Of a stretch of DNA of 64,000 bases, positions 1-64,000 are shown in pieces. The position numbers and the translations under genes are program-made. A model generated the notes under the pieces. The model ran no database searches, had not been told where the DNA came from, and saw only the letters and a program-made list of their open reading frames with translations. The stretch's first letter is position 1. Each line of letters begins with the position of its first letter. The stretch comes from Branchiostoma floridae (Eukaryota > Chordata > Leptocardii > Amphioxiformes > Branchiostomatidae): the NCBI RefSeq assembly GCF_000003815.2, contig NC_049988.1:16621930-16685929 (forward strand), given 5' to 3'.

Positions 1-832
1 CACGGGTTTGATGTTTACACAAGACGGTACAAATTATCTATTGATAGCCCTGCGGCGTTACTAGATGATATGTAATTATCGGCATATACGGACATCATTT
101 TCTTAAGAAACGTGAGACGACTCTAAGAGTGTTGATTACTAGCTGTGTATCATCATTAATCATAGCTATTTTCGGCTTTCTGGGTGGACATTTGATATAT
201 TTTCTCGCGTGCACGACATGTTGTAAGTGTGGAAATACACGCGAGATAACCAAAAGAGGATTGAGTACTCCTCACAAGCTGTGATGTTTGATGACCCATC
301 GGTTATTGTTTGTTAGCTCGTGCCTGTTTGAACCGTTTCTAGCAAATGAGATCCCCAACTGCTGCCCATCGATGGACACTCAAGGCATCAATTACGTTTA
401 AATATACGTTTAAGTTATTTTCTTGTTAGGTCAGGAAACTTAATAAGTATATGTGTCAACCGATGGGCAGCTGTTGGGTGATTTTATTTGCTGAAAACGG
501 TTGAAGCAGGCACGAGATACACAAATATGGACGGATCCTCACAATATCACAACATGTGACTAATACTCGATCCTCTCTTGCCTGCCTCGAGTGTGCTTCC
601 GCAATTACAACAAGTCGTGCACGCAAGAAGAGAAATGTCGTCCCAGGAAGCTGATTTTAGCGATGTTTAATGAAGAGACACAGCTGGTAATCAACAACAC
701 TCTCAGAGTTGTCTCAAGTTTCTTAAGAAAATGATGTCCGTATAAATCGATAATTGGATGCCCTTTAGTGATGCCGCTGGGTCTATCAATATAGAATTTG
801 AACCAACATGTTGTGGAATAATCAAGCCCGTG
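1..832. repeat. Long inverted repeat (foldback), arms ~380 bp
   Basis: Positions 1-380 read forward match 452-832 read in reverse complement, with a ~70-bp unpaired centre near 416. Anchor pairs: 101-110 with 721-730, 317-326 with 507-516, 361-370 with 461-471. The left arm probably continues outside the window, because the right side runs on into coding-like sequence. Arms are diverged (roughly 80 percent by eye), so it is not a recent hairpin. In one frame both arms encode a hydrophobic stretch followed by Cys-rich residues. It could be a foldback transposon that captured gene sequence, or an inverted duplication of an exon. Confidence 0.7.
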
Positions 833-1153
833 GCAAAACACGTGCTTGGACTGGAAGAACAACACCCTCAGAGTTGTCTCAAGTTTTCCTATGATGTCCC
901 TACCGGTAATTGGATGTCCTCCAGTGACGCCTCTAGGTCTATCGAATTGAATAGAGAATTTGTACCAAGGTGTTGTGGAACCATCCAACCCGGGGCAGTA
1001 CACGTGATGGATGCTGGACCCCTGAATTTGTGGTCTGCGATGACAGCTGTCACAGTACACTGTTTTGGTGCTTTCTATCTTGTTATGAAACCTAATGGAA
1101 GCCAAACGATGTTTTACAAATATGTGTCGGCACAAGGTTATTGACAAGCTCAT
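605..1153 (-). pseudogene. Membrane-protein-like ORF with internal duplication, unrecognised
   Basis: A 182-codon minus-strand reading frame. It contains two copies of a ~45-residue segment (motif GLDxSTTxWxKF...DRP.G.T.GHPI...KLETTLRVL), encoded by tandem DNA units at about 696-850 and 865-1010. The second copy runs into a Ser/Val/Ile-rich segment. In the opposite arm of the inverted repeat (plus strand, about 91-285) the same segment continues as a ~20-residue hydrophobic helix and a CTTCCKCG-type tail ending in a stop. I do not recognise the family. The duplicated and inverted arrangement suggests fragments of a single-pass membrane protein gene rather than an intact gene. Confidence 0.3.
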
Positions 1154-1395
1154 TTCTTTAATTTTCTATGGTAGTTCTTTTCTTAGGTTATCTATCTTTC
1201 TACTTTGTCCCCCAAAGACCTGGAAGTCAAAGGACTAGGAAGGTACTAGGTAGGTAACTGATGTACTCGAAGCCTGGAACCATCACACAAGTGGTAGCGC
1301 ATGTACATCGGTACACTGTTGAACCATCAGGAAAGTGGATGCTACATGGAAGCTGCCTCGGATTTCCCTGGCATATGAACTTACACAGACTTGAT

Positions 1396-2010
1396 ACTTG
1401 TTTATACGTTATCAAATCAGTTTGAGACCTATATGTATACGGTATCGTTGAAGATTTCAAAACAACACATTGTTTTTTTTAATGGTTATGTCCAATAGTT
1501 TTGCCCATATTTTGCAGAGGTTACACTCTCTTAAGAGACATAAAATTTGCTTTCAGCCATTTCTGTGTTTGGCATCGCACAACCCGTCGTACGTGCAATT
1601 TGTCCTTAGGTTTTTTGGCTACGTCCGTCACGTATTTCTGAAAACGTTTAGGCTGTACAGGGCAGGCGCGTCGCCCGCACTGGCACGCACAGGGGGCGAA
1701 TCCGCAGCCCAATGGCACCCAAAGTTTTGCCGGCAAGTAAAGTTCTACGGCGTGTCTGCGTGCTCTAAAATTCGTCGGATTCCCTAAGAGTTCGTACGGA
1801 GAAGCTACTTACCACTTACAGATCCCAAAAGATTGCCCACGTTTTGGCACGTAGACAGCACGTATTTGCACGTAAGGCGGGTTGTGCCCTTAGCTTTATC
1901 AAACCAGTTTGGGACTTATATAAACGGTGTCCTTGAAGATTACAAGGGTCACTCACTGACATTTGCTTTCAGCCGTTTCCGCGTTTGGCATATCACTTAG
2001 AAGGCTATAC
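1396..2010. repeat. Direct repeat pair ~495 bp apart plus dispersed GC-rich repeat
   Basis: The sequence around 1402-1590 (ATCAAATCAGTTTGAGACC... to TTTCAGCCATTTC) recurs at 1897-2000 in the same orientation. The GC-rich block 1590-1790 (motifs AGGCTGTACAGGGCAGGCGC, GTTCTACGGCGTGTCTGCGT) recurs inverted at 22820-23025. Nothing coding is convincing; short ORFs follow the repeat, not codon bias. Probably pieces of one transposon family. Confidence 0.55.
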
Positions 2011-2079
2011 GTCGAGTTAATCATTCCAGTGAGATTAGTTCAAACCTTGCAGTGTCTAAAGTTTGTACTCGATAAAACT

Positions 2080-2330
2080 GGAGCTTAGCCGGTTATACCC
2101 ATTTTCCACTAGGACGGCGCTCTCGCCGCGCTCTCTCTGCGACCTAAAATTTGACAGATCTCTCAACGAATTGTTAAGGAAAAAAAACGAAATTTTTACG
2201 CTTTGTGTGTTTTGTGTCTTTTACATGCTGTATGATATACACAGTATGAAATCGAAGTTAACATTTATTCGTTTTAGATCGCAGTGAGAGCGCAGCGCGA
2301 TCGCCGTCTGGCGGAAAAGCGGTCTTATAA
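2080..2330. mobile_element. MITE family M1, copy 1
   Basis: A ~245-bp element with ~50-bp imperfect terminal inverted repeats: left end TTCCACTAGGACGGCGCTCT, right end the reverse complement ending CGATCGCCGTCTGGCGGAA. The interior is AT-rich (GCTTTGTGTGTTTTGTGTC, TGAAATCGAAG). Related copies lie at 9180-9390, 10345-10480 (left end and interior) and 35779-36019. No transposase is present, so it is a non-autonomous DNA element. Confidence 0.7.
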
Positions 2331-2972
2331 AGACAAATCTTTATTGACACGACAAAAGCACAGCGGCTTTCGTAAGGTCTACATGTACAACAACTACTTA
2401 CAGTACAACTAAACACACATATATGGATATCTATAGGTATGAATAAATCAGCATATAGGGACTAGCATGTCATTTCTACGATATAGACATTCTTGAATAT
2501 ATTTGCCTACTTGTACACAGTGAGGATTATCGCCTCCCAGAATGTAGTTCAGTTTATCTATCGTACAAAGAGTAGCAAATTCTTTAGAGCAAGCGGAAAG
2601 TAATGTGAACAGCTCTGTGCGTTTGTCATTATAGAGAGAACAATCCATTACAAAGTGGCGTTCGTCTTCGATCTCATTTGGACAGAATGGACAAAACCTC
2701 TGGTCACGGGGAATTTTAGTATATCTTCCGGCTTCTATATTCAGTTTGTGACTACCGATTCTTATCTTTGTAATTGCTCTACGAAGTTCAAAACTGTGTA
2801 CACTTAAGAAGAACAAAGCTACATCCCGGCTATGGTGCAGTGCGGTTTCATCTGTCTCTTTTGTTTTTATAAATTGCACCCTTAACCAGCCGTGGCTAGT
2901 TGTAAGCACACATAGACAATTTGCTTGAGACGTGTAAGTTGCTGGGTCCCACCTGAGGGACCAATTTAACAA
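2330..2972 (-). mobile_element. Non-LTR retrotransposon, 3' fragment with ORF2 C-terminus
   Basis: A 174-codon minus-strand ORF (2448-2972) carries the C-terminal hallmark of many LINE ORF2 proteins: a segment reading RIGSHKLNIEAGRY..IPR followed by a CxFC...DErHF...C zinc-knuckle-like motif (residues ~92-132). No reverse transcriptase core is present, so the copy is 5'-truncated. About 105 bp downstream, near 2337-2342, an AATAAA sits on the minus strand. The family cannot be fixed without a database search; CR1/L2-like or Rex-like are possible. Confidence 0.7.
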
Positions 2973-3017
2973 GATTTTACTGAAAACAGTCGTTTTGAGG
3001 ATTTCTTAAACCTCCAA

Positions 3018-3440
3018 TTCATCATAAAGACTGGTGTTTTTTCTCATACTGCTTTAAACTGACTCAAAAATAAAACCCAATTGCTAAGATTTGTTTTGAG
3101 AACAATTCATCATTTTAAGGGTCACGGATTTCCGATCAAGGGACTTGAAATTTTACGTCAATTCTGTTTTGTTGAGTCAGCAGTACAAAGCAAATTGAGG
3201 AAAGTGGGACACAAACTTACGGGTTTTCGGTTCATCATAGTGTTTTTTTCTCATACTCGAAAATGAAACCCTATTGCTAAGACTTATTCTGTTTGGGAAC
3301 AATTCATCATTTTAAGGGTTACGGATTTCAGATCAAACTTAGAATTGTACTTTTATTCTGTTTTGTTGGACAGCAGTACAAAGCAAATTGATGAAAGATT
3401 GGGACAGACATACGCACACGAACATCCGGGTTTTCGGAAT
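3018..3440. repeat. Tandem duplication, unit ~195 bp, two copies
   Basis: The first unit (CATCATAAAGACTGG... TTGCTAAGATT... AACAATTCATCATTTTAAGG... CAGCAGTACAAAGCAAATTG... GGGTTTTCGG) is repeated with ~15 percent differences from about 3231. No coding potential. Confidence 0.65.
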
Positions 3441-3449
3441 GAATCAAAG

Positions 3450-5090
3450 GTATGATCAAATACTATAAATCAAATTTTAGTCACTAGTGTGGGTCTGTGA
3501 AGAAGATAAAGAAATAATGCCTATATCAATCATGCTGACATTTGGTTGACCCCTCGAAATGATTATATTTTGGATATCCCAAGGACACAAATAACGTCTT
3601 TGGATATCCTAAGAATTTTGTAATTGTACTAGAGCGGAACGTCTGGTTTAGATACCTCGTGTTCTGCACCCACCCACCCCGTGGTTTTTAAGTTTTAGTT
3701 GTTGATGTTAGGAGAGAGCGGTGGAGATTTGGGCTCCCTGTAGCCTAATGTTATGTATTGTTTTGTTTTGTTTTGCAATCACCCTCTGGGCAGTAATATG
3801 ATTTTTTTTCTCGAAAATGATTCAATTTATGTATCAATTACATGTGACTTGATTTAGTTTCGTCAAAGGAAATTTCGCATGGAACCTTGAGGCTAAGGAG
3901 ATGAGTTACCGCCCGCGCACTGTTAACGGTTATGGGGCCTTCAAACTGAAACCAAATCAGCAGGAATGAAGCAGAACCAGCCGGAATGAAGAATTTGCAA
4001 AATTCGTGCCACATTCGGGTGGAAATTCCAAAATGGACCTTATCTCCCCTTCACAAGAGAAGGAATGAGCCGAGATGCCGACAGAATAACTATTCTTTTT
4101 TTCTAGTTCTGGGTATTTGTAGTGCATGCTAGACATTCCCACTGCATTCCAGATATTCTTGTGTGCACATTCTGACAGGAATTCAAGTGGCTTGTCATTT
4201 CGGTTTCTCCATCGAATGAGATAAGAATGTTAAGGATAATGTTGGAATGGAGTAAAATGCTGTCATAATGCAGTTAGAACACACTTTGAATGTCGTTCGA
4301 TATTTCTCCACTTCAAATGTACCTCGAAAGTTTTGACAAAAACATTCGGGACGGCCCCAAGAATAGGCGGAAATATCTTGAATGCAGTTAGAGTTTTAAG
4401 AATCCACCACGAATACCCAGGAATATACAAAGAATAGTCCTACTGACGGCTTTCCGGTTGATTCCGCTTCTTTTGTGAATGAACGGGCCATAAGTGGTGG
4501 TTAGGATAAATGTAGTGTTTCCGATTACAACCATGAAACAACGAGTGTCCCAGATAAATATGTAAAGCTGTGTAAATAACAACGATAAATCCCAGATAAG
4601 TCTGATAATGTTCACCTGAAATATCAGATGCTAAAAGCAACCATTGCCAGATTTACCTGACATTTATCTTTGTCCCACTTTTCGCGCTGTGTGTGGTTTT
4701 TTTTTTGGGGGTTGAGGTTCTTTCCTTGGCGCCATTTCGGAACGGCTAGTGATTTTTACCATTTGCTCGATTGATTTAAAAGCAAAGTTTTTTTTCATTA
4801 TTTACAATCAGGGAGTAGCGTAACAAAGACTGTTAACAGTTACGTTACTCCCTGGTTAAAAAATCTCTGTTATTCTCAGACATTTGTTAACCTGATCAGA
4901 AAAGACCAAAGGGATACCATGTCATGTAGGTCCAAAGTCAGTGGTCAATTCAACACCGATAACGGTTGGCATAGCTGAAATATGTAGGATCGGATAATTT
5001 CCAGCATCAAAGTAGCCTCTATCAAAGTATCTCGTGGTTTCAATTCTTTTTTTTTGCTCGGATATCAAATCATGCCTACCGTCTTCGTAA
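3450..5090. other. No gene seen; one short hairpin
   Basis: No ORF with protein-like composition. The only structure seen is 4809-4856, an inverted repeat with ~15-bp arms (CAGGGAGTAGCGTAAC against GTTACGTTACTCCCTG) around a small loop. Homopolymer T runs near 4690 and 4785. Confidence 0.5.
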
Positions 5091-5093
5091 TTA

Positions 5094-6040
5094 AGTCAAA
5101 CCTGCCCAAGACGACCACACGGGGGACCGGTAAAAATCGGTCGATTTGGACAGGTGGTCGCTGAGAAGAGTATCGACTCAAAACATGCCCGATGCAAAGT
5201 ATAGATGGTTTCCGTTGTGCTTAATGGCAAATAGCAAGCACATTGTACGCACGCAAAGTAGCGAGGTCTTTAATGTCAAATGCAACACGCACACAGTAAA
5301 TTGTAAAACAGCTTTTATCGAGCTTTTATACGATACAGTGTTTTAAAGCTCAATATTTGTACACAGTTTTAGACAGTAACGGAACTTTGATGCTGTCAGT
5401 TACCATACAAGCCTTTATGCGTCGCTGTGTTCTTGATTTGAAATAACTACGGTGCACTTTTCGAATTCGATGCCCGGTACGTCCCGATAGCGTACTTACA
5501 CACGGGTGAATGTACAGTACAGTTGGACAAAAGCACTCACGTAGATCTTTCTTAAAAAAGTATGAGCTACACAGATCTTTCTTAAAAAGTATGAGGCTAT
5601 GTACGTTTCAGCATTCGTTCACTTTATAATGATATAGATTTTTAAAAAACTTCTGTAACAACTAAATTCGGATTTTCTTACAACGAAATTTCCTCCCATA
5701 TTACAGTAGACTGCCCTATAGACCCACCCATTGACCGCCGCCATCTTTATTCGAAACATAACATCGTAATGGAAGTCAAAATCCGACGCAAAATGGCCGA
5801 TTTTGGCACAAAATCGCGCTAGTTATCATAAAAACGCGATGAAAACCTCAATTTTGAAAATTATGCGGTCGTTATTGGTCTCAATTTGGGCCGGTCGCGG
5901 TCGCGTTGGCCAGGTGGTCGTTGAGAAAAGGTCGCTTATTGCTTACGTCAATGGGAAAAAAAATCGGGACCGAGAAAAAGCGGTCGAAATGGCCAGGTGG
6001 TCGCTGAGAAGAGGTGGTCGCTCGGGCAGGTTTGACTGTA
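5094..6040. mobile_element. Non-autonomous DNA transposon with CAAACCTGCCC termini
   Basis: Terminal inverted repeats: left AGTCAAACCTGCCCAAGACG (from 5094), right GCTCGGGCAGGTTTGACTGT (ending near 6038). The motif CAGGTGGTCGCTGAGAAGA recurs subterminally near 5152, 5910 and 5993. The interior has no transposase. The superfamily is not assignable from the sequence alone. Confidence 0.7.
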
Positions 6041-6044
6041 CATT

Positions 6045-7390
6045 TTCCCCGTGCGCTTGTACTGTTTGTTGTGGTTGTTTCATACATACCGGCTTTGAAT
6101 ATTACCGAGTGTTTTGAAGCTATTTCAGATCCTTTTATCGTCCTATCTCCCTCTCATCTGATGACAATTTTGTTATGACACTACATATATTGCTTTACCA
6201 TGCCCATGGCGTCCTGCCCTATGTACAGGACCTGGACTGTTCATGATAAGAAACAACTTTAGGTGAAGGATCTTTGTAGATAAAAATATAGATTTCAACT
6301 TGTAGATAATGGTCTCTGGGTCTCTGTACAAAAGTACCATGCAACGAGGTGAAGAATAAGGACTCCAATAGTTAATTGATGTTCTGGTGAAATCAGAAGG
6401 ACACAGTAGAGTGAAATGACTGAATGAAGCTTGCGGCTGATGTCTTCAGAAGGGCGTCAGCAGTGCATCATCATTATAGTTAATACCAGCAGCTGACTGT
6501 TTGGAAAAGTGTTATCTATCCTTAATAATTATTATAACAATTAAGATATAACGTTAACATTATTTGCGGGGCCAGCGCCCACCGTTAAATCCTCTGGCTG
6601 GCTCCATTCTACACGGTGGTCAAATTCTGGTTGAACAACTCCCATGGCCAGCCGAATTCGAACCGTGTTCGACGATGTTCTATTTGATGTCTTTCGAATC
6701 GAATCTGTATTCCATTTTTAATTTGGTCATCTGTGTTCATTGCAAGATTTCAACTAGTGTAGTCTGGCCTTTTTAGAGTGCCTTCCTTCAGAATGGAAAT
6801 ACTTTTATAAAAAAATATAAACCATTTTCTAGACATCTATGATGATACTTTCTTTGGGACTTATAACATGTAATGAAGGTACAGGCGTGATTGTTACTGA
6901 TTGTTATGTATCATTTACTGTGGAGATAGTTATTGATGTGCTCTTAGAAAATGCGTTTTACACCCATTTTCTCGTCTCCTGTTTGAGAAGAGCCACAGCT
7001 CGAGCACGCTAAAAAGCTCGCTTATTTTTTTTCAAACGGATGGGGGTCCGTGCACAGTAGGTGCGCATCTGGTGTGTTTATAAGTGCTGTGAAACATTAC
7101 AACAAACAAATCATGTAAATAAGCATTGACCTTACATATATGTCAGACTGCACCACAGAGACCTACTTTACAGCAAGACCTGTCATCTTCATTTTTTCCG
7201 CATCACCGCCAACAAGATTCGGAACGACGCCTGAGTAACGGAGAGAGATGGAGAGGTCGTGGGCAATTTGTCTAATGTGGCTCACGCGTTAAACCCACCA
7301 CCACATCAAGTCAATGAAGACCCCCAGTGAGTATTGGATGGACCTGCGGTTTGTGTGGGTGTTCAATACGTCTCCTGGAGACCTTTTGGC
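6045..7390. other. No gene seen
   Basis: AT-rich intergenic sequence. A GC-richer patch at 6565-6665 (GGGGCCAGCGCCCACC, CCATGGCCAGCCGAATTCGAAC) resembles a tRNA-derived repeat fragment but lacks a clear A box. Nothing else supported. Confidence 0.4.
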
Positions 7391-7396
7391 ACGCTT

Positions 7397-7684
7397 TCTC
7401 TTCACGTTAAATGTGAAGAGAAAGAGAAAGCGTGTCAAATGGAACGTCCTAGATATCACTTGCCGCATCCAGGCATACTTTAAATACAGAAATGTTTGCG
7501 GTGGTTTAATGTTCTTGGTTTTCGCGGTAGTCACTTTACCGCGAATTTAAAACCACCGCGAACATTTTTCATTGGTAGTAAGACACTACAGTGCATGGTG
7601 CTACCGTGAACTTAAAACCACCGCGAAAAGCCTCTTTTCCCGCTACAGCGAAATTGAATCCTCGCGAACTTAAATGTATTTACA
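7397..7684. mobile_element. Hairpin and CGCGGTGG-type MITE remnants
   Basis: 7399-7437 is a near-perfect hairpin (TTTCTCTTCACGTTAAATGTGAAGAGAAAG). From 7497 to about 7684 the motif CCACCGCGAA or its complement TTCGCGGT.G occurs repeatedly (7497, 7519, 7541, 7555, 7617) with ATGTATTTACAGTA at the end. This is the pattern of a short palindromic MITE, possibly with overlapping insertions. Confidence 0.5.
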
Positions 7685-7689
7685 GTATT

Positions 7690-8925
7690 CGGTTTATCAT
7701 GAACTGCTCTTATAATCTCTGCTGCTGCTGGGATGAATTAAAAAGCCTTATTTTATGGATCATGGTGGCTTATCATTTTTTGAAAATCTTAAAATATACC
7801 AATGTTCCTAACAATAAAGAATGGCTTGGTTACGCGGCATGATCTTTGTCTCGGTTTCTGGTTGGAAAACTCAAAATGTTTTTGATTCGTTTGAATTGCT
7901 CTGCAGCTTTGCTAAGATAATGGTTTCTAGACTGTGATTTTGATTTGAAACCTTCGCTCAGTCGATGGTTTTATTCGGTGGTTATAACAAAGGACTAGGC
8001 GTTATGATACCATATGCACCAGGGAACAGGCGGATCATTAACCCTTTATTGATGCATTCTATATTTACAAGCAAATAAAGACTTTTGTCGAAGTCTATAA
8101 TGTTTCGTTTCTTGGTCTCCTTCAAGATATTCAAGCCGTAAGCACTCATCCTCGTATGCCAAGACATATCGGCTGTCTTCACTACGGCCACATCAATACG
8201 CCGTTAATGTAATAGGTTTTAGATACTACTAGTACCTTTATGTTCGCTCCTGTGAATAATGAATACAGTACAAGGCTAAACTCTTTTTAGACTAGAAAAA
8301 ATGGGTTATTTCTAACACATTTTTAGTCCGTAGACTTCTTGCTTTGTTTTCCCGGTATATGGTAATTACTAGCACTTACTAAATAAATACGTTATACAGA
8401 TTGAATTACCAGTCCCGTCCACTAACCACCTGCGTCCAGAAGACAATCTGCCGGACATGCAGCCAGTTGAGACGTTGTGATTAATCTATTAATATCATTT
8501 GCGCGACCTAGTTGCCGGTAAACGTCTTAAGCGTGTTATCGTCAAATAAAGAGGCCTGCCACTGCGCCGCTATAGTCTATGCAATGGTGCCCTTAATTCG
8601 TAAGATGATTGCGATGGGACTCACATTTTTTTCATTTCATTATCATCGATGGTTCATGTGTTTTTATTACAGAATGGATGAATGAATGACTTTCTTTATC
8701 ATCAGAAATGATAACACTTTAGGCTCTGGTTAGATGAATAAGAGTTACCTCTGCAGTATTTGTGTTTTTGTTTGTATTATTTTGCATTAGACCGCCTTAT
8801 GGTCTAATGTACCAGGTTTGCACTGAAGAGTGCAAGCTGCATATCCGGATGGATTTGATTGATCCACTCACACCTAGAAGGACCCCTATTTTTTTCATAA
8901 GTGTAGTGGTTTCTTTGATGTGCTC
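7690..8925. other. No gene seen
   Basis: AT-rich. GAATGGATGAATGAATGA at 8671-8688 followed by CTTTCTTTATC looks like the tail of an antisense LINE (microsatellite after a poly-A-signal-like end). Other sequence unassigned. Confidence 0.35.
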
Positions 8926-9000
8926 GAGTTGTGACTCTCAAACAAGGGGTCTCCATTTAATGATTTATGCAAGGGACGTCCCTAGCCTCTACGTTACAAG
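8925..9000 (-). repeat. Degenerate SINE S1 fragment
   Basis: GGTCTCCATTTAATG... GGGACGTCCCTAGCC matches the central part of the full-length S1 SINE copies (see 19025-19513), in the same orientation, with heavy decay. Confidence 0.4.
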
Positions 9001-9179
9001 GCTCGAGATCCGCGGATCGTTGGTCAAAAAGTAGAAATTGGACACATAGAGAAAATAGTACGCGAGGGGAGCCGGCCGGCCAGATGAGTTATTTCCTCAC
9101 CGCGGACATAATCTAGTTTGAAGCTTGAAAGCAAGGGGGGCTCATTTGGGAGGCAATAGCCGACACGAGAATCGTGCTA

Positions 9180-9390
9180 AATTGTATGGCCCATTTTCCA
9201 CTAGACGGCGATCACGCTTCGCTCTCTCTACGACCTAAAACGGATTTGTGTAACCTTCGATGTCATACTGTAGGTAAAAGTGAAAGTGTAACTGAAAGGA
9301 CGACAAAACAGACAAATCGTAGAAAGATCCGTTTTCTCTTATATGTTAAATTCTAGGTCGCAGAGAGAGCGCAGCGAGGGGGTATAAACG
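9180..9390. mobile_element. MITE family M1, copy 2
   Basis: Left end CATTTTCCACTAGACGGCGA (9189), right end GGTCGCAGAGAGAGCGCAGC (9357-9376). Interior diverged from the other copies, which share only the termini. Confidence 0.6.
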
Positions 9391-9690
9391 GTAACTTGCC
9401 TGGTGCAAGCTGTCGTTGCCAAACACGTCCTCGCGCCCGCGCAGTGCACACGCTTGAATGCGCAGTACAGAAACCGCTACAACCTACGTCAGAGGACATG
9501 AAACGCCACAGATGACTACGACAGATGACCGTTGCAACTTTTAAACTTCCGTGACCGCTGACAGTTCCTGTCACATGTTCCAGGAGCGACCGCTGCTGTT
9601 AGTACCCGTCACGGGCGAGTCGAAAAGCAATTAAAAGGATTATTTCCCCACGTCGCATCTATTATATAGCGATTAGTGGCGACCCCGCAC
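9390..9690. other. CpG-rich block, no recognised gene
   Basis: Markedly richer in C, G and CpG than its surroundings (CACGTCCTCGCGCCCGCGCA near 9425; CACGGGCGAGTCG near 9610). No ORF with protein-like features and no obvious inverted repeat. It may be an unrecognised exon or UTR, a CpG-island-like element, or a GC-rich repeat. It is followed by a short S1 SINE-like fragment near 9830-9885 (ACTCATTTACGCCTGAGTGA). Confidence 0.3.
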
Positions 9691-10246
9691 AAGCTTCATG
9701 GTGGGCAAATAACCCCTCTGGTCGGCTGACTCCCCTAGCGTACTATTGACTCCATTTGTCTAACCTCTGCTATCAGACCACCGATCCGCGGAGCCTGGTA
9801 GAGCCTAGTACGTCAATACCAGAAGCTAGGCACTCATTTACGCCTGAGTGAAGTGAGGTGTGTTAAGTTCCTTTCCTCCGGGCTTTGAGCCAAGCATCCT
9901 ACCGTTACTTTACGCGACGCTATACTCATCAAAGCTGGCTAAATGACTCAAGTAGTCATATATGGATCGATAGGCAAAGGAATGGGGTAGATTATTTCGC
10001 AAGAAGCTACATGCAAACGACATTGGAGAAAAAATGACGGTTCAAGAGTTTTTCAAAGACGAATTACTGTCAGATGGTATTAAAAAGAGTTACCAGGGAT
10101 GATTTAGTACTTGGATACTTTATTCATGATATTACCTATATGATGGATAATTTGTCGATAGCTAATCTTCTTGGACTTAGGTACATTAAGACGTGCAGTC
10201 TGCATACTTTCTTAAGTCTCCGGGTGACTGCGCAGCGAAATCTTCT

Positions 10247-10304
10247 TTGGCTCTTGTCGTCTCGGGAGACGGTCGACAGCTTCTCCCGAGACGACAAGAG
10301 CCAA
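10247..10304. repeat. Perfect hairpin, 23-bp arms, 12-nt loop
   Basis: TTGGCTCTTGTCGTCTCGGG at 10247 begins an arm ending at 10269. The exact reverse complement occupies 10282-10304, and the loop is CGGTCGACAGCT. No microRNA-like bulges. Arms are identical, so this is either young or constrained. Confidence 0.85.
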
Positions 10305-10344
10305 AATACGACAGTAGTTTATACAGTATTTCACAGCTGTTGAT

Positions 10345-10835
10345 GCTCCCTTTCTACTAAGAGGACGGCGCTCTCGCCGCCAACTCTCCAAATATTTTAT
10401 GCTCTTTGCGTTTTGTTGTCTGTTCAGTCACAAGTTTACATTTTGTATGGTATACCCAGTATGAAATCGAAAAATTACAATGTATACCTAGAAATATGCA
10501 CAAATCATGCCCATGAATCTTATTTTGACATTTTGTGTATTTGATGTATTTTATATCATTCTTTTCGCTCCCAAAAGCTAAACGGCCGGGCCCCGGTTTG
10601 AAAATGTGTCCCAAGCCTTAGGCTAGCGTCACGTTTCCAAACCGGGGTCCGGCCGGGCTGTTTGTGGAAGTGAAACACAAAAATATATACGTAAAAATAT
10701 ACACATGTAATGCCCAAGACTATTCTATTTACGTTTTGTGCAGTTTAGTGTCTTTTATATCATACTTTTCGTTCCCAAACTCTGGTCGGCTGAGCTCTGG
10801 TTAAGAAATGTGACGTAGGCCTTAGAGGTGGTCAT
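10345..10835. repeat. M1 left end followed by repeat family P in two diverged copies
   Basis: 10355-10480 matches the left half of M1 (AGGACGGCGCTCTCGCCG, GCGTTTTGTTGTC). Then 10495-10625 and 10690-10830 are direct copies of each other (ATCATGCCCATGAATC / TAATGCCCAAGACTAT; TTTTATATCAT.CTTTTCG). A GC-rich palindrome at 10580-10662 (GGCCGGGCCCCGGTTTG against CAAACCGGGGTCCGGCCG) sits between them. A third P copy is at 53110-53225. Confidence 0.55.
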
Positions 10836-10929
10836 ACACTGTGCAATATTCCATGTATTGTATTATAGCCTTTCAAACTTTCTATTCAACACCAACAAAA
10901 TGAAAATCTACGAATCAGAAGATGTAAAT

Positions 10930-11000
10930 ATACTGATCTTTATTGCAATACACATCTTACTACACGCACTATTAATTACACACGTTGGGCGTAACATGAG
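10930..11000 (-). mobile_element. LINE 3' tail fragment (low confidence)
   Basis: ACTGATCTTTATTGCAATAC read on the minus strand gives a TGCAATAAAGATCAG ending, typical of amphioxus-type LINE 3' ends (poly-A-signal-like AATAAAG). No ORF remains. Confidence 0.35.
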
Positions 11001-11184
11001 GTAGAAGAATAAACTGTTTCTTCAATATCTATATCAAGTTAACACGAAGCAACATACCATTTTCCCCACCTAGCTATATATCATGACTCTACAAAACAAT
11101 TAAAACGTTAAGGTTATCTACAATGTGACAAAGCCAAATACAGATTAAAGTTGTACTTCATCAACATGTTAGGATTAAGTCCCA

Positions 11185-11420
11185 ATTGCTTCGGTGCCCG
11201 TCAGGGATGTAGCCGGGCTCCGAAGCCACAAGTTTGTCCCGGTAGACTCCCGGATACCGGGGGGAACCAGCCTCTCCGAGTGTTCCCCATGGGTAGGTCA
11301 CGGCGTCTACTTGTCACTGGGTCCCGGATTTATTTTAAGTCCAGCTTAAAATTCAACCCGGGAGCCACAAGATGTCCCACGGGGCCACGCAGGGGTCACG
11401 CCCGAAATTGCACATAATGC
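11185..11420. mobile_element. GC-rich palindromic element family G, copy 1
   Basis: Begins GGTGCCCGTCAGGGATGTAG and ends in GGGGTCACGCCCGAAATTGC. A central palindrome TTTTAAGTCCAGCTTAAAA lies near 11333. Related sequences lie at 31145-31265, 33355-33560 and 34315-34690. No transposase. Confidence 0.55.
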
Positions 11421-11922
11421 ACATGAACTGTCCTGAAAGGACCTTTTTTGCCAATGTGGACCCAATCCTTATAAGCTTAGGTATCCCAGGCAAGACGTTA
11501 CCATATTAGGTCTTCTTTATATTGCAAATTGTTGTAAAAAGATATTTAAAATTGGGTAGAATATATCTATCGTGTACTAAGATGAGTCGTGACTCCAATC
11601 TGAAAGGTTTTTGTATTCATCGGATCTCATTAGAAGATACTTTGTGTTTGTCAGCTGTAATAAACACAAATGACCCGGAAAATAAGCTATAGAAATTATT
11701 AAGCACTGAACTAATTGATGACCCATTTATTTTCTTTACTGAATAAAACGGTTTATCAGGAGGCCCTAAATGATTCATTCATTCTGAAATAGGCAAGAAA
11801 TAGCCAAAACGCTGGATAACTGGGTAAACTGGATACATGAAAGTGTCCAATAAGTATGACCTAATTAGATCATAGATGGTAAATGGATATCTTGATTTGC
11901 TAAGTCCCTTCTCCTAATCTCT
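11421..11922. other. No gene seen
   Basis: AT-rich intergenic sequence without recognised repeats or coding character. Confidence 0.4.
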
Positions 11923-12070
11923 TAGCAGATCCTACGGTAGCATAAGATAGAATCAAAGGCTGCCTGAGGAGTGAAGCCGGCCTAGGAGTGTGTTATGCTT
12001 TGACTCCCTTTGGCCGGCTATACTCCTTGGCCAGCTTTGATACAATCTTATGGCACCTTAGGATCTGCTT
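11923..12070. mobile_element. Foldback MITE, arms ~57 bp
   Basis: Left arm AGCAGATCCTACGGTAGCAT..., right arm ends ...TTAGGATCTGCT. Arms pair through GAAGCCGGCC / GGCCGGCTATAC with a ~25-nt centre. Several mismatches show decay. Confidence 0.65.
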
Positions 12071-12235
12071 GGAGATTACCTTCCGCAGTGTTTCCGCAGA
12101 AAAGGCGTAATAAGACATTTTGATCTCACACTTCCGCGAAACATTTGTTGTTGCTTGTTATAATTTCTTGATGCAATTTCCTTACACATCACAATATGTT
12201 AGTGGCCCTTCCCTTGTTCCTTTAATCATCTTATT

Positions 12236-12345
12236 CATTTATTTATTTTTATTTATTTATTAGGATTCTCCACACTGGAGGGTATGGCGGAACAGGTGTC
12301 AAAAGACACCTTTTCGAAGCCGCCATACCTTAAGGACATTCAAAT
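12236..12345 (-). repeat. TTTA-tailed repeat end with small hairpin
   Basis: A TTTA/ATTT run at 12236-12260 is followed by GGTATGGCGG ... AGGTGTCAAAAGACACCT ... CCGCCATACC, a nested inverted repeat. The A/T microsatellite adjoining a structured end suggests the 3' tail of a minus-strand SINE or LINE. Confidence 0.4.
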
Positions 12346-12649
12346 TATTACATTCAAACCCTTGTTCTGCTGGCTATTTTGTATCCAATTTAACCTCCCA
12401 GAGCTGACGGCTTAATCAGGTAAGTAAAACTTGTTCTGTGCTGCTGCTGCAGATTTACTCCCCCATTCCATGGGCTTTGCAGTGGTATGCAACTTTTATA
12501 TGAGAAATACCCCCAAGGGATTTATAAGCGATCATTCGTTGGGGATTGCTCATCAACTGTCCATGGACTATTCCACATTACTTTAAAGAATGGGGGTAGT
12601 GTTGTACACGGCTGCAATTGCCAAGTTTCTTCGGAAAATTAATAATTAT

Positions 12650-13055
12650 CCACATACACATACAAATTTACTAAAAGTATCTTAAGTTACAGGCACAAGA
12701 ACACATTCGAAAATATTACCCAGAGATAACAATTAATTCAATATCTATTACACATCTCAAACGTACAATACCCCCCAAAAGAACATTGAGTTACATGTGC
12801 GAATACACAGTCGAAACAATACCCGGAGATAATAGTTAGTTCACTGTTACATATCTCAAACGTTAAAAACCCACCAAAAGAACCTTGAGTTACAAACGCG
12901 AACAAACAACTAAAACAGTACATAAAATAATTACTACATTATTACATATCTTAAACGTACAAAACTCAACAAAGGAACCTTGAGTTACAGATACGAACAA
13001 ACGACCAAAAACAGTATCCGGGGGTAATAATTCATTCATGATTACATCTCAGTCG
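12650..13055. repeat. Tandem repeat, ~100-bp unit, four diverged copies
   Basis: The landmark TTGAGTTAC or variant recurs at 12681, 12785, 12884 and 12979 (spacings 104, 99, 95). Each is followed by a CGAA-containing stretch, a TACCCGGAG-like stretch and ATTACA.ATCTCAAACGT. Not coding. Confidence 0.7.
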
Positions 13056-13261
13056 TAACGTGTTTAAATCACAAAACAAATACCAACCTACAATCTTAAT
13101 CAGACCAAACGAAACTTTTACATTTAAGTGAGGAAACAGATGTTATAACTATACGCAGACATATGATATCTAAAGTCAAGATGTCTTATGAAGCCAAGAT
13201 GTCTTATGACGTCACAGAAACAGTAGATTGTTCATTTCTTGGCAAATAGTGGAGTAGGGAG

Positions 13262-13372
13262 GTAGAATTTGGTGTTGAAAATTACAGTGCAGTTCAAATT
13301 TGATTTTTAGTGTTGAAAATTACAGCGCAGTTCAAATTTTTAGTGTTGAAAATTACAGTGCAGTTCAAATTT
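13262..13372. repeat. Short tandem repeat, three units of ~40 bp
   Basis: GTGTTGAAAATTACAG.GCAG followed by TTCAAATTT is repeated three times. A single related unit is at 14258-14290. The same motif forms a hairpin at 26892-26990. Confidence 0.7.
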
Positions 13373-13435
13373 GATTCCAAATTGATGCATTTCATACGTC
13401 GATGGAGATTAGACAACAAGGTAGTAAGATCAGCC

Positions 13436-13650
13436 AAAAGCAGTTACTCAAGCAACTGGACATGGATTTGGAAACGGTCATATGGCTGTTTCAGCCAGAC
13501 GTTTTCTTACGTTGTTTGCTATTGGGAACCCAAAGTTGTCTTCACCTTTTTGCATTCATTATAAGTTAAGGCATGAATGCAAAAGACCAGTTAGTTACTG
13601 GTCCAGTGACCATCTGAAACGTCTGACCGATTCCGAAATCAAGCCATGCT
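13436..13650. mobile_element. Foldback family H, partial copy
   Basis: CCAAAAGCAGTTACTCAAGC at 13435 matches the left arm of the foldback at 39828-39966. The facing motif is ATCTGAAACGTCTGACCG (13611). Related GTCAGACGTTTC ends occur at 45838 and 46170. Confidence 0.45.
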
Positions 13651-14159
13651 TTTTGGCTGATGCATTCCATATACTACTTTGCCTCAAAGCCATGCTTCTT
13701 GTTGTAACCAATTGCAAGGACGTTGTATAACGTTCTTGTTGGAACACAACCAAATATTGGACAGCTACTGGCGTCATCGGGATACAAGTACCCACTGAAA
13801 CCACTTCACTCTAGCTCTTCTGGCGTTTGGCTTTGCTAGCACGTGACGTCCTAAGGTCTCCAGATGTGCCTGGCAATCTTTTAAAAGGTCCAGGGGTCAT
13901 TCGTCAAATCTTTTAACAAGCAAATCTGAATATTTCTGAATATGAAAACTGACTACATGATGCAGAGTTTGAACACTTTGTTTTTGGAGTTATTGAGAAT
14001 GTTAAGCTTAATTGTAACGCGGGTCCGTGGGGTAACCTATATCCGTTGCTTTTAAAAGCAGGATATTTGGGATACCGATGTGACGGATGATAGTTTAAAG
14101 TTGCAATATGTTGAAAACATTGCAGTCTGAAACTACAGTCTGTCAAGGTGATATCGCTA

Positions 14160-14222
14160 AATACTTAGTACCCTGTTCTTAAAAGCAACGGATGCTTAGT
14201 ACCCTGTTCTTAAAAGCAAGTG
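14160..14222. repeat. 30-bp direct duplication
   Basis: CTTAGTACCCTGTTCTTAAA plus AGCAA is present twice back to back. The neighbourhood 13913-14380 is otherwise unassigned. Confidence 0.6.
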
Positions 14223-14394
14223 ATGCTGTACAGTCGAAAATTTGGGTGAGTCCAATTTTGGTGTTGGAAATTACAGTTCAACTATTTCAAGAATGACTTA
14301 TACCAACACAAATGAACTTTCAAGTTAAGCAACGGATGTAGGTTACCCCACGGATAAAGGTGGACTAGCGTTACTTGATATGTTTATTTTGTAT

Positions 14395-14640
14395 TTCTCT
14401 CCCAAGGCCAGCCCTTTATGATAGCCTCGGCTAGTTGGACGGTGTTGGCTGCCTGTAGTGTCAGTCGGACGAATGAATCATAAGAATTAACCCTTCTTGG
14501 TGGGAGGCCAATGTGCAGATGTATGTTGGTACATGGGCGCACCAAATCCGTAGTGTGTTTTTTTGGCACACAATTAGACAGATTAATTAGCCGAAGAGGC
14601 TCGGTGTGCGACAGTCCACCGTCATTTATTCAACGAATGA
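14395..14640. repeat. SINE-like fragment
   Basis: CCAGCCCTTTATGATAGCCT CGGCTAGTTGG resembles the tail-proximal region of SINE S1 at 24595-24650 (inverse orientation) and 41345-41395. The remainder to 14640 is degenerate. Confidence 0.35.
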
Positions 14641-14644
14641 ATAA

Positions 14645-15140
14645 ATAAATTAATAAGTAAAATGTTAACCTCTACTGTAAGGCTTTCGTGTCTATTCCTT
14701 GACCGTAAGTTACGTTTAAACTCTTAATTGTCTTATGAATTGTAGTTCTATTGATATTCTAGGTAGATATAGAGCAAAAATAGGTGTCATTTATTTATAT
14801 ATATATGATTTTGTTTACAATTCTGTACATCACTGTTTTGCTTTGTTTGCAATTAGCCTACAGGCATAATATTGCAAAAAAAGTTGTCATTATTATCAAC
14901 CAGCTGTAAATTTCAAGCCAGCTGGGCAACCTATCCTGCCACCTAACCTACCCCCTGCCCCCCTACCACTTTGCCCCTGATGGGGTCATTTTTTTGTTTC
15001 GGGGGTGAGGTATTCGTGCGAAGATGATGATGATTTTTACACTGAACCATTCATCATAGAACTATTATCATTATCATTATCATTGTTGTGCATGAGTGTA
15101 TGTGTGTACATTGCAATGACCCATGGTTGGCAGAACGCAA
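14645..15140. other. No gene seen; 3'-flank of gene A
   Basis: AT-rich with TTATCATTATCATTATCATT at about 15066-15085. Minus-strand AATAAA hexamers occur near 14630 and 14790 and could serve as poly-A signals for gene A. There is no way to choose between them from sequence alone. Confidence 0.3.
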
Positions 15141-15147
15141 ATCAATA

Positions 15148-15325
15148 TACAGTAGAAGCCAGTTAATTGCACAACGGATTAACGCACAATTCTGTCAACT
15201 GCACAGATTCCGAAAACCCCAAACCGGTGCAGTCCAGCTGGATAACTTCGCATTATTGCACCATCCGGATAATGGCACGAAATACTTTGGCGAATAGGCT
15301 GTGCAATTAAATGACTTCTACTGTA
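15148..15325. mobile_element. pogo/Tigger-like MITE, TA target site
   Basis: A 178-bp element with 26-bp near-perfect terminal repeats: TACAGTAGAAGCCAGTTAAT (left) and ATTAAATGACTTCTACTGTA (right). The flanking TA dinucleotides fit the TA duplication of Tc1/mariner-pogo elements, and the CAGTAGAA terminus is Tigger-like. Interior GC-richer with no ORF of its own. A second, gap-truncated copy lies at 22491-22663. Confidence 0.75.
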
Positions 15326-15374
15326 CACGATATTCAGGAATTGCACACTCAAGCACATCTCGAGTACCAGCTCT

Positions 15375-15797
15375 CTACCCATCAATAACGAACCCATGAC
15401 TGGGCCCAGCCCGGACCAGATGAACAGACGAGGGGATGTCCAGACAGTTTGGCGGCGTGTTGATGTGAGTGGAGCCGGGGATGTTCAGCTGCCGAGCCCG
15501 GTGCACGTACTTGCTGCCCGAGGATCGGTTATCAACGACCGGAACCACGGCGTTCGTCTTGAAGCATCTCGGGAACAACTTCTTGAAGCATCGCCGGTAG
15601 TTGTCGCCCAAGATGGCGTACACGAAAGGGTTGATTGCCGAGCTGCAGTAGCAGAGGCACAGGGACACGACTTTGGTGACGAGGACGACGTGGCTGATCT
15701 CCTTAGGCTGGGCGATCATGAACCACATGTTGATGACGTGATTAGGCAACCAGAACAGGGTGAAGAGGCCGACCACTGATGCCACCATTCGGGTCAC
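15375..15797 (-). CDS. Gene A terminal exon: TM6, TM7, C-terminal tail
   Basis: 140 codons plus stop TAG. Acceptor CTTCAAG|GTGACC, phase 0. TM6 reads VTRMVASVVGLFTLFWLPNH: Pro is kept, but the usual C-W-x-P is F-W-L-P. TM7 carries SSAINPFVYAILGDNYRRCF, i.e. an intact NPxxY followed by helix 8 with two Cys (RRCFKKLFPRCF), likely palmitoylation sites. The remaining ~65 residues are a Ser/Thr/Pro-rich cytoplasmic tail ending FVIDG. Unlike gene B, TM6 and TM7 lie in one exon. The VTRM and NPFVY blocks match gene B closely. Assignment to rhodopsin-class peptide receptors is firm; the GPR54 subgroup is probable. Confidence 0.9.
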   Translation of the reverse strand: MTRMVASVVGLFTLFWLPNHVINMWFMIAQPKEISHVVLVTKVVSLCLCYCSSAINPFVYAILGDNYRRCFKKLFPRCFKTNAVVPVVDNRSSGSKYVHRARQLNIPGSTHINTPPNCLDIPSSVHLVRAGPSHGFVIDG

Positions 15798-16775
15798 CTT
15801 GAAGGGTAGATAACACGGAATATTGATATCAATCAATGCAAAGGTGAAGAAGGACATTGCTAGTCTTTCTTACATAGTCATAGTCATAGATTACTCTCCT
15901 TCGATAATTGTATCAACATGCGCTTGTGGACCTCTAACATCGTCTTCAGAAACTCATTTTCCTGAAACCTTTGGTCTGCTAGCTGTACAGCTAGCCTTTT
16001 TTAAAGGATATGTATGTATGTATGTGTGTCCCTTAGTGTCGTGTGCTCTATGGGTTTTCATATCCAAAATAAAGAATAAAGTAATCTATGCCTAGACATT
16101 TTACCTGGTAAGAATTAAATTTTAAGATAAACGCGTCGAAATTACGTCAACTTCAGCGCCGTCACCAGACAAGAAAACAATTAAACTGACAAAGATCCGT
16201 CAATTAATACTAACACGGACAGTTAGAGATATGCCGTTGTAACATCATTAAGGACTCCTTTTAGGAGCACAAATCCCCTAGCTTAGACATTGAGGGCAGC
16301 CACGTTGATTTGGAACAGTGATAGCTTTATCCGTACGTGAATGGCAGTATTTCTGGGACGGTGACTGGTAATCTACCATTAGCTGGGCACAAAGAACCGT
16401 TAACGTGAGTAGTGATTTCGCACTCCGATAAGTTTCCTCACGAAGCGAATGTCAGACATTTGAATTGCTATCTTAATCATCATCTTAATTGGCACACAGT
16501 TGGCATTGGTAGCGGATGAAAATAAAGTTGGAGTAGGTGTGGCTTCTAGCATCTTAGTGATCTGAAATAGTTGGCATTGGTAGGTGACGTAGAGAAATGT
16601 TAAAGTACGTGCCACGTAAAACACGTATGGAACACGTAATACATAATATAGATATACATTCCATTCGCCAGTGTAGTTTTCTTTGTGTACGAATGTGTGT
16701 ATTTTTTATTTGTGTGTATGTACCTGTGTGTGTGTGTGTGCTTTGTTTGTCTAAAAACGTAAACGGTCATTTTAC
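15798..16775 (-). other. Gene A last intron
   Basis: Donor AAG|GTAAAA at 16776/16775 and acceptor TTCAAG at 15798, phase 0. Contains (ATGT)n near 16008-16025 and a (TG)n tract around 16718-16740. No other gene or conserved element seen. Confidence 0.8.
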
Positions 16776-17035
16776 CTTCTTTTTCCGCTTTATGGCCTGT
16801 TGCTGAATGTGGCTCAGGACGTGAACCTTGAGACAAAGATGGCGGACGATCAATGTGTATGACGTCAGACTGGTTACCAAGGGGATGACGTAACTGATGA
16901 GGAACGTGTAGACCATGTAGGCGTGTCGTGCCATGTGCGACGGCCACACTTCCGTACACAGGATCTTAGGCCCGTACCATTCGTGAGTCACAGTCGTCAT
17001 GTGGATCGGCAGTGGAAGCGACAGCAAGAACGATC
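16776..17035 (-). CDS. Gene A exon: end of TM4, ECL2, TM5, start of ICL3
   Basis: 260 bp, 86 full codons after a phase-1 junction (acceptor CAATAG|GATCG). Residues: GSFLLSLPLPI (end of TM4), ECL2 with HEWYGPKILCTEVWPS, where the Cys should pair with the Cys at the top of TM3, then TM5 AYMVYTFLISYVIPLVTSLT containing the conserved Pro. A basic ICL3 end AIKRKKK leads into TM6 in the next exon. The C.E.(W/F)PS pattern in ECL2 is shared with vertebrate KISS1R. Same length, to the base, as the gene B counterpart. Confidence 0.92.
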
Positions 17036-17039
17036 CTAT

Positions 17040-17950
17040 TGAAAGATTACAAGAGCAAGCAACTTCAGGATACATTGTCAATGACGGCAAAATCAGTGAC
17101 GAAAAAGTGGAATCAAGCGTACTACACCATAAGTAAAAAAAAGTGCAAAGTCTTGCACGTTGTAGACGAGAGGATGTATCAACACTAATTTGAGATTAGT
17201 CTGACACTAAAAGTTGATCAAGTAAGGGGCATTCACCTTTGACCTTGCGCATGCGTACTCGATTACTCGATTATTGTGAACAAGCTTATTATGAGACAAT
17301 GCAATGCTCTTAGTTTACAGTTTCCGTATCTCTTTACATCCGTAATGCCGATAATGTATCATCACCATAGATTGTTAAGCATAGTACAGAATTTTCGGTT
17401 CCAGCTAAACTATATTTACACAGAAAAAACGTCCATGGGCGTTCTTCCACTGTTCAATTGGCCGTACTACTAATTGGCATTCTATTATTGGTAAAACTGA
17501 TAATTATGATAGACCATGAGGCTCATTCAATGTCTTTTTTCACACTTGGCACCAGAAAACTTTCACTTGGTTTTGTGGCTTTGAAGTCAATGCGAACCAA
17601 CCGTTTTCAAGTGATTGCTAAGTGAAGTGCAGACGGATGCACACGTCTATATTCAAGTCTATTAATAACCATTAAATTGACAATACTGACGCACTGTCGA
17701 CACAGGTGGCATATTTCGCTATCACTCATAATCATACATATGATTTGTGCGTCTGCCGCGCATCCGACAATGCATTTAAGACATTTATAATTAACTCGAC
17801 AGTAATTACGTGCCCGCTTATTAGTGATGCATCAAACATCGACTTAAAAATGTACTAGATTCGACAGATCGTGAGGGAGACTAATGTTTTGTTCTAATTT
17901 ACAGTCGAGAATTTTGAAAATAAATTTAAATGCCGTTAAAGTGGAATGTG
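17040..17950. other. Gene A intron, no feature seen
   Basis: AT-rich intronic sequence without recognised repeats, exon-like reading frames or the missing TM3-TM4 coding segment. Confidence 0.45.
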
Positions 17951-17954
17951 TGGC

Positions 17955-18186
17955 ATAATTGAAGGTATTTGGTCAATAACCTAGAGGTCCTGGGTTCTGA
18001 TTCTGTCATGCCACCGATCTCGTGTCCTTGGGAAATACACTCTCACACACGCGACTTTTCTCACTCCACCCAGGTGTAAGTGCGTGAAAAAGGTTATCTG
18101 AGTTCGGTTGTGGAGGTAAACGGTGGTGGGAGGACAGATATGGTTTCAATACCGTGCCCAAGTCACAGTGTATAACTACCTATACA
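17955..18186 (+). repeat. tRNA-related SINE, degraded
   Basis: A B-box-like GGTTCTGATTCTG (17993) is followed by CATGCCACCGATCTCGTGTC CTTGGGAAA and GTGTAAGTGCGTGAAAAAGG. The 3' part (GGTAAACGG... CACAGTGTATAACT) recurs at 18872-18995. The head resembles S1 read in the sense direction. Confidence 0.5.
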
Positions 18187-19002
18187 TGTACGGCCTTAAA
18201 AGGTTAATATGAATATGAGTCTACCATTATCTTCTGTCTGTCCTTTGTATGTGGTAAGTAACTTGAGTGCAGTGGAAAATTATCCTTCATAGGCTTAAAG
18301 CAATTTTACAAATTTAGGAACGTACATGTGCCATTACCTGGTCACCATTTGGCACATTGCATGCGTCTGGTATCACCATTACATGTAATTGAGAAGCAAA
18401 TGAATCATGTATTCAATAAGCAATACAGACTAAGTGCATCTTTTATCATTTTCCGGGAAGACAGGAAATACCCCTTCAGAAGCGTTCAAGGGAATCAAGG
18501 CAATTGACCAGACAAATGCTATGAATAGAATTTGTGAAGCCATTAAACTTGGTTGTTTTGTATAAGGTTGGTTAATCACATGGGACATGGAGAACATAAT
18601 CAACTCATTGTTTACTTCGTGCTACCGAATCATCGTGGATTTAAAAAAAAAAACGTGACTTGGGGGCCAACAGCTGGATCTATGGATCAAATACGTTGGT
18701 AGAGCATGTGTACTGAAGGCAATTGAACTATTTGGGACACATACGGCGTATGTCTAATGATGAACCTGTGAATGTCTATGCTCTTCTTAAACGTCCAGTC
18801 TCATGGCAGACGTAGACGAGGGCGCCAACCTACTACTTATCTACAGTACATCCGACAGCTCTTGTAAGACTATAATTGCCAGGTGTAAGTGCGTGAAAAG
18901 GGTTATCTGACTTCGGTTGCGGAGGTAAAAGGCGGTGGAAGGAAGGAAGACAGATATGGTTACAATACCGTGCCCTAGTCACAGTGTATAACTGCCTATA
19001 CA

Positions 19003-19513
19003 TCGTTCGTTCGTTCGTTCGTCCCATAGCCTTTTAATCAGCCGTAGGCTGATTAATTAACCGTAGGGGCAGCACAACATGTTATGCTGACTCAACTGGC
19101 TTTTAGTCTCCTGGCGGCGCCTATCTCCTCTTCGGGGCATGGTGGATGATGTAAATCACCGTGTGGCTGATACGACACGAAGGTTCGCCAGGCCACCGTC
19201 CGAGTGATTTGTAGTGAATCATCAACTCCAGACAGAATGGTTTGCTCCATCGCACACCGCACCATCGCACGTGTGGGAGTTCTTTAACGCGCATGGGGTG
19301 TGACTCTCCCCATACACGGGACCTCCATTTAACGTCCTATCCGAGGGACGGCCCTAGCCGAAACTAGGTACTCATTTTCACCTAAGTAAAGTGAGGAAAG
19401 TCGTGTAAAGTGCCTTTCCCAAGGGCACAAGATCGGTGGCACGGCGGGCGGATTCGAACCCGCAACCTCTCGGTGAAAATCCGGACATGCTACCGCTGCA
19501 CCACGCGGTCACC
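19003..19513 (-). repeat. SINE S1, near full length, minus strand
   Basis: Read on the minus strand, the head at 19513 has an A box within GGTGCAGCGGTAGCATG and a B box GGTTCGAATCC (19448-19458). The body includes GGGAAAGGCACTTTACACGA and a central CGAGGG-type block. It ends at a (CGAA)n microsatellite tail at 19003-19022. It is a tRNA-derived SINE, not a tRNA gene: the head is mutated and extended by ~400 bp of body. Confidence 0.75.
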
Positions 19514-20125
19514 ACGTGCCCATACATATACGGCCTCAAAAGGTTATGAAAATGAGTCTACTTTTATCTTTTGTCTGCCCTTTGTATGAAGTACTGTTAG
19601 AATAAGTAATTACTAACTTGAGTGCAGTGGAAAATTATCCTTGTTAGGCTTAAAGCAATTTTCCAAAACTTAGAGCTGATCGTGCCATGTACATGTGCCA
19701 TTACCTGATGCACCTTTTGGCACATTGCATGCGTCTGGTATCACCATTACATGTAATTGAGAAGCAAATGAATCATGTATTCAATAAGCAATACAGACTA
19801 AGTGCATCTTTTATCATTTTCCAGGAATACAGGAAATACCCCTCAGAAGCGTTCAAGGGAATCAAGGCAATTGACCAGACAAATGCTATGAATACAATTT
19901 GTGAATCCATTAAACTTGGTTGTTTTGTATAAGGTTGGTTAATCACATGAGACATGGACAACATAATCAACTCATTGTTTACTTCGTGCTACCGAATCAC
20001 CGTGGCTTTCAAAAAGACGTGACTTGGGAGCCAACAGCTGGATCTATGGATCAAATACGTTCGTAGAGCATGTGTACTGAAGGCAATTAAACTATTTGGG
20101 ACACATATGTCGTATGTCTAATGAT

Positions 20126-20536
20126 CAAGTAGTGTCTTTTTACCTTCCCATCATGCAACGTGTGCACACATTAATATCACTAGCCAGGGAATTGTGCCAT
20201 GTACTATCATTGTGCCCAAACTTCACCAAACAGCAGTGTTTTTCTGAAAATACTATTGATTGATGATGTTATACTACTTGTGCATCAGAAAAACACAAAT
20301 GCACCAAAAAGCACCCATGGGAAAGTAAAGAAAATGATATTTGTCAACAATTATTACAAAAACAATTCAACAAATATCATTTTCTTTGCTTTTCCATGGG
20401 TGCTTTTTGGTGCATTTGTGTTTTCCTGATGCACAAGTAGTATAATATCATCAATCAATAGTATTTTCAGAAAAGCACCCATTGGAAAGTAAAGAAAATG
20501 ACATTGCATGATGGGAAGGTAAAAAGACACTACTTG
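20126..20536. mobile_element. 411-bp foldback MITE with 9-bp target duplication
   Basis: Termini CAAGTAGTGTCTTTTTACCT and its reverse complement, ~31 bp (20126-20157, 20506-20536). Inside, ~106-bp arms at 20239-20345 and 20369-20474 are nearly identical inverted copies around a 23-nt loop. The flanks duplicate TCTAATGAT (20117-20125 and 20537-20545). The paralogous segment at 18750-18764 has the uninterrupted site TCTAATGATGAACC, so insertion and TSD are directly demonstrated. A 9-bp TSD suggests Mutator-like, though hAT (8 bp) is the main alternative. Confidence 0.85.
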
Positions 20537-20799
20537 TCTAATGATGAGCCTGTCAATGTCTATGCTCTTTACGTCCCGTCTCATGGCAGATGTAGACGCG
20601 GGAGACAACCTACTTCCTATCTACAGTACGTCAAACAGCTCTTGTAAGACTATAATTACCAGCATACAGAGCAGTCTTGCTGGCAACTTCAATGACTGGA
20701 AGAAACTTACAGTCACCTGCGTTCCAGCCGACAGATGATGATGGAAAGATAGCTAAAGGCTGTAAGTCACAGTGATATTTTAGATGAATCTTTTCGATA

Positions 20800-21078
20800 A
20801 AGTCAAGTCAAAGTCAAAGTTCCTTCCCGCGCCTGATGGCGCCATCTCCGTTTCAGTAGCCCTGGGTCACACAACATTGTGCAATCACTACAGCAGGGGG
20901 CTGGTACACTGGTAGTGGCGTGTGTTCAACTTCCATACTCTTTCCCGGATGCTGAGTGCTAACCAGAGAAAGCAGCATGTACCATTTTTAAAGTTTTTGG
21001 TATGACTCGGCCGGGGATCGAACTCACGTCCTACCGAATGCAAGGCGAATATTCTACCCACTCGGCCATTGCACCGGT
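20800..21078 (-). repeat. SINE S2, near full length, minus strand
   Basis: On the minus strand it begins AACCGGTGCAATGGCCGAGT and has B box GAGTTCGATCCCC (complement at ~21011-21023). The body contains CGGAGATGGCGCCATCAGGC. It matches 34738-34990 on the plus strand along ~250 bp. tRNA-derived. Confidence 0.75.
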
Positions 21079-21079
21079 T

Positions 21080-22080
21080 AACCGATAATAATTAGTCCCA
21101 GATTAAATCATGTTAACTCCAATGTATAGATACATCCCGTATAAACTTAAGAAAACGCAACAGGTGTCACTTGTACGCTGCAGGTGTCTGTATGATAGTT
21201 GATAGTGATCAAGTCTCATCTCGAAAGGAAAGAGAGAGAGAGCATGTACGCAATCAGTCCGCACGGGATAAAATGGGAAGCCACAAATGGCAGAACGACT
21301 CCCATGTGTGACATCAGATGTCAGATCCGATAGAAATCGCTCGTTACGCCTGCCTATTTCCTGCCACAGGCGCCATATATTATTATGAAAACACCTTTAA
21401 ACAGCCCCCTGAGGCACACTTATGTTTATCATATAATTCCCGGGGTGAATCGGAAAGATTAAGGTAGCTTATCTAGGTCTAGAAATAATCCGTTGATAGT
21501 AGTTGATGCATGAAATTATCAATTGTTGAGGGCAAGAAGATTTAAGCATTACTTTAGACTAAAGCATAGAGTATTATATTTACATACATCTACACATGAA
21601 ATAAATGCCATGATAATTGCGTTTAGATTTGAGGCTAATTGACAAGGATAAAAGAGAAAAGCCTGTATAACGAATTTAGAAAAATAGTTTGTATAACAAG
21701 TTGGCAACAGTAATTTAACCTTGAAAAAAAGTTAAGAGTCCGTGGGTCCAAAAGACGTAACTTTTGTATCATTGGAATGATTGATATTGCAAAAGAATCC
21801 TATAAACGATTGTAACGACGATGATTTTGATTTAGGTTTACGTGCAGTGTCAATGTGTACTGTCATTTATTTTATCAAGGTTTGAGAATTCATTTTTGAT
21901 TTTTTTTTCATGCATCATTACTTTCTGTAGAAGTTTGTCATGTCTTCACAGATTACTACAACTTATGCTTTAATTTGTATTCATAATATGTGGTAGTATA
22001 AGTCATGAGCTTCAGTGCAACATTTCTATGCCTGTGTCATTTTAATAAAAAGATACAGATTCACACTGCATGCTAATCAT
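21080..22080. other. No gene seen
   Basis: AT-rich intronic sequence; short (GA)n at 21229-21242. Nothing else recognised. Confidence 0.4.
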
Positions 22081-22087
22081 TGTCAGT

Positions 22088-22306
22088 TTATGATGATTCA
22101 CCCCAAGGATCGAAGAAATCATTACTTTCGACAGGTTCAGGTCGATGTCTGATCTCCAACAGTAACTTAAGCCATCGTGGCTCCCAAAAATTTTTGATAA
22201 CAATATCCCCGGTTTCATTTATTTCCTTGGCATTTGTCCCCTGGATCATGTTTAAAAGATCTGCACGATATTTGGGACTGGTCATGGGTAAATGTGGTAA
22301 ATCCAT
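22088..22306 (-). other. Unassigned protein-like ORF (72 codons)
   Basis: The frame has balanced, hydrophilic, protein-like composition (KYRADLLNMIQGTNAKEINE, EPRWLKLLLEIRHRPEP) and ends in stop after FFDPWGESS. No motif recognised. It lies inside the gene A intron on the same strand but does not fit the receptor. A transposon ORF remnant is the likeliest explanation. Confidence 0.25.
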
Positions 22307-22490
22307 TTATTCATGCTCCAAATACGTACTAATATTCATTGCCCTCAGACATGCGCTTGGCTGCACAATGAGTTATCCCTTCTTGCATGTCTACATCTTT
22401 GGACAAAAGCCAAAACACCAACTTTCTTTAAGTATTCTATTACACCACCCTGCCTCACAATCTGACAGACGGCCACTATGCAGAACACAA

Positions 22491-22663
22491 TACAGTATAA
22501 GCCGCTTAATTGCACGGCCTATTTGCCAGTGAATTCCGTGCAATTATCCGACTGGTGCAATAATGCAAAGTTATCCAGCTGAAAGGCACCTTCTACCTGT
22601 ACCGTGTATGTGGCACTGTTAATAGAAGTAACAAAACTTGAGTGAAGTGCCGCATTGTCCTCG
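22491..22663. mobile_element. pogo/Tigger-like MITE, truncated by gap
   Basis: Starts ATACAGTATAAGCCGCTTAATTG and continues with TGCAAAGTTATCCAGCTG, matching the element at 15148-15325. The right end would lie in or beyond the N run. Confidence 0.6.
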
Positions 22664-22763
22664 NNNNNNNNNNNNNNNNNNNNNNNNNNNNNNNNNNNNN
22701 NNNNNNNNNNNNNNNNNNNNNNNNNNNNNNNNNNNNNNNNNNNNNNNNNNNNNNNNNNNNNNN
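22664..22763. other. Assembly gap (100 N)
   Basis: Exactly 100 N, the convention for a scaffold gap of unknown length. It lies in the gene A intron that should contain the TM3-TM4 exon. Confidence 0.99.
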
Positions 22764-22804
22764 AGTTGAGGTCGCGGGTTAAATTTTTTATCACTTGTCC
22801 TATC

Positions 22805-23030
22805 AGACATCGTAGGGTAACGTACTTTTCGAGTAGAATCCGAAAGGATTTTGGAGCACGCAGACACGCCGTAGAACTTTACATGCAGGCAAACCTTTGC
22901 GTGCCAGTACGGGCGACGCGCCTGCCCTGTACAGCCTGAACGTTTTCAGAAATACGTGGCGGACGTGGCCTCCCAAAATAAACGTACGGACAAATTTCAC
23001 GTATGGCGGGTTGTGCCGTTAGCTTTAGAA
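22805..23030 (-). repeat. Dispersed GC-rich repeat, inverted copy of 1590-1790
   Basis: The reverse complement contains AGGCTGTACAGGGCAGGCGC and GTTCTACGGCGTGTCTGCGT, as in 1648-1765. The two copies share ~200 bp with small indels. Confidence 0.7.
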
Positions 23031-23034
23031 TACG

Positions 23035-23985
23035 GGGCTTCTTGATGCTAGATGAGTATGAAAAACATCTGACCATTTGTCACCGGACCAAAGGTCATGC
23101 AATCAAGGAAACTCCCGGAATGCTCCCTTGGTTACAATCCATCTGTGTCTGCTCTATGCACATACTCAATATTAGTTTGACATGTCCTATCTCAGTCTCC
23201 TAGTCTATAGATCTAAAGAACAATATATAATAATTAAACAAAGATCATCTATTACTAGACATGAAAAATCTTTGCGTTTAAAACAACAGGTATCGTCACT
23301 TGGGTCAAAAATATTTAATTCTTAGTATTTAGTCTTTTGCAACAGACCTTAGTCAGCTTCAAGATGTGCCCTATGTGGCAGAGACTGTCATTCTCGAATA
23401 GGACTGTTTAGCCATAGTCGACGCTGCAGGGCTGATATCAATTAGGATTTTACCATGGTCAAAATCGACCGAAGGAGGTCATATATGATATTTAGTCTTT
23501 ACCTGATAACTTTCACGGACAGGCCAACAAGATTTAGACCAAATGCGCCGTATGGCAATATCGGTTGGTATGCCAAAACGTTCTACCAGTAGAAGCATAA
23601 CTTTTGCTGTCAGGCCCAATATCACCTTTGATTTATGCTCGCCCGTGCGGAAAGACGCAATTTTCGTAGAGTTGATCGATCTGTGGGAGATTAAGCGCCT
23701 TCCGGGTGATCAATTACTGGGTTTTAGTTGATGTGATTCATTATAAGGAGTACCACTATTAGAAATTTCCCGGAAAAGAATTAACTAGGAAACACTTAAT
23801 ACACACCAACTAATTTTTCTACTTCTTTTAAGAACTTATGATAGGCACTTCACAGTCGGCATCTACAGGCTTGTTTGTAGATATGCTTTACATCACGCAT
23901 GTAATCGACCACAAGAGGCTTCAATAACCAATAATAAGAGAGAGATCTCTTGAGTTAACAGATGGCATGGACTTACAACAATAGT
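23035..23985. other. No gene recognised; a weak ORF at 23543-23731
   Basis: A 62-codon plus-strand frame with segment DAIFVELIDLWEIKRLPGDQ looks mildly protein-like but has no recognised motif or splice context. Otherwise AT-rich. Confidence 0.25.
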
Positions 23986-24110
23986 CAAAGTTTATTGCAC
24001 AGCAATGGCAAAGAGCACAATGTAAGGCAAACTTAAGTATGTTGTTCAAGACAACAATCTGTAAAGTAAAATTAATCTAATACTGTGCCTGTAAAAATTA
24101 GTTATAACAA
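23986..24110 (-). mobile_element. LINE/SINE 3' end, minus strand (low confidence)
   Basis: AGTCAAAGTTTATTGCACAG gives TGCAATAAACTTTGACT on the minus strand, a poly-A-signal-like terminus like those at 10930 and 55570. Confidence 0.35.
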
Positions 24111-24554
24111 CTCTTATTACACACTAACATTGCAGGCACGTGGCTGCGGATGATGCTCATTATTTATTACACTATCATGATGGCAGCCTAATTTGAAAAA
24201 AAGCATTAATTTTGTTATGCTATTCATGGTGTGCACAGTAACACGGATACAGAAAATCGTTTTCCTTGTTCGAAATCTGTGCTAGGCACAGTTGGTTTCT
24301 TTTAAAGCACATGTTAGGATCGATCTGGGTTTTTTTGGCGATTTTAGTCGTTCTAATCAGGCTATCCAATTTGTACATTTTGTTGATGTCTCGCGGAGAA
24401 ACATCAAATAAGAGTACAACATAGACAGCCCGATAAAAAGTAACGTTAAACGCGTAAAAAAAAAAAAAACCGGAGCCTAACCTCTCTTCGGGCCCGTTTG
24501 TATTGATTTTGTACATTACGGAGGTCTGGTGTGGAAATCCTTCTTCTTTCATTA

Positions 24555-25047
24555 CTTTTTTATTTATTTATTTGTTCAGCTGTTTACAAACAGCCAGGGC
24601 TGCCCAACTAGCCGTAGGCTATTGTCAAGGGCTAACCCTGTACATGTTCGCACATGTTCGCACACGACGGGTTATACCGCCCCTAACGGGGTGACACACC
24701 CGTCCGGGTGAATGATGAGATCACCATGTGGCTGATACGAGACAGCGGTTCGCCAGGCCTCCATCCGGGTGATTTGAAGTGAATCACCAACTCCCGACAG
24801 AAGGATTTGCACCAACGCACACCGCACCATCGCACGTGTGGGGGTTCTTTAACGTGCATGTGGTATGGCTCTCCCCATACATTTAACGTCCTATCCGAGG
24901 GACGACTCATTTTTCACTTGAGTAAAGTGAGGAAAGTCGTGTAAAGTGCCTTTTCCCAAGGGCACAAGACCGGCAACACGGCAGGCGGATTCGAACCGGC
25001 GACCTCTCGATCACGGGCCGAATACACTACCACTGTGCTACGCGGCC
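24555..25047 (-). repeat. SINE S1, full length, minus strand
   Basis: The best S1 copy. The minus-strand head GGGCCGCGTAGCACAGTGGT contains the A box. The B box GGTTCGAATCC lies at 24989-24999. The body includes CTTGGGAAAAGGCACTTTAC and GGCGAACCGCTGTCTCGTAT. The 3' end is a stem-like GGGTTAGCCCT...CCAGGGCTG followed by a (TAAA)n tail at 24558-24575. Confidence 0.8.
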
Positions 25048-25114
25048 CTCAATCATCAAGCAGTTCTGTTTGTAGACCTTTTGGGTTAGCAAGATCTTGT
25101 TACGGCTGATCTGA

Positions 25115-26090
25115 ACAGATGTAATAGGCCTAAATTGCCATATTATCAGCAAACCTGTCGTGCGTCATAGTGAGGGAACTTCAAAGAAAATCAAAATGAT
25201 TGAATTTTGCAAAACAAAATAAGACAGATATTGGTCTTGAATTATATAAAGCACACATAATCACGTTAAGCATGAAGCCTTCCTGTACTTTTTTAGCTGT
25301 GTGATCTTTTATCTTACATGAAGGTGTAAATGGAAACTCAGGGTCTAACAGGACACCAAGAGTGGTCCAAAATGTCCATTTACGAAGAGTCTCTTCATGT
25401 ATTTCATACTGATGTAATGCACCACAATTGCCATATTATCAGCAAAACTGACGTGCGTTATAGTGAGGGTACTTCAAAGAAAATCGACATGATCAAATTT
25501 GGTCAAATAAATAAGCTTGATATTGATCTTGAATGATATAAATCATACATTGCACGTTAAGCCTTAAGCTTCCTGTTTCCTGTGTTTTTATATCTTAGAC
25601 AAGATGCGTGCGTCACAGAGCTTATCATTTCCTCAGGCCAATGAAAACTGTTGTCAGTGTATGGTTTAGAGTGCATAACTTTTCACGGAAAGGACGTACA
25701 ATGAATACATTTGAACCTGTTGAAGAGCTATAACAGCTCCCACACACGTGTTTTGCAGGTAAATGACTTAAATGACTTGCAGGTAAATGACAACTTGAAT
25801 AAAGAAAGAAAGAAACTTTTTAAGGTAAATGACGGGTGGATTTCCTGATTCAGTACCTACTTATACTGAAAAGCTAATCTAAAGAATGTATTTTTGTTAT
25901 TTTTTGTGTGTACATTTATGATGCTGAAGATAATGCTGATGATGATAATGATGATGAAGAAGGAGAAGATGGTGATGATGATGATGGCGTAAATGAAACC
26001 TCAGTGTCTAAGGTGACACCAAGAGTGCTCCATAATTTCCATTTCCAGGAGTCTCTCGATGTATTTCATAATGACCACTTCGGCATACTT
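25115..26090. repeat. Direct repeats of ~300 bp, two and a half copies
   Basis: ATTGCCATATTATCAGCAAA at 25135 recurs at 25428. TCAGGGTCTAACAGGACACCAAG... TCTTCATGTATTTCATA at 25346-25410 recurs as CAGTGTCTAAGGTGACACCA at about 26000-26070. A GAT/GAN-rich microsatellite at 25918-25987 creates an artefactual acidic ORF. Confidence 0.6.
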
Positions 26091-26529
26091 CCTGGAAAAG
26101 GCTGAAAACTAAAATCATTTTGCTTGTTGGAACTTTGTTCTAGACGCACTTTGCATGTTTACATGTTCTTTTGTAGTTTGCAATTTGATTTACGTCTGGT
26201 CTAAACAACGCTCTTCTTCTGTCAGTTTTAATCATGAACCAGCCTTAAGTTGCTTTGAGGACTTCTTTATTAAACGATGCTTGTTACGCCTCAGTTATAT
26301 TGACGTAACATGCCATATCAACAGAACAGCTGTCGTGCGTAATACATAAGATTCGATCAAAATCTTCATACATAAGAAAATGGGCCAGCTACGGCATCTT
26401 TGAAGAATCAAAGGACGTGCTATGATGTAAGCTGTATGGATTTTGATCTAGCCAACAGTACCATACCCTGCATGTTCAGCTTCAGGCCATTATGTGTGAT
26501 CGTAGATAAGATAAAAGTATGGTCGCTAT

Positions 26530-26680
26530 GGATTTCAAGTCAACATGTTTTCAGCATAATCTTTGTGGTTTGGAGCACATGGAAAATTAGTTGTCACATG
26601 CATGTAAGCCTTGTGCTTCAAGTGAACATGTTTTCAGCATAATCTTTGTGATTTGGAGCACATGGAAAATTAGTTATCAT
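26530..26680. repeat. ~82-bp tandem duplication
   Basis: AACATGTTTTCAGCATAATC TTTGTG.TTTGGAGCACATGG occurs at 26542 and 26623, nearly identical. Confidence 0.75.
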
Positions 26681-26891
26681 ATAACCCTTGTATGGCTGAG
26701 TATCTAATCAGATAGTAAAAACTTGACATATTTTGAGCTGCTGCTGTTGATCTACATCCCCAATCGATGCGCTTTGCGGTGAGAAAGTGAGATATGTCCT
26801 ACATCCATAAACACAACGGATGTGCAACCCTTATATTTCAGGACTAGGATTTTAACTTGAAAGTCCATCTGTGTTGGTGGAAGTCATTATT

Positions 26892-26990
26892 GAACTAGTT
26901 TAACTGTAATATCCAACACAAAAATTGTACTCACTGACAAAGACTGGTGGTGTTCCAATTTTTGTGTTGGATATTACAGTTAAACTAGTC
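26892..26990. repeat. Hairpin, ~37-bp arms
   Basis: Arms TTGAACTAGTTTAACTGTAA...AATTG and CCAATTTTTGTGTTGGATAT...AGTTCCAA-like, reverse complements with very few mismatches around a ~30-nt loop. The arm carries the GTGTTG.A.ATTACAG motif of 13262-13372 and 14258. Confidence 0.8.
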
Positions 26991-26994
26991 CAAT

Positions 26995-28190
26995 AAGGCC
27001 GAGGATTTTAAGAGTCTTCAGGAGCTTCAAGGGTGCTCCATTTAACAGAATCAGAGCTATTCTTCTGAGTTGCTCGCATGGCGCCAATCTAACGCTAGAC
27101 ATTACACAAGATCTTTACGGGCACAATTTGTAACCCGCTATATATATATGCGCTTACTTGTATTTCGTATTGGAGCGATTATCAGCAATGGTAAGACGTA
27201 GAATAAATGTAAAAGAGATGGCAATTGATGATCAGACTTTGAAAGCGTCACATAGAGCGCCGGATTTCCTTTTCACATCTGACAGCCGATTTTAAAAGGG
27301 GGAATCTGGTGTGCTTCTCTTCTTATTCAAATTCTAAAAAAAATCATGTCGGTGGTACTTAGCTGAAAGAGAAGAGATTGTTATCCGTCTAAATGATTAA
27401 TGATGCATCATTACGCTCGTATATAGCGATATCTCCATTCTAAACATCCTATATGACTTAACGACTTTAACTGAACGACTGATTGGACCGTTTAGGGTCC
27501 GAGCAGACCTTGTTTTGCTCATTCCAATGATCTTTTTGGTAATTTATTAGTTGTGGTGTACCACACTCTGTGTGTTTTGTCATTGTTAAACCTTCTTGAC
27601 CACTTAGATTTCATGACGAAGGCAACTTTTTCATGCCCAAACTTCTTTTTTTATTCCCAGACTCGCATTAGTTTCGGCGTGCTTAGACGGTGTCGACCAT
27701 ATACTCAAACTGACATGGTCTAGCGGAAGAAGGTTTTAGTCGCAAATAGTCCACCACAATAAAATAGCACAGCTATAAAGGGCATCATACTGCGTCCTTA
27801 CGCAAACATTCTATCCGTTAAGCCCAAACACACGCAAAAGTGGCCGGCTCGAAAGGGTAGTCCGATCATTGTAAACAAGAACCAGTGGTGTCCCTGTATG
27901 GGGCCTTGAATAAAATGGTTAATAATCCTTTCTGTGGACCAGTAAAGTGGCGTTTAAATCCGAGTTAAGCCCTCTGTAACCCGGTCTGAACACCGTGGTG
28001 AGGCCACACCGACTGAATCGTATGGATCACATCCTCTGGAGACCCAAAAACTAATGCGCGCGGGCAAAAAAAGAAAAATCAAGCAAAAATATAATGAAAA
28101 TTTTATTCTTTCCCAGGCTTGGTTTGTCTTATGTTCACCTCCAGTAACACTGTAAGAGACAATCGTCGCCATTTTGATAACGTATTGCCA
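26995..28190. other. No gene seen; dispersed repeat piece
   Basis: 27590-27690 (GACCACTTAGATTTCATGAC, GGCAACTTTTTCATGCC) has a diverged copy at 46490-46570. The rest is unassigned. Confidence 0.4.
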
Positions 28191-28199
28191 TTCTTGTTT

Positions 28200-28400
28200 A
28201 TTATCTACTTATCTATTTATTTATTTCTGTCATTTTTACACAGGGTAGTCCACTCAGTGGTTTACGCTGCTTTGCAGTAGAGCCCTGCGTTTTATAAATT
28301 GAATTAAAACATATATGGAGAGGGAACAAGGCCTAGGGCGCTGTCCTGACCATGACACCTCCCCCCATGAAATTCTGATTGATATGGGGTAATATGTGGC
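28200..28400 (-). repeat. TTTA-tailed SINE-like sequence
   Basis: TTATTTATTTATTTCTG-like tail at 28205-28232 followed by CAGGGTAGTCCACTCAGTGG and GGGCGCTGTCCTGACCATGA. Similar A/T-tailed starts occur at 12236 and 24558. Confidence 0.4.
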
Positions 28401-28463
28401 CACATTTTTTGGAACAGGTCAAAATCAATGCGCACGTGGATGCCATCCCAAAATTCGGACTTA

Positions 28464-28703
28464 AAGGGGGACTCTCACTGCACTTGGGGCACCGGTGCGG
28501 CACTGCAGGGTTCGTTCACTGTGACGCTATTTTGATAGAATGATAATTCATATATTGCGTACTACTTAAAATTAAAAGTATGTTTTAGAAGACAAATAAA
28601 TTCACAGAACGGAAGGAAATTCGTTCTTTATCTCTGAAATTCGTTGTCATCTACGAACCCCGCAGTGCCGTACCGGTGCCCCAAGTGCAGTGAGATACTA
28701 CCT
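28464..28703. mobile_element. MITE family M2, copy 1
   Basis: ~240 bp with ~55-bp terminal repeats: ACTCTCACTGCACTTGGGGC ACCGGTGCGGCACTGC at the left, and the complement GCAGTGCCGTACCGGTGCCC CAAGTGCAGTGAGA at the right. AT-rich centre with GAAATTCGTTCTTTATCTCT. Other copies: 53226-53464, 53471-53706, the shell of 59738-63645, fragments at 34137-34256 and 45240-45395. Confidence 0.8.
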
Positions 28704-28709
28704 TCAGTG

Positions 28710-29390
28710 ATAGTCGCTGTCCTTTAGAAGGGAAGTTGCACATTTACATGTAAGCCGTCGGTTTCGTATGCCTGGGTATAGAAAAGGCGTGGGTGTCAGT
28801 TAGACAGCAGCCACAATTCTCAAAATTTGATAATCAAACTGCTTCTACGAAGCTAGTCTCCTTTTCTCACCTATTACCTACTGTCTGTGACGGTGTTTCC
28901 GTTCTGCGCAAATTGCAAGGTAAGTTTTGGTAAGGTGATCTAAATGACCTCAGTATATGGGAACTTTTCAAAGGTGTAGGGCTGAAAGTACTGTAATTTC
29001 GCAGTAATACCTGTAATTGTATAAAATGACATGCAATTTTCATGCAATCCCAAGTACTTTATAAACATATAGGAAGTGTCGTATGGTGTTTTTATTTTCT
29101 ATTCTTAGCTATTCAGCATATCACGCATGGTGCCTGAATAATAACAGTCACTCAGCAGTGAGAACACGTTGGTTTTGTCCGCCAGATCTGCATGCTATTA
29201 CACAATGCCGCCCGAGAAGGAAAGACGTATGGAAATACTAGCTTATGGAGTCGAACATATTGTGGAATAGGTTCCGTCATCACTGAATGCAGTGGGATTC
29301 GAAGTACTTTGGCAGCAGCTAAGAGTGATGTATACTTATTTTATACGGTAAAGTTCTTGTAAACACAACCAGGATAGTACTTATATCCAA
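28710..29390. other. No gene seen
   Basis: Gene A intron sequence; no coding exon or recognised repeat. Confidence 0.4.
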
Positions 29391-29396
29391 CTTTCG

Positions 29397-29510
29397 CTGT
29401 CTGTCATACACCATCGTCACCGTGAGAGGGTTAGAATGAACTCGCTGGATAAAGGAGGCTGTGTACGAGTAGATCAGGAAGTCTGCTCCGGTCACGAACA
29501 GAGACTAGAA
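29397..29510 (-). other. Candidate unassigned exon
   Basis: A GC-richer island with a minus-strand open frame. It follows an acceptor-like CCTTTCTAG (29514-29506) and encodes SLFVTGADFLIYSYTASFIQ then RVHSNPLTVTMVYDRQRKL, with GT dinucleotides available as donors. The composition is protein-like, but no family is recognised. It does not match TM3-TM4 of gene B. It could be an exon of another gene nested in the intron, or a pseudoexon. Confidence 0.25.
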
Positions 29511-30258
29511 AGGTAATATTTGCAAGCAAATACAGAATGTTACCTTCACATGTTGTAGTCTAACACTGGCAACTGTTCTGTTCATTCTTATTTGAACACA
29601 TTTCTAAATGTAGTGACCCGAGCCCCTCTAGATCTGACATTTGCTACATTATGTAACCGAACACAACATGGTGCCTGCTACTTTACCGGTTACCATAGTG
29701 ACAGCCGTCTGGTCCAGGTCGTTGACCTTATTTGTGCGGAAAAGAAGAGGAAACACAGCAAAAACAATATGTTCCCTTCCGTGAAGGTAACATAATAAGA
29801 GTGGGGGGGTGTGTACAAACTGAGCCACGTTTAAGGCGGTATTCTTGTTGCTGCAGCGCCGCCTACATCGGCTATACGTATACATATTAGTGTAAGCGGA
29901 TCCAGTCATTTCTAAGCCAGATGATAGTGTCTGACTGACATCGGAACGGTGGAAGTGAGTACTACCCTGGTGGTGTAGAGTGGCATGAGGTGAGTGGCAA
30001 TTTGGCGTCAGAGAAAAAGTCCAAAGGTTAAGACGTATATGTAGCAACTTTTTACTTAAAAAAGAAAGTGTGTTTACTCGAGTTTGAACTCGAGCCAAAA
30101 AGACTAAAACCTACATCCATTAGCACCTACGACAAGAAACATCACGCTGTGGAAGCTTTTGGAATAAACGGAGTGTGCTAATTTACAGGAAAAAGGCGAC
30201 AATTTATAACAGTTACATTTTATGAGATGGAGACAGAAATTGGCCGCGGCATACGTAC

Positions 30259-30421
30259 CTGCATGAAGTAGAAGACGAACTTGCAGAGGAACTCTCCGTA
30301 CTCCCAGGAAGGGGTCGCCATCTTGGCGGCTGAGAACGGCACGCAGCAGATGAGGAAGGCCAGGTCCGTCACGGCCAGGTTCACGATGTAGTAGTTGGTG
30401 ACGGTCCTGAGTTCGGCAAAC
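30259..30421 (-). CDS. Gene A exon 2: ICL1, TM2, ECL1, start of TM3
   Basis: 163 bp. Acceptor CCCCAG|GTTTGC completes the split Arg codon of exon 1 (CG|G); donor ATGCAG|GTACGT, phase 0. Residues FAELRTVTNYYIVNLAVTDL (ICL1-TM2; the conserved L-x-x-x-D is LAVTD), then AFLICCVPFS with the CCVPF signature also present in KISS1R and galanin receptors. ECL1 contains the conserved Trp (PSWEYGEFLCKF), and the Cys of FLCKF is the TM3 disulfide Cys. It ends YFMQ, joining a VTxQATC-type exon as in gene B. Confidence 0.93.
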
Positions 30422-30559
30422 CTGGGGAACATCATTCTCGTCACTTTTGTTTCTATTTAGTTTTGGACAGACGAGGACAATGTGACACTGCACTCAAGTT
30501 TTGTAACTTATATCAACATTGCCACGTACACAGTACAGACAGAAGGTAAAGGTCTTTTA

Positions 30560-30745
30560 TACCTAACCGACCGAAGTCAGGTACGCATGTTCACACCTGG
30601 GTGAAGTGAGGAAGGTCGTGTAGAAATACAGTAAAATGCCTTTCCCAAAGGGCACAACGTCGGGGGCACGGCGGGGATTGAACTCAGGACCTCTATAGTC
30701 CGAGTCGAACACTCTACAAGTTTCGCCACGCCCGACGCCACGTCA
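30560..30745 (-). repeat. SINE S1-like, 5' part, minus strand
   Basis: TGCCTTTCCCAAAGGGCACA ACGTCGG and GGGGATTGAACTCAGGACCT match the S1 head and body start. The B box is decayed (GAGTTCAATCCCC on the minus strand). Confidence 0.6.
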
Positions 30746-30888
30746 CTTGAAAGACAATGAGGGCTTAAACATCCGATCCACCCTCAAGTCAAATATATCT
30801 TTGAGCATAAAGCAGTCTTCCAGCCCACCTGTCTAAGGCATAGATCCCAGTTGGTAACAAGGGCCCTGCTAGTTAGTGATGACGCTAA

Positions 30889-31112
30889 TAATCAATAAAG
30901 TTTTTTGCAAATTCTTGCCCGTGGCCGGGCTAATTGCTGGTAACATGAGAGATTCAGACAAAGTAAAAAACAATATTAAAGGTGTCCACTCTAGTCTAAA
31001 ATTAGTAAAAGCTAAGTCTAGGTCCTGGGTTATTGGGTTCGACTCCTTTTTCGAAGACAGTGGAAGACGAAAGATCCCTTTCTATTGTGTGTGGGTTTTG
31101 TGAAGTTAGAAG
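30889..31112 (-). mobile_element. Non-LTR retrotransposon 3' end, copy 1
   Basis: Matches 55366-55600 in inverse orientation: CACAAAACCCACACACAATA, CTTCCACTGTCTTCGAAAAA, then a terminal GGCAAGAATTTGCAAAAAAC...TTGAT on the minus strand. ~225 bp of 3' UTR-like sequence, no ORF. Confidence 0.65.
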
Positions 31113-31144
31113 GACTCAGTTTTTTCACACGTCTGAGGTTTGGT

Positions 31145-31376
31145 GTACATACATTTAATTAGCCGGGCTTTCTTTCTGAACTTTCGGGTGTGACCCCTCC
31201 GTGGCCCCGTGGGACATCTTGCGGCTCCTGGGCTATTATTTGGGCCCGGCAGGGCACCGACTACACACGATATTCAGGAGTTAGTGGTTCAACCAGTTTT
31301 TCTAGTTAGCTATACATTAAGGGTGGGTACCGGTACATCAAGTCCAGGTCCAGGTCCGGTTCAGGTCCAGAGGATC
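31145..31376. mobile_element. Family G fragment and hAT-MITE-like fragment
   Basis: 31190-31260 (GGGTGTGACCCCTCCGTGGC, GGGCCCGGCAGGGCACCG) is family G. 31322-31376 (GGGTGGGTACCGGTAC, CAGGTCCGGTTCAGGTCCAG) matches the left end of the hAT-type MITE at 61243-61676. Confidence 0.5.
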
Positions 31377-31399
31377 TAGTTAGCTATACTTGTATTGAA

Positions 31400-33350
31400 T
31401 TGTTCTAATTCTGCCAGTTCATTATAGTTACGGGTCATGGATATCACTCTAAACGTCCAGAAGTAATTCTCCGTCTTTTATCCCATTGTAGAGATTGAAT
31501 TGTATTTGAAAATCAGTAGTACATGGCTAAACGTTCTTCCAACATAATGGTATACACGGATCAATTTCTGAACGACCACTGTCGCCTTCTTCAGGATCAA
31601 TACTGACCAATCACTTCCGAATGCAAGGGGTATTGGATAGGCTTATTGGTAATGAAAGATTCAAGCTTCACTTTATCTATAGTAAACAGAAAGAATTAGT
31701 TCGATAGCAGATTTTTATGAGTTGTAAACACGTGATTTGCATTGGCAATATATTTGTCTTAATCGTTTGTGTGGTCTGTATTGTCAACAGTGCAATTCAG
31801 CATATCCAATTTGCTGCTAGACTGTGATGTTTCAATGTTCACATTTAAACCAATCATATATACTTATACCGCTGTTACGTGTCCATGCCGTGATTCATGG
31901 TAAAATGGTAGACGCCTATGGGATCAATTCATGCATCTATGGCATTGGGTTCAGAATATCAAGGTTTCAAGCGACCTTTGCTCGAGTTTGGAAGGGATTC
32001 CATTGGCACCTTGACACACGCTGTTGGCATCGACTCCAGGTGTTACCAACGACTTGCCATTTTAATGGCTCTGAATTGCAGCTTTTATGTCATCCTTGTT
32101 TCTGAAATGTTAAAAAAATAGAACGACTCTCTTTGCGTAATGTTTTATATATGGAAGAATAACAGGAAACGTGCCCTTAAAGACGGCAACGAAATATCAT
32201 TCACATTAAAGGAGGATCTTTGAACAAAATTCGATACGAGCTTTGCGCCTTTATAAAGCTGGCATAAGCTCACTTTATGGTACCAGATCAAAAGCGTAGG
32301 TTGCCATAATGTATATATAGGAGCCTGACATTCATAGAAAAGATAGATATGAGGAGATTGTACTTTTGTTGAATGGCTTGAAAGGATCTGTACCTATTTT
32401 ATATCTAATATATATATTAGAGAGAGAGAGAGAGAGTTTTGCAGACCTAAAAACAACTAAAAAATGGTTATTCTGGAAAAAGGGAGGTTCAGACATTAAA
32501 ATACAAAGACAATGAGAACAAAGATTGCTCCATCGTACAAAGATCCTTTTCATCTTCAGCAAGATTTACTGATATCCTAGGAGGATTTTGAATCTTACAC
32601 ACCGTAGACTGATCTTCAAAGAAAAATAACACTACAGAAAGAAACGCACTGAGCGGCCGCAAACGGCAACAATGAAAAGTGGTGCAGGTGTGGTAATAGA
32701 GCACAAACAGCGCAGATTGCCAGCTGTGGCCAGTTCTCGCCATCCAAGACCTCGCACTTCGCCCACGCTGTTTTGATTACATAAAGGATAGCCACTGAGA
32801 ACCTAAAACTGATGAGAGCTTGCAATTGCGAATATTCGAATACCCCCATAAATTCGAAGTGGAAAGGAAGGTTGAACACTAAACACAGAAAGTATGGTCG
32901 ACCGAACAAGATTCTTCATTTCTGTTCTGTCATATCTTTTTCTTTGACCTTGCAATTGAAACTATGATTAGTATTCTATTGTACTACATACAAAATGCTT
33001 TCTGATATGTTTTTTTTAATCAACGGCATGAATTTTCTCATTGTACAGCCTCTATGTCTAATTAACAGCATGGTGTATTGAAAAAAAATTCTGTAAGGTG
33101 GTGGTCCCAAGTTGCTGCGTGCGTAGATGGCATCCACGCCTAGTTCCTACCACCTTCAGGGTAAAGTCTTAAAGTCTTTAGGTTAGGACTTAGGTAGGTG
33201 TGCAGGTGTCTGGTTGAGCTAGAAATGTATGATCATGCTCTATGCTTTGCCTCCCAAATCTTGATGAATTTGCCAGCTTAAAATGTAAATCTGAATAGTT
33301 CAATGTCCGCATCCTCGGTCTAACAAAGCAACGGCTATGGCTTAGGTCAC
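31400..33350. other. No gene seen
   Basis: AT-rich intron; (AG)n at 32419-32436. ORFs here are short and lack motifs. Confidence 0.4.
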
Positions 33351-33354
33351 AATT

Positions 33355-33560
33355 TGAAAAAGGGGCCCTGCCGGGCAGTTCACGGGCTGTTTTTTGGCAC
33401 TTTCGGGCGTGACCCCTGCGTTGCCATGTGGGACACCTCGCGGCTGCCGGGGCATTTTGAGGCCCGGACGGGACCCTGGTTCAATTTAAGTCTGACTTAA
33501 AATGAACCAGGGACCCGCTCGTACAACCACCCCGCGACCTAATCGTGACAACACCGAGAG
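33355..33560. mobile_element. GC-rich family G, copy
   Basis: GGGGCCCTGCCGGGCAG, CTTTCGGGCGTGACCCCTGC and a palindrome CCTGGTTCAATTTAAGTCTG / ACTTAAAATGAACCAGG near 33476-33512. Confidence 0.6.
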
Positions 33561-33846
33561 GGACCCCTCCGGTTGCCGTCAGTCTGTCGGAATAAATTCG
33601 TTACGTCAAAGACCAGGTTTACAGAATAAAAGTGTGTAATTCGTAACACCGGGTCAAATATGTGACGTCACAGATCACGTGAAAGGACAAAAGCCGTGAA
33701 CTTACACGTATCGCAGTGCAGTTCTTACAAGGGGAAACAGCCCTTAGCCCACTAGGCAGGCGGAAGAATTCAGCAACAGAAACTTCTGCATACAAGAGCA
33801 ACAGAGGGGGATAGGACAACACACCACACAACAGACCACACAATAG

Positions 33847-34045
33847 CCTGCATCACTGAGAAACAGGACGAACAGATAGCCTCCTTCATAGAAAGCTACT
33901 ATGCTTTTTACGATATTACAACCTCAGACTACAGAAACAAGCTGAAGAAAGATGTTTGGCTGAAGAAGGACGTTTCCTCTGCAATTGACCTACGGAACGC
34001 CAAACTTGCAGTCATTCGGACCCATAAGACTTTTTTTTTAGTTTT
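33847..34045 (+). pseudogene. MADF-domain-like fragment
   Basis: The plus-strand frame reads ITEKQDEQIASFIESYYAFY then DITTSDYRNKLKKDVW, followed by LKKDVSSAIDLRNAKLAVIR, and soon hits a stop. The spacing I-x-x-x-x-x-Y-x-x-x-Y-D...DYRNKLKK..W is that of the first half of a MADF (Adf-1-type Myb/SANT-like) DNA-binding domain. Such domains occur in transcription factors and in the second protein of PIF/Harbinger transposons. An M2 MITE end starts ~90 bp downstream, so a transposon origin is plausible. No start codon or full domain, so it is a remnant. Confidence 0.45.
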
Positions 34046-34136
34046 ACAAATATAGAAATATAGGCCTCAACAGTTTGGCAAGTCATCCGCCGACATTAAA
34101 AATTCCAATAACATGTTCATTTAGTTTAGAAACGTA

Positions 34137-34256
34137 ACAGTGCCGCACGTCAGTGCGAGTGCGAGGAAAAGTTGGCGAAAACAACCGTGCCGCAGTGAAC
34201 GGACCCCGACGTACCGCACCAGTACTCCAAGTTCAGTGATGTACTACCTTAATTGA
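34137..34256. mobile_element. M2 MITE-related fragment
   Basis: ACAGTGCCGCACGTCAGTGC, GAACGGACCCCGACGTACCG and TTCAGTGATGTACTACCTT resemble the M2 terminal region. Diverged. Confidence 0.5.
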
Positions 34257-34314
34257 ATGCAGGCAATGCTTGTTTTTATACCCCTTAAATATGACGAGTG
34301 CCCACCAGGAGCCT

Positions 34315-34690
34315 GCCTGGTTCCCTGCCGTTGTTCGCAGGGCATGCGGCAGGGACCCTATAACTGCCCCACCGGGTTGTGAGGGACAAACGTTACCCTG
34401 TCGGACCCCGCAGAGGTGACTACAGGACACCGTCAGAACATCTGACGGGTGTCTGCCGGAGACGAACCTAGGAAGGTGGAAATTTTTTAAAGAAAAATGA
34501 CGGGGTGCCCGCCGGAACACTCCGGGACCCCCATGGGGCAGCGCGAAGGCAACGTTTGATTGTGACCACGACAGCCGGTAAACAGCCGGTGTCCGCCCGA
34601 CTTCAGAGCCCGGCCGGGGCTACATCCCTGACGGGCACCGGGCCAATTGTGACCCTAGCCTATGGCAGAATCACATCCCTGATGGGATCT
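34315..34690. mobile_element. GC-rich family G, long copy
   Basis: Contains GAACACTCCGGGACCCCCAT, GCCCGGCCGGGGCTACATCC CTGACGGGCACCGG, the inverse of the terminus at 11195-11225. Several inverted GC blocks; no ORF of note. Confidence 0.55.
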
Positions 34691-34737
34691 TGAAAAAATT
34701 GTATCTGCTTTTAGTGTTTTTGGAATCGGAACATTAG

Positions 34738-34990
34738 GAACCGGTGCAATGGTCGAATGGGTAGAGTTCTCGCCTTACAGACGGTAGGTCGTGAGTTCGA
34801 TCCCCGGCCGAGTCATACCAAAGACTTAAGAAATTGTAAAAGCTCCCTTTTCTGCTCAGCAATCAGCATTCGGGAAATAGTGTGGAAGTTGAACACACAC
34901 CACTACCAATGGACTAGCCTCCTGTTGTAGTGATTGCGCAAAGATGTGTGGCCCAGAGCTACTGAAACGGAGATGGGCGCCGCCATATGC
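34738..34990 (+). repeat. SINE S2, full length, plus strand
   Basis: Begins AACCGGTGCAATGGTCGAAT (A-box region), B box GAGTTCGATCCCC at 34794-34806, body with GTGTGGAAGTTGAACACACA and end GGAGATGGGCGCCGCCA. Inverse match to 20800-21078. Confidence 0.8.
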
Positions 34991-34999
34991 ACCATCAGA

Positions 35000-35775
35000 C
35001 GTGGAAAGGACTTCTTAACTTCGAAGCGTCTTCAAACTTCCAAGTCATCGGATTTCTCCTGTAACATCTTTGTCCTCGGACCTGGCGTGCATCAGGTATG
35101 AGTTGGTTTGACGCCAACAAGAGATGAATTACATTGATTGACTTGAGTGATTCATAGTTTGGGTAGCCGTGGGAGTTAACGCTGAATGATCCTGAGCTTT
35201 GATCAATCACGTAAAGCCATGGTAAGTAAATTTCGTGGACGGCAGCCTTTGTAGGCCGCAAAAATGATACAACAGGACTATAAAAAAGATTGGTAACAAA
35301 CAAAAAGAAACAAGATGGCCACTGCTTTGAAAGCAGACCATATAGACGTTAACGATGTAAGGAGAATTAAAGCAACAAAACATGCGGTGTCGCCTACCTG
35401 TAGCAAAGATCTGGAAATGGCGTGGAAAAAGTGACATTAGTGTGGTAGATTGGTGCCACCTACCAAGTTCGCAACTTTATTCATGGCTTCCACATTGGTG
35501 CAACTATCCAACTAGTTTCACTTACGACTACAGTCATAGACAGTTACCTCGCTTCTACAAGTAAAATCACTAGGTTACCACGCAGCCTTTTTTGACACGT
35601 TCTCGTCATTTAGTTCTCGGGTGGACAAATTTTCTTTTTGAAATCAAGTACAAATAATTGAGCGCGCTGATGCCATCCATAAAATGTACTTGCAGTGGCG
35701 CCGATAATTTATTGAGGTCTGTAAGTAGCATATCTTTAAGCCCATTCTACGGATACACAACGTTGCACTAAGTGT
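35000..35775. other. No gene seen
   Basis: Intronic sequence of gene A; nothing recognised. Confidence 0.4.
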
Positions 35776-35778
35776 TTT

Positions 35779-36019
35779 ATACCCCCTTTCCACTAGGACG
35801 GCGCTCTCGTCGCGCTCTCTGTGACCTACAATTTGACAGATCGCTCAACGAATTATTAAGAAAAAATCGAACCTTTTTTGGCTTTGTGTGTTTTGTTGTC
35901 TTTTCAGTTTCGCCTTTACCTTTTGTATGATATACCCGTATGAAATCTAAGGCTACACACATTCGTTTTAGGTCGCAATGAGAGCGTAGCGCGATCGTCA
36001 TCTAGTGGAAAGGGGGCCT
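35779..36019. mobile_element. MITE family M1, copy 3
   Basis: Left CCCCTTTCCACTAGGACGGC, right CGTCATCTAGTGGAAAGGGG; interior GCTTTGTGTGTTTTGTTGTC, TATGATATACCC. The best-preserved M1 copy, 241 bp. Confidence 0.8.
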
Positions 36020-36489
36020 TTAGCACCAGAAGAAAGTCTTGAATACTGCAATGCCACTGTTAGTATGATATCAAGAAAATCAAATGTTTTACAGATATTA
36101 CTAAATTCAACTCAATTTATAAAACTTTAAGAAAACTCCCACTCATGTTATGATACTTCCAAACGTTTAGAAAATGATTTGGATATTCTGTAACATTTCT
36201 GTAATACTGGTTCACACAGATGCCTTGCTTAGATGACATTTCATCTTTCCATCTCCGGAATGCTTGAAATAAGATCCAATCGAAGGCAGCAACGTGGGAA
36301 GGTTGTAAAGTGACTAAGATACTGAACACGACAGTGACTGAGCATCTGGAAAAGCGAATGTCAGCGAAAATGATCGAGCTGTCGGGTACTTTTTACGTCT
36401 TACGCAGCCATCCTTTGTGTATTTAGGATGATGTATTGGAGATAAGGAACTGTAATGCTTACCTTCTAAGCTGTGTATGTAATTGATAC

Positions 36490-37560
36490 GTATTGGCGAC
36501 AGAGTAGTTTTCAAGGCAAATGCACTGTGACATGTTTCTCTGTTAAGCTACGTGGCTACGAGAGGGGGCATTGGTGACAGAGAAGTTTTGAAGGAGAATG
36601 ATATAGCGCTCACTCACTGTGACATGTTTCCCTGTTAAGTTACGTAGCTAACATAGGGAGTATTGGTGACAGAGAAGTTTTGAAGGAGAATGATATAGCG
36701 CTCACTCACTGTGACATGTTTCCCTGTTAAGTTACGTAGCTAACATAGGGAGTATTGGTGACAGAGAAGTTTTGAAGGAGGATGATATAGCGCTCACTCA
36801 CTGTGACATGTTTCCCTGTTAAGATACGTAGCTAACATAGGGAGTATTGGTGACAGAGAAGTTTTGAAGGAGAATGATATAGCGCTCACTCACTGTGACA
36901 TGTTTCCCTGTTAAGTTACGTAGCTAACATAGGGAGTATTGGTGACAGAGAAGTTTTGAAGGAGGATGATATAGCGCTCACTCACTGTGACATGTTTCCC
37001 TGTTAAGTTACGTAGCTAACATAGGGAGTATTGGTGACAGAGAAGTTTTGAAGGAGAATGATATAGCGCTCACTCACTGTGACATGTTTCCCTGTTAAGT
37101 TACGTAGCTAACATAGGGAGTATTGGTGACAGAGAAGTTTTGAAGGAGAATGATATAGCGCTCACTCACTGTGACATGTTTCCCTGTTAAGATACGTAGC
37201 TAAAATAGTCAGTATTGGTGACAGAGAAGTTTTGAAGGAGAATGATATAGCGCTCACTCACTGTGACATGTTTCCCTGTTAAGTTACGTAGCTAACATAG
37301 GGAGTATTGGTGACAGAGAAGTTTTGAAGGAGGATGATATAGCGCTCACTCACTGTGACATGTTTCCCTGTTAAGTTACGTAGCTAACATAGGGAGTATT
37401 GGTGACAGAGAAGTTTTGAAGGAGAATGATAAAGCGCTCACTCACTGTGACATGTTTCCCTGTTAAGATACGTAGCTAGAGCATGGGTTATTGGCGGCAG
37501 AAAAGTTTTAAATGAGAATACCAATATCGTACACTCACTTTGACATACACTAACAGTTCC
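36490..37560. repeat. 92-bp minisatellite, ~10 regular units plus degenerate ends
   Basis: TTGGTGACAGAGAAGTTTTG starts units at 36571, 36663, 36755, 36847, 36939, 37031, 37123, 37215, 37307 and 37399, exactly 92 bp apart. Diverged edge units lie at 36493 and 37491. Units differ at a few sites: GGAGAATGA or GGAGGATGA, GTTAAGTTACG or GTTAAGATACG, and CATAGGGAG against AATAGTCAG in unit 7. Located in intron 1 of gene A. Confidence 0.95.
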
Positions 37561-37699
37561 GCACATTCCACAGGTACGAATGAACGGAAATCGTTACAAG
37601 AAGCGATCCGTGAACGAGGAACATTTGTCTAACGGTTTATACGTCGAGTGGTACATCGAAAAGGGGACTATAAGTACAACAATAGTGTACTTTATCTTA

Positions 37700-38075
37700 C
37701 ATTGCCGTATGAATGAGGCATCATCAGGGGATGTGCTTGCACACCGTCGGCTTATACCGACACGTACGGGGTGACATATCCTTTCGCTGGCTAATTACAA
37801 GACGGGGATGCGTCCGGGTGAATGACGAAAATCACCATATTTTACGGCTGATACGAGACAGAGTTTCCGGAGGATTTGTTGTCATCAACTACCGACAGAA
37901 TGATTTGGACAATCGTACACCAGGACAATCGCATGCCCCTATTGTTTTCCGAAAGGTGTGGTGGCTTTTTGTCAGTAACGCGCTCTCCTAAAAAAACGGA
38001 CCTCCATCTAACGTCCTATCCGTTGTACGTCTCTAACCGAATCTAGTCACTCATTTCCATGTGAGTAAAAGGGCA
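37700..38075 (-). repeat. SINE S1, diverged, minus strand
   Basis: CCGGGTGAATGACGAAAATC ACCAT, GGCTGATACGAGACAGAG and CGGACCTCCATCTAACGTCC TATCCG align with 24715-24900 of the S1 reference copy. Head region lost. Confidence 0.6.
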
Positions 38076-38289
38076 ATATAGTGCATTGAAGGGCGCTGCT
38101 ATGTTTCAAAAGACAGTCAATGACACTACATTCAAGTTAGCAACATATTTAAACAGTGCCACACACAAAAGACGAACAGAAGGTATATGTACTCCTAAAT
38201 CCTTTTATCAGTTATCCTGGTGCAGCATTATCAAGAAGGCGGTCCTCCGTCTAACACCGTCTTTCATTTCCTCACTCTAAAGATACATA

Positions 38290-39100
38290 TTCTTATACCT
38301 GGATGGAGCGAACAAAGTGCCTTCTCCAAGAGCACAAATCGCGTGACGGACTCTGAACCGAAAATTTATGAGTTCTAGGCCAGGCCAAGTACCCTGTAGC
38401 TAAAACACACTCTAGTAAAAGGAGAGAAAAAAGACCAAAAAACCTACATAATCCTTCACCAAGATGGAGCAAAGAAAGTGCCTTCTCCAAGAGCACATGT
38501 ACAAATCGGTAGCGTGGCGGACTTTGAACCGAGGATCTATGAGTTCTCGGCCAGGCCAAGTACCCTGCAGTATCGATATCAAGAAGACGGTTCTCCTTCT
38601 CCTTCTAACACCGTCTTTTATCTCAGTCAGATACACGTTCTTACACCTAGATAGAACGAAGAAAGTGCCCTCTCCAAGAGCACAAATCGGTAGCGTGACG
38701 GACTTTGAACCGAAAATCTATGGGTTCTAGGCGGGCCAAGTACCGTACAGTTACACCACACTCTAGTAAAAGGAGAGAAAAAAGACAACGAAAACCTACA
38801 TATTTTTACACCTAGATGGAGCGAAGAAAGTATCTTCTCCAAAAGCACAAATCGGTAGCGTGACGGACTTTGAACCGAAAATCTATGATTTCTAGGCCAG
38901 GCCAAATATTTTCATATAATTTACACATGTATGAAGTACAATGTCTAAAATGCACAATTCAACATCTTCTTCTGTGAAGAAGTAGCTGCGATGTATTTTA
39001 CTGTTCCCCGACTGAATCAATAAACCAATCTTATCTTAAGTACCCTGCAGTTAAAACACACTGTAGTAAAAGGAGAGAAAAAAAAAAAAACGAAAACTTA
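38290..39100. repeat. SINE-derived tandem array beside gene A exon 1
   Basis: ATGGAGCGAA or variant begins units at 38302, 38464, 38651 and 38816 (spacings 162, 187, 165). Each carries GTGCCTTCTCCAAGAGCACA AATCG, GACGGACTTTGAACCGA and GGCCAGGCCAAGTACC. Two inter-unit stretches (38405-38455, 38768-38805) read AAAAGGAGAGAAAAAAGAC then CAAAAAACCTACAT, the same as the first bases of intron 1 next to exon 1. A last piece lies at 39046-39090. Confidence 0.75.
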
Positions 39101-39150
39101 CCGGTAAACCATGAAGAGGAAAGGAGAAAAAAGACCAAAAAGAAAACCTA
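39101..39150 (-). other. 50-bp duplication of exon 1 end and splice donor
   Basis: CCGGTAAACCATGAAGA (the last bases of exon 1 in reverse) occurs at both 39101 and 39151. This gives two candidate donors: TACCG|GTAGGT at 39152/39151 and TACCG|GTAAGT at 39102/39101. The distal one has the better consensus, but reading through to it meets an in-frame TAG immediately after the proximal site. Confidence 0.8.
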
Positions 39151-39151
39151 C

Positions 39152-39357
39152 CGGTAAACCATGAAGATCACAAAAGCATTCCCAGCCGCGCCGACGAGGC
39201 AGATGACTGCAAAGATAGCCGGGACGATGTCGGCTTCTGGCCCCAGGGACGGCTCGCCCCCCGGGTCCGTCGCGTTCGGAGTCTCGGTGGAGGAGAACCA
39301 TCCGCCCGTATACGTAGTGGCGAAGTCGCCGGTGGGGTAAGGTGTGACGGCATCCAT
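39152..39357 (-). CDS. Gene A exon 1: N-terminus and TM1
   Basis: Starts at ATG 39357-39355 in strong Kozak context (A at -3, G at +4). 68 codons plus two bases of Arg. No cleavable signal peptide. The extracellular N-terminus of ~43 residues is rich in Thr, Pro and Gly with one N-glycosylation site (NAT at residue 28). TM1 spans about 44-66 (DIVPAIFAVICLVGAAGNAF) with the GN motif of class A receptors, followed by VIFMVYR. Donor TACCG|GTAGGT, phase 2, matching exon 2. Downstream donor duplication is listed separately. Confidence 0.9.
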
Positions 39358-39480
39358 GATGCTGCTGACTTGACGCCCTGGAGTCGTAATAACGAAGATT
39401 TAGGGGGCGCGCCAGTTTTATTCTGTAGACGCGTCTGCGCAGCAGGGCTTTGCGTGATTATTAGGCGGCCATTGACCTCG
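39358..39480 (-). promoter_or_regulatory. Putative 5' UTR/promoter of gene A
   Basis: The sequence immediately upstream of the start is GC-richer with CpGs (GGGGGCGCGCCAG, GACGCGTCTGCGCAG). The minus strand has an A/T box CAGAATAAAACTG ~75 bp before the ATG that could act as a weak TATA-like element. No initiator can be assigned. Confidence 0.25.
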
Positions 39481-39827
39481 CCGACAGAGCAGCTGTTGGT
39501 GGACTATACCACACTACTTTCAGTAAGGGGTATTGGCCTAGCCTCCGCCAGGCCTTCCTACGGGGGTACGGGGATCGTAGAATTCGACAAACAAATTGGG
39601 AAAGTGTCCATCGGAGTCAGTCCTCGCTAAGTTTAATGTCCCCACTCCTGCAAACTCCCCTGGTAGCAAAACTCCCTTGGTAAGCTATCTATTCTCCCTA
39701 TAACAGCCAGCGAAGTCTATAACAGCCAGCGTAGACCTTGTGAACTTGATAACTACCAACATACAAATCAATAGGAAGATCCATCAAAAGGATATTGAGT
39801 TGTCGATGAAGGTTAGACATTCAGGAA

Positions 39828-39966
39828 ATAAGATATGCCAAAAAGTAGTTACTCAAGCAACTGGATATGGTTTTGTAAAGGTCAGACGTTTCGGATAGAA
39901 TCCACTATCCTTCGTCAGTGACACTTTCCAAAACCATATTCAGTTGCTTAAGTAACTACTTTTGGC
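39828..39966. mobile_element. Foldback MITE family H, ~45-bp arms
   Basis: CCAAAAAGTAGTTACTCAAG CAACTGGATATGG pairs with CCATATTCAGTTGCTTAAGT AACTACTTTTGG. The loop contains GTCAGACGTTTCGGATAG. Half-copy at 13436. Confidence 0.75.
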
Positions 39967-39969
39967 GGA

Positions 39970-40955
39970 TATTGAGTTGTGGTATCAGCACACAGACACG
40001 ACCAACTACAGTACCTCCGTGGAAGGTCTCCCTCCCTCCTGGAGGCACCACCTGATATCATACAACGATGACGTTGTTGATGACGCTGTTAACGACCTAA
40101 CTGGGACAACACGTGTGCGTCTCACGTGTCAAGGAAAGTATTGATTAAGTTAAATGGAACGATTTGTACATGCTAACGGTCTCCTGGGTGATCACATGAC
40201 TGACATATAATAAAAGGATTCCTGAAGCGTAGTCTAGTCATTTAAAGCCAATTACAAGATAACGATTCTATTAGATGAATTGACGAACTTAATGCATGGT
40301 TGATAAACGTCTGAATAGAGTTTTGAATTCAGGTAAGCAGCTGTAGCAAAATGTAGGTCAACATTTGTTCAACGGCCGATTTCTCCACGCACTGCCCGAA
40401 AAGTAAAAAGTAACCATGACAATATTTTTATCACTTTACCTCTGTGTATGCAAAGAGGCCTTCTCACTGCACTCATTGGTGATTGTGGTAAGATGTAACG
40501 GTAGTAAACTTAACATTTCTGTTGAGGGAATCAACCATACATACCCTGCATATATGTCATCAGAACTGCCTCATTAAGAAACTGACACTGATTTGCCACC
40601 AATACCATCATCATCATCATCGCGGGCTGCTTGCCCGGACCAAGTCTACCCTCTCCTTCCAGATGTCACTGTCCCCCATAGCGTTCGACAAGTCATCGAC
40701 CCGCAACCCCACATCAGGAGCAAGCTAGTCTATGTATATGTAGGTTAGTCGAGGCCCAGCATGTCTATACCCATGTGCTGGCTTCCACTAATACCATAAG
40801 CATTATATACTAGTTTAATGTACCGGAAACCGAATAAATCGATTTTTTCATCTCTAATCTTCAAAACGATTTCTTAGCCTCAAATACTAGCTGATTCTTC
40901 AATTTATAAATATGGAACAGGGACGGATAATCGGTAAATAGGTGACTGTTTAAAC
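39970..40955. other. No gene seen (upstream of gene A)
   Basis: (CAT)n at 40605-40620. No regulatory element identifiable by eye. Confidence 0.4.
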
Positions 40956-40958
40956 ATG

Positions 40959-41084
40959 ATATAGGAGTTTTCTTTTCCACAACCAGTTAATATTACCTAC
41001 TTACGCTTCGATGTGACGCAAGACATCTTCCTCAGAGCAGCAGGTAATATTAACTGGTTGTTTAAAAGAAAACTCCTCATATGA
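40959..41084. mobile_element. Foldback MITE, ~40-bp arms
   Basis: ATAGGAGTTTTCTTTTCCAC AACCAGTTAATATTACC pairs with GGTAATATTAACTGGTTG TTTAAAAGAAAACTCCT. ~42-nt loop containing CTTCGATGTGACGCAAGACA. Confidence 0.8.
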
Positions 41085-41339
41085 TCTACCATCCGGATGG
41101 AATTATTTTCGGATGTTTAGAGATGACATCGACGTTGGCTCAAAGTACAAAAATAAAATCAGTTAAACCAGTTCTGGGTAATTTGCCGGTCAAATACATA
41201 TCAGGTCCATGCATTGTGATTTTTTTTACCAGTCATCCATGGGTAAGTACTATATGCACTAGAACATGAAACACAATTCCTCATATACTTGTACCGGTAA
41301 GTGCAATGTAACCTTTTATTTTGTTGAGTGTATATTGTA

Positions 41340-41400
41340 CAGTTACCAGGGTTAGCCGTTGATAATAGCCTCTGGCTAGTTGGGCAGCCCTGGCTTTATT
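41340..41400 (+). repeat. S1 SINE tail fragment
   Basis: CCAGGGTTAGCCGTTGATAA TAGCC...GGGCAGCCCTGG is the inverse of 24597-24645. Confidence 0.5.
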
Positions 41401-41439
41401 TTCCTGAATACAGCCGAAAAAAAAAATCAGATCAAATCA

Positions 41440-42340
41440 CCATGACACAATGAGCATACTAAAACGCACAGAAGTAGTTGCGGTCTGCTGTTTAGTTCTT
41501 TATGTCAATGGACGTTGTGCTGCTGACAACCAATTTTGTTTTTTGACCAAGAGTATTTAAGAAAGACCGCAGCTTGACCACAGGTTTTAAGGAATGCAGC
41601 TCTGGAGAATGATGTGTAAAAACACAGACGGCACTCTGTCACCTCCGATCTTTCTGCGTTAAATCTAAAGCCGCTAGCCGTTACAAAACCAATAGTTTGT
41701 GTCTATCACGAGAATAATTGCCTATTATTTTCTGATGAAACCAACGCTATGAACAATACAAAAGCCACTTTAAATTTGACTTAATGGAGTCATGACCCAT
41801 TTCTCCAATATATATATTGTCATCTATTGTTCAGTCTTCCCTGGATAATAGCTACTAACAAGAACATGAAACGCATTGACACGATGAGAATACTAAAACG
41901 TTTGACAAGTTGAACAATTTTTATTACAGATGCACGGCACAGCAGCAGTGGCTGAATTGCGCCGACATTTACATAGTATCATACATACATTAAAACCAGC
42001 CATGATAAAATCCGTTCGTTATCTTACAAACTTAAAAGCAAATACATTTGCAAGCATTTCAGAATATTACCATAATATTGAAGGGTATTCGTCGTTCCAA
42101 GAAAATTATAAAAATAACGAAACATAGGGTTGCCGTACGACAATATAAATGACGTATGAATGAAGTCCCGGTCTGCTGTTTTTGGTCTTCATGACAATGG
42201 ACAATAGACTATTGTTCTACAGACTGTTAGTTATGTTTTTGATTATGCACATTTAAGAAATGATGCAGGTCGAACACAAGTTTTAAGGACTGCAGCTATG
42301 GATAATAATGTGTAAAACACGTGCTGCAATAAGTACTTAT
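41440..42340. repeat. Diverged direct duplication flanking ~500 bp
   Basis: 41480-41635 (GCGGTCTGCTGTTTAGTTCT, TTTTAAGGAATGCAGCTCTG, GATGTGTAAAAACAC) recurs at 42168-42330 (CCGGTCTGCTGTTTTTGGTC, TTTTAAGGACTGCAGCTATG, AATGTGTAAAACAC). The 65-codon ORF at 41930-42127 between them has no recognised motif. Confidence 0.6.
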
Positions 42341-42599
42341 TAATCTTACGTATAGTGCTTGCAGTCCTCGGCCTAATGAGGTTAATCACATATAAAGAAC
42401 AAAGAGAGAAAGAAGAAAGGTTGTCTTTCATGACGATGACGCAACATACTTGTTGCAAAACACATGAGCGATGGAGTCAAATCTGGTATATGGTTCGTGT
42501 CCATTCATTATCTTCGCCAGAAGATTATAAGATTGCTTACTTGGGTCTGTATGTAGGTCAACAGCATATAAGTCGAGAAATTGTGGATGGAACTTTTTG

Positions 42600-43205
42600 A
42601 TTTTTTGTAGGTGTGTAGCGGTTGTCGAAAGGCATGCCTAGTTTGAAAATGGTTTACCTGGCGTTTTCCTACGGCACAGCAGCGAGCTTTGTATTTTTTC
42701 GAGGTTTGTGTCGAGAAGCATAACTCAAAATGCAGCTGGGCGATTTCTACAATATTTGGCAGGTGTGTAGCGGTTGTGTAAAGGATTGTCATGTGCGAGA
42801 ATGGTTTAGCTAGCTTTTACCTATGGTGCTGTAGCTGGCTTTATATGTAATTGCGTTTGTCTGTTAACACGATAACTCGAGATGTTCTACATGGATGCTA
42901 ATGATATTTTGTTGATAGGTAGGGGACACAGAAAGGAAGGTCAAGTTCGATAATGGGCCTCCTAGCGACTTGTTTTGGTACTGCAAGTGAGCGTCAAAGC
43001 TTGCGCCTAAATTTTCCAGAAGTGCCATGTTCATGATTTTTAAGTGGTGGATAGCTGTTGGGACTAGGAGTGAATGGTGTAATTTTGGGCCCCCTAGCAG
43101 CTTGTTTGGAACTGCAGTGGGTCTTATAGTTTGTAACTTTTAAGAAGGATAACTGCAGAGGGGATTGATGGATATTCTTTGCTTTTGGTGGGTAGGTACT
43201 TAGGG
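42600..43205. repeat. Diverged ~130-150-bp tandem repeats
   Basis: GGTGTGTAGCGGTTGTCGAA AGG (42610) recurs as GGTGTGTAGCGGTTGTGTAA AGG (42761), then as weaker units (GGTAGGGGACACAGAAAGGA at 42920; GGTGGATAGCTGTTGGGACT at 43047). GGGCC.CCTAGC.GCTTG units at 42955 and 43088 have a cousin at 48437. Confidence 0.55.
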
Positions 43206-44110
43206 TGATTATCAACATAATGAGATGCTAATTATGTAAATCGCGATCTACTTAATATAATTACTTTGGGATTCTTATCATGGAGAGAAGCACATCCCTT
43301 ACAAAAGTGGTGTGCAGTGCAATATGACACTGGCACCATTGTCACCCTAGTCCAGCACTAATGTGTGGACCATTAATCATCATTTATCATTCAAGCCCTT
43401 CAGACAGAAGCAGAAGCCTGATCTCCTTTCCCTGACAAGGGCCAGTCACACCAAATTAACCCCCTGCCCTCAGTCTCAGGAATAGCACAGACAAATCAAA
43501 GGTAGAGCAGAACTAATCGTCATGCCATGGCAGGGTGTTACACGCCCGCCCGTTTGAGGCATAAGACATGGTCACATAAAAAAGATTTAAACATCGCAGT
43601 GGGCCAAATCAGGCTGTCAAAGGTGCCAACGTAATCCTCATGTGTTGTTCGATCGCCTACAGTACGCTTAATGATTCAAATACTATTTCGGCATGAGATT
43701 TGAAGAGTCAAAGTTGGCCTTCAAACTGGCTGTTTTTGCCTGATTTTGGCCTCGATTTCGCACTGCATGGGGGTTTCCGTGCAACCGATTACGACAATAT
43801 CATATACTTGTGCTAGGTTGTAGAGGAGGATCTAAGTAAGGCTTATGAATATACTAGTAGTCTAGATATGTACCCATGCCTCAGTGAAATTAAGATTGTA
43901 AAGGGACTCTTGACGATAGTATGTTTGGGCTTGCCGAACGTTTTTCAAGATATCGTCTCAGCCCACACGGCAAATCTGCCAAGTTCTGAGGTCCCCTCTC
44001 ACGAACTCATATTAATGACTGAGCTCAATGTTGGCAAGATCAAATCCATAGTTATTGGAAGCCGGCACAAACTAAAACATAAACAAGCCTTATAGCTTTA
44101 CATTATAACG
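43206..44110. other. No gene seen
   Basis: Intergenic. The ORF at 43868-44095 lacks recognisable motifs and codon structure. Confidence 0.4.
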
Positions 44111-44111
44111 T

Positions 44112-44640
44112 TCTTACAGCGCTTTTATATAAGTGTGTCATTTTAATGACACAGACAGTCCTCTAAACACGTATTTTTGCTATTACTATGTTTTATATAG
44201 TTTTTACAGCGCTTTTCTATAAGTGTGTCATTTTAATGACACAGTCTTCTAAACACGTATTTTTGCTAAATTATTACTCTGTTTTATAAATTTTTTACAG
44301 CGCTTTTCTATAAGTGTGTCATTCTAATGACACAGTCTTCTGAACACGTTTTTTTGCTATTACATGTACTCTGTTTTAAAACGTTTTTACAGCGCTTTTC
44401 TAGAAGTGTGTCATTCTAAAGACTGAACACGATATTTCGCTATTACTCTGTTTTATCATGTTTTTACAGCGCTTTTCTATAGTGTCATTTTTAATGACAC
44501 AGTCTTGTGAACACGTTTTTTTGCTATTGCTCTGTTTTATGTTTTTACTGCGCTTTTCTATAACTTTGTCATTCTAAAGACACAGTCTTCTGAACACGTA
44601 TTTTTGCTATCACTGTGTTTTATAAAGTTTTTACAGCGAC
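44112..44640. repeat. ~80-92-bp tandem repeat with internal palindrome, seven units
   Basis: TTACAGCGCTTTT starts units at 44114, 44204, 44295, 44387, 44464, 44545 and 44631. Most units carry GTGTCATTTTAATGACAC (8-bp perfect arms), then AACACGTATTTTTGCTATTA. In some units the palindrome is broken by substitutions. Confidence 0.85.
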
Positions 44641-44644
44641 TGTG

Positions 44645-45235
44645 TAAAATACCTCTGACTTAACTCGCGATTGCAAAACTTTACTTACTATTTTCATGAG
44701 ATGGACACAAACATTCACCAAGGCAGGGCCGTAACAATCCTTAAGTATGACCCTTAGATAACCATTAGATGACCTTTTATCTAATATATAGGCCAGTCAC
44801 TCAAAGTTTGTTTATTATTTCTTTTTTACGAAAAGACTGCAATGTACATTTTGTAGAGTGAAATCTTATATAAAACTAAAGACCTAGCCTAACCTAGCCT
44901 AACTAAAGACCTTACATCCAGCTTTGCTATATTAACATCTCGTATTAAGCTGTATTTGGTGCTTAGCCGGCCCATTATAGCCATAATTACATACATTAAT
45001 CATTAAAAAACAACGACCTTCGATAAAAAATGTTTATTTGGCGAAGATGTGTGTTCGAGGAACTCTAGTTTGGGTTAATTTCTTTACTGTAAAAGTCTTT
45101 CAATGTTATCATATTACATAAGTAACATTCATAAGCATAAGCATCATCACAAGGGAAATTATTTCATCATAAATCTCATTTTTAGGCATTTTCATCATTT
45201 TACAGTGATTTTTCATACCTTGACAACGCTGCGAC
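44645..45235. other. No gene seen
   Basis: AT-rich. A small CCTAGCCTAA duplication at 44883-44902. Nothing else supported. Confidence 0.4.
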
Positions 45236-45239
45236 TTCC

Positions 45240-45395
45240 GATAACCTGTCCATTTAGTCTAGAAACGCAACAGTGACGCATGTCAGTGGGAGCGCAACAG
45301 AACATCGTCGAAAATAACACAACAGTGACACAATGAACGAACCCCGAAGCGACGCAAGCGTGACGCAAGTGCAGTGGGAGCCCACCTTAAGCTCC
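45240..45395. mobile_element. M2-related MITE, short variant
   Basis: CAGTGACGCATGTCAGTGGG and GAACGAACCCCGAAGCGACG...GTGCAGTGGGAGCCCACCTT are M2-like termini with substitutions. Confidence 0.5.
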
Positions 45396-45454
45396 GTTTG
45401 TAATTCCACTCTATATTGACAACAAAAGCCCAATTTTTGCCAGTTGGCGTGTCT

Positions 45455-45735
45455 GTGTGTTTGAACTAAGGACTTTGTTTCCTGGAAAATAAAGTTTAAA
45501 ACATCCAAGTTGGGATTTGAACTAAAGACTTTGTTTCCTGGAAAATAAAGTTCAAAACACCCAAGTTGGAGTTTGAACCGAAGGCTTTGTGTCCTGGAAA
45601 AATTTGTTCAAAACGCCCAAGGTGGAGTTTAAACCAAAGGCTTTGTGTCCCATAAAATCATGTTCAAAACACCCAAGTTGGGGATTTAACCAAAGACTTT
45701 GTGTCCCGAAAATAAATGTTCTAAAATCTTCTAGA
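45455..45735. repeat. 56-bp tandem repeat, ~5 units
   Basis: CCAAGTTGG or CCAAGGTGG at 45504, 45560, 45616 and 45672, exactly 56 bp apart. Each is followed by TTTGAACTAAAGACTTTGTT-type sequence. Confidence 0.85.
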
Positions 45736-45800
45736 CATGGCAGGATCATCTTGAAGCTTTGGGCTTGTGCTTTTGCCAAATCAACTTAACGTAACGGTTA

Positions 45801-46212
45801 CTCTACCAACTGGGTAACGTTATATTCTCTAAACCGTCAGACGTTTCAGGTAGTATCCACTTTCGTTGATTAAGAAAGACATGTATCTAACCGTATACCT
45901 AGCTATGAATTGATATGTATTGACAAGAGCACAAATGTTAGATAGCTTCAACCACAAACAAAATTAACTTGAAAATCAAGACAAGACGAATGCCAAGAAG
46001 TCCATCAGCTCCCGTTGTTTTATCTTCCTACGCAGCGTGTCCAACGGCGATAGCAAACCGCCTGTTGTAGTGCCATAGGAGACACTGCGTAAGAGGATGC
46101 TGTTGTTTACGTACAGGAGCTAATGTTGTCTCTTGTGGTAGCACAGTAGATGGCAATGGATTTTACCTGAAACGTCTGACCGCTTACAAGAGTTATCCAG
46201 CTGCCTGGGTAC
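45801..46212. mobile_element. Foldback element family H-like, ~55-bp TIRs
   Basis: Left CCAACTGGGTAACG...CCGTCAGACGTTTCAGGTAG, right ACCTGAAACGTCTGACCGCT...CAGCTGCCTGGG. ~300 bp of unrelated interior. Confidence 0.55.
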
Positions 46213-46751
46213 CTTTAATCCTGTGTATATTACCTTACGGCCATGTGGATGACATCCTCGCATTCATCAGTTTTCAGCCGTTTCCAACGAAAACATGTTT
46301 TCAACCAAACCGTACAACGTGCAAACAGCTGTAAACTGAGAAAATATATGCCGTAGATTGTTAACAAATGTCTGAAAACGGATACTGATGTCATAGAACG
46401 CCCAGAAAAAGGAATTTCAAAGGTTAATATATGAATAAATGTGAAAGAATAAAATAAAATCTGTGTGTTAACTTATTAGTTCAACCTTCCTGACCACTTA
46501 AATCCCACAATGAAGTCAACTTTTTCATTTTGCAAATGTTTCTTTTTATTTGCACGCTTGCATCAGTTTGGGGATACCCATAGAATGTCATCCATATAAT
46601 CAAATCAACACAGCCTTACCCGGATCCCTGTCTTTCATCGACGTTTCCACAAACATGTTCTGGTCCCGCTATCAGCATCAAGCATCTGGCGAATCCAATT
46701 ATTTATTCTCTTTGTTGAGCTGCTATCAGATACTCAACAGTCAGTACGTCC

Positions 46752-46990
46752 ACCAGTTTATCGGTAATTTTGTACCTCATGCAAGGGCTGGACATCGATA
46801 GTGAAACTGAGGTTCCTGCACGTCCCGCCAGGTGTCGTGACAGCATTTCCCGTGGAATTTGTCCTCCAGTTTTATATCAGCAATTTTGTACATCATGCAA
46901 TGCCTGGACATCGTAAGTGAAACTGAGCTTCTTGCTTGTCCCGCCAGGTGTCGTGACTGCATTTCTGGTGCAATTTGTCTTCCACAACAA
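46752..46990. repeat. ~117-bp tandem duplication
   Basis: TGCAAGGGCTGGACATCGAT AGTGAAACTGAG... CCGCCAGGTGTCGTGACAGC (46780-46840) recurs at 46897-46960 with ~10 percent differences. It keeps a minus-strand frame open (to 47106), but no motif is recognised. Confidence 0.65.
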
Positions 46991-46994
46991 AACT

Positions 46995-47780
46995 GCCCCT
47001 GGTGACTCTGTGAGCTTCTTAGTCCAAAAGTCAAGTTATTTACATATCCTATATGATAATCGTATACAAGAATAGCCGCATATATCGCTCCACCCCATTG
47101 TAGCATTGCTTTAACTATTTATTGCTGAAGTTTCATCACAATGAAACTCAGGATAAGTAAATATGTCTGTACTCTCTCGCAATTTTTCATATGTACCGCA
47201 ACCCTACCTGCAGTGCCAATAGTATATGATAGGCGGCACTAATGAATCGCAACAAAATGTATTTTTCTCTTACATTGACAATGCTCACACTCATTCAATG
47301 CTAACTGAATGTAATAATCCATGTACTTGTAATGAATGAAAGAGTACATCAATATTTAAATTTTTTTTCGAAGCATGAAAGTTCGTCTGTGTTGGTACAA
47401 TACATTATAGTGAACAAGGTCGATGGAGTTTGACCAAATTTAGGGTAAGTCCCTGTTTTAATTCAGTGTTGGACAGAAAGTTTAGAAATTTCTGTAATGG
47501 TTTTTATCTAGTTGCAGGGATGAGTTTGTCTATATATATCATGCATTACAGTCAACTCATCATAGTCGGCTGTCAATATGGTCATTCGGGGATAGAAGCC
47601 AATTGGCCTTTGATTGTATCATTGATTCACCCGTCTGCGTGTTGGTAAAAGATTGTTATGGGTTTATAGCCATTTGGGTCAGCTTTCATGATAGAGTATG
47701 ATCACAACCGTACATGCATGCAAAAAATCTGTCATTTTTTTTTATAACTTGAATAACGTAGATACAAAGCTCTCTTTATT
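46995..47780. other. No gene seen
   Basis: AT-rich intergenic sequence. Confidence 0.4.
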
Positions 47781-47782
47781 TT

Positions 47783-47968
47783 AGATTGCAGTTTATACTT
47801 TAACGATAAGAAATTTTCCGCACTTAACTTTAAATCTATGATTAGTTGATGCTAAAATGATCTTTCTTCTGCGTGGTTAGATTGCAGTTTATACTTTAAC
47901 GATAAGAAATTTTCCGCACTTTAAATCTATGACTAGTTGATGCTAAAATGATCTTTCTTCTGCGTTTC
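47783..47968. repeat. ~96-bp tandem duplication
   Basis: AGATTGCAGTTTATACTTTA ACGATAAGAAATTTTCCGCA...CTTTCTTCTGCGT is present twice. The second copy lacks six bases in CTTAACTTTAAATC. Confidence 0.9.
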
Positions 47969-48069
47969 TATATTAAACAATCCCACCTTAAGCTATATTC
48001 TTACCATTACAAATATTTATGTCCTAGATTGCATTAGATATCCTGTCACCATAGGCACTTAATCACGAT

Positions 48070-48125
48070 ACGTATGAGCGTACAATAAATGCTATCATTC
48101 ATTCATTTATTCATTGAAATTAGAA
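48070..48125 (+). mobile_element. LINE 3' tail with ATTC microsatellite
   Basis: GTACAATAAATGCTATC followed by ATTCATTCATTTATTCATTG, the signature end of CR1/L2-type non-LTR elements. No upstream ORF recognised. Confidence 0.45.
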
Positions 48126-48129
48126 GAGG

Positions 48130-49005
48130 ATACCATGCTTTTTGGCAAAGGTCTTCCAAGTCCATGATGATAACAAAAGTGATTGACAGAGCTTGTTATC
48201 TTGCATAGACACACATTGTTACTTACATAGGCGCGGGTTTGTTAGAGGGGAAATATATATGAAGACAGCATGCGAGTTTTCGATGACGATGTTACTTTTT
48301 TTACCCCGGGGAAGTAATATCACTTTTCAAGTATGAGATATTGTTTTGGATAATGTTTGTGTGTTCGTAACTGCTGTAACTCTAGTTCCTTTTGATGATA
48401 ATGTTATTAAAGCCCAAAGAAACATTTCAATTTCGGGCCCCTAGCAGCCTTGTCATGTACTGCAGTATCACGGCATAACAAACCACAACTGCTTCTTTCA
48501 AAAGAAAACTGTGGAAACACCTAGGCGACCCTTAAGCTTACGCATAGTCATACACGTGTATATACAGACCCTGACCTCTCATTGCAAAAAATGATGTTGA
48601 CAAGTGATGTTATATATTTAATTATAGATAATAACATGTATGTCAACCTACACCGTGTATATATAAATGTTCTTTTTTGTTTTCATTCCTATCTTTTATG
48701 AACTTAGAAAATTGTTATTGATGAGTATATCCTGTCCAAATCCTCATGTATTGTCCCTGTTTTTATCAGCAGGGTTAGCCCTTTGTAACTGTGACTGCCT
48801 GTGTGTCTGTCCGGTGATGTCAATGACCGTTCGTCTTCTGAAGGCTTTGAAGCTAGACGCTTAAAGAATGACGTGTAGGTTTGAGTTTGATCCCTGTGGT
48901 GTTGTTCCCTCAACATGTACGCTACCGGAAAGGATTGCAGTCCCCCAGGAAGGTCCACTGTTCATTGCGTTTGCAGGAAAGTGCCAGGGGAAGTTCTCCC
49001 GTACA
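48130..49005. other. No gene seen
   Basis: Intergenic; GGGCCCCTAGCAGCC near 48437 relates to 42955-43100. Confidence 0.4.
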
Positions 49006-49008
49006 GTG

Positions 49009-49812
49009 AACCTGTAAATACTCTACACATGTACATCGCCTGACTTGTCTGTCACAACCAGTGGAAGAGCGGCTGTCTAGTGAGATAAACTAAATTTAGT
49101 TAGATATCACGTCAACAATTCCCTTCAGTCACCGTTTTATTAGCTAATTAGGCCATCTCATATCAAAAGGAACCTGTAAATACTGTACACATCGTCTGAC
49201 TTCTCTGTCACAATCAGTGGAAGAGCAATTTTCCAGTAAGATAAACTAAATTTATCTGTATCTGTATCTATATAAATTTAGTTAGATATCACGTCAACAA
49301 TTCCCTTCAGTCGCCGTTCGAATTCTATCATGTAAATAGGCCATCTCATAGCAAAAGGAACCTGTAAATAATGAACACATCGTCTGACTTCTCTGTCACA
49401 ATTAGTGGAAGAGCGGCTGTCCAGTTAGACAAACTAGTTAGATACCACCTCAATTGTTCCCTTCAGTCGCCGTTCGAATTCTATCATCTAAATAGGCCAT
49501 CTCATAGCAAAAGGAACCTGTAAATAATGTACACATCGTCTGACTTCTCTGTCACAATTAGTGGAAGAGCGGCTGTCCAGTTAGACAAACTAGTTAGTTA
49601 TCACCTCAATTGTTCCCTTCAGTCATCGTTCGAATTCTATCATCTAATCAGGCCATCCCATATCAAAAGGAACCTGTAAATAATGTACACATCGTCTGAC
49701 TTGTCTGTCACAATTAGTGGAAAAACAGCTGTCCAGTGAGCTAGTTCTTCAACACGTCAACAATTCACTTCAGTCACCGTTCTATCATCTAATTAGGTCA
49801 TCTCACCCCAAG
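49009..49812. repeat. ~156-188-bp tandem repeat, five units
   Basis: AACCTGTAAATA starts units near 49010, 49171, 49359, 49515 and 49671. Each has ACACATCGTCTGACTT.TCTG, TGGAAGAGC and TTCCCTTCAGTC.CCGTTC. Unit 2 carries an extra ~28-bp insertion (TTATCTGTATCTGTATCTAT). Confidence 0.9.
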
Positions 49813-49814
49813 AC

Positions 49815-50660
49815 TGAAAGGAAATTTCCACTCTCAATCTCAACATAATACGTCATTAGATAGTTTCCTGTGTGGCCAATTTCCTCGCAATTTCCTGTCC
49901 ATTTTTTACCAAGATCTCGGCCTACTACCTCCTGCTGAAATCATTAATCTTGCGAAAATGGGCCATTGAACAGTTAGATGAAGCATATAGCTAATTTCCT
50001 GCGTGGCCTGTGTCTACTAGTACTACAGAAGATGAATGACTGTTACTTCCCGATAACACCAACGCAAGGGTCAATAATAAAGCACTTCAAATGGAGTCGT
50101 GATCCATCTCTCTCATCCCATCTATTCGTAAGGCAAATGAAAAAAAGTACTACGAGGCCAGTTCTAATGCCACTTGTTTTATAGCGGGCTCCTTTTTTCA
50201 TAGAATGAGTTGAAATTTGGCACAAAGAATATATCCTCATGAGATTGACGTATCTCAATTTGTTGTTAAAATTTTTATGAGTGACTGAGTTGATTTGAGA
50301 GATGACCACACCCTTGTTATTCCGTCGGAAGAAAAATTTCAATTAAAACTAAGTGACTGTAGGATTAATCACAACACATGACATTTTAATCCAGAATATT
50401 TATTTTGACCCCTGATAGAAATGTCATCGTCCAAAGTGACATAGATACGATATTTACATACTAGGTGCATACAATTTACAAAAGTGAAAAAAAATTTTTA
50501 GTGACAACAATTCTTTAAATTACAATCCAATTACTACCTGTAAATTTCCTTTAAAAATCTAGACGAAATCTCTCGTAACGTGCTAGCAAGTACTGATTGT
50601 CAAAGTCTATACACTTGCGGTAGTATCCGCATAATAACTATTAAATGTTTGATACCACTA
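49815..50660. other. No gene seen
   Basis: AT-rich intergenic sequence; no repeats recognised. Confidence 0.4.
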
Positions 50661-50663
50661 CAA

Positions 50664-50800
50664 GATGGCACAGTGGCCAAGTGGTTAGGGGTGCAGGCTC
50701 AGAACCTGGAGGTACCGAGTTTGAATCCCTGATAGGTCCTGATATTGTGCACTTAGGCAAGGCACTTGAAACAAATTTTACACTCGACACGTACGTACGG
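50664..50800 (+). repeat. SINE S3, tRNA-Leu-like head
   Basis: GGCACAGTGGCCAAGTGGTT (A box) and GAGTTTGAATCCC (B box) are spaced as in a tRNA with a long variable arm. They are followed by body sequence GTGCACTTAGGCAAGGCACT. The acceptor stem does not close, so it is a SINE rather than a tRNA gene. Confidence 0.7.
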
Positions 50801-50992
50801 TCCCCTTTCCACTAAGTCAAATTAATCCGTCCGAATATACAACTTTGTACTCTTCAATATAACCTTGTGTTACACCAAGAGGTGGTTTACCGGGTATACA
50901 ATATTTAAATACCAAGAAATAAACAATTTTCACAAACGTTCAAACAGATCCGGCTTATACAAATCAATAACTAAAATTTATATCCTTAGAAA

Positions 50993-51412
50993 TAGTGGTG
51001 TGTACCTAAACTCATATTCAGGTTCAGGTCCGGATTCAAGTCCAGCAGTTCAGGTTCAGGTCTGGACTTATAAGTCCGGACCTGAACCCATCATTGCGTA
51101 TCATGTGCGCTAGAATTTTTTCTTTTTTGAGGGGGAGGGGGGATGGTGCATATAAATTGCATGCTAGCATGAACTGAAATGCAATGTGAAAAATACATGC
51201 AAATTATATACAGCCAGTGTAAACACGAAATGTTTTTTGTCTTTTTTTCACTGTCTATGGAGGGTTTTAGATGGTTTAGAACAAGAAAATTCAATATAAA
51301 TGACAGATAGCTTTTTGCAAGCCCGGACTTGAGTCCGGACATTTAGGGTTTTTTTTGGACTTGGACCTAAACATTTTTAGGTCCAAGTCCGGCCTTTAGG
51401 TACGCACCACTA
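50993..51412. mobile_element. hAT-type MITE with 8-bp target duplication
   Basis: 420 bp; termini TAGTGGTGTGTACCTAAA and TTTAGGTACGCACCACTA. Exact 8-bp direct repeats CTTAGAAA flank it (50985-50992, 51413-51420). The subterminal region is built from TCCGGACCTGAACC / GGTTCAGGTCC motifs in both orientations. No transposase. Confidence 0.9.
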
Positions 51413-51424
51413 CTTAGAAATGTA

Positions 51425-52370
51425 TCTATGTGTTGCATGGGCTCCTTAATACATGTAAGATTTAGAAATATATTCTGAAAGTATTTACGAACAAATAGCT
51501 ATAAGTTAGCCTGGTAACCACAACACCGTCGAGCTCGCTGCTATCTCTACGGTAGTAAGAGTGTAGCCGGCCCGTCTACTTCATTTCATTTTCGCACGAC
51601 GGGAAATTATTACGTGGTCAGTTTAATTTCACGGTGATGAAAACTCAGATGAGACGTCAAGCTAAAAACGTACGCTAAGAAAAACATGTACTGACCGATG
51701 CTTAGCAGGCTGGGCCAGGTAAAACACTCCTAGAGCGGCAGAGAAGAATGGTGACCAGGCTAACAAAAGTTTAATCACAGTCTCTTACAAAAAATGTTTT
51801 AACTTGAAAGTGCGATAAATAATATATCTAAACGTGCGAGCAGATCTTGATAAAAGTACACAAATAAATCTTGATTAGAATATTCTTATATAACGTTACA
51901 AGTACAAAAATCGTGAGGGAACTAAGATGTCTAATGGTATAGCAAATGCGAATAGATAGCTACTGGCAGATGAATGAATGGAAGATTGACTGAAAGTTCA
52001 TCAAGTATATCATTGTGTCAAGACGAATCACCTAGGTCGTGAGACCTTTTATGCCATACCTGTGACGCGAAAACGTTCGATACGGGACGTGTTCCGGACC
52101 GGGCCACAACTTCCATATCACACAGGTTTGAAAGGCGTATCAGACAGGTTTCCTTCGAGTAAATCGAACCATTTCGAACGGGCCGAATACGGCACGGTTA
52201 GCAATTCGAGTACCTGATTCGGACGGTGGAACATTGGTACCAGCCCGACCGCGGGTCGGATCGCCCGACGGCCGAAGGGTGATGCGGAATACACCGTGTT
52301 GTATTCTATATATAATAAGACATATATTGTGTAAATACGACGGTTACGTAACCATACTGCTTCAAAACAA
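51425..52370. other. No gene seen; CpG-rich block 52040-52285
   Basis: 52040-52285 is unusually CpG-rich for its AT-rich context (GACGCGAAAACGTTCGATAC, CGACCGCGGGTCGGATCGCC). It lacks an ORF or clear inverted repeat. Confidence 0.35.
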
Positions 52371-52379
52371 ATGAGGTAG

Positions 52380-52905
52380 AGAAAACAAATGAGGTAGAGA
52401 TGCTAGACAGTAAACAATTGTAAACTAGAGTTCCACGACCTTATACCTTCGCCAAATGAGGTTTACCTTTCCGAATGACATATCATGAATGGCAAATAAG
52501 GCCTTATTTGCATCAATCATATCAATGAATAACCCAAATGATATTACGTTGTTTAAAGTATAAACGTCCTATCGAAGCACAAAAGGCTTGTATCATTTCT
52601 TGGTAAATCAGGTAATCAAAGCCCTGATTTGCGTGGCCTATGTCTAACAATGTCCATCGTCATTCACTTACAAACGCTACAAGAATTCCCATCAATGAAA
52701 TCTACGGAGGCACATGTATAATATTTTCCGATAAACTATGCAAATTAGGCCTTTATTTGCATAATTGATACCGATTGAAATATGTCTACTTTTCAGTTTC
52801 ATCTGCCGCGTGTTTGAGGGTCCTATCATGAAATGTATCTGAATCATAAACTTTCCCCATTAATTTTGCAAGTTGCCCGCTGATTGGCAAAATTAGTTAA
52901 GCCTC
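52380..52905. repeat. Possible old dispersed repeat
   Basis: A 17-bp tandem ACAAATGAGGTAGAGA pair at 52369-52402, then sequence with TATGCAAATTAGGCCTTTAT TTGCATAATTG. The phrasing (GGCAAATAAGGCCTTATTTGC near 52491, repeated as GCAAATTAGGCC near 52740) suggests a decayed repeat. Confidence 0.3.
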
Positions 52906-53109
52906 AACGATGCCTCAACCCCTGATTGAAAGCCTGAAATACGAATGGCCCCTGCAGTTTTAAAATAAATCGCTTGTTGTCCCAAACTATATCACTTACT
53001 CTCTGGCCCAAGAGCGATATAAAGCCATAAAATCTCGACCTTAGCATGTCCAGAACATGAGATATATATAGTTTTCGTCCACATTCGTCAATTGCGATTT
53101 TCTTAAGTA

Positions 53110-53225
53110 AAAGACTATTCTCTTTACATTTTGTGTAGCTCATGGCCTTTATATATAATACTTTTTCGTTCTCGAAAGCTGCCTGGCAGGGCCCCGGTTT
53201 GAAATGGTATTAATATGGGCCTAAA
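53110..53225. repeat. Repeat family P, third copy
   Basis: ACATTTTGTGTAGCTC...CTTTTTCGTTCTCGAAAGCT...AGGGCCCCGGTTTGAAATG matches 10535-10610. Confidence 0.55.
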
Positions 53226-53464
53226 AGAGGTATCTCACTGCACTTGGGGCACTGGTGCGGCGCGGCACTGTGTTTTTCATTCACTGCGGCACTGTTGTAT
53301 TAAAAGTTTAGAAATGACGTAATACGTAAAAGTATGACTTTTTAGAAGACAGCAAAATACACGAAACGCAAGAAAATTTGTTCTTTATCTCTGAAATTCG
53401 TTATGTAATTTTTCGAACCCCGCAGTGCCGCACCGGTACCCCAAGTGTAGTGAGATACCACCTG
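53226..53464. mobile_element. MITE family M2, copy 2
   Basis: TATCTCACTGCACTTGGGGC at the left, CCCAAGTGTAGTGAGATACC at the right; centre with CGCAAGAAAATTTGTTCTTT. Confidence 0.85.
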
Positions 53465-53470
53465 ACAGGA

Positions 53471-53706
53471 AAGGTGGACTCTCACTGCACTTGGGGCACC
53501 AGTGCGGCACTGCGGGGTCCGTTCACTGGCACTGTTTTTTTTTTTTTTTATAATTTAGACATTATGTAATAGTTAAAAGTGTGACTTAGAAGACAACAAA
53601 ATACACAAGAAAACAAGAAAATTCGTTTTTATCTCTGAAACTCGTTGAGTCATCTACAAACCCCGCAGTGCCGCACCGGTGCCCTAAGTGCCATGAGAGT
53701 CCACCT
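53471..53706. mobile_element. MITE family M2, copy 3
   Basis: AAGGTGGACTCTCACTGCAC at the left, TGAGAGTCCACCTT at the right. A 17-T run lies in the left half. Six bases separate it from copy 2, in the same orientation. Confidence 0.85.
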
Positions 53707-53892
53707 TTACAGGGAGTAACCAGGACCATTGATGTAATACATTCGTCTTACACCTGATTATCTTCTATGTTGATCTCGCCGTTCGGACCAGAACTCACGG
53801 GAGTGAGCTTATCCACGCCGGTTTCCCCGGCCCCTAGCCCCAACTTCATCATACCTACAATAAAGAGAGAGAAGCATCATCATCATTATTAT

Positions 53893-54560
53893 TACCTCCA
53901 TGAAATGTCATGGAATGGAGGTTATATTTTCTGTTATGTGTCTCTGTCTGTGTAGATGATTACTCAAGAACGGCTGGATGGATTGGTTTCATACTTGTTG
54001 TGTTGGTGGGGTGTGATGAAAGCTCGAATCGATGAGATCTTGGGAGCCGTATCTATCGTTATAATTGATGTAATAATATCAGAAATCACCCCTATATTTG
54101 AGATATATTGGTACAGGCATCGTGCTGTATGTGTTTGTTAATGGGCTTAGCTGCAAGCAGATAGTGAGGTGACAGCTGTTTGGGGAACCCCCAGTAGTTT
54201 TATTTATGTCTGCTTAGGACTGTTTGAAATATTTGTAACAGTTGGCACAGTAGTTACCTCCATGAAATGTCATGGAGGTTATATTTTCTGATATGTGTCT
54301 CTGTCTGTGTACAAGATTACTCAAGAACGGCTGGATGGATTGGTTTCATACTTGTTGTGTTGGTGGGCTGTGATAAAAGCTCGAATCGATGTGATTTTGG
54401 GCGCCGTATCTGTCGTTATAATCGATGTAATAATATCAGAAATCCCCCCTATAAATACACCACTACTTTCCCATAACATTTATAACCATTAGTCTCAAAT
54501 ACAACCGACTATAAACATACATACCATCCACAAAAAAGCAATAAATATTTCATGGAGGTA
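53893..54560. repeat. Two copies of a CCTCCATGAAATGTCATGGAGG-headed repeat
   Basis: 53896-54090 and 54255-54450 are ~90 percent alike: ATTACTCAAGAACGGCTGGA, TTGGTTTCATACTTGTTGTG, TAATAATATCAGAAATC. Each starts with the small palindrome CCTCCATGA-AATG-TCATGGAGG, and ATTTCATGGAGGTATGTGGT lies at the far end (54548-54567). Parts of a transposon family; no intact ORF. Confidence 0.65.
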
Positions 54561-54699
54561 TGTGGTCCCCGAACTCTAGTTCATCCTCTTTTTTGAGGTG
54601 CAGCAAGTAAAGTCTGACCTCCAGAACAGTCTGTTTTCATCGCAATGAGAAGTCCCGAGTCCTCTAGGCCAGTTTTTGGCTCAATACGTTTCTTCAAAG

Positions 54700-55310
54700 G
54701 AAGCCTTGGGCGACCAACATGTTTTTTTTACATAAACTAGGTGACCAAAACAGGAGTTTTCCGGCAGGTGGCCGACAAGGAGTAATCGGTTTTGTTAGAG
54801 AAGCATTGTTCAAGAATATTAGAACCAAACAACACATCTCTCTCACTGGTACACCGAACGATATTTTCCATGTATTGCTCTCATGTTCAACTCATATATC
54901 CGTCTACGTAGGTCAGTTTCTTTATAATGTATTCCAACTGCGAGTCTCAGACCAGATCAATCATACATGACTGTACTGTTATCGATAATATTTTGTTGTT
55001 CTGTATATAGCCTCGTAGTACTATTGTCTGTATATAGCCATTAGTTGTTATTGATTGCCATACATTGTACCCTGTGCGATTGTTGAGCAATAATAGAAGA
55101 GGCTTGTAAACAATAGTATAGCATTGCTCCATGATGTTTTGTTTATCCAACTGCTTTCTTGTAACACTACTTGTAATAGTATCTAGTCTCTAGTATTCCA
55201 TGTAATACTGTTGAATAACTGCATTTAGCCCATGTGGGCAAGAACATGCAAATAAAGATCATTGATAAAATTCATTCATTCATTCATTGAATTCATTCAT
55301 TCATTCAGGC
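54700..55310 (+). mobile_element. LINE 3' end with ORF2-like C-terminus and ATTC tail
   Basis: The frame 54719-54970 contains TGTPNDIFHVLLSCSTHISV YVGQFL, reminiscent of the HLLL.C zinc-knuckle region at LINE ORF2 ends. A 3' UTR with repeated TCTGTATATAGCC follows, then AAATAAAGATCATTGATAAA and (ATTC)n at 55272-55310. Confidence 0.55.
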
Positions 55311-55365
55311 CATCAAATTCCATCCAAACTTCCTCACATTCACTGACAAAAAGAAAACAATTCTC

Positions 55366-55600
55366 CTTATAACATCACAAAACCCACACATAATAGAAAA
55401 AGTGGGATCTTTCGTCTTCCACTGTCTTCAAAAAAGGAGTCGAACCCAATAGCCCAGGACCAAGAGTTAGCTTTTACTAGTTTTAGACTAAAGTAGACAC
55501 TTGTGATATTGTATATCACACTGTTTGAATCTTTTATGTTAACTGCAATTAGCCCAAGGGCAAGAATTTGCAATAAACTTGATCTATTCATTCATACCGA
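55366..55600 (+). mobile_element. Non-LTR retrotransposon 3' end, copy 2
   Basis: Inverse match to 30889-31112. Ends GGCAAGAATTTGCAATAAAC TTGATCTATTCATTC, i.e. poly-A-like signal plus a short ATTC tail. The last bases overlap the final codons and stop of gene B on the other strand. Confidence 0.7.
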
Positions 55601-55749
55601 TCTCCTCCTTCGTGTTTTTGGCCATCCTGGGTCCGACGGCCGAGCCCGCCGTGTAGGAGTTCCCCTCTCGGAACGACTTGTTGAAGGCCTTCCTGAAGCT
55701 GTCCCCCATGATGCCATAGACGAAGGGGTTGACGCAGGAGTTGGCGTAG
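55584..55749 (-). CDS. Gene B terminal exon: TM7 and C-terminal tail
   Basis: 166 bp. Acceptor ATTCATTCAG|CTACGC; the first C completes a Ser codon (AG|C) from the TM6 exon, giving LCLSYANSCVNPFVYGIMGD. NPxxY is intact (NPFVY) and helix 8 reads SFRKAFNKSF without the two Cys of gene A. The tail is only ~30 residues (gene A ~65), ending KNTKEEIGMNE and TAG. The last three codons and stop fall in the ATTC tail of a retroelement, so the original C-terminus may have been longer. Confidence 0.88.
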
Positions 55750-56104
55750 CTGAATGAATGAATGAATGGTTTATTTGACATAGAGACATAGAAATTACAA
55801 ACAAGACATCACACTTACAGTCACTATAGTATGACTGAATTGCGGTGAATATTTACAATTATCACGCACACTACAACACGGTATACAAGGTTTAAAAGTG
55901 AGAAATTGTCGCAATGTTGTTTAAAATAAGATTAAAAACTAATAAGGTAAAGGATAATTATCATATTGCACTTTAAAGTATTGCACGTCAATATTGCACG
56001 AGAAGAGAAATACAAAACACTGTACATCTGATTCATCAATTGGGATTTCTATGCAAATATCAATTAACACCAGTACTGTAATGCAAGTTCGCAAGATGCA
56101 CAAC
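55750..56104 (-). mobile_element. Gene B TM6/TM7 intron, retroelement-like 3' end
   Basis: 355-bp intron, donor CTCAG|GTTGTG, acceptor CATTCATTCAG. Read on the minus strand, its end is TTTGTAATTTCTATGTCTCT ATGTCAAATAAACC then (ATTC)4, the layout of a CR1/L2-type 3' end. The upstream part repeats GTGCAATATTGACGTGCAAT. TCAG occurs at both exon junctions, as a short target duplication would. Gene A has no intron here. Confidence 0.6.
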
Positions 56105-56259
56105 CTGAGGCACAGGGCGGCGATCTTGAGCCACATGACCACGGGACCGAACCCGCCGGACAGGTCCGCCCGTTTGAAGGACCACCAGAGGTTCGCAGCG
56201 TGGTTCGGGGCCCAGCACAGGGCGAACAGGATCACAACTGTGGCCACCATACGCGTCAC
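56105..56259 (-). CDS. Gene B exon: TM6, ECL3, start of TM7
   Basis: 51 codons plus AG. Acceptor CCTACAG|GTGACG, phase 0; donor phase 2. VTRMVATVVILFALCWAPNH has the canonical C-W-x-P of TM6. ECL3 reads FKRADLSGGFGP, and TM7 begins WLKIAALCL. Aligns without gaps to the first part of the gene A terminal exon apart from ECL3 length. Confidence 0.92.
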
Positions 56260-56657
56260 CTGTAGGGAAGATGTCATAGATTTTGTTTTTGGTCATAGAT
56301 TCTATTCTTTGATACGCTTGGACAAACCCTGTATGATAAGCATTCATGTTAGCCTCAATAGCAGACTTTCTGGGGCATGTAGGTCAATGGCCAATCGAAA
56401 TGATACAAAAAGAAACGCCCAACAACAGACAAACAGTACTTCTCCCTTATAGGCATGAATGTACAATAAATGTCAATTGATGATTTTTTGATCGATTGAT
56501 TGCAATCTTTAGGAGAATTTAGAAAACATTTATTAACTACAGTCTTGAAATAATTCACTTTTGTTAAGGCAGGGAATAACGTGACTTGTAATGAGTTTCA
56601 CAACATGATTTGTGCTTGTGACGATAAATGATTAATAAAAACTCATACTCCTCTCAC

Positions 56658-56917
56658 CCGCTTTTTCCTGGCCAGGACGTGCTGCTGCGCGACTGACGTG
56701 TTTCCGGCCATGGTTGCCAGGTAACGGAGAATGAGGCAGTGGCTCACCACGCTGGTGGTCAGGGGGATGACGTAGCTGATCAGGACGGTGTAGATGATGT
56801 AGACCCGGTACTCATCCTCCGATGGGAACTCCTCCATGCAGAAGAACTTACGGCCGTACCAGTCCTGCTCCGAGACTTCCATGAAGAAGGCGATGGGGAG
56901 GGACAACAGGAACGAAC
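56658..56917 (-). CDS. Gene B exon: end of TM4, ECL2, TM5, ICL3
   Basis: 260 bp, 86 codons after a phase-1 junction. Acceptor CCTCAAG|GTTCG, donor AAGCGG|GTGAGA. GSFLLSLPIAF (end of TM4); ECL2 with QDWYGRKFFCMEEFPS (disulfide Cys; C.E.FPS as in KISS1R); TM5 VYIIYTVLISYVIPLTTSVV; ICL3 ends VLARKKR. The first ~90 bp exist in about eight partial copies upstream. This is the only copy that continues into TM5. Confidence 0.93.
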
Positions 56918-56989
56918 CTTGAGGAACACATTCATGGCAGTTAGAAAAATAAATGAACTTTTGCTGCAGTACCGTAGGAAGCCGCAGCT

Positions 56990-58130
56990 CGGCCTCCATG
57001 CAGAAGAACTTGCGGCCGTACCAGTCCCGCTCAGAGACCTCCATGAAGAAGGCGATGAGGAGGGACAACAGGAACGAACCTTGAGGAACACATTCATGAG
57101 AGTTAAGAAAGACAAATTGCAAGTTTTGCAGCAGTACCGTAGGAAGCCGCAGCTCGGCCTCCATGCAGAAGAACTTGCGGCCGTACCAATCCCGCTCAGA
57201 GACCTCCATGAAGAAGGCGATGGGGAGGGACAGCAGGAACTAACCTTGGGGAACACATTCATGGCAGTTAGAAAAAAATAATGTATATTGCTGCAGTACC
57301 TCAGAATACAATACAGACATATCCAGCCTCGCTCGCTCTGACACCTCCATGAAGAAGGCGATGGGGAGGGACAGCAGGAACGAACCTTGGGCAACACATT
57401 CATGACAGTTAGAAAAATAAATGAAGTTTTGCTGCAGTACCGTAGGAAGCCGCAGCTCGGCCTCAATGCAGAAGAACTTGCGGCCGTACCAGTCTCGCTC
57501 AGAGACCTCCACGAAGAAGGCGATGGGAAGAGACAGCAGAAACGAATCTTGGGGAACACATTCATGAGAGTTAAGAAAGACAAATTGCAAGTTTTGCAGC
57601 AGTACCGTAGGAAGCCGCAGCTCGGCCTCCATGCAGAAGAACTTGCGGCCGTACCAGTCCCGCTCAGACACCTCCATGAAGAATGGGGAGAGAAAACAGT
57701 AACGAACCTTGAGGAACACATTTCTGATAGTTAGGAAAGACATTGAAGTTTTGCTGCAGTACCGTAGGAAGCCGCAGCTCGGCCTCTATACAGAAGAACT
57801 TGCGGCCGTACCAGTCTCGCTCAGAGACCTCCATGAAGAAGGCAATGGGGAGGGACAACAGGAACGAACCTTGGGGAACACATTCATGACAGTTAGGAAA
57901 TAAATGAAGTTTTGCTGCAGTACCGTAGGAAGCCGCAGCTCCGCCTCCATGCAGAAGAACTTACGGCCGTACCAGTCCCGGGTTCATGACAGTTAGAGAA
58001 AATCTATATTGAGGAAAGACAGACGTGAACGTTTATGGATGCGATCACCCGCAATACAGATATATCATCCATGAAGAAGGCGATAGGAAGGGACAACAGG
58101 AACGAACATTGGGGAACACATTAATGATAT
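56990..58130 (-). repeat. Tandem array of partial ECL2-exon copies
   Basis: Copies of the exon 5' part, each with its acceptor-side intron end, begin (minus strand) at 57079, 57244, 57385, 57547, 57707, 57869 and 58117. A truncated copy without its start lies at 57950-57980. Most encode SFLLSLPIAFFMEVSERDWY GRKFFCME, then diverge into AELRLPTVL and run into the next intron-end piece. Spacings are 162, 165, 141, 162, 160, 162 and 248. Frame stays open across several copies, including into the functional exon. Lesions: a TAG right after the acceptor of the 57244 copy, AG|AT for AG|GT at 57547, a small deletion at 57707, loss of WYG in the 57385 and 58117 copies. Confidence 0.9.
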
Positions 58131-58134
58131 TAGG

Positions 58135-58810
58135 AAAAAAATCTGTTGAACAAAAGACAGAACATTCATGAATGCAATTACCCACAAAACAGACATAACA
58201 TTACCAATGACAAAATCTGAGACTTTCATTTTATTTACGCCATGTCCTGATGCAAGTTTTCTTGTCAAAAGGCAAAAAGCTACTATTCTGACAACTGAAA
58301 TTATCAAGAAAGTCCGTGTTCAGTCCGTCTGGGGTCCAAAAGGACGCCAGCAAAAAAGTGCAGTTTTTAAAACAAACTTTTGACACTAACTCCTTAATTA
58401 CTTATCGTATCACTACCAAACTTTCAGAGGATGATAAATATGTAAAACTAATATAATATCACAAAGTTTTGTAGCTTTAGCACTAGCCATTCATGAGTTA
58501 TGCGACCTAAACCTTGCTGAGGGCCTCAAAATTCCCCTCTCTGGTCAGAATAGGTTTAGTGCAAAACGTGGTCCCTCTGATCTTTTGCATAAATTATGAT
58601 GATGAGCTGGAATTTGCAACACTTTAACATGTCAAAATATTCCTCTTACATTGACGAAGCAATGTATGTACAATGATGACCGATAGGAATTGGAACTGTC
58701 ATTTTATGAACAAAACATTTTGGGGTCCGTTTGGACCCCACTCGGTCATTTTAGTCGCAAAAAAAGGTCGGGTGCTTGAGGGTTAACGCCTCATAGAGAT
58801 GACCTTGTAC
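58135..58810. other. Gene B intron; piggyBac-like MITE end
   Basis: 58723-58782 reads TGGGGTCCGTTTGGACCCCA ... CGGGTGCTTGAGGGTTAA, with the inverse motif GGGGTCCAAAAGGAC at 58331. A terminus GGGTTAA is what a piggyBac-type element (CCCT... with TTAA target) would leave. The other end was not located. Confidence 0.35.
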
Positions 58811-58814
58811 TCAC

Positions 58815-58950
58815 CTATCCAGATGATGGCTGTTGTAATACCCACGCCTACAGGTGTTCGGAACCAGGGGGTCTGGAAGGGTTTGACGATAGCCCAGAAC
58901 CGGTCCAGACTCAGCACCGCCAGCGTCATGCACGTGGCCTGCGCCGTGAC
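58815..58950 (-). CDS. Gene B exon: TM3, ICL2, TM4
   Basis: 136 bp, 45 codons plus G. Acceptor GTTCCAG|GTCACG, phase 0; donor GGATAG|GTGAGT, phase 1. VTAQATCMTLAVLSLDRFWA: TM3 with the DRY box as DRF, followed by IVKPF (ICL2 with the conserved Pro). TM4 is VGVGITTAIIWI with the conserved Trp. QATC..L..LS.DR is typical of the kisspeptin/galanin/allatostatin-A receptor group. The equivalent exon is missing from gene A. Confidence 0.93.
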
Positions 58951-59088
58951 CTGGAACGAGACTACATGTTTAGGACTTGGGCAGAAAAAAAACTCTATAA
59001 ATATGCTACTAGAAGACTGGTGTATCCCCACCCGAAATACCAAATACACCAACTTGACCTGTTACGAGACTACATGTAGAACTTTCCT

Positions 59089-59281
59089 ATAGTACGGTTC
59101 TTTAGGCACAACCAAGGATTAGCTTACGTCAACGTTTCGATGTATATCAGACACTATCATCAGGGTAGAATGACCGGAAACTCCTTCTTGCTGCTACTTA
59201 TATCTACTCTGATGATGGTGTCTGATAGACATCGAAACGTTGGACGTAAGTTACTCCTTGGTTGTGCCTAAAGAACCTTAC
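59089..59281. mobile_element. Foldback MITE, ~65-bp arms
   Basis: TAGTACGGTTCTTTAGGCAC AACCAAGGAT...CAACGTTTCGATGTATATCA pairs with TGATAGACATCGAAACGTTG...CCTTGGTTGTGCCTAAAGAA CC. Ends AGTACGG / CCTTACT. Confidence 0.8.
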
Positions 59282-59828
59282 TATGTGAATAATTGCCAAC
59301 CTGATGAACTTATACAGGGATACATGTAGAACTTTAGCTACAAGACGTCCGGATCTTGGCTTGAAAATCAATCTGTTTCGTAGCATCACGAAAATCGTTC
59401 CTTTTGATAACCGAATATTCAGGAAATCATAGCCGGAAACAGGTTTAAATTTAGCTGTAAAAACCCTCCATCTTCTTCTGACGGTAGAAGAAGGTCTTCC
59501 TCTCTCTAGCTATCTAATAGTGTCTTAATTTAGTCCAATAGTTATGAGAACTCCCATCTTCAGTTGGGTTGCTATTCAAAGGTCTAAAGGCTAGGTAATT
59601 ATACCCTTCTGAGAAGTGCATGCAAATTGATCCAAAGTACCCCATTTTCACCTGAATTGCGTGGGGGAAAGGGTTCAGCATTTGGGCCTCAAAGCCATAT
59701 CCATATGGATACGTATGGATACGTTTTTATTCTAGCTAAAGGTGGACTCTCACTGCACTTGGGGTACCTGTGCGGCACTGCGGGGTTCGTTCACCGTGGC
59801 ACTGTTTCGTTATTTTCGCGATTTTTAA

Positions 59829-62800
59829 GAGCGAATGTCTGTAAGGGTCAAACAATGGTGGCAGGGGTCAAAAAATAGATTTGGCTCATATTTTGCACAG
59901 TGATAGTACTTGGTACACAACCCCTGAAAATAGCTTTCTTTCTGCTCAGAACCTCTCGTTGCCATGGCAACAGGCCAAAGAAGTTTATGGGCCATTTTTC
60001 CAGATTTTGGCATGTAAAAAACATGAAAATTGACCAACTTAAGGGCACTAATGCTGATCAATGCTTTAACTTAACAACAAAAGCAGAATGTGATGATTAG
60101 AGCAATGCCTAAACTTGCATTAAATAGCAGTAAAGTCAATCTTCTGTAAAATCTATGGTTATGGGCAACCTGAATACAATACACTGTTTTCACGTTGTGA
60201 AAAAACTGAAATTTTGCCCAACTTTGAAGCACTGAAAGTCCGTAAGTGTAAAGATTTTTCGCTTGCAATTCACACCAAATAATAACCCACTAAAGAGCTA
60301 TTAGACAAATGCTTGCAAAGTTTGGGTTCTTGTTTTGTTGCTACGCAATCGTCCTTCAAAGTGGGTCAATTTTCATGATTTCGATAATATGTCATTATAT
60401 GCCATCTTTGCACAATCATCACTTCCAAGCCAAACTTGTCCTGTTATTGAAATTTATATGGAGAATAAACCAATATATTGTCTATGAAGTGCATGCTTGT
60501 AAACGTTGGGTTCTTGTTTTGTTGCTCCGCAATTGTCCTTTAAAGTGGGTCAATTTTGATGATTTTGACAAAATGTCACTTTGTGCTATTTTCTAACTAT
60601 TGTACGCTCCAAACCACACGTGTTCTGTAATTGGAATTTACTTGAAAGGTAAACCAATATACCGGCTATGAAATGCATACTTTTAAAGACTAAATTCTTG
60701 TTTTCTTGCTACGCAATTGTCCTTTAAAGTGGGTCAATTTTCATGATTTTGAAGATATGTCATTTAGTAACATCTTTGCACAATCATAACTTCCAAACCA
60801 AACTTGTTCTGTAATTGAAATTTACTTGGAATATAAACCAATATATTGTTTATCAAAGGCACGCTTGTGAAGTCTGGGTTCTTGTTTTGTTGGTACACAA
60901 TTGTCCTTTAATATAGGTCAATTTTCATGATTGTGCTAATATGTAATTTTCATTTGTGCAATCCTTGCACAATCATAACTTCCGAACCATGACTTGTTAT
61001 GTAACTGAAAGCTACTTGAATGATAAACCAATATATTGTCTACCAAATGCATGATTATGCACAGTTGGGGTTCTTGTATTCTAGCAGAGTATGTACACAT
61101 CCCAATAAGTAGGTCGTACTCTGCATTTATAAAAAAAATTGTTTTTGACAACAGTTTTGACACATGGTGCAGTCAGCATTTGTGGAAAAACCTTAAGAGT
61201 ACCCAAGTTCCTGCCCTTGCTCAAAATGAGTATGGTCCACAGTAGGGCTGGGTACCGGTACAGAAAATCCAGGTACAGGTCCGGTTCAGGTCCAGAGGAT
61301 TAGCTTTAGGTCCGGACCTGAACCTGGACCTGATACAGTATGACTCATACTAATAGTTTATTTCACTACAAAGAAATCTGTTTGGTGGAGTATTAGACTT
61401 ATACTGGCCTTTTAAAATCCTACAACGCAAACTGCACCTATACGATTGGCTGTAAAACTTGGTAGAAATTACAATAAACTCTACTCTACATCTCTCTTGT
61501 TATTTTCTTCCACCTGCAAGCGCCAAAACGTGTGAATGCCTGGTGAAATAATCTGTTCATTTTCTAATCGGTCCAACATCCGGTCCACCTAATTTTTTCA
61601 GGTCCGTTTTTTTCTGGACCGGTCCAATGAGAAAAAACGGTTTTGTACCGGTACGCTGTACCGATACTCAGCCCTAGTCCACAGACATTGCAGTAGTTGA
61701 CCAACATGTATGTTTGTCTTATATGTAAGCTACTATATATAGAAAGACACCCTGAGATTGGGGATATTTGTTCAAATGTGGAAACAAGTTAAGTCTTCAA
61801 AGGGTCCATACTGTGGGACGCAAACATAAGACTGTAGACTGTAGTCATACACAAGTATATACGTAGCGTGCGTATCTAGCTGCAGAGCTATCAGAATGTT
61901 TGGAAGTTCTAAGTGGATGCATCTTACACACCCTCCCATGCATGGCTAATCCCGCGGCATACGTAAGAGCCTTACGGTATCAGTAAAACATGTGTTTATG
62001 CCACTGGATGACCCCTGAAGGAAAGGGTGATCAGTGAAATTGAAGATGAGCACGACTTTTCGTAGAATCCCTACAAATGTTTTTGTTTTCTTTATGGTCA
62101 TTTTGTGTTTGCGCATTGTTATATTGTCTCTATAAAAACATAGACAGTGGCATGTTTATTACAGTAACTGTTTTCGACAACAAGATTTGTGGAGAAGTGT
62201 TAAATGCGACCTACTTCAGACATGTATATACTCTGCTAGAATACAAGGACCTGAAATGTGCAAGCATGCGTTTGATAGACAATATATTGGTTTATATCCC
62301 TTGTAAATTTTAATTACAGAACAAGTTTGGTTCAGAAGTTATGATTGTGCAATGATTGCACAAATGAAAATTACTTATTAGCACAATCATGAAAATTGAC
62401 CTATATTAAAGGACAATTGTGTACCAACAAAACAAGAACCCAGACTTTACAAGCATGCCTTTGATAAACAATATATTGGTTTATATTCCAAGTAAATTTC
62501 AATTACAGAACAAGTTTGGTTTGGAAGTTATGATTGTGCAAAGATGTTACTAAATGACATATCTTCAAAATCATGAAAATTGACCCACTTTAAAGGACAA
62601 TTGCGTAGCAAGAAAACAAGAATTTAGTCTTTACAAGTATGCATTTCATAGCCGGTATATTGGTTTACCTTTCAAGTAAATTCCAATTACAGAACACGTG
62701 TGGTTTGGAGCGTACAATAGTTAGAAAATAGCACAAAGTGACATTTTGTCAAAATCATCAAAATTGACCCACTTTAAAGGACAATTGCGGAGCAACAAAA

Positions 62801-63487
62801 CAAGAACCCAACGTTTACAAGCATGCACTTCATAGACAATATATTGGTTTATTCTCCATATAAATTTCAATAACAGGACAAGTTTGGTTTGGAAGTGATG
62901 ATTGTGCAAAGATGGCATATAATGACATATTATCGAAATCATGAAAATTGACCCACTTTGAAGGACGATTGCGTAGCAACAAAACAAGAACCCAAACTTT
63001 GCAAGCATTTGTCTAATAGCTCTTTAGTGGGTTATAATTCGGTGTGAATTGCAAGCGAAAAATCTTTACACTTACGGACTTTCAGTGCTTCAAAGTTGGG
63101 CAAAATTTCAGTTTTTTCACAACGTGAAAACAGTGTATTGTATTCAGGTTGCCCATAACCATAAATTTTACAGAAGATTGACTTTACTGCTAGTTAATGC
63201 AAGTTTAGGCATTGCTCTAATCATCACATTCTGCTTTTGTTGTTAAGTTAAAGCATTGATCAGTATTAGTGCCCTAAAGTTGGTCAATTTTCATGTTTTT
63301 ACATGCCAAAATCTGGAAAAATGGCCCATAAACTTCTTTGGCCTGTTGCCATGGCAACGAGAGGTTCTGAGCAGAAAGAAAGCTATTTTCAGGGGTTGTG
63401 TACCAAGTACTATCACTGTGCAAAATATGAGCCAAATCTATTTTTTGACCCCTGCCACCATTGTTTGACCCTTACAGACATTCGCTC
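59829..63487. mobile_element. 3.66-kb foldback with ~1.37-kb inverted arms, TTAA flanks
   Basis: Starts GAGCGAATGTCTGTAAGGGT and ends with the reverse complement; TTAA flanks both sides (59825-59828, 63488-63491). Arms run 59829 to ~61195 and ~62121 to 63487 with very few differences over the outer kilobase. Each arm contains four ~185-bp tandem units (left-arm starts 60311, 60496, 60680, 60864, partial at 61050; marker GGGTTCTTGTTTTGTTG). The ~925-bp centre holds a hAT MITE. No transposase. The identical 95-codon ORFs in the arms reflect repeat identity. Confidence 0.88.
61243..61676. mobile_element. hAT-type MITE with perfect 8-bp target duplication
   Basis: 434 bp; termini TAGGGCTGGGTACCGGTAC and GTACCGATACTCAGCCCTA. 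Direct repeats GTCCACAG at 61235-61242 and 61677-61684. The interior shares CAGGTCCGGTTCAGGTCCAG with 31340-31376 and the TCCGGACCTGAACC theme with 50993-51412. Confidence 0.92.
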
Positions 63488-63649
63488 TTAATAATTTAGA
63501 TATTGCGTAAGACGTTAAAGTATGACTTAGACAACAACATAAACAAAACGGAAGAAAATTCGTTCTTTATCTCTTAAATTCGTTGAGTCATCTATGAACC
63601 CCGCAGTGCCGCATCGGTGCCCCAAGTGCAGTGAGATACCACCTCAAGA

Positions 63650-64000
63650 CCAATAACCCCTGCCAGTTAAACCATATTGCCACCCATGGTGACACAACGT
63701 GGCAATTAAAGAGGAACACGACAGTAATTTGTTTCCACTGTATATATGGATTCTATTGGGCCAATTACCTGTGTGTTGATGAAACATGGCAGTACTAGTC
63801 TATACCAATCAGCCCATTTTTATCATATCTTGATATAGAACATGTCATGGTCGGCTGTCGACTTAATTTCTTGACAAATGTTACCACAGGTCAAGACAAA
63901 CTACTCTTCAATGGTCGAGTAACGTATGATTAGCGTTTTGAATTCAAGTGTAACGAAATGTAGCTAAAAATGTGTTAACGTCCGATTCCTTTAGTCTCTA
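63650..64000. other. No gene seen
   Basis: AT-rich sequence; presumably a gene B intron or upstream region. Nothing recognised. Confidence 0.4.

What the first reader, a model, noticed from the sequence alone, without database searches (positions are those of the whole stretch)
56990..58130. Array of about eight partial ECL2 exon copies upstream of the real exon in a GPCR
The first ~90 bp of the ECL2-TM5 exon plus its intron end is tandemly copied. Most copies keep an AG acceptor, the reading frame, the disulfide Cys and the WYGRKFFC motif; several spacings are multiples of three. A copy could be spliced to alter the ligand-binding second extracellular loop, or the copies could be decoy acceptors. 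Some lesions (a stop, AG|AT, a frameshifting deletion) show that not all are constrained.
Basis: seen in the sequence. Interest (0 to 1): 0.75.

Follow-up and report, generated by a model that had tools for sequence, protein, structure and literature searches.

The report
Stuttered splice site in lancelet receptor
In what is most likely a lancelet receptor gene, the point where an intron meets an exon has been copied in tandem about eight times; this kind of intron/exon "mirage" is already known in lancelets and is most likely harmless clutter that splicing ignores, not a set of alternative exons.

Summary
The array is real. On the minus strand, units of about 162 nt (intron end plus the first 87 nt of the TM5 exon) repeat between 58155 and the true exon edge at 56917: seven copies with an acceptor position (six keep AG), one without it, then the real exon. 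The host gene looks like a kisspeptin-type receptor (best PDB match, phase-0 and phase-1 introns). The genome is most likely Branchiostoma floridae: two globin arrays there fit published ones in position and period.

This is the lancelet "mirage" minisatellite, published for Adh, globin, TnC and PGBD5 genes; I file it as a new member of that kind. The proposed 107-nt mini-exon gives no full receptor from any of six copies. Reading through from a copy's acceptor keeps the frame for one of seven (57079). With junctions used as donors, four of six units stay in frame, so rare isoforms are not excluded. Changes in the copies' exon part are synonymous-biased, but so are those of a globin mirage, a kind whose published RT-PCR suggests regular splicing; I read the bias as inherited from the coding source. 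Six of seven unit junctions carry about 40 nt of a dispersed repeat. Duplicated exon edges recur in paralogues at about the local background rate.

The parts
58815..58950 (-). Gene B exon TM3-TM4, starts phase 0, ends phase 1 (G|gtgagt)
56658..56917 (-). Gene B real exon: end of TM4, ECL2, TM5; acceptor AAG|GT at 56918/56917
56105..56259 (-). Gene B TM6 exon
55587..55749 (-). Gene B TM7 exon, part covered by homology; its true 3' end was not settled
57998..58155 (-). Copy 1, most distal; exon-derived part starts 58107; AG changed to AT; homology to the exon ends about 58068
57907..57980 (-). Copy without acceptor: second part of the exon-derived stretch plus the unit tail
57756..57917 (-). Copy 2, acceptor AAG|GT at 57869, frame open, 162 nt to the next junction
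57596..57755 (-). Copy 3, acceptor at 57707, 5-nt deletion and stop
57434..57595 (-). Copy 4, acceptor at 57547 (AAG|AT), frame open
57293..57433 (-). Copy 5, acceptor at 57385, rearranged after about 53 nt, lacks WYGRKFFC
57128..57292 (-). Copy 6, acceptor at 57244, TAG at codon 2
56966..57127 (-). Copy 7, acceptor at 57079; the only copy acceptor whose read-through keeps the frame to the normal C-terminus (adds 54 aa)
56831..56965 (-). Real boundary as last unit of the array: 48 nt of intron end and 87 nt of exon shared with the copies
56946..56985 (-). About 40-nt fragment of a dispersed genomic repeat at the unit junction (also 57936-57898, 57775-57735, 57618-57582, 57453-57414, 57150-57114; the junction at 57300 keeps only a short piece)

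Best explanation
It is a lancelet 'mirage': a minisatellite that began as a tandem duplication across the acceptor of the TM4 intron of a kisspeptin-type receptor gene. Shown: the unit is intron end + 87 nt of exon + a tail that, at six of seven junctions, matches a dispersed repeat over about 40 nt; a two-unit block recurs 468 nt away, as unequal exchange would give; the paralogue most similar at this exon shows no copies of it. Inferred: the repeat fragment was filled in at the duplication junction by template switching; the array then grew and shrank by unequal crossing-over or slippage, with the real edge as its last member; splicing normally uses 56917 because only that acceptor starts an exon of ordinary size (260 nt) ending in a good donor (exon definition); the copies are neutral passengers, at most a source of rare aberrant transcripts.
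For: Array anatomy. [quoted passage not shown] PMC3902484 says the Adh and TnC mirages make no aberrant mRNAs (passages). Positive control: the same assembly has a 158-bp x 4.2 array at the acceptor of a globin exon (L065) and a copy 157 bp away at the end of another (L061), fitting BflGb6 and BflGb9 in position and period; their letters were not compared with published ones. Six of six GTACTG mini-exons and six of seven copy acceptors read through give no full receptor. In the exon-derived part, changes shared by two or more copies are synonymous 4 of 4; single-copy ones are 6 S, 7 N, 1 stop. In the intron-derived part variable sites are flat by codon position, 7:6:7. The globin mirage's copies show the same synonymous excess (8 of 11, expected share 0.23, p = 0.0006). 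The C17 paralogue (82% aa at this exon) has one TM5-exon match and no copy of its acceptor within 3.5 kb.
Against: No transcript was available; normal splicing is inferred from other genes. Synonymous changes in the copies' exon part exceed the random expectation (10 of 18, expected share 0.24, p = 0.004), which is also what constraint on the copies would give; the contrast with the intron part is not significant (11/16 against 7/20 third positions, Fisher p = 0.09). With the next junction as donor, four of six units are in-frame; AAG|GTTCGT, present at four of the six junctions, matches 7 of 9 donor positions. The real acceptor (AAG) is not better than those of the copies. PMC3902484 notes that a gene model (without cDNA support) counts repeats of the PGBD5 mirage as an exon of 57 residues.
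Confidence: 0.87

Rival explanations
1. Alternative in-frame exons. A unit bounded by its own acceptor and the next AG|GT junction used as donor is spliced in as a phase 1-1 cassette of 47-54 aa, adding a second TM4-end/ECL2 segment.
For: Four of six full units stay open to the normal C-terminus (one of them, 57079, is the same product as read-through); the AAG|GTTCGT junction matches 7 of 9 donor positions; synonymous excess in the exon part.
Against: The insert repeats part of TM4 and ECL2, an unlikely change for a working receptor (inference); an open founder is not rare (chance 0.31 that a 54-nt intron-derived part has no stop); the intron-derived part shows no codon pattern; a globin mirage shows the same excess and globin mirages are reported to splice regularly.
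Confidence: 0.06
2. Decoy or brake: the extra acceptor-like sites compete for splicing factors and lower or tune the output of the receptor mRNA, most choices ending in premature stops and decay.
For: Six of seven copies keep AG and sequences close to the real acceptor region; nearly all choices tested are non-productive.
Against: Selection for copy number or sites was not seen, but could hardly be tested with one haplotype; duplicated edges occur in this family about as often as local duplications elsewhere in the same loci (4 of 86 edges against 14 of 192 random windows).
Confidence: 0.05
3. Assembly artefact: the copies come from mis-joined haplotypes or reads.
Against: Copies differ from each other by substitutions, indels and sub-types; the same assembly carries globin arrays that fit published ones.
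Confidence: 0.02

Closest known systems
Lancelet "mirage" minisatellite of globin BflGb6 (PMC3087553, passages)
   Same: Tandem units of intron 3' end plus exon 5' part, 150-160 bp, 81-100% identical, many units with splice signals; a fitting array is present in the same genome (L065)
   Different: Here the gene is a kisspeptin-type receptor, there are eight extra copies (published BflGb6 haplotypes: 6 and 3), and most unit junctions contain a piece of a dispersed repeat; whether the globin unit has one was not tested (search unanswered)
Mirages of lancelet Adh3, TnC and PGBD5
   Same: Tandem repeats that cover a splice site
   Different: Different unit lengths (Adh3 10-72 bp as cited in PMC3087553; PGBD5 60 and 108 bp); seen only through passages of PMC3087553 and PMC3902484; the Adh paper itself was not held
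Arrays of tandem alternative exons (Dscam kind, recalled)
   Same: Repeated exon sequence inside an intron
   Different: Here the copies are partial exons, several are broken, and the exon could not be swapped because it carries TM5

Membership tests
Lancelet mirage minisatellite | Tandem repeats spanning an intron/exon boundary | tested here: met
Lancelet mirage minisatellite | Units carry splice signals (AG) in many, not all, copies | tested here: met
   AG in 6 of 7 copies with an acceptor position; one further copy lacks the acceptor
Lancelet mirage minisatellite | Occurs in a lancelet genome | tested here: met
   Indirect: two globin arrays fit published B. floridae ones in position and period (PMC3087553). 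Assembly size recalled as that of B. floridae; no species label was seen
Lancelet mirage minisatellite | Does not disturb regular splicing | not testable with these tools
   no RNA data
Lancelet mirage minisatellite | Length instability between haplotypes | not testable with these tools
   one haplotype held
Kisspeptin-type receptor (host gene) | Closest solved relative is KISS1R | tested here: met
   8xgo E 8.5e-28; galanin receptor 1 next at 3.3e-26, a narrow lead
Kisspeptin-type receptor (host gene) | Introns of phase 0 in TM3 and phase 1 in TM4 (PMC9400282) | tested here: met
   criterion from passages
Tandem alternative exons | Complete, interchangeable exons with acceptor and donor | tested here: not met
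   copies cover 87 of 260 nt and none of six mini-exons ending at GTACTG is productive

The most novel reading that the evidence does not exclude
The array is an exon nursery. Most junctions read AG|GT, so most units are phase 1-1 blocks bounded by sites that could serve as acceptor and donor at once; four of six are open. Some transcripts may carry such blocks, giving receptors with a doubled TM4-end/ECL2 segment, and the array would show the mirage route to new exons and introns, proposed for lancelet globins, in progress. The shared synonymous changes would then partly reflect selection on used copies.
Probability: 0.06. Interest if true: 0.7.

Novelty: new member of a known kind. Interest (0 to 1): 0.3.

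Why it matters
Mirages have been proposed as raw material for new introns and exons. This one is long, sits in a receptor gene with many paralogues to compare, and its units show what looks like a templated filler from a dispersed repeat, a clue to how such arrays may start. The synonymous bias in two separate mirages suggests that the functional exon is the recurrent source of the copies, so mirage copies could be mistaken for selected exons in genome annotation.

Tried and rejected
Rejected: the GTACTG mini-exon as a productive single cassette; read-through isoforms except from 57079; GTACTG as a strong donor (not decisive, since gene B's TM6 donor scores the same); synonymous excess as proof of use (controls); a special attraction of duplications to exon edges (4 of 86 against 14 of 192, Fisher p = 0.60; edges are ends of tblastn matches, not verified splice sites); the TM5-exon copies as shared with the paralogue most similar at this exon (none seen there).

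Dropped before counting: gene B's own copies and the extra TM7 copy in L054 as query edges, and matches that miss the rule of 15 nt on both sides of the edge (L045 acceptor, a second L053 copy, 23 nt at gene B's TM3 acceptor, gene B's TM7 match end). In the globin control, L064 also has a copy (79%) just past its match, and L067 and L068, both under the family cut-off, have arrays; these were not followed.

Led nowhere: the Adh mirage paper is not held. PMC4489612 (passages) gave nothing on intron positions in these receptors. A search whether the globin unit also holds a dispersed-repeat piece did not complete. One search counted 21 changes, including unreliable columns of copy 5; trims copy 5 after 53 nt and replaces it (18 changes). 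One search placed the end of the TM4 exon one base off; one search uses 58815. On checking the draft, the confidence of the best explanation went from 0.88 to 0.87 and the in-frame exon rival from 0.05 to 0.06, since the novel case and that rival are the same reading.

Full report
Observation. The minus strand between about 58155 and 56831 carries a tandem array. Its unit, about 162 nt, is the last 48 or so nt of an intron, the first 87 nt of an exon, and a short tail before the next intron end. BLAST of the real edge finds eight other places upstream: seven copies with an acceptor position, first exonic bases at 58107, 57869, 57707, 57547, 57385, 57244 and 57079, and one copy at 57980-57907 without acceptor. 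The real edge is at 56917. Units 2 to 8 are 72-94% identical to each other. A 300-nt block of about two units recurs 468 nt away at 94%, as unequal exchange gives.

Host gene. Exons at 58950-58815, 56917-56658, 56259-56105 and from 55749 give an open 238-aa reading from TM3 to past TM7; the true end of the last exon was not settled. Pfam calls it 7tm_1, E 2e-39. The best solved relatives are KISS1R chains (E 8.5e-28), with galanin receptor 1 close behind (3.3e-26). Introns of phase 0 at TM3 and phase 1 at TM4 are given as a mark of kisspeptin-type receptor genes that galanin-type genes lack (PMC9400282, passages), and this gene has both. The same passages say sixteen such receptors were identified in B. 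floridae. A TM2 exon that fits gene B lies outside the window, on the same strand (L056:8122-7943). The array sits at the acceptor of the phase-1 intron.

Genome. The window lies in an assembly of 513,431,437 bases in 431 contigs. I recall this as the size of the B. floridae assembly. Independent support: of 14 globin matches, 10 over the family cut-off, L065 has a 158-bp x 4.2 array ending in a globin exon and L061 a copy 157 bp away at 85%, as published for BflGb6 (150-160 bp) and BflGb9 (157 bp) (PMC3087553, passages). Letters were not compared with the published genes.

Known kind. [quoted passage not shown] PMC3902484 (passages) adds TnC and PGBD5, and tells of a gene model that counts PGBD5 repeats as an exon without cDNA support. 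These are the two papers I opened on the class, from searches; most other papers listed there were not opened, and I made no search that pairs mirages with kisspeptin receptors, so I make no claim that this array is unpublished.

Can a copy be used? Single mini-exons ending at GTACTG: six of six fail, by frame or stop. Extended exon from a copy's acceptor: one of seven (57079) reaches the normal C-terminus, adding 54 aa. Cassettes whose donor is the next junction: four of six stay in frame, one of them identical to the read-through product. The junction AAG|GTTCGT matches 7 of 9 donor positions, as many as gene B's TM5 donor, while ACG|GTACTG matches 5; four of the six junctions read AAG|GTTCGT, one AAG|GTTAGT, one AAG|ATTCGT. 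My account of why copies are passed over, exon definition, is inference: only 56917 begins an exon of usual length that ends in a good donor.

Constraint. In the exon-derived part of copies 2-7 there are 18 distinct changes: 10 synonymous, 7 non-synonymous, 1 stop; a random model with kappa 2 expects a synonymous share of 0.24, p = 0.004. Changes shared by copies are 4 of 4 synonymous; single-copy changes are 6 S, 7 N, 1 stop (p = 0.12). In the intron-derived part variable sites are spread 7:6:7 over the continued codon positions; the contrast with the exon part has p = 0.09. The globin mirage in L065 gives 9 S and 4 N among 13 changes, two of them private to the real exon; in its copies 8 of 11 are synonymous, expected share 0.23, p = 0.0006. 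I read the bias as inherited from the functional exon, which supplies or converts copies, followed by neutral decay. Constraint on the copies themselves is not excluded by these counts.

Origin. The tail GGCTTCCTACGGTACTGCAGCAAAACTTCATTT... is repeated in the genome: of the 38 matches of the array (a lower bound), one is the array itself, one a paralogous exon, and 36 fall on this piece. Six of these places, read with flanks, belong to one longer dispersed repeat; the array shares only about 40 nt with it, at six of seven unit junctions. A filler copied in at the first duplication junction would explain this; it is an inference.

How common. Among 18 loci of the family (16 chosen by me from the matches listed, plus genes A and B), 43 exon matches give 86 edges; 4 have a local copy spanning the edge by 15 nt on both sides: gene B, L039 (TM4 donor, about 40 nt), L053 (TM3 acceptor), L054 (TM7 acceptor). 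Random windows in the 16 fetched loci: 14 of 192; Fisher p = 0.60. The end of what I read as gene A's TM1 exon, outside that test, is doubled too. So there is no sign that edges are special targets; these loci carry many short local duplications, and some fall on edges.

Verdict. A long mirage in a kisspeptin-type receptor gene: a real feature, a new member of a known kind, probably neutral.

Noticed in passing
39069-39167: What I read as the TM1 exon of gene A (neighbouring receptor of the same family, minus strand; assigned by eye) has its end and donor doubled: TTTACCG|GTAGGT and, 50 nt on, TTTACCG|GTAAGT, a second mirage in the window.
   Followed up: partly
60309-61053 and 62261-63008: Inverted pair of arrays, each four 184-bp sub-repeats, upstream of gene B's TM3 exon; looks like a foldback-type element.
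   Followed up: no
56918-56920: The real TM5 acceptor is AAG, while the 11 other readable TM5 acceptors of the family printed end in CAG or TAG (a twelfth, L040, was not readable).
   Followed up: no
L054:2306-2493 and 2876-3059: One extra copy of the TM7 exon acceptor region in a paralogue, 79-82% identical.
   Followed up: partly
L065:954-1601: In the globin mirage, identity to the real edge falls with distance: 97, 93, 85%, as if new copies arise at the real exon.
   Followed up: no
36523-37519: A 92-bp x 10.8 array, 96% matches, not overlapping any of the eight exons I listed.
   Followed up: no
55750-56104: Gene B has an intron in TM7 (CTCAG|GTTGTG ... CAG|CTAC) that gene A lacks; its donor matches only 5 of 9 positions.
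   Followed up: no
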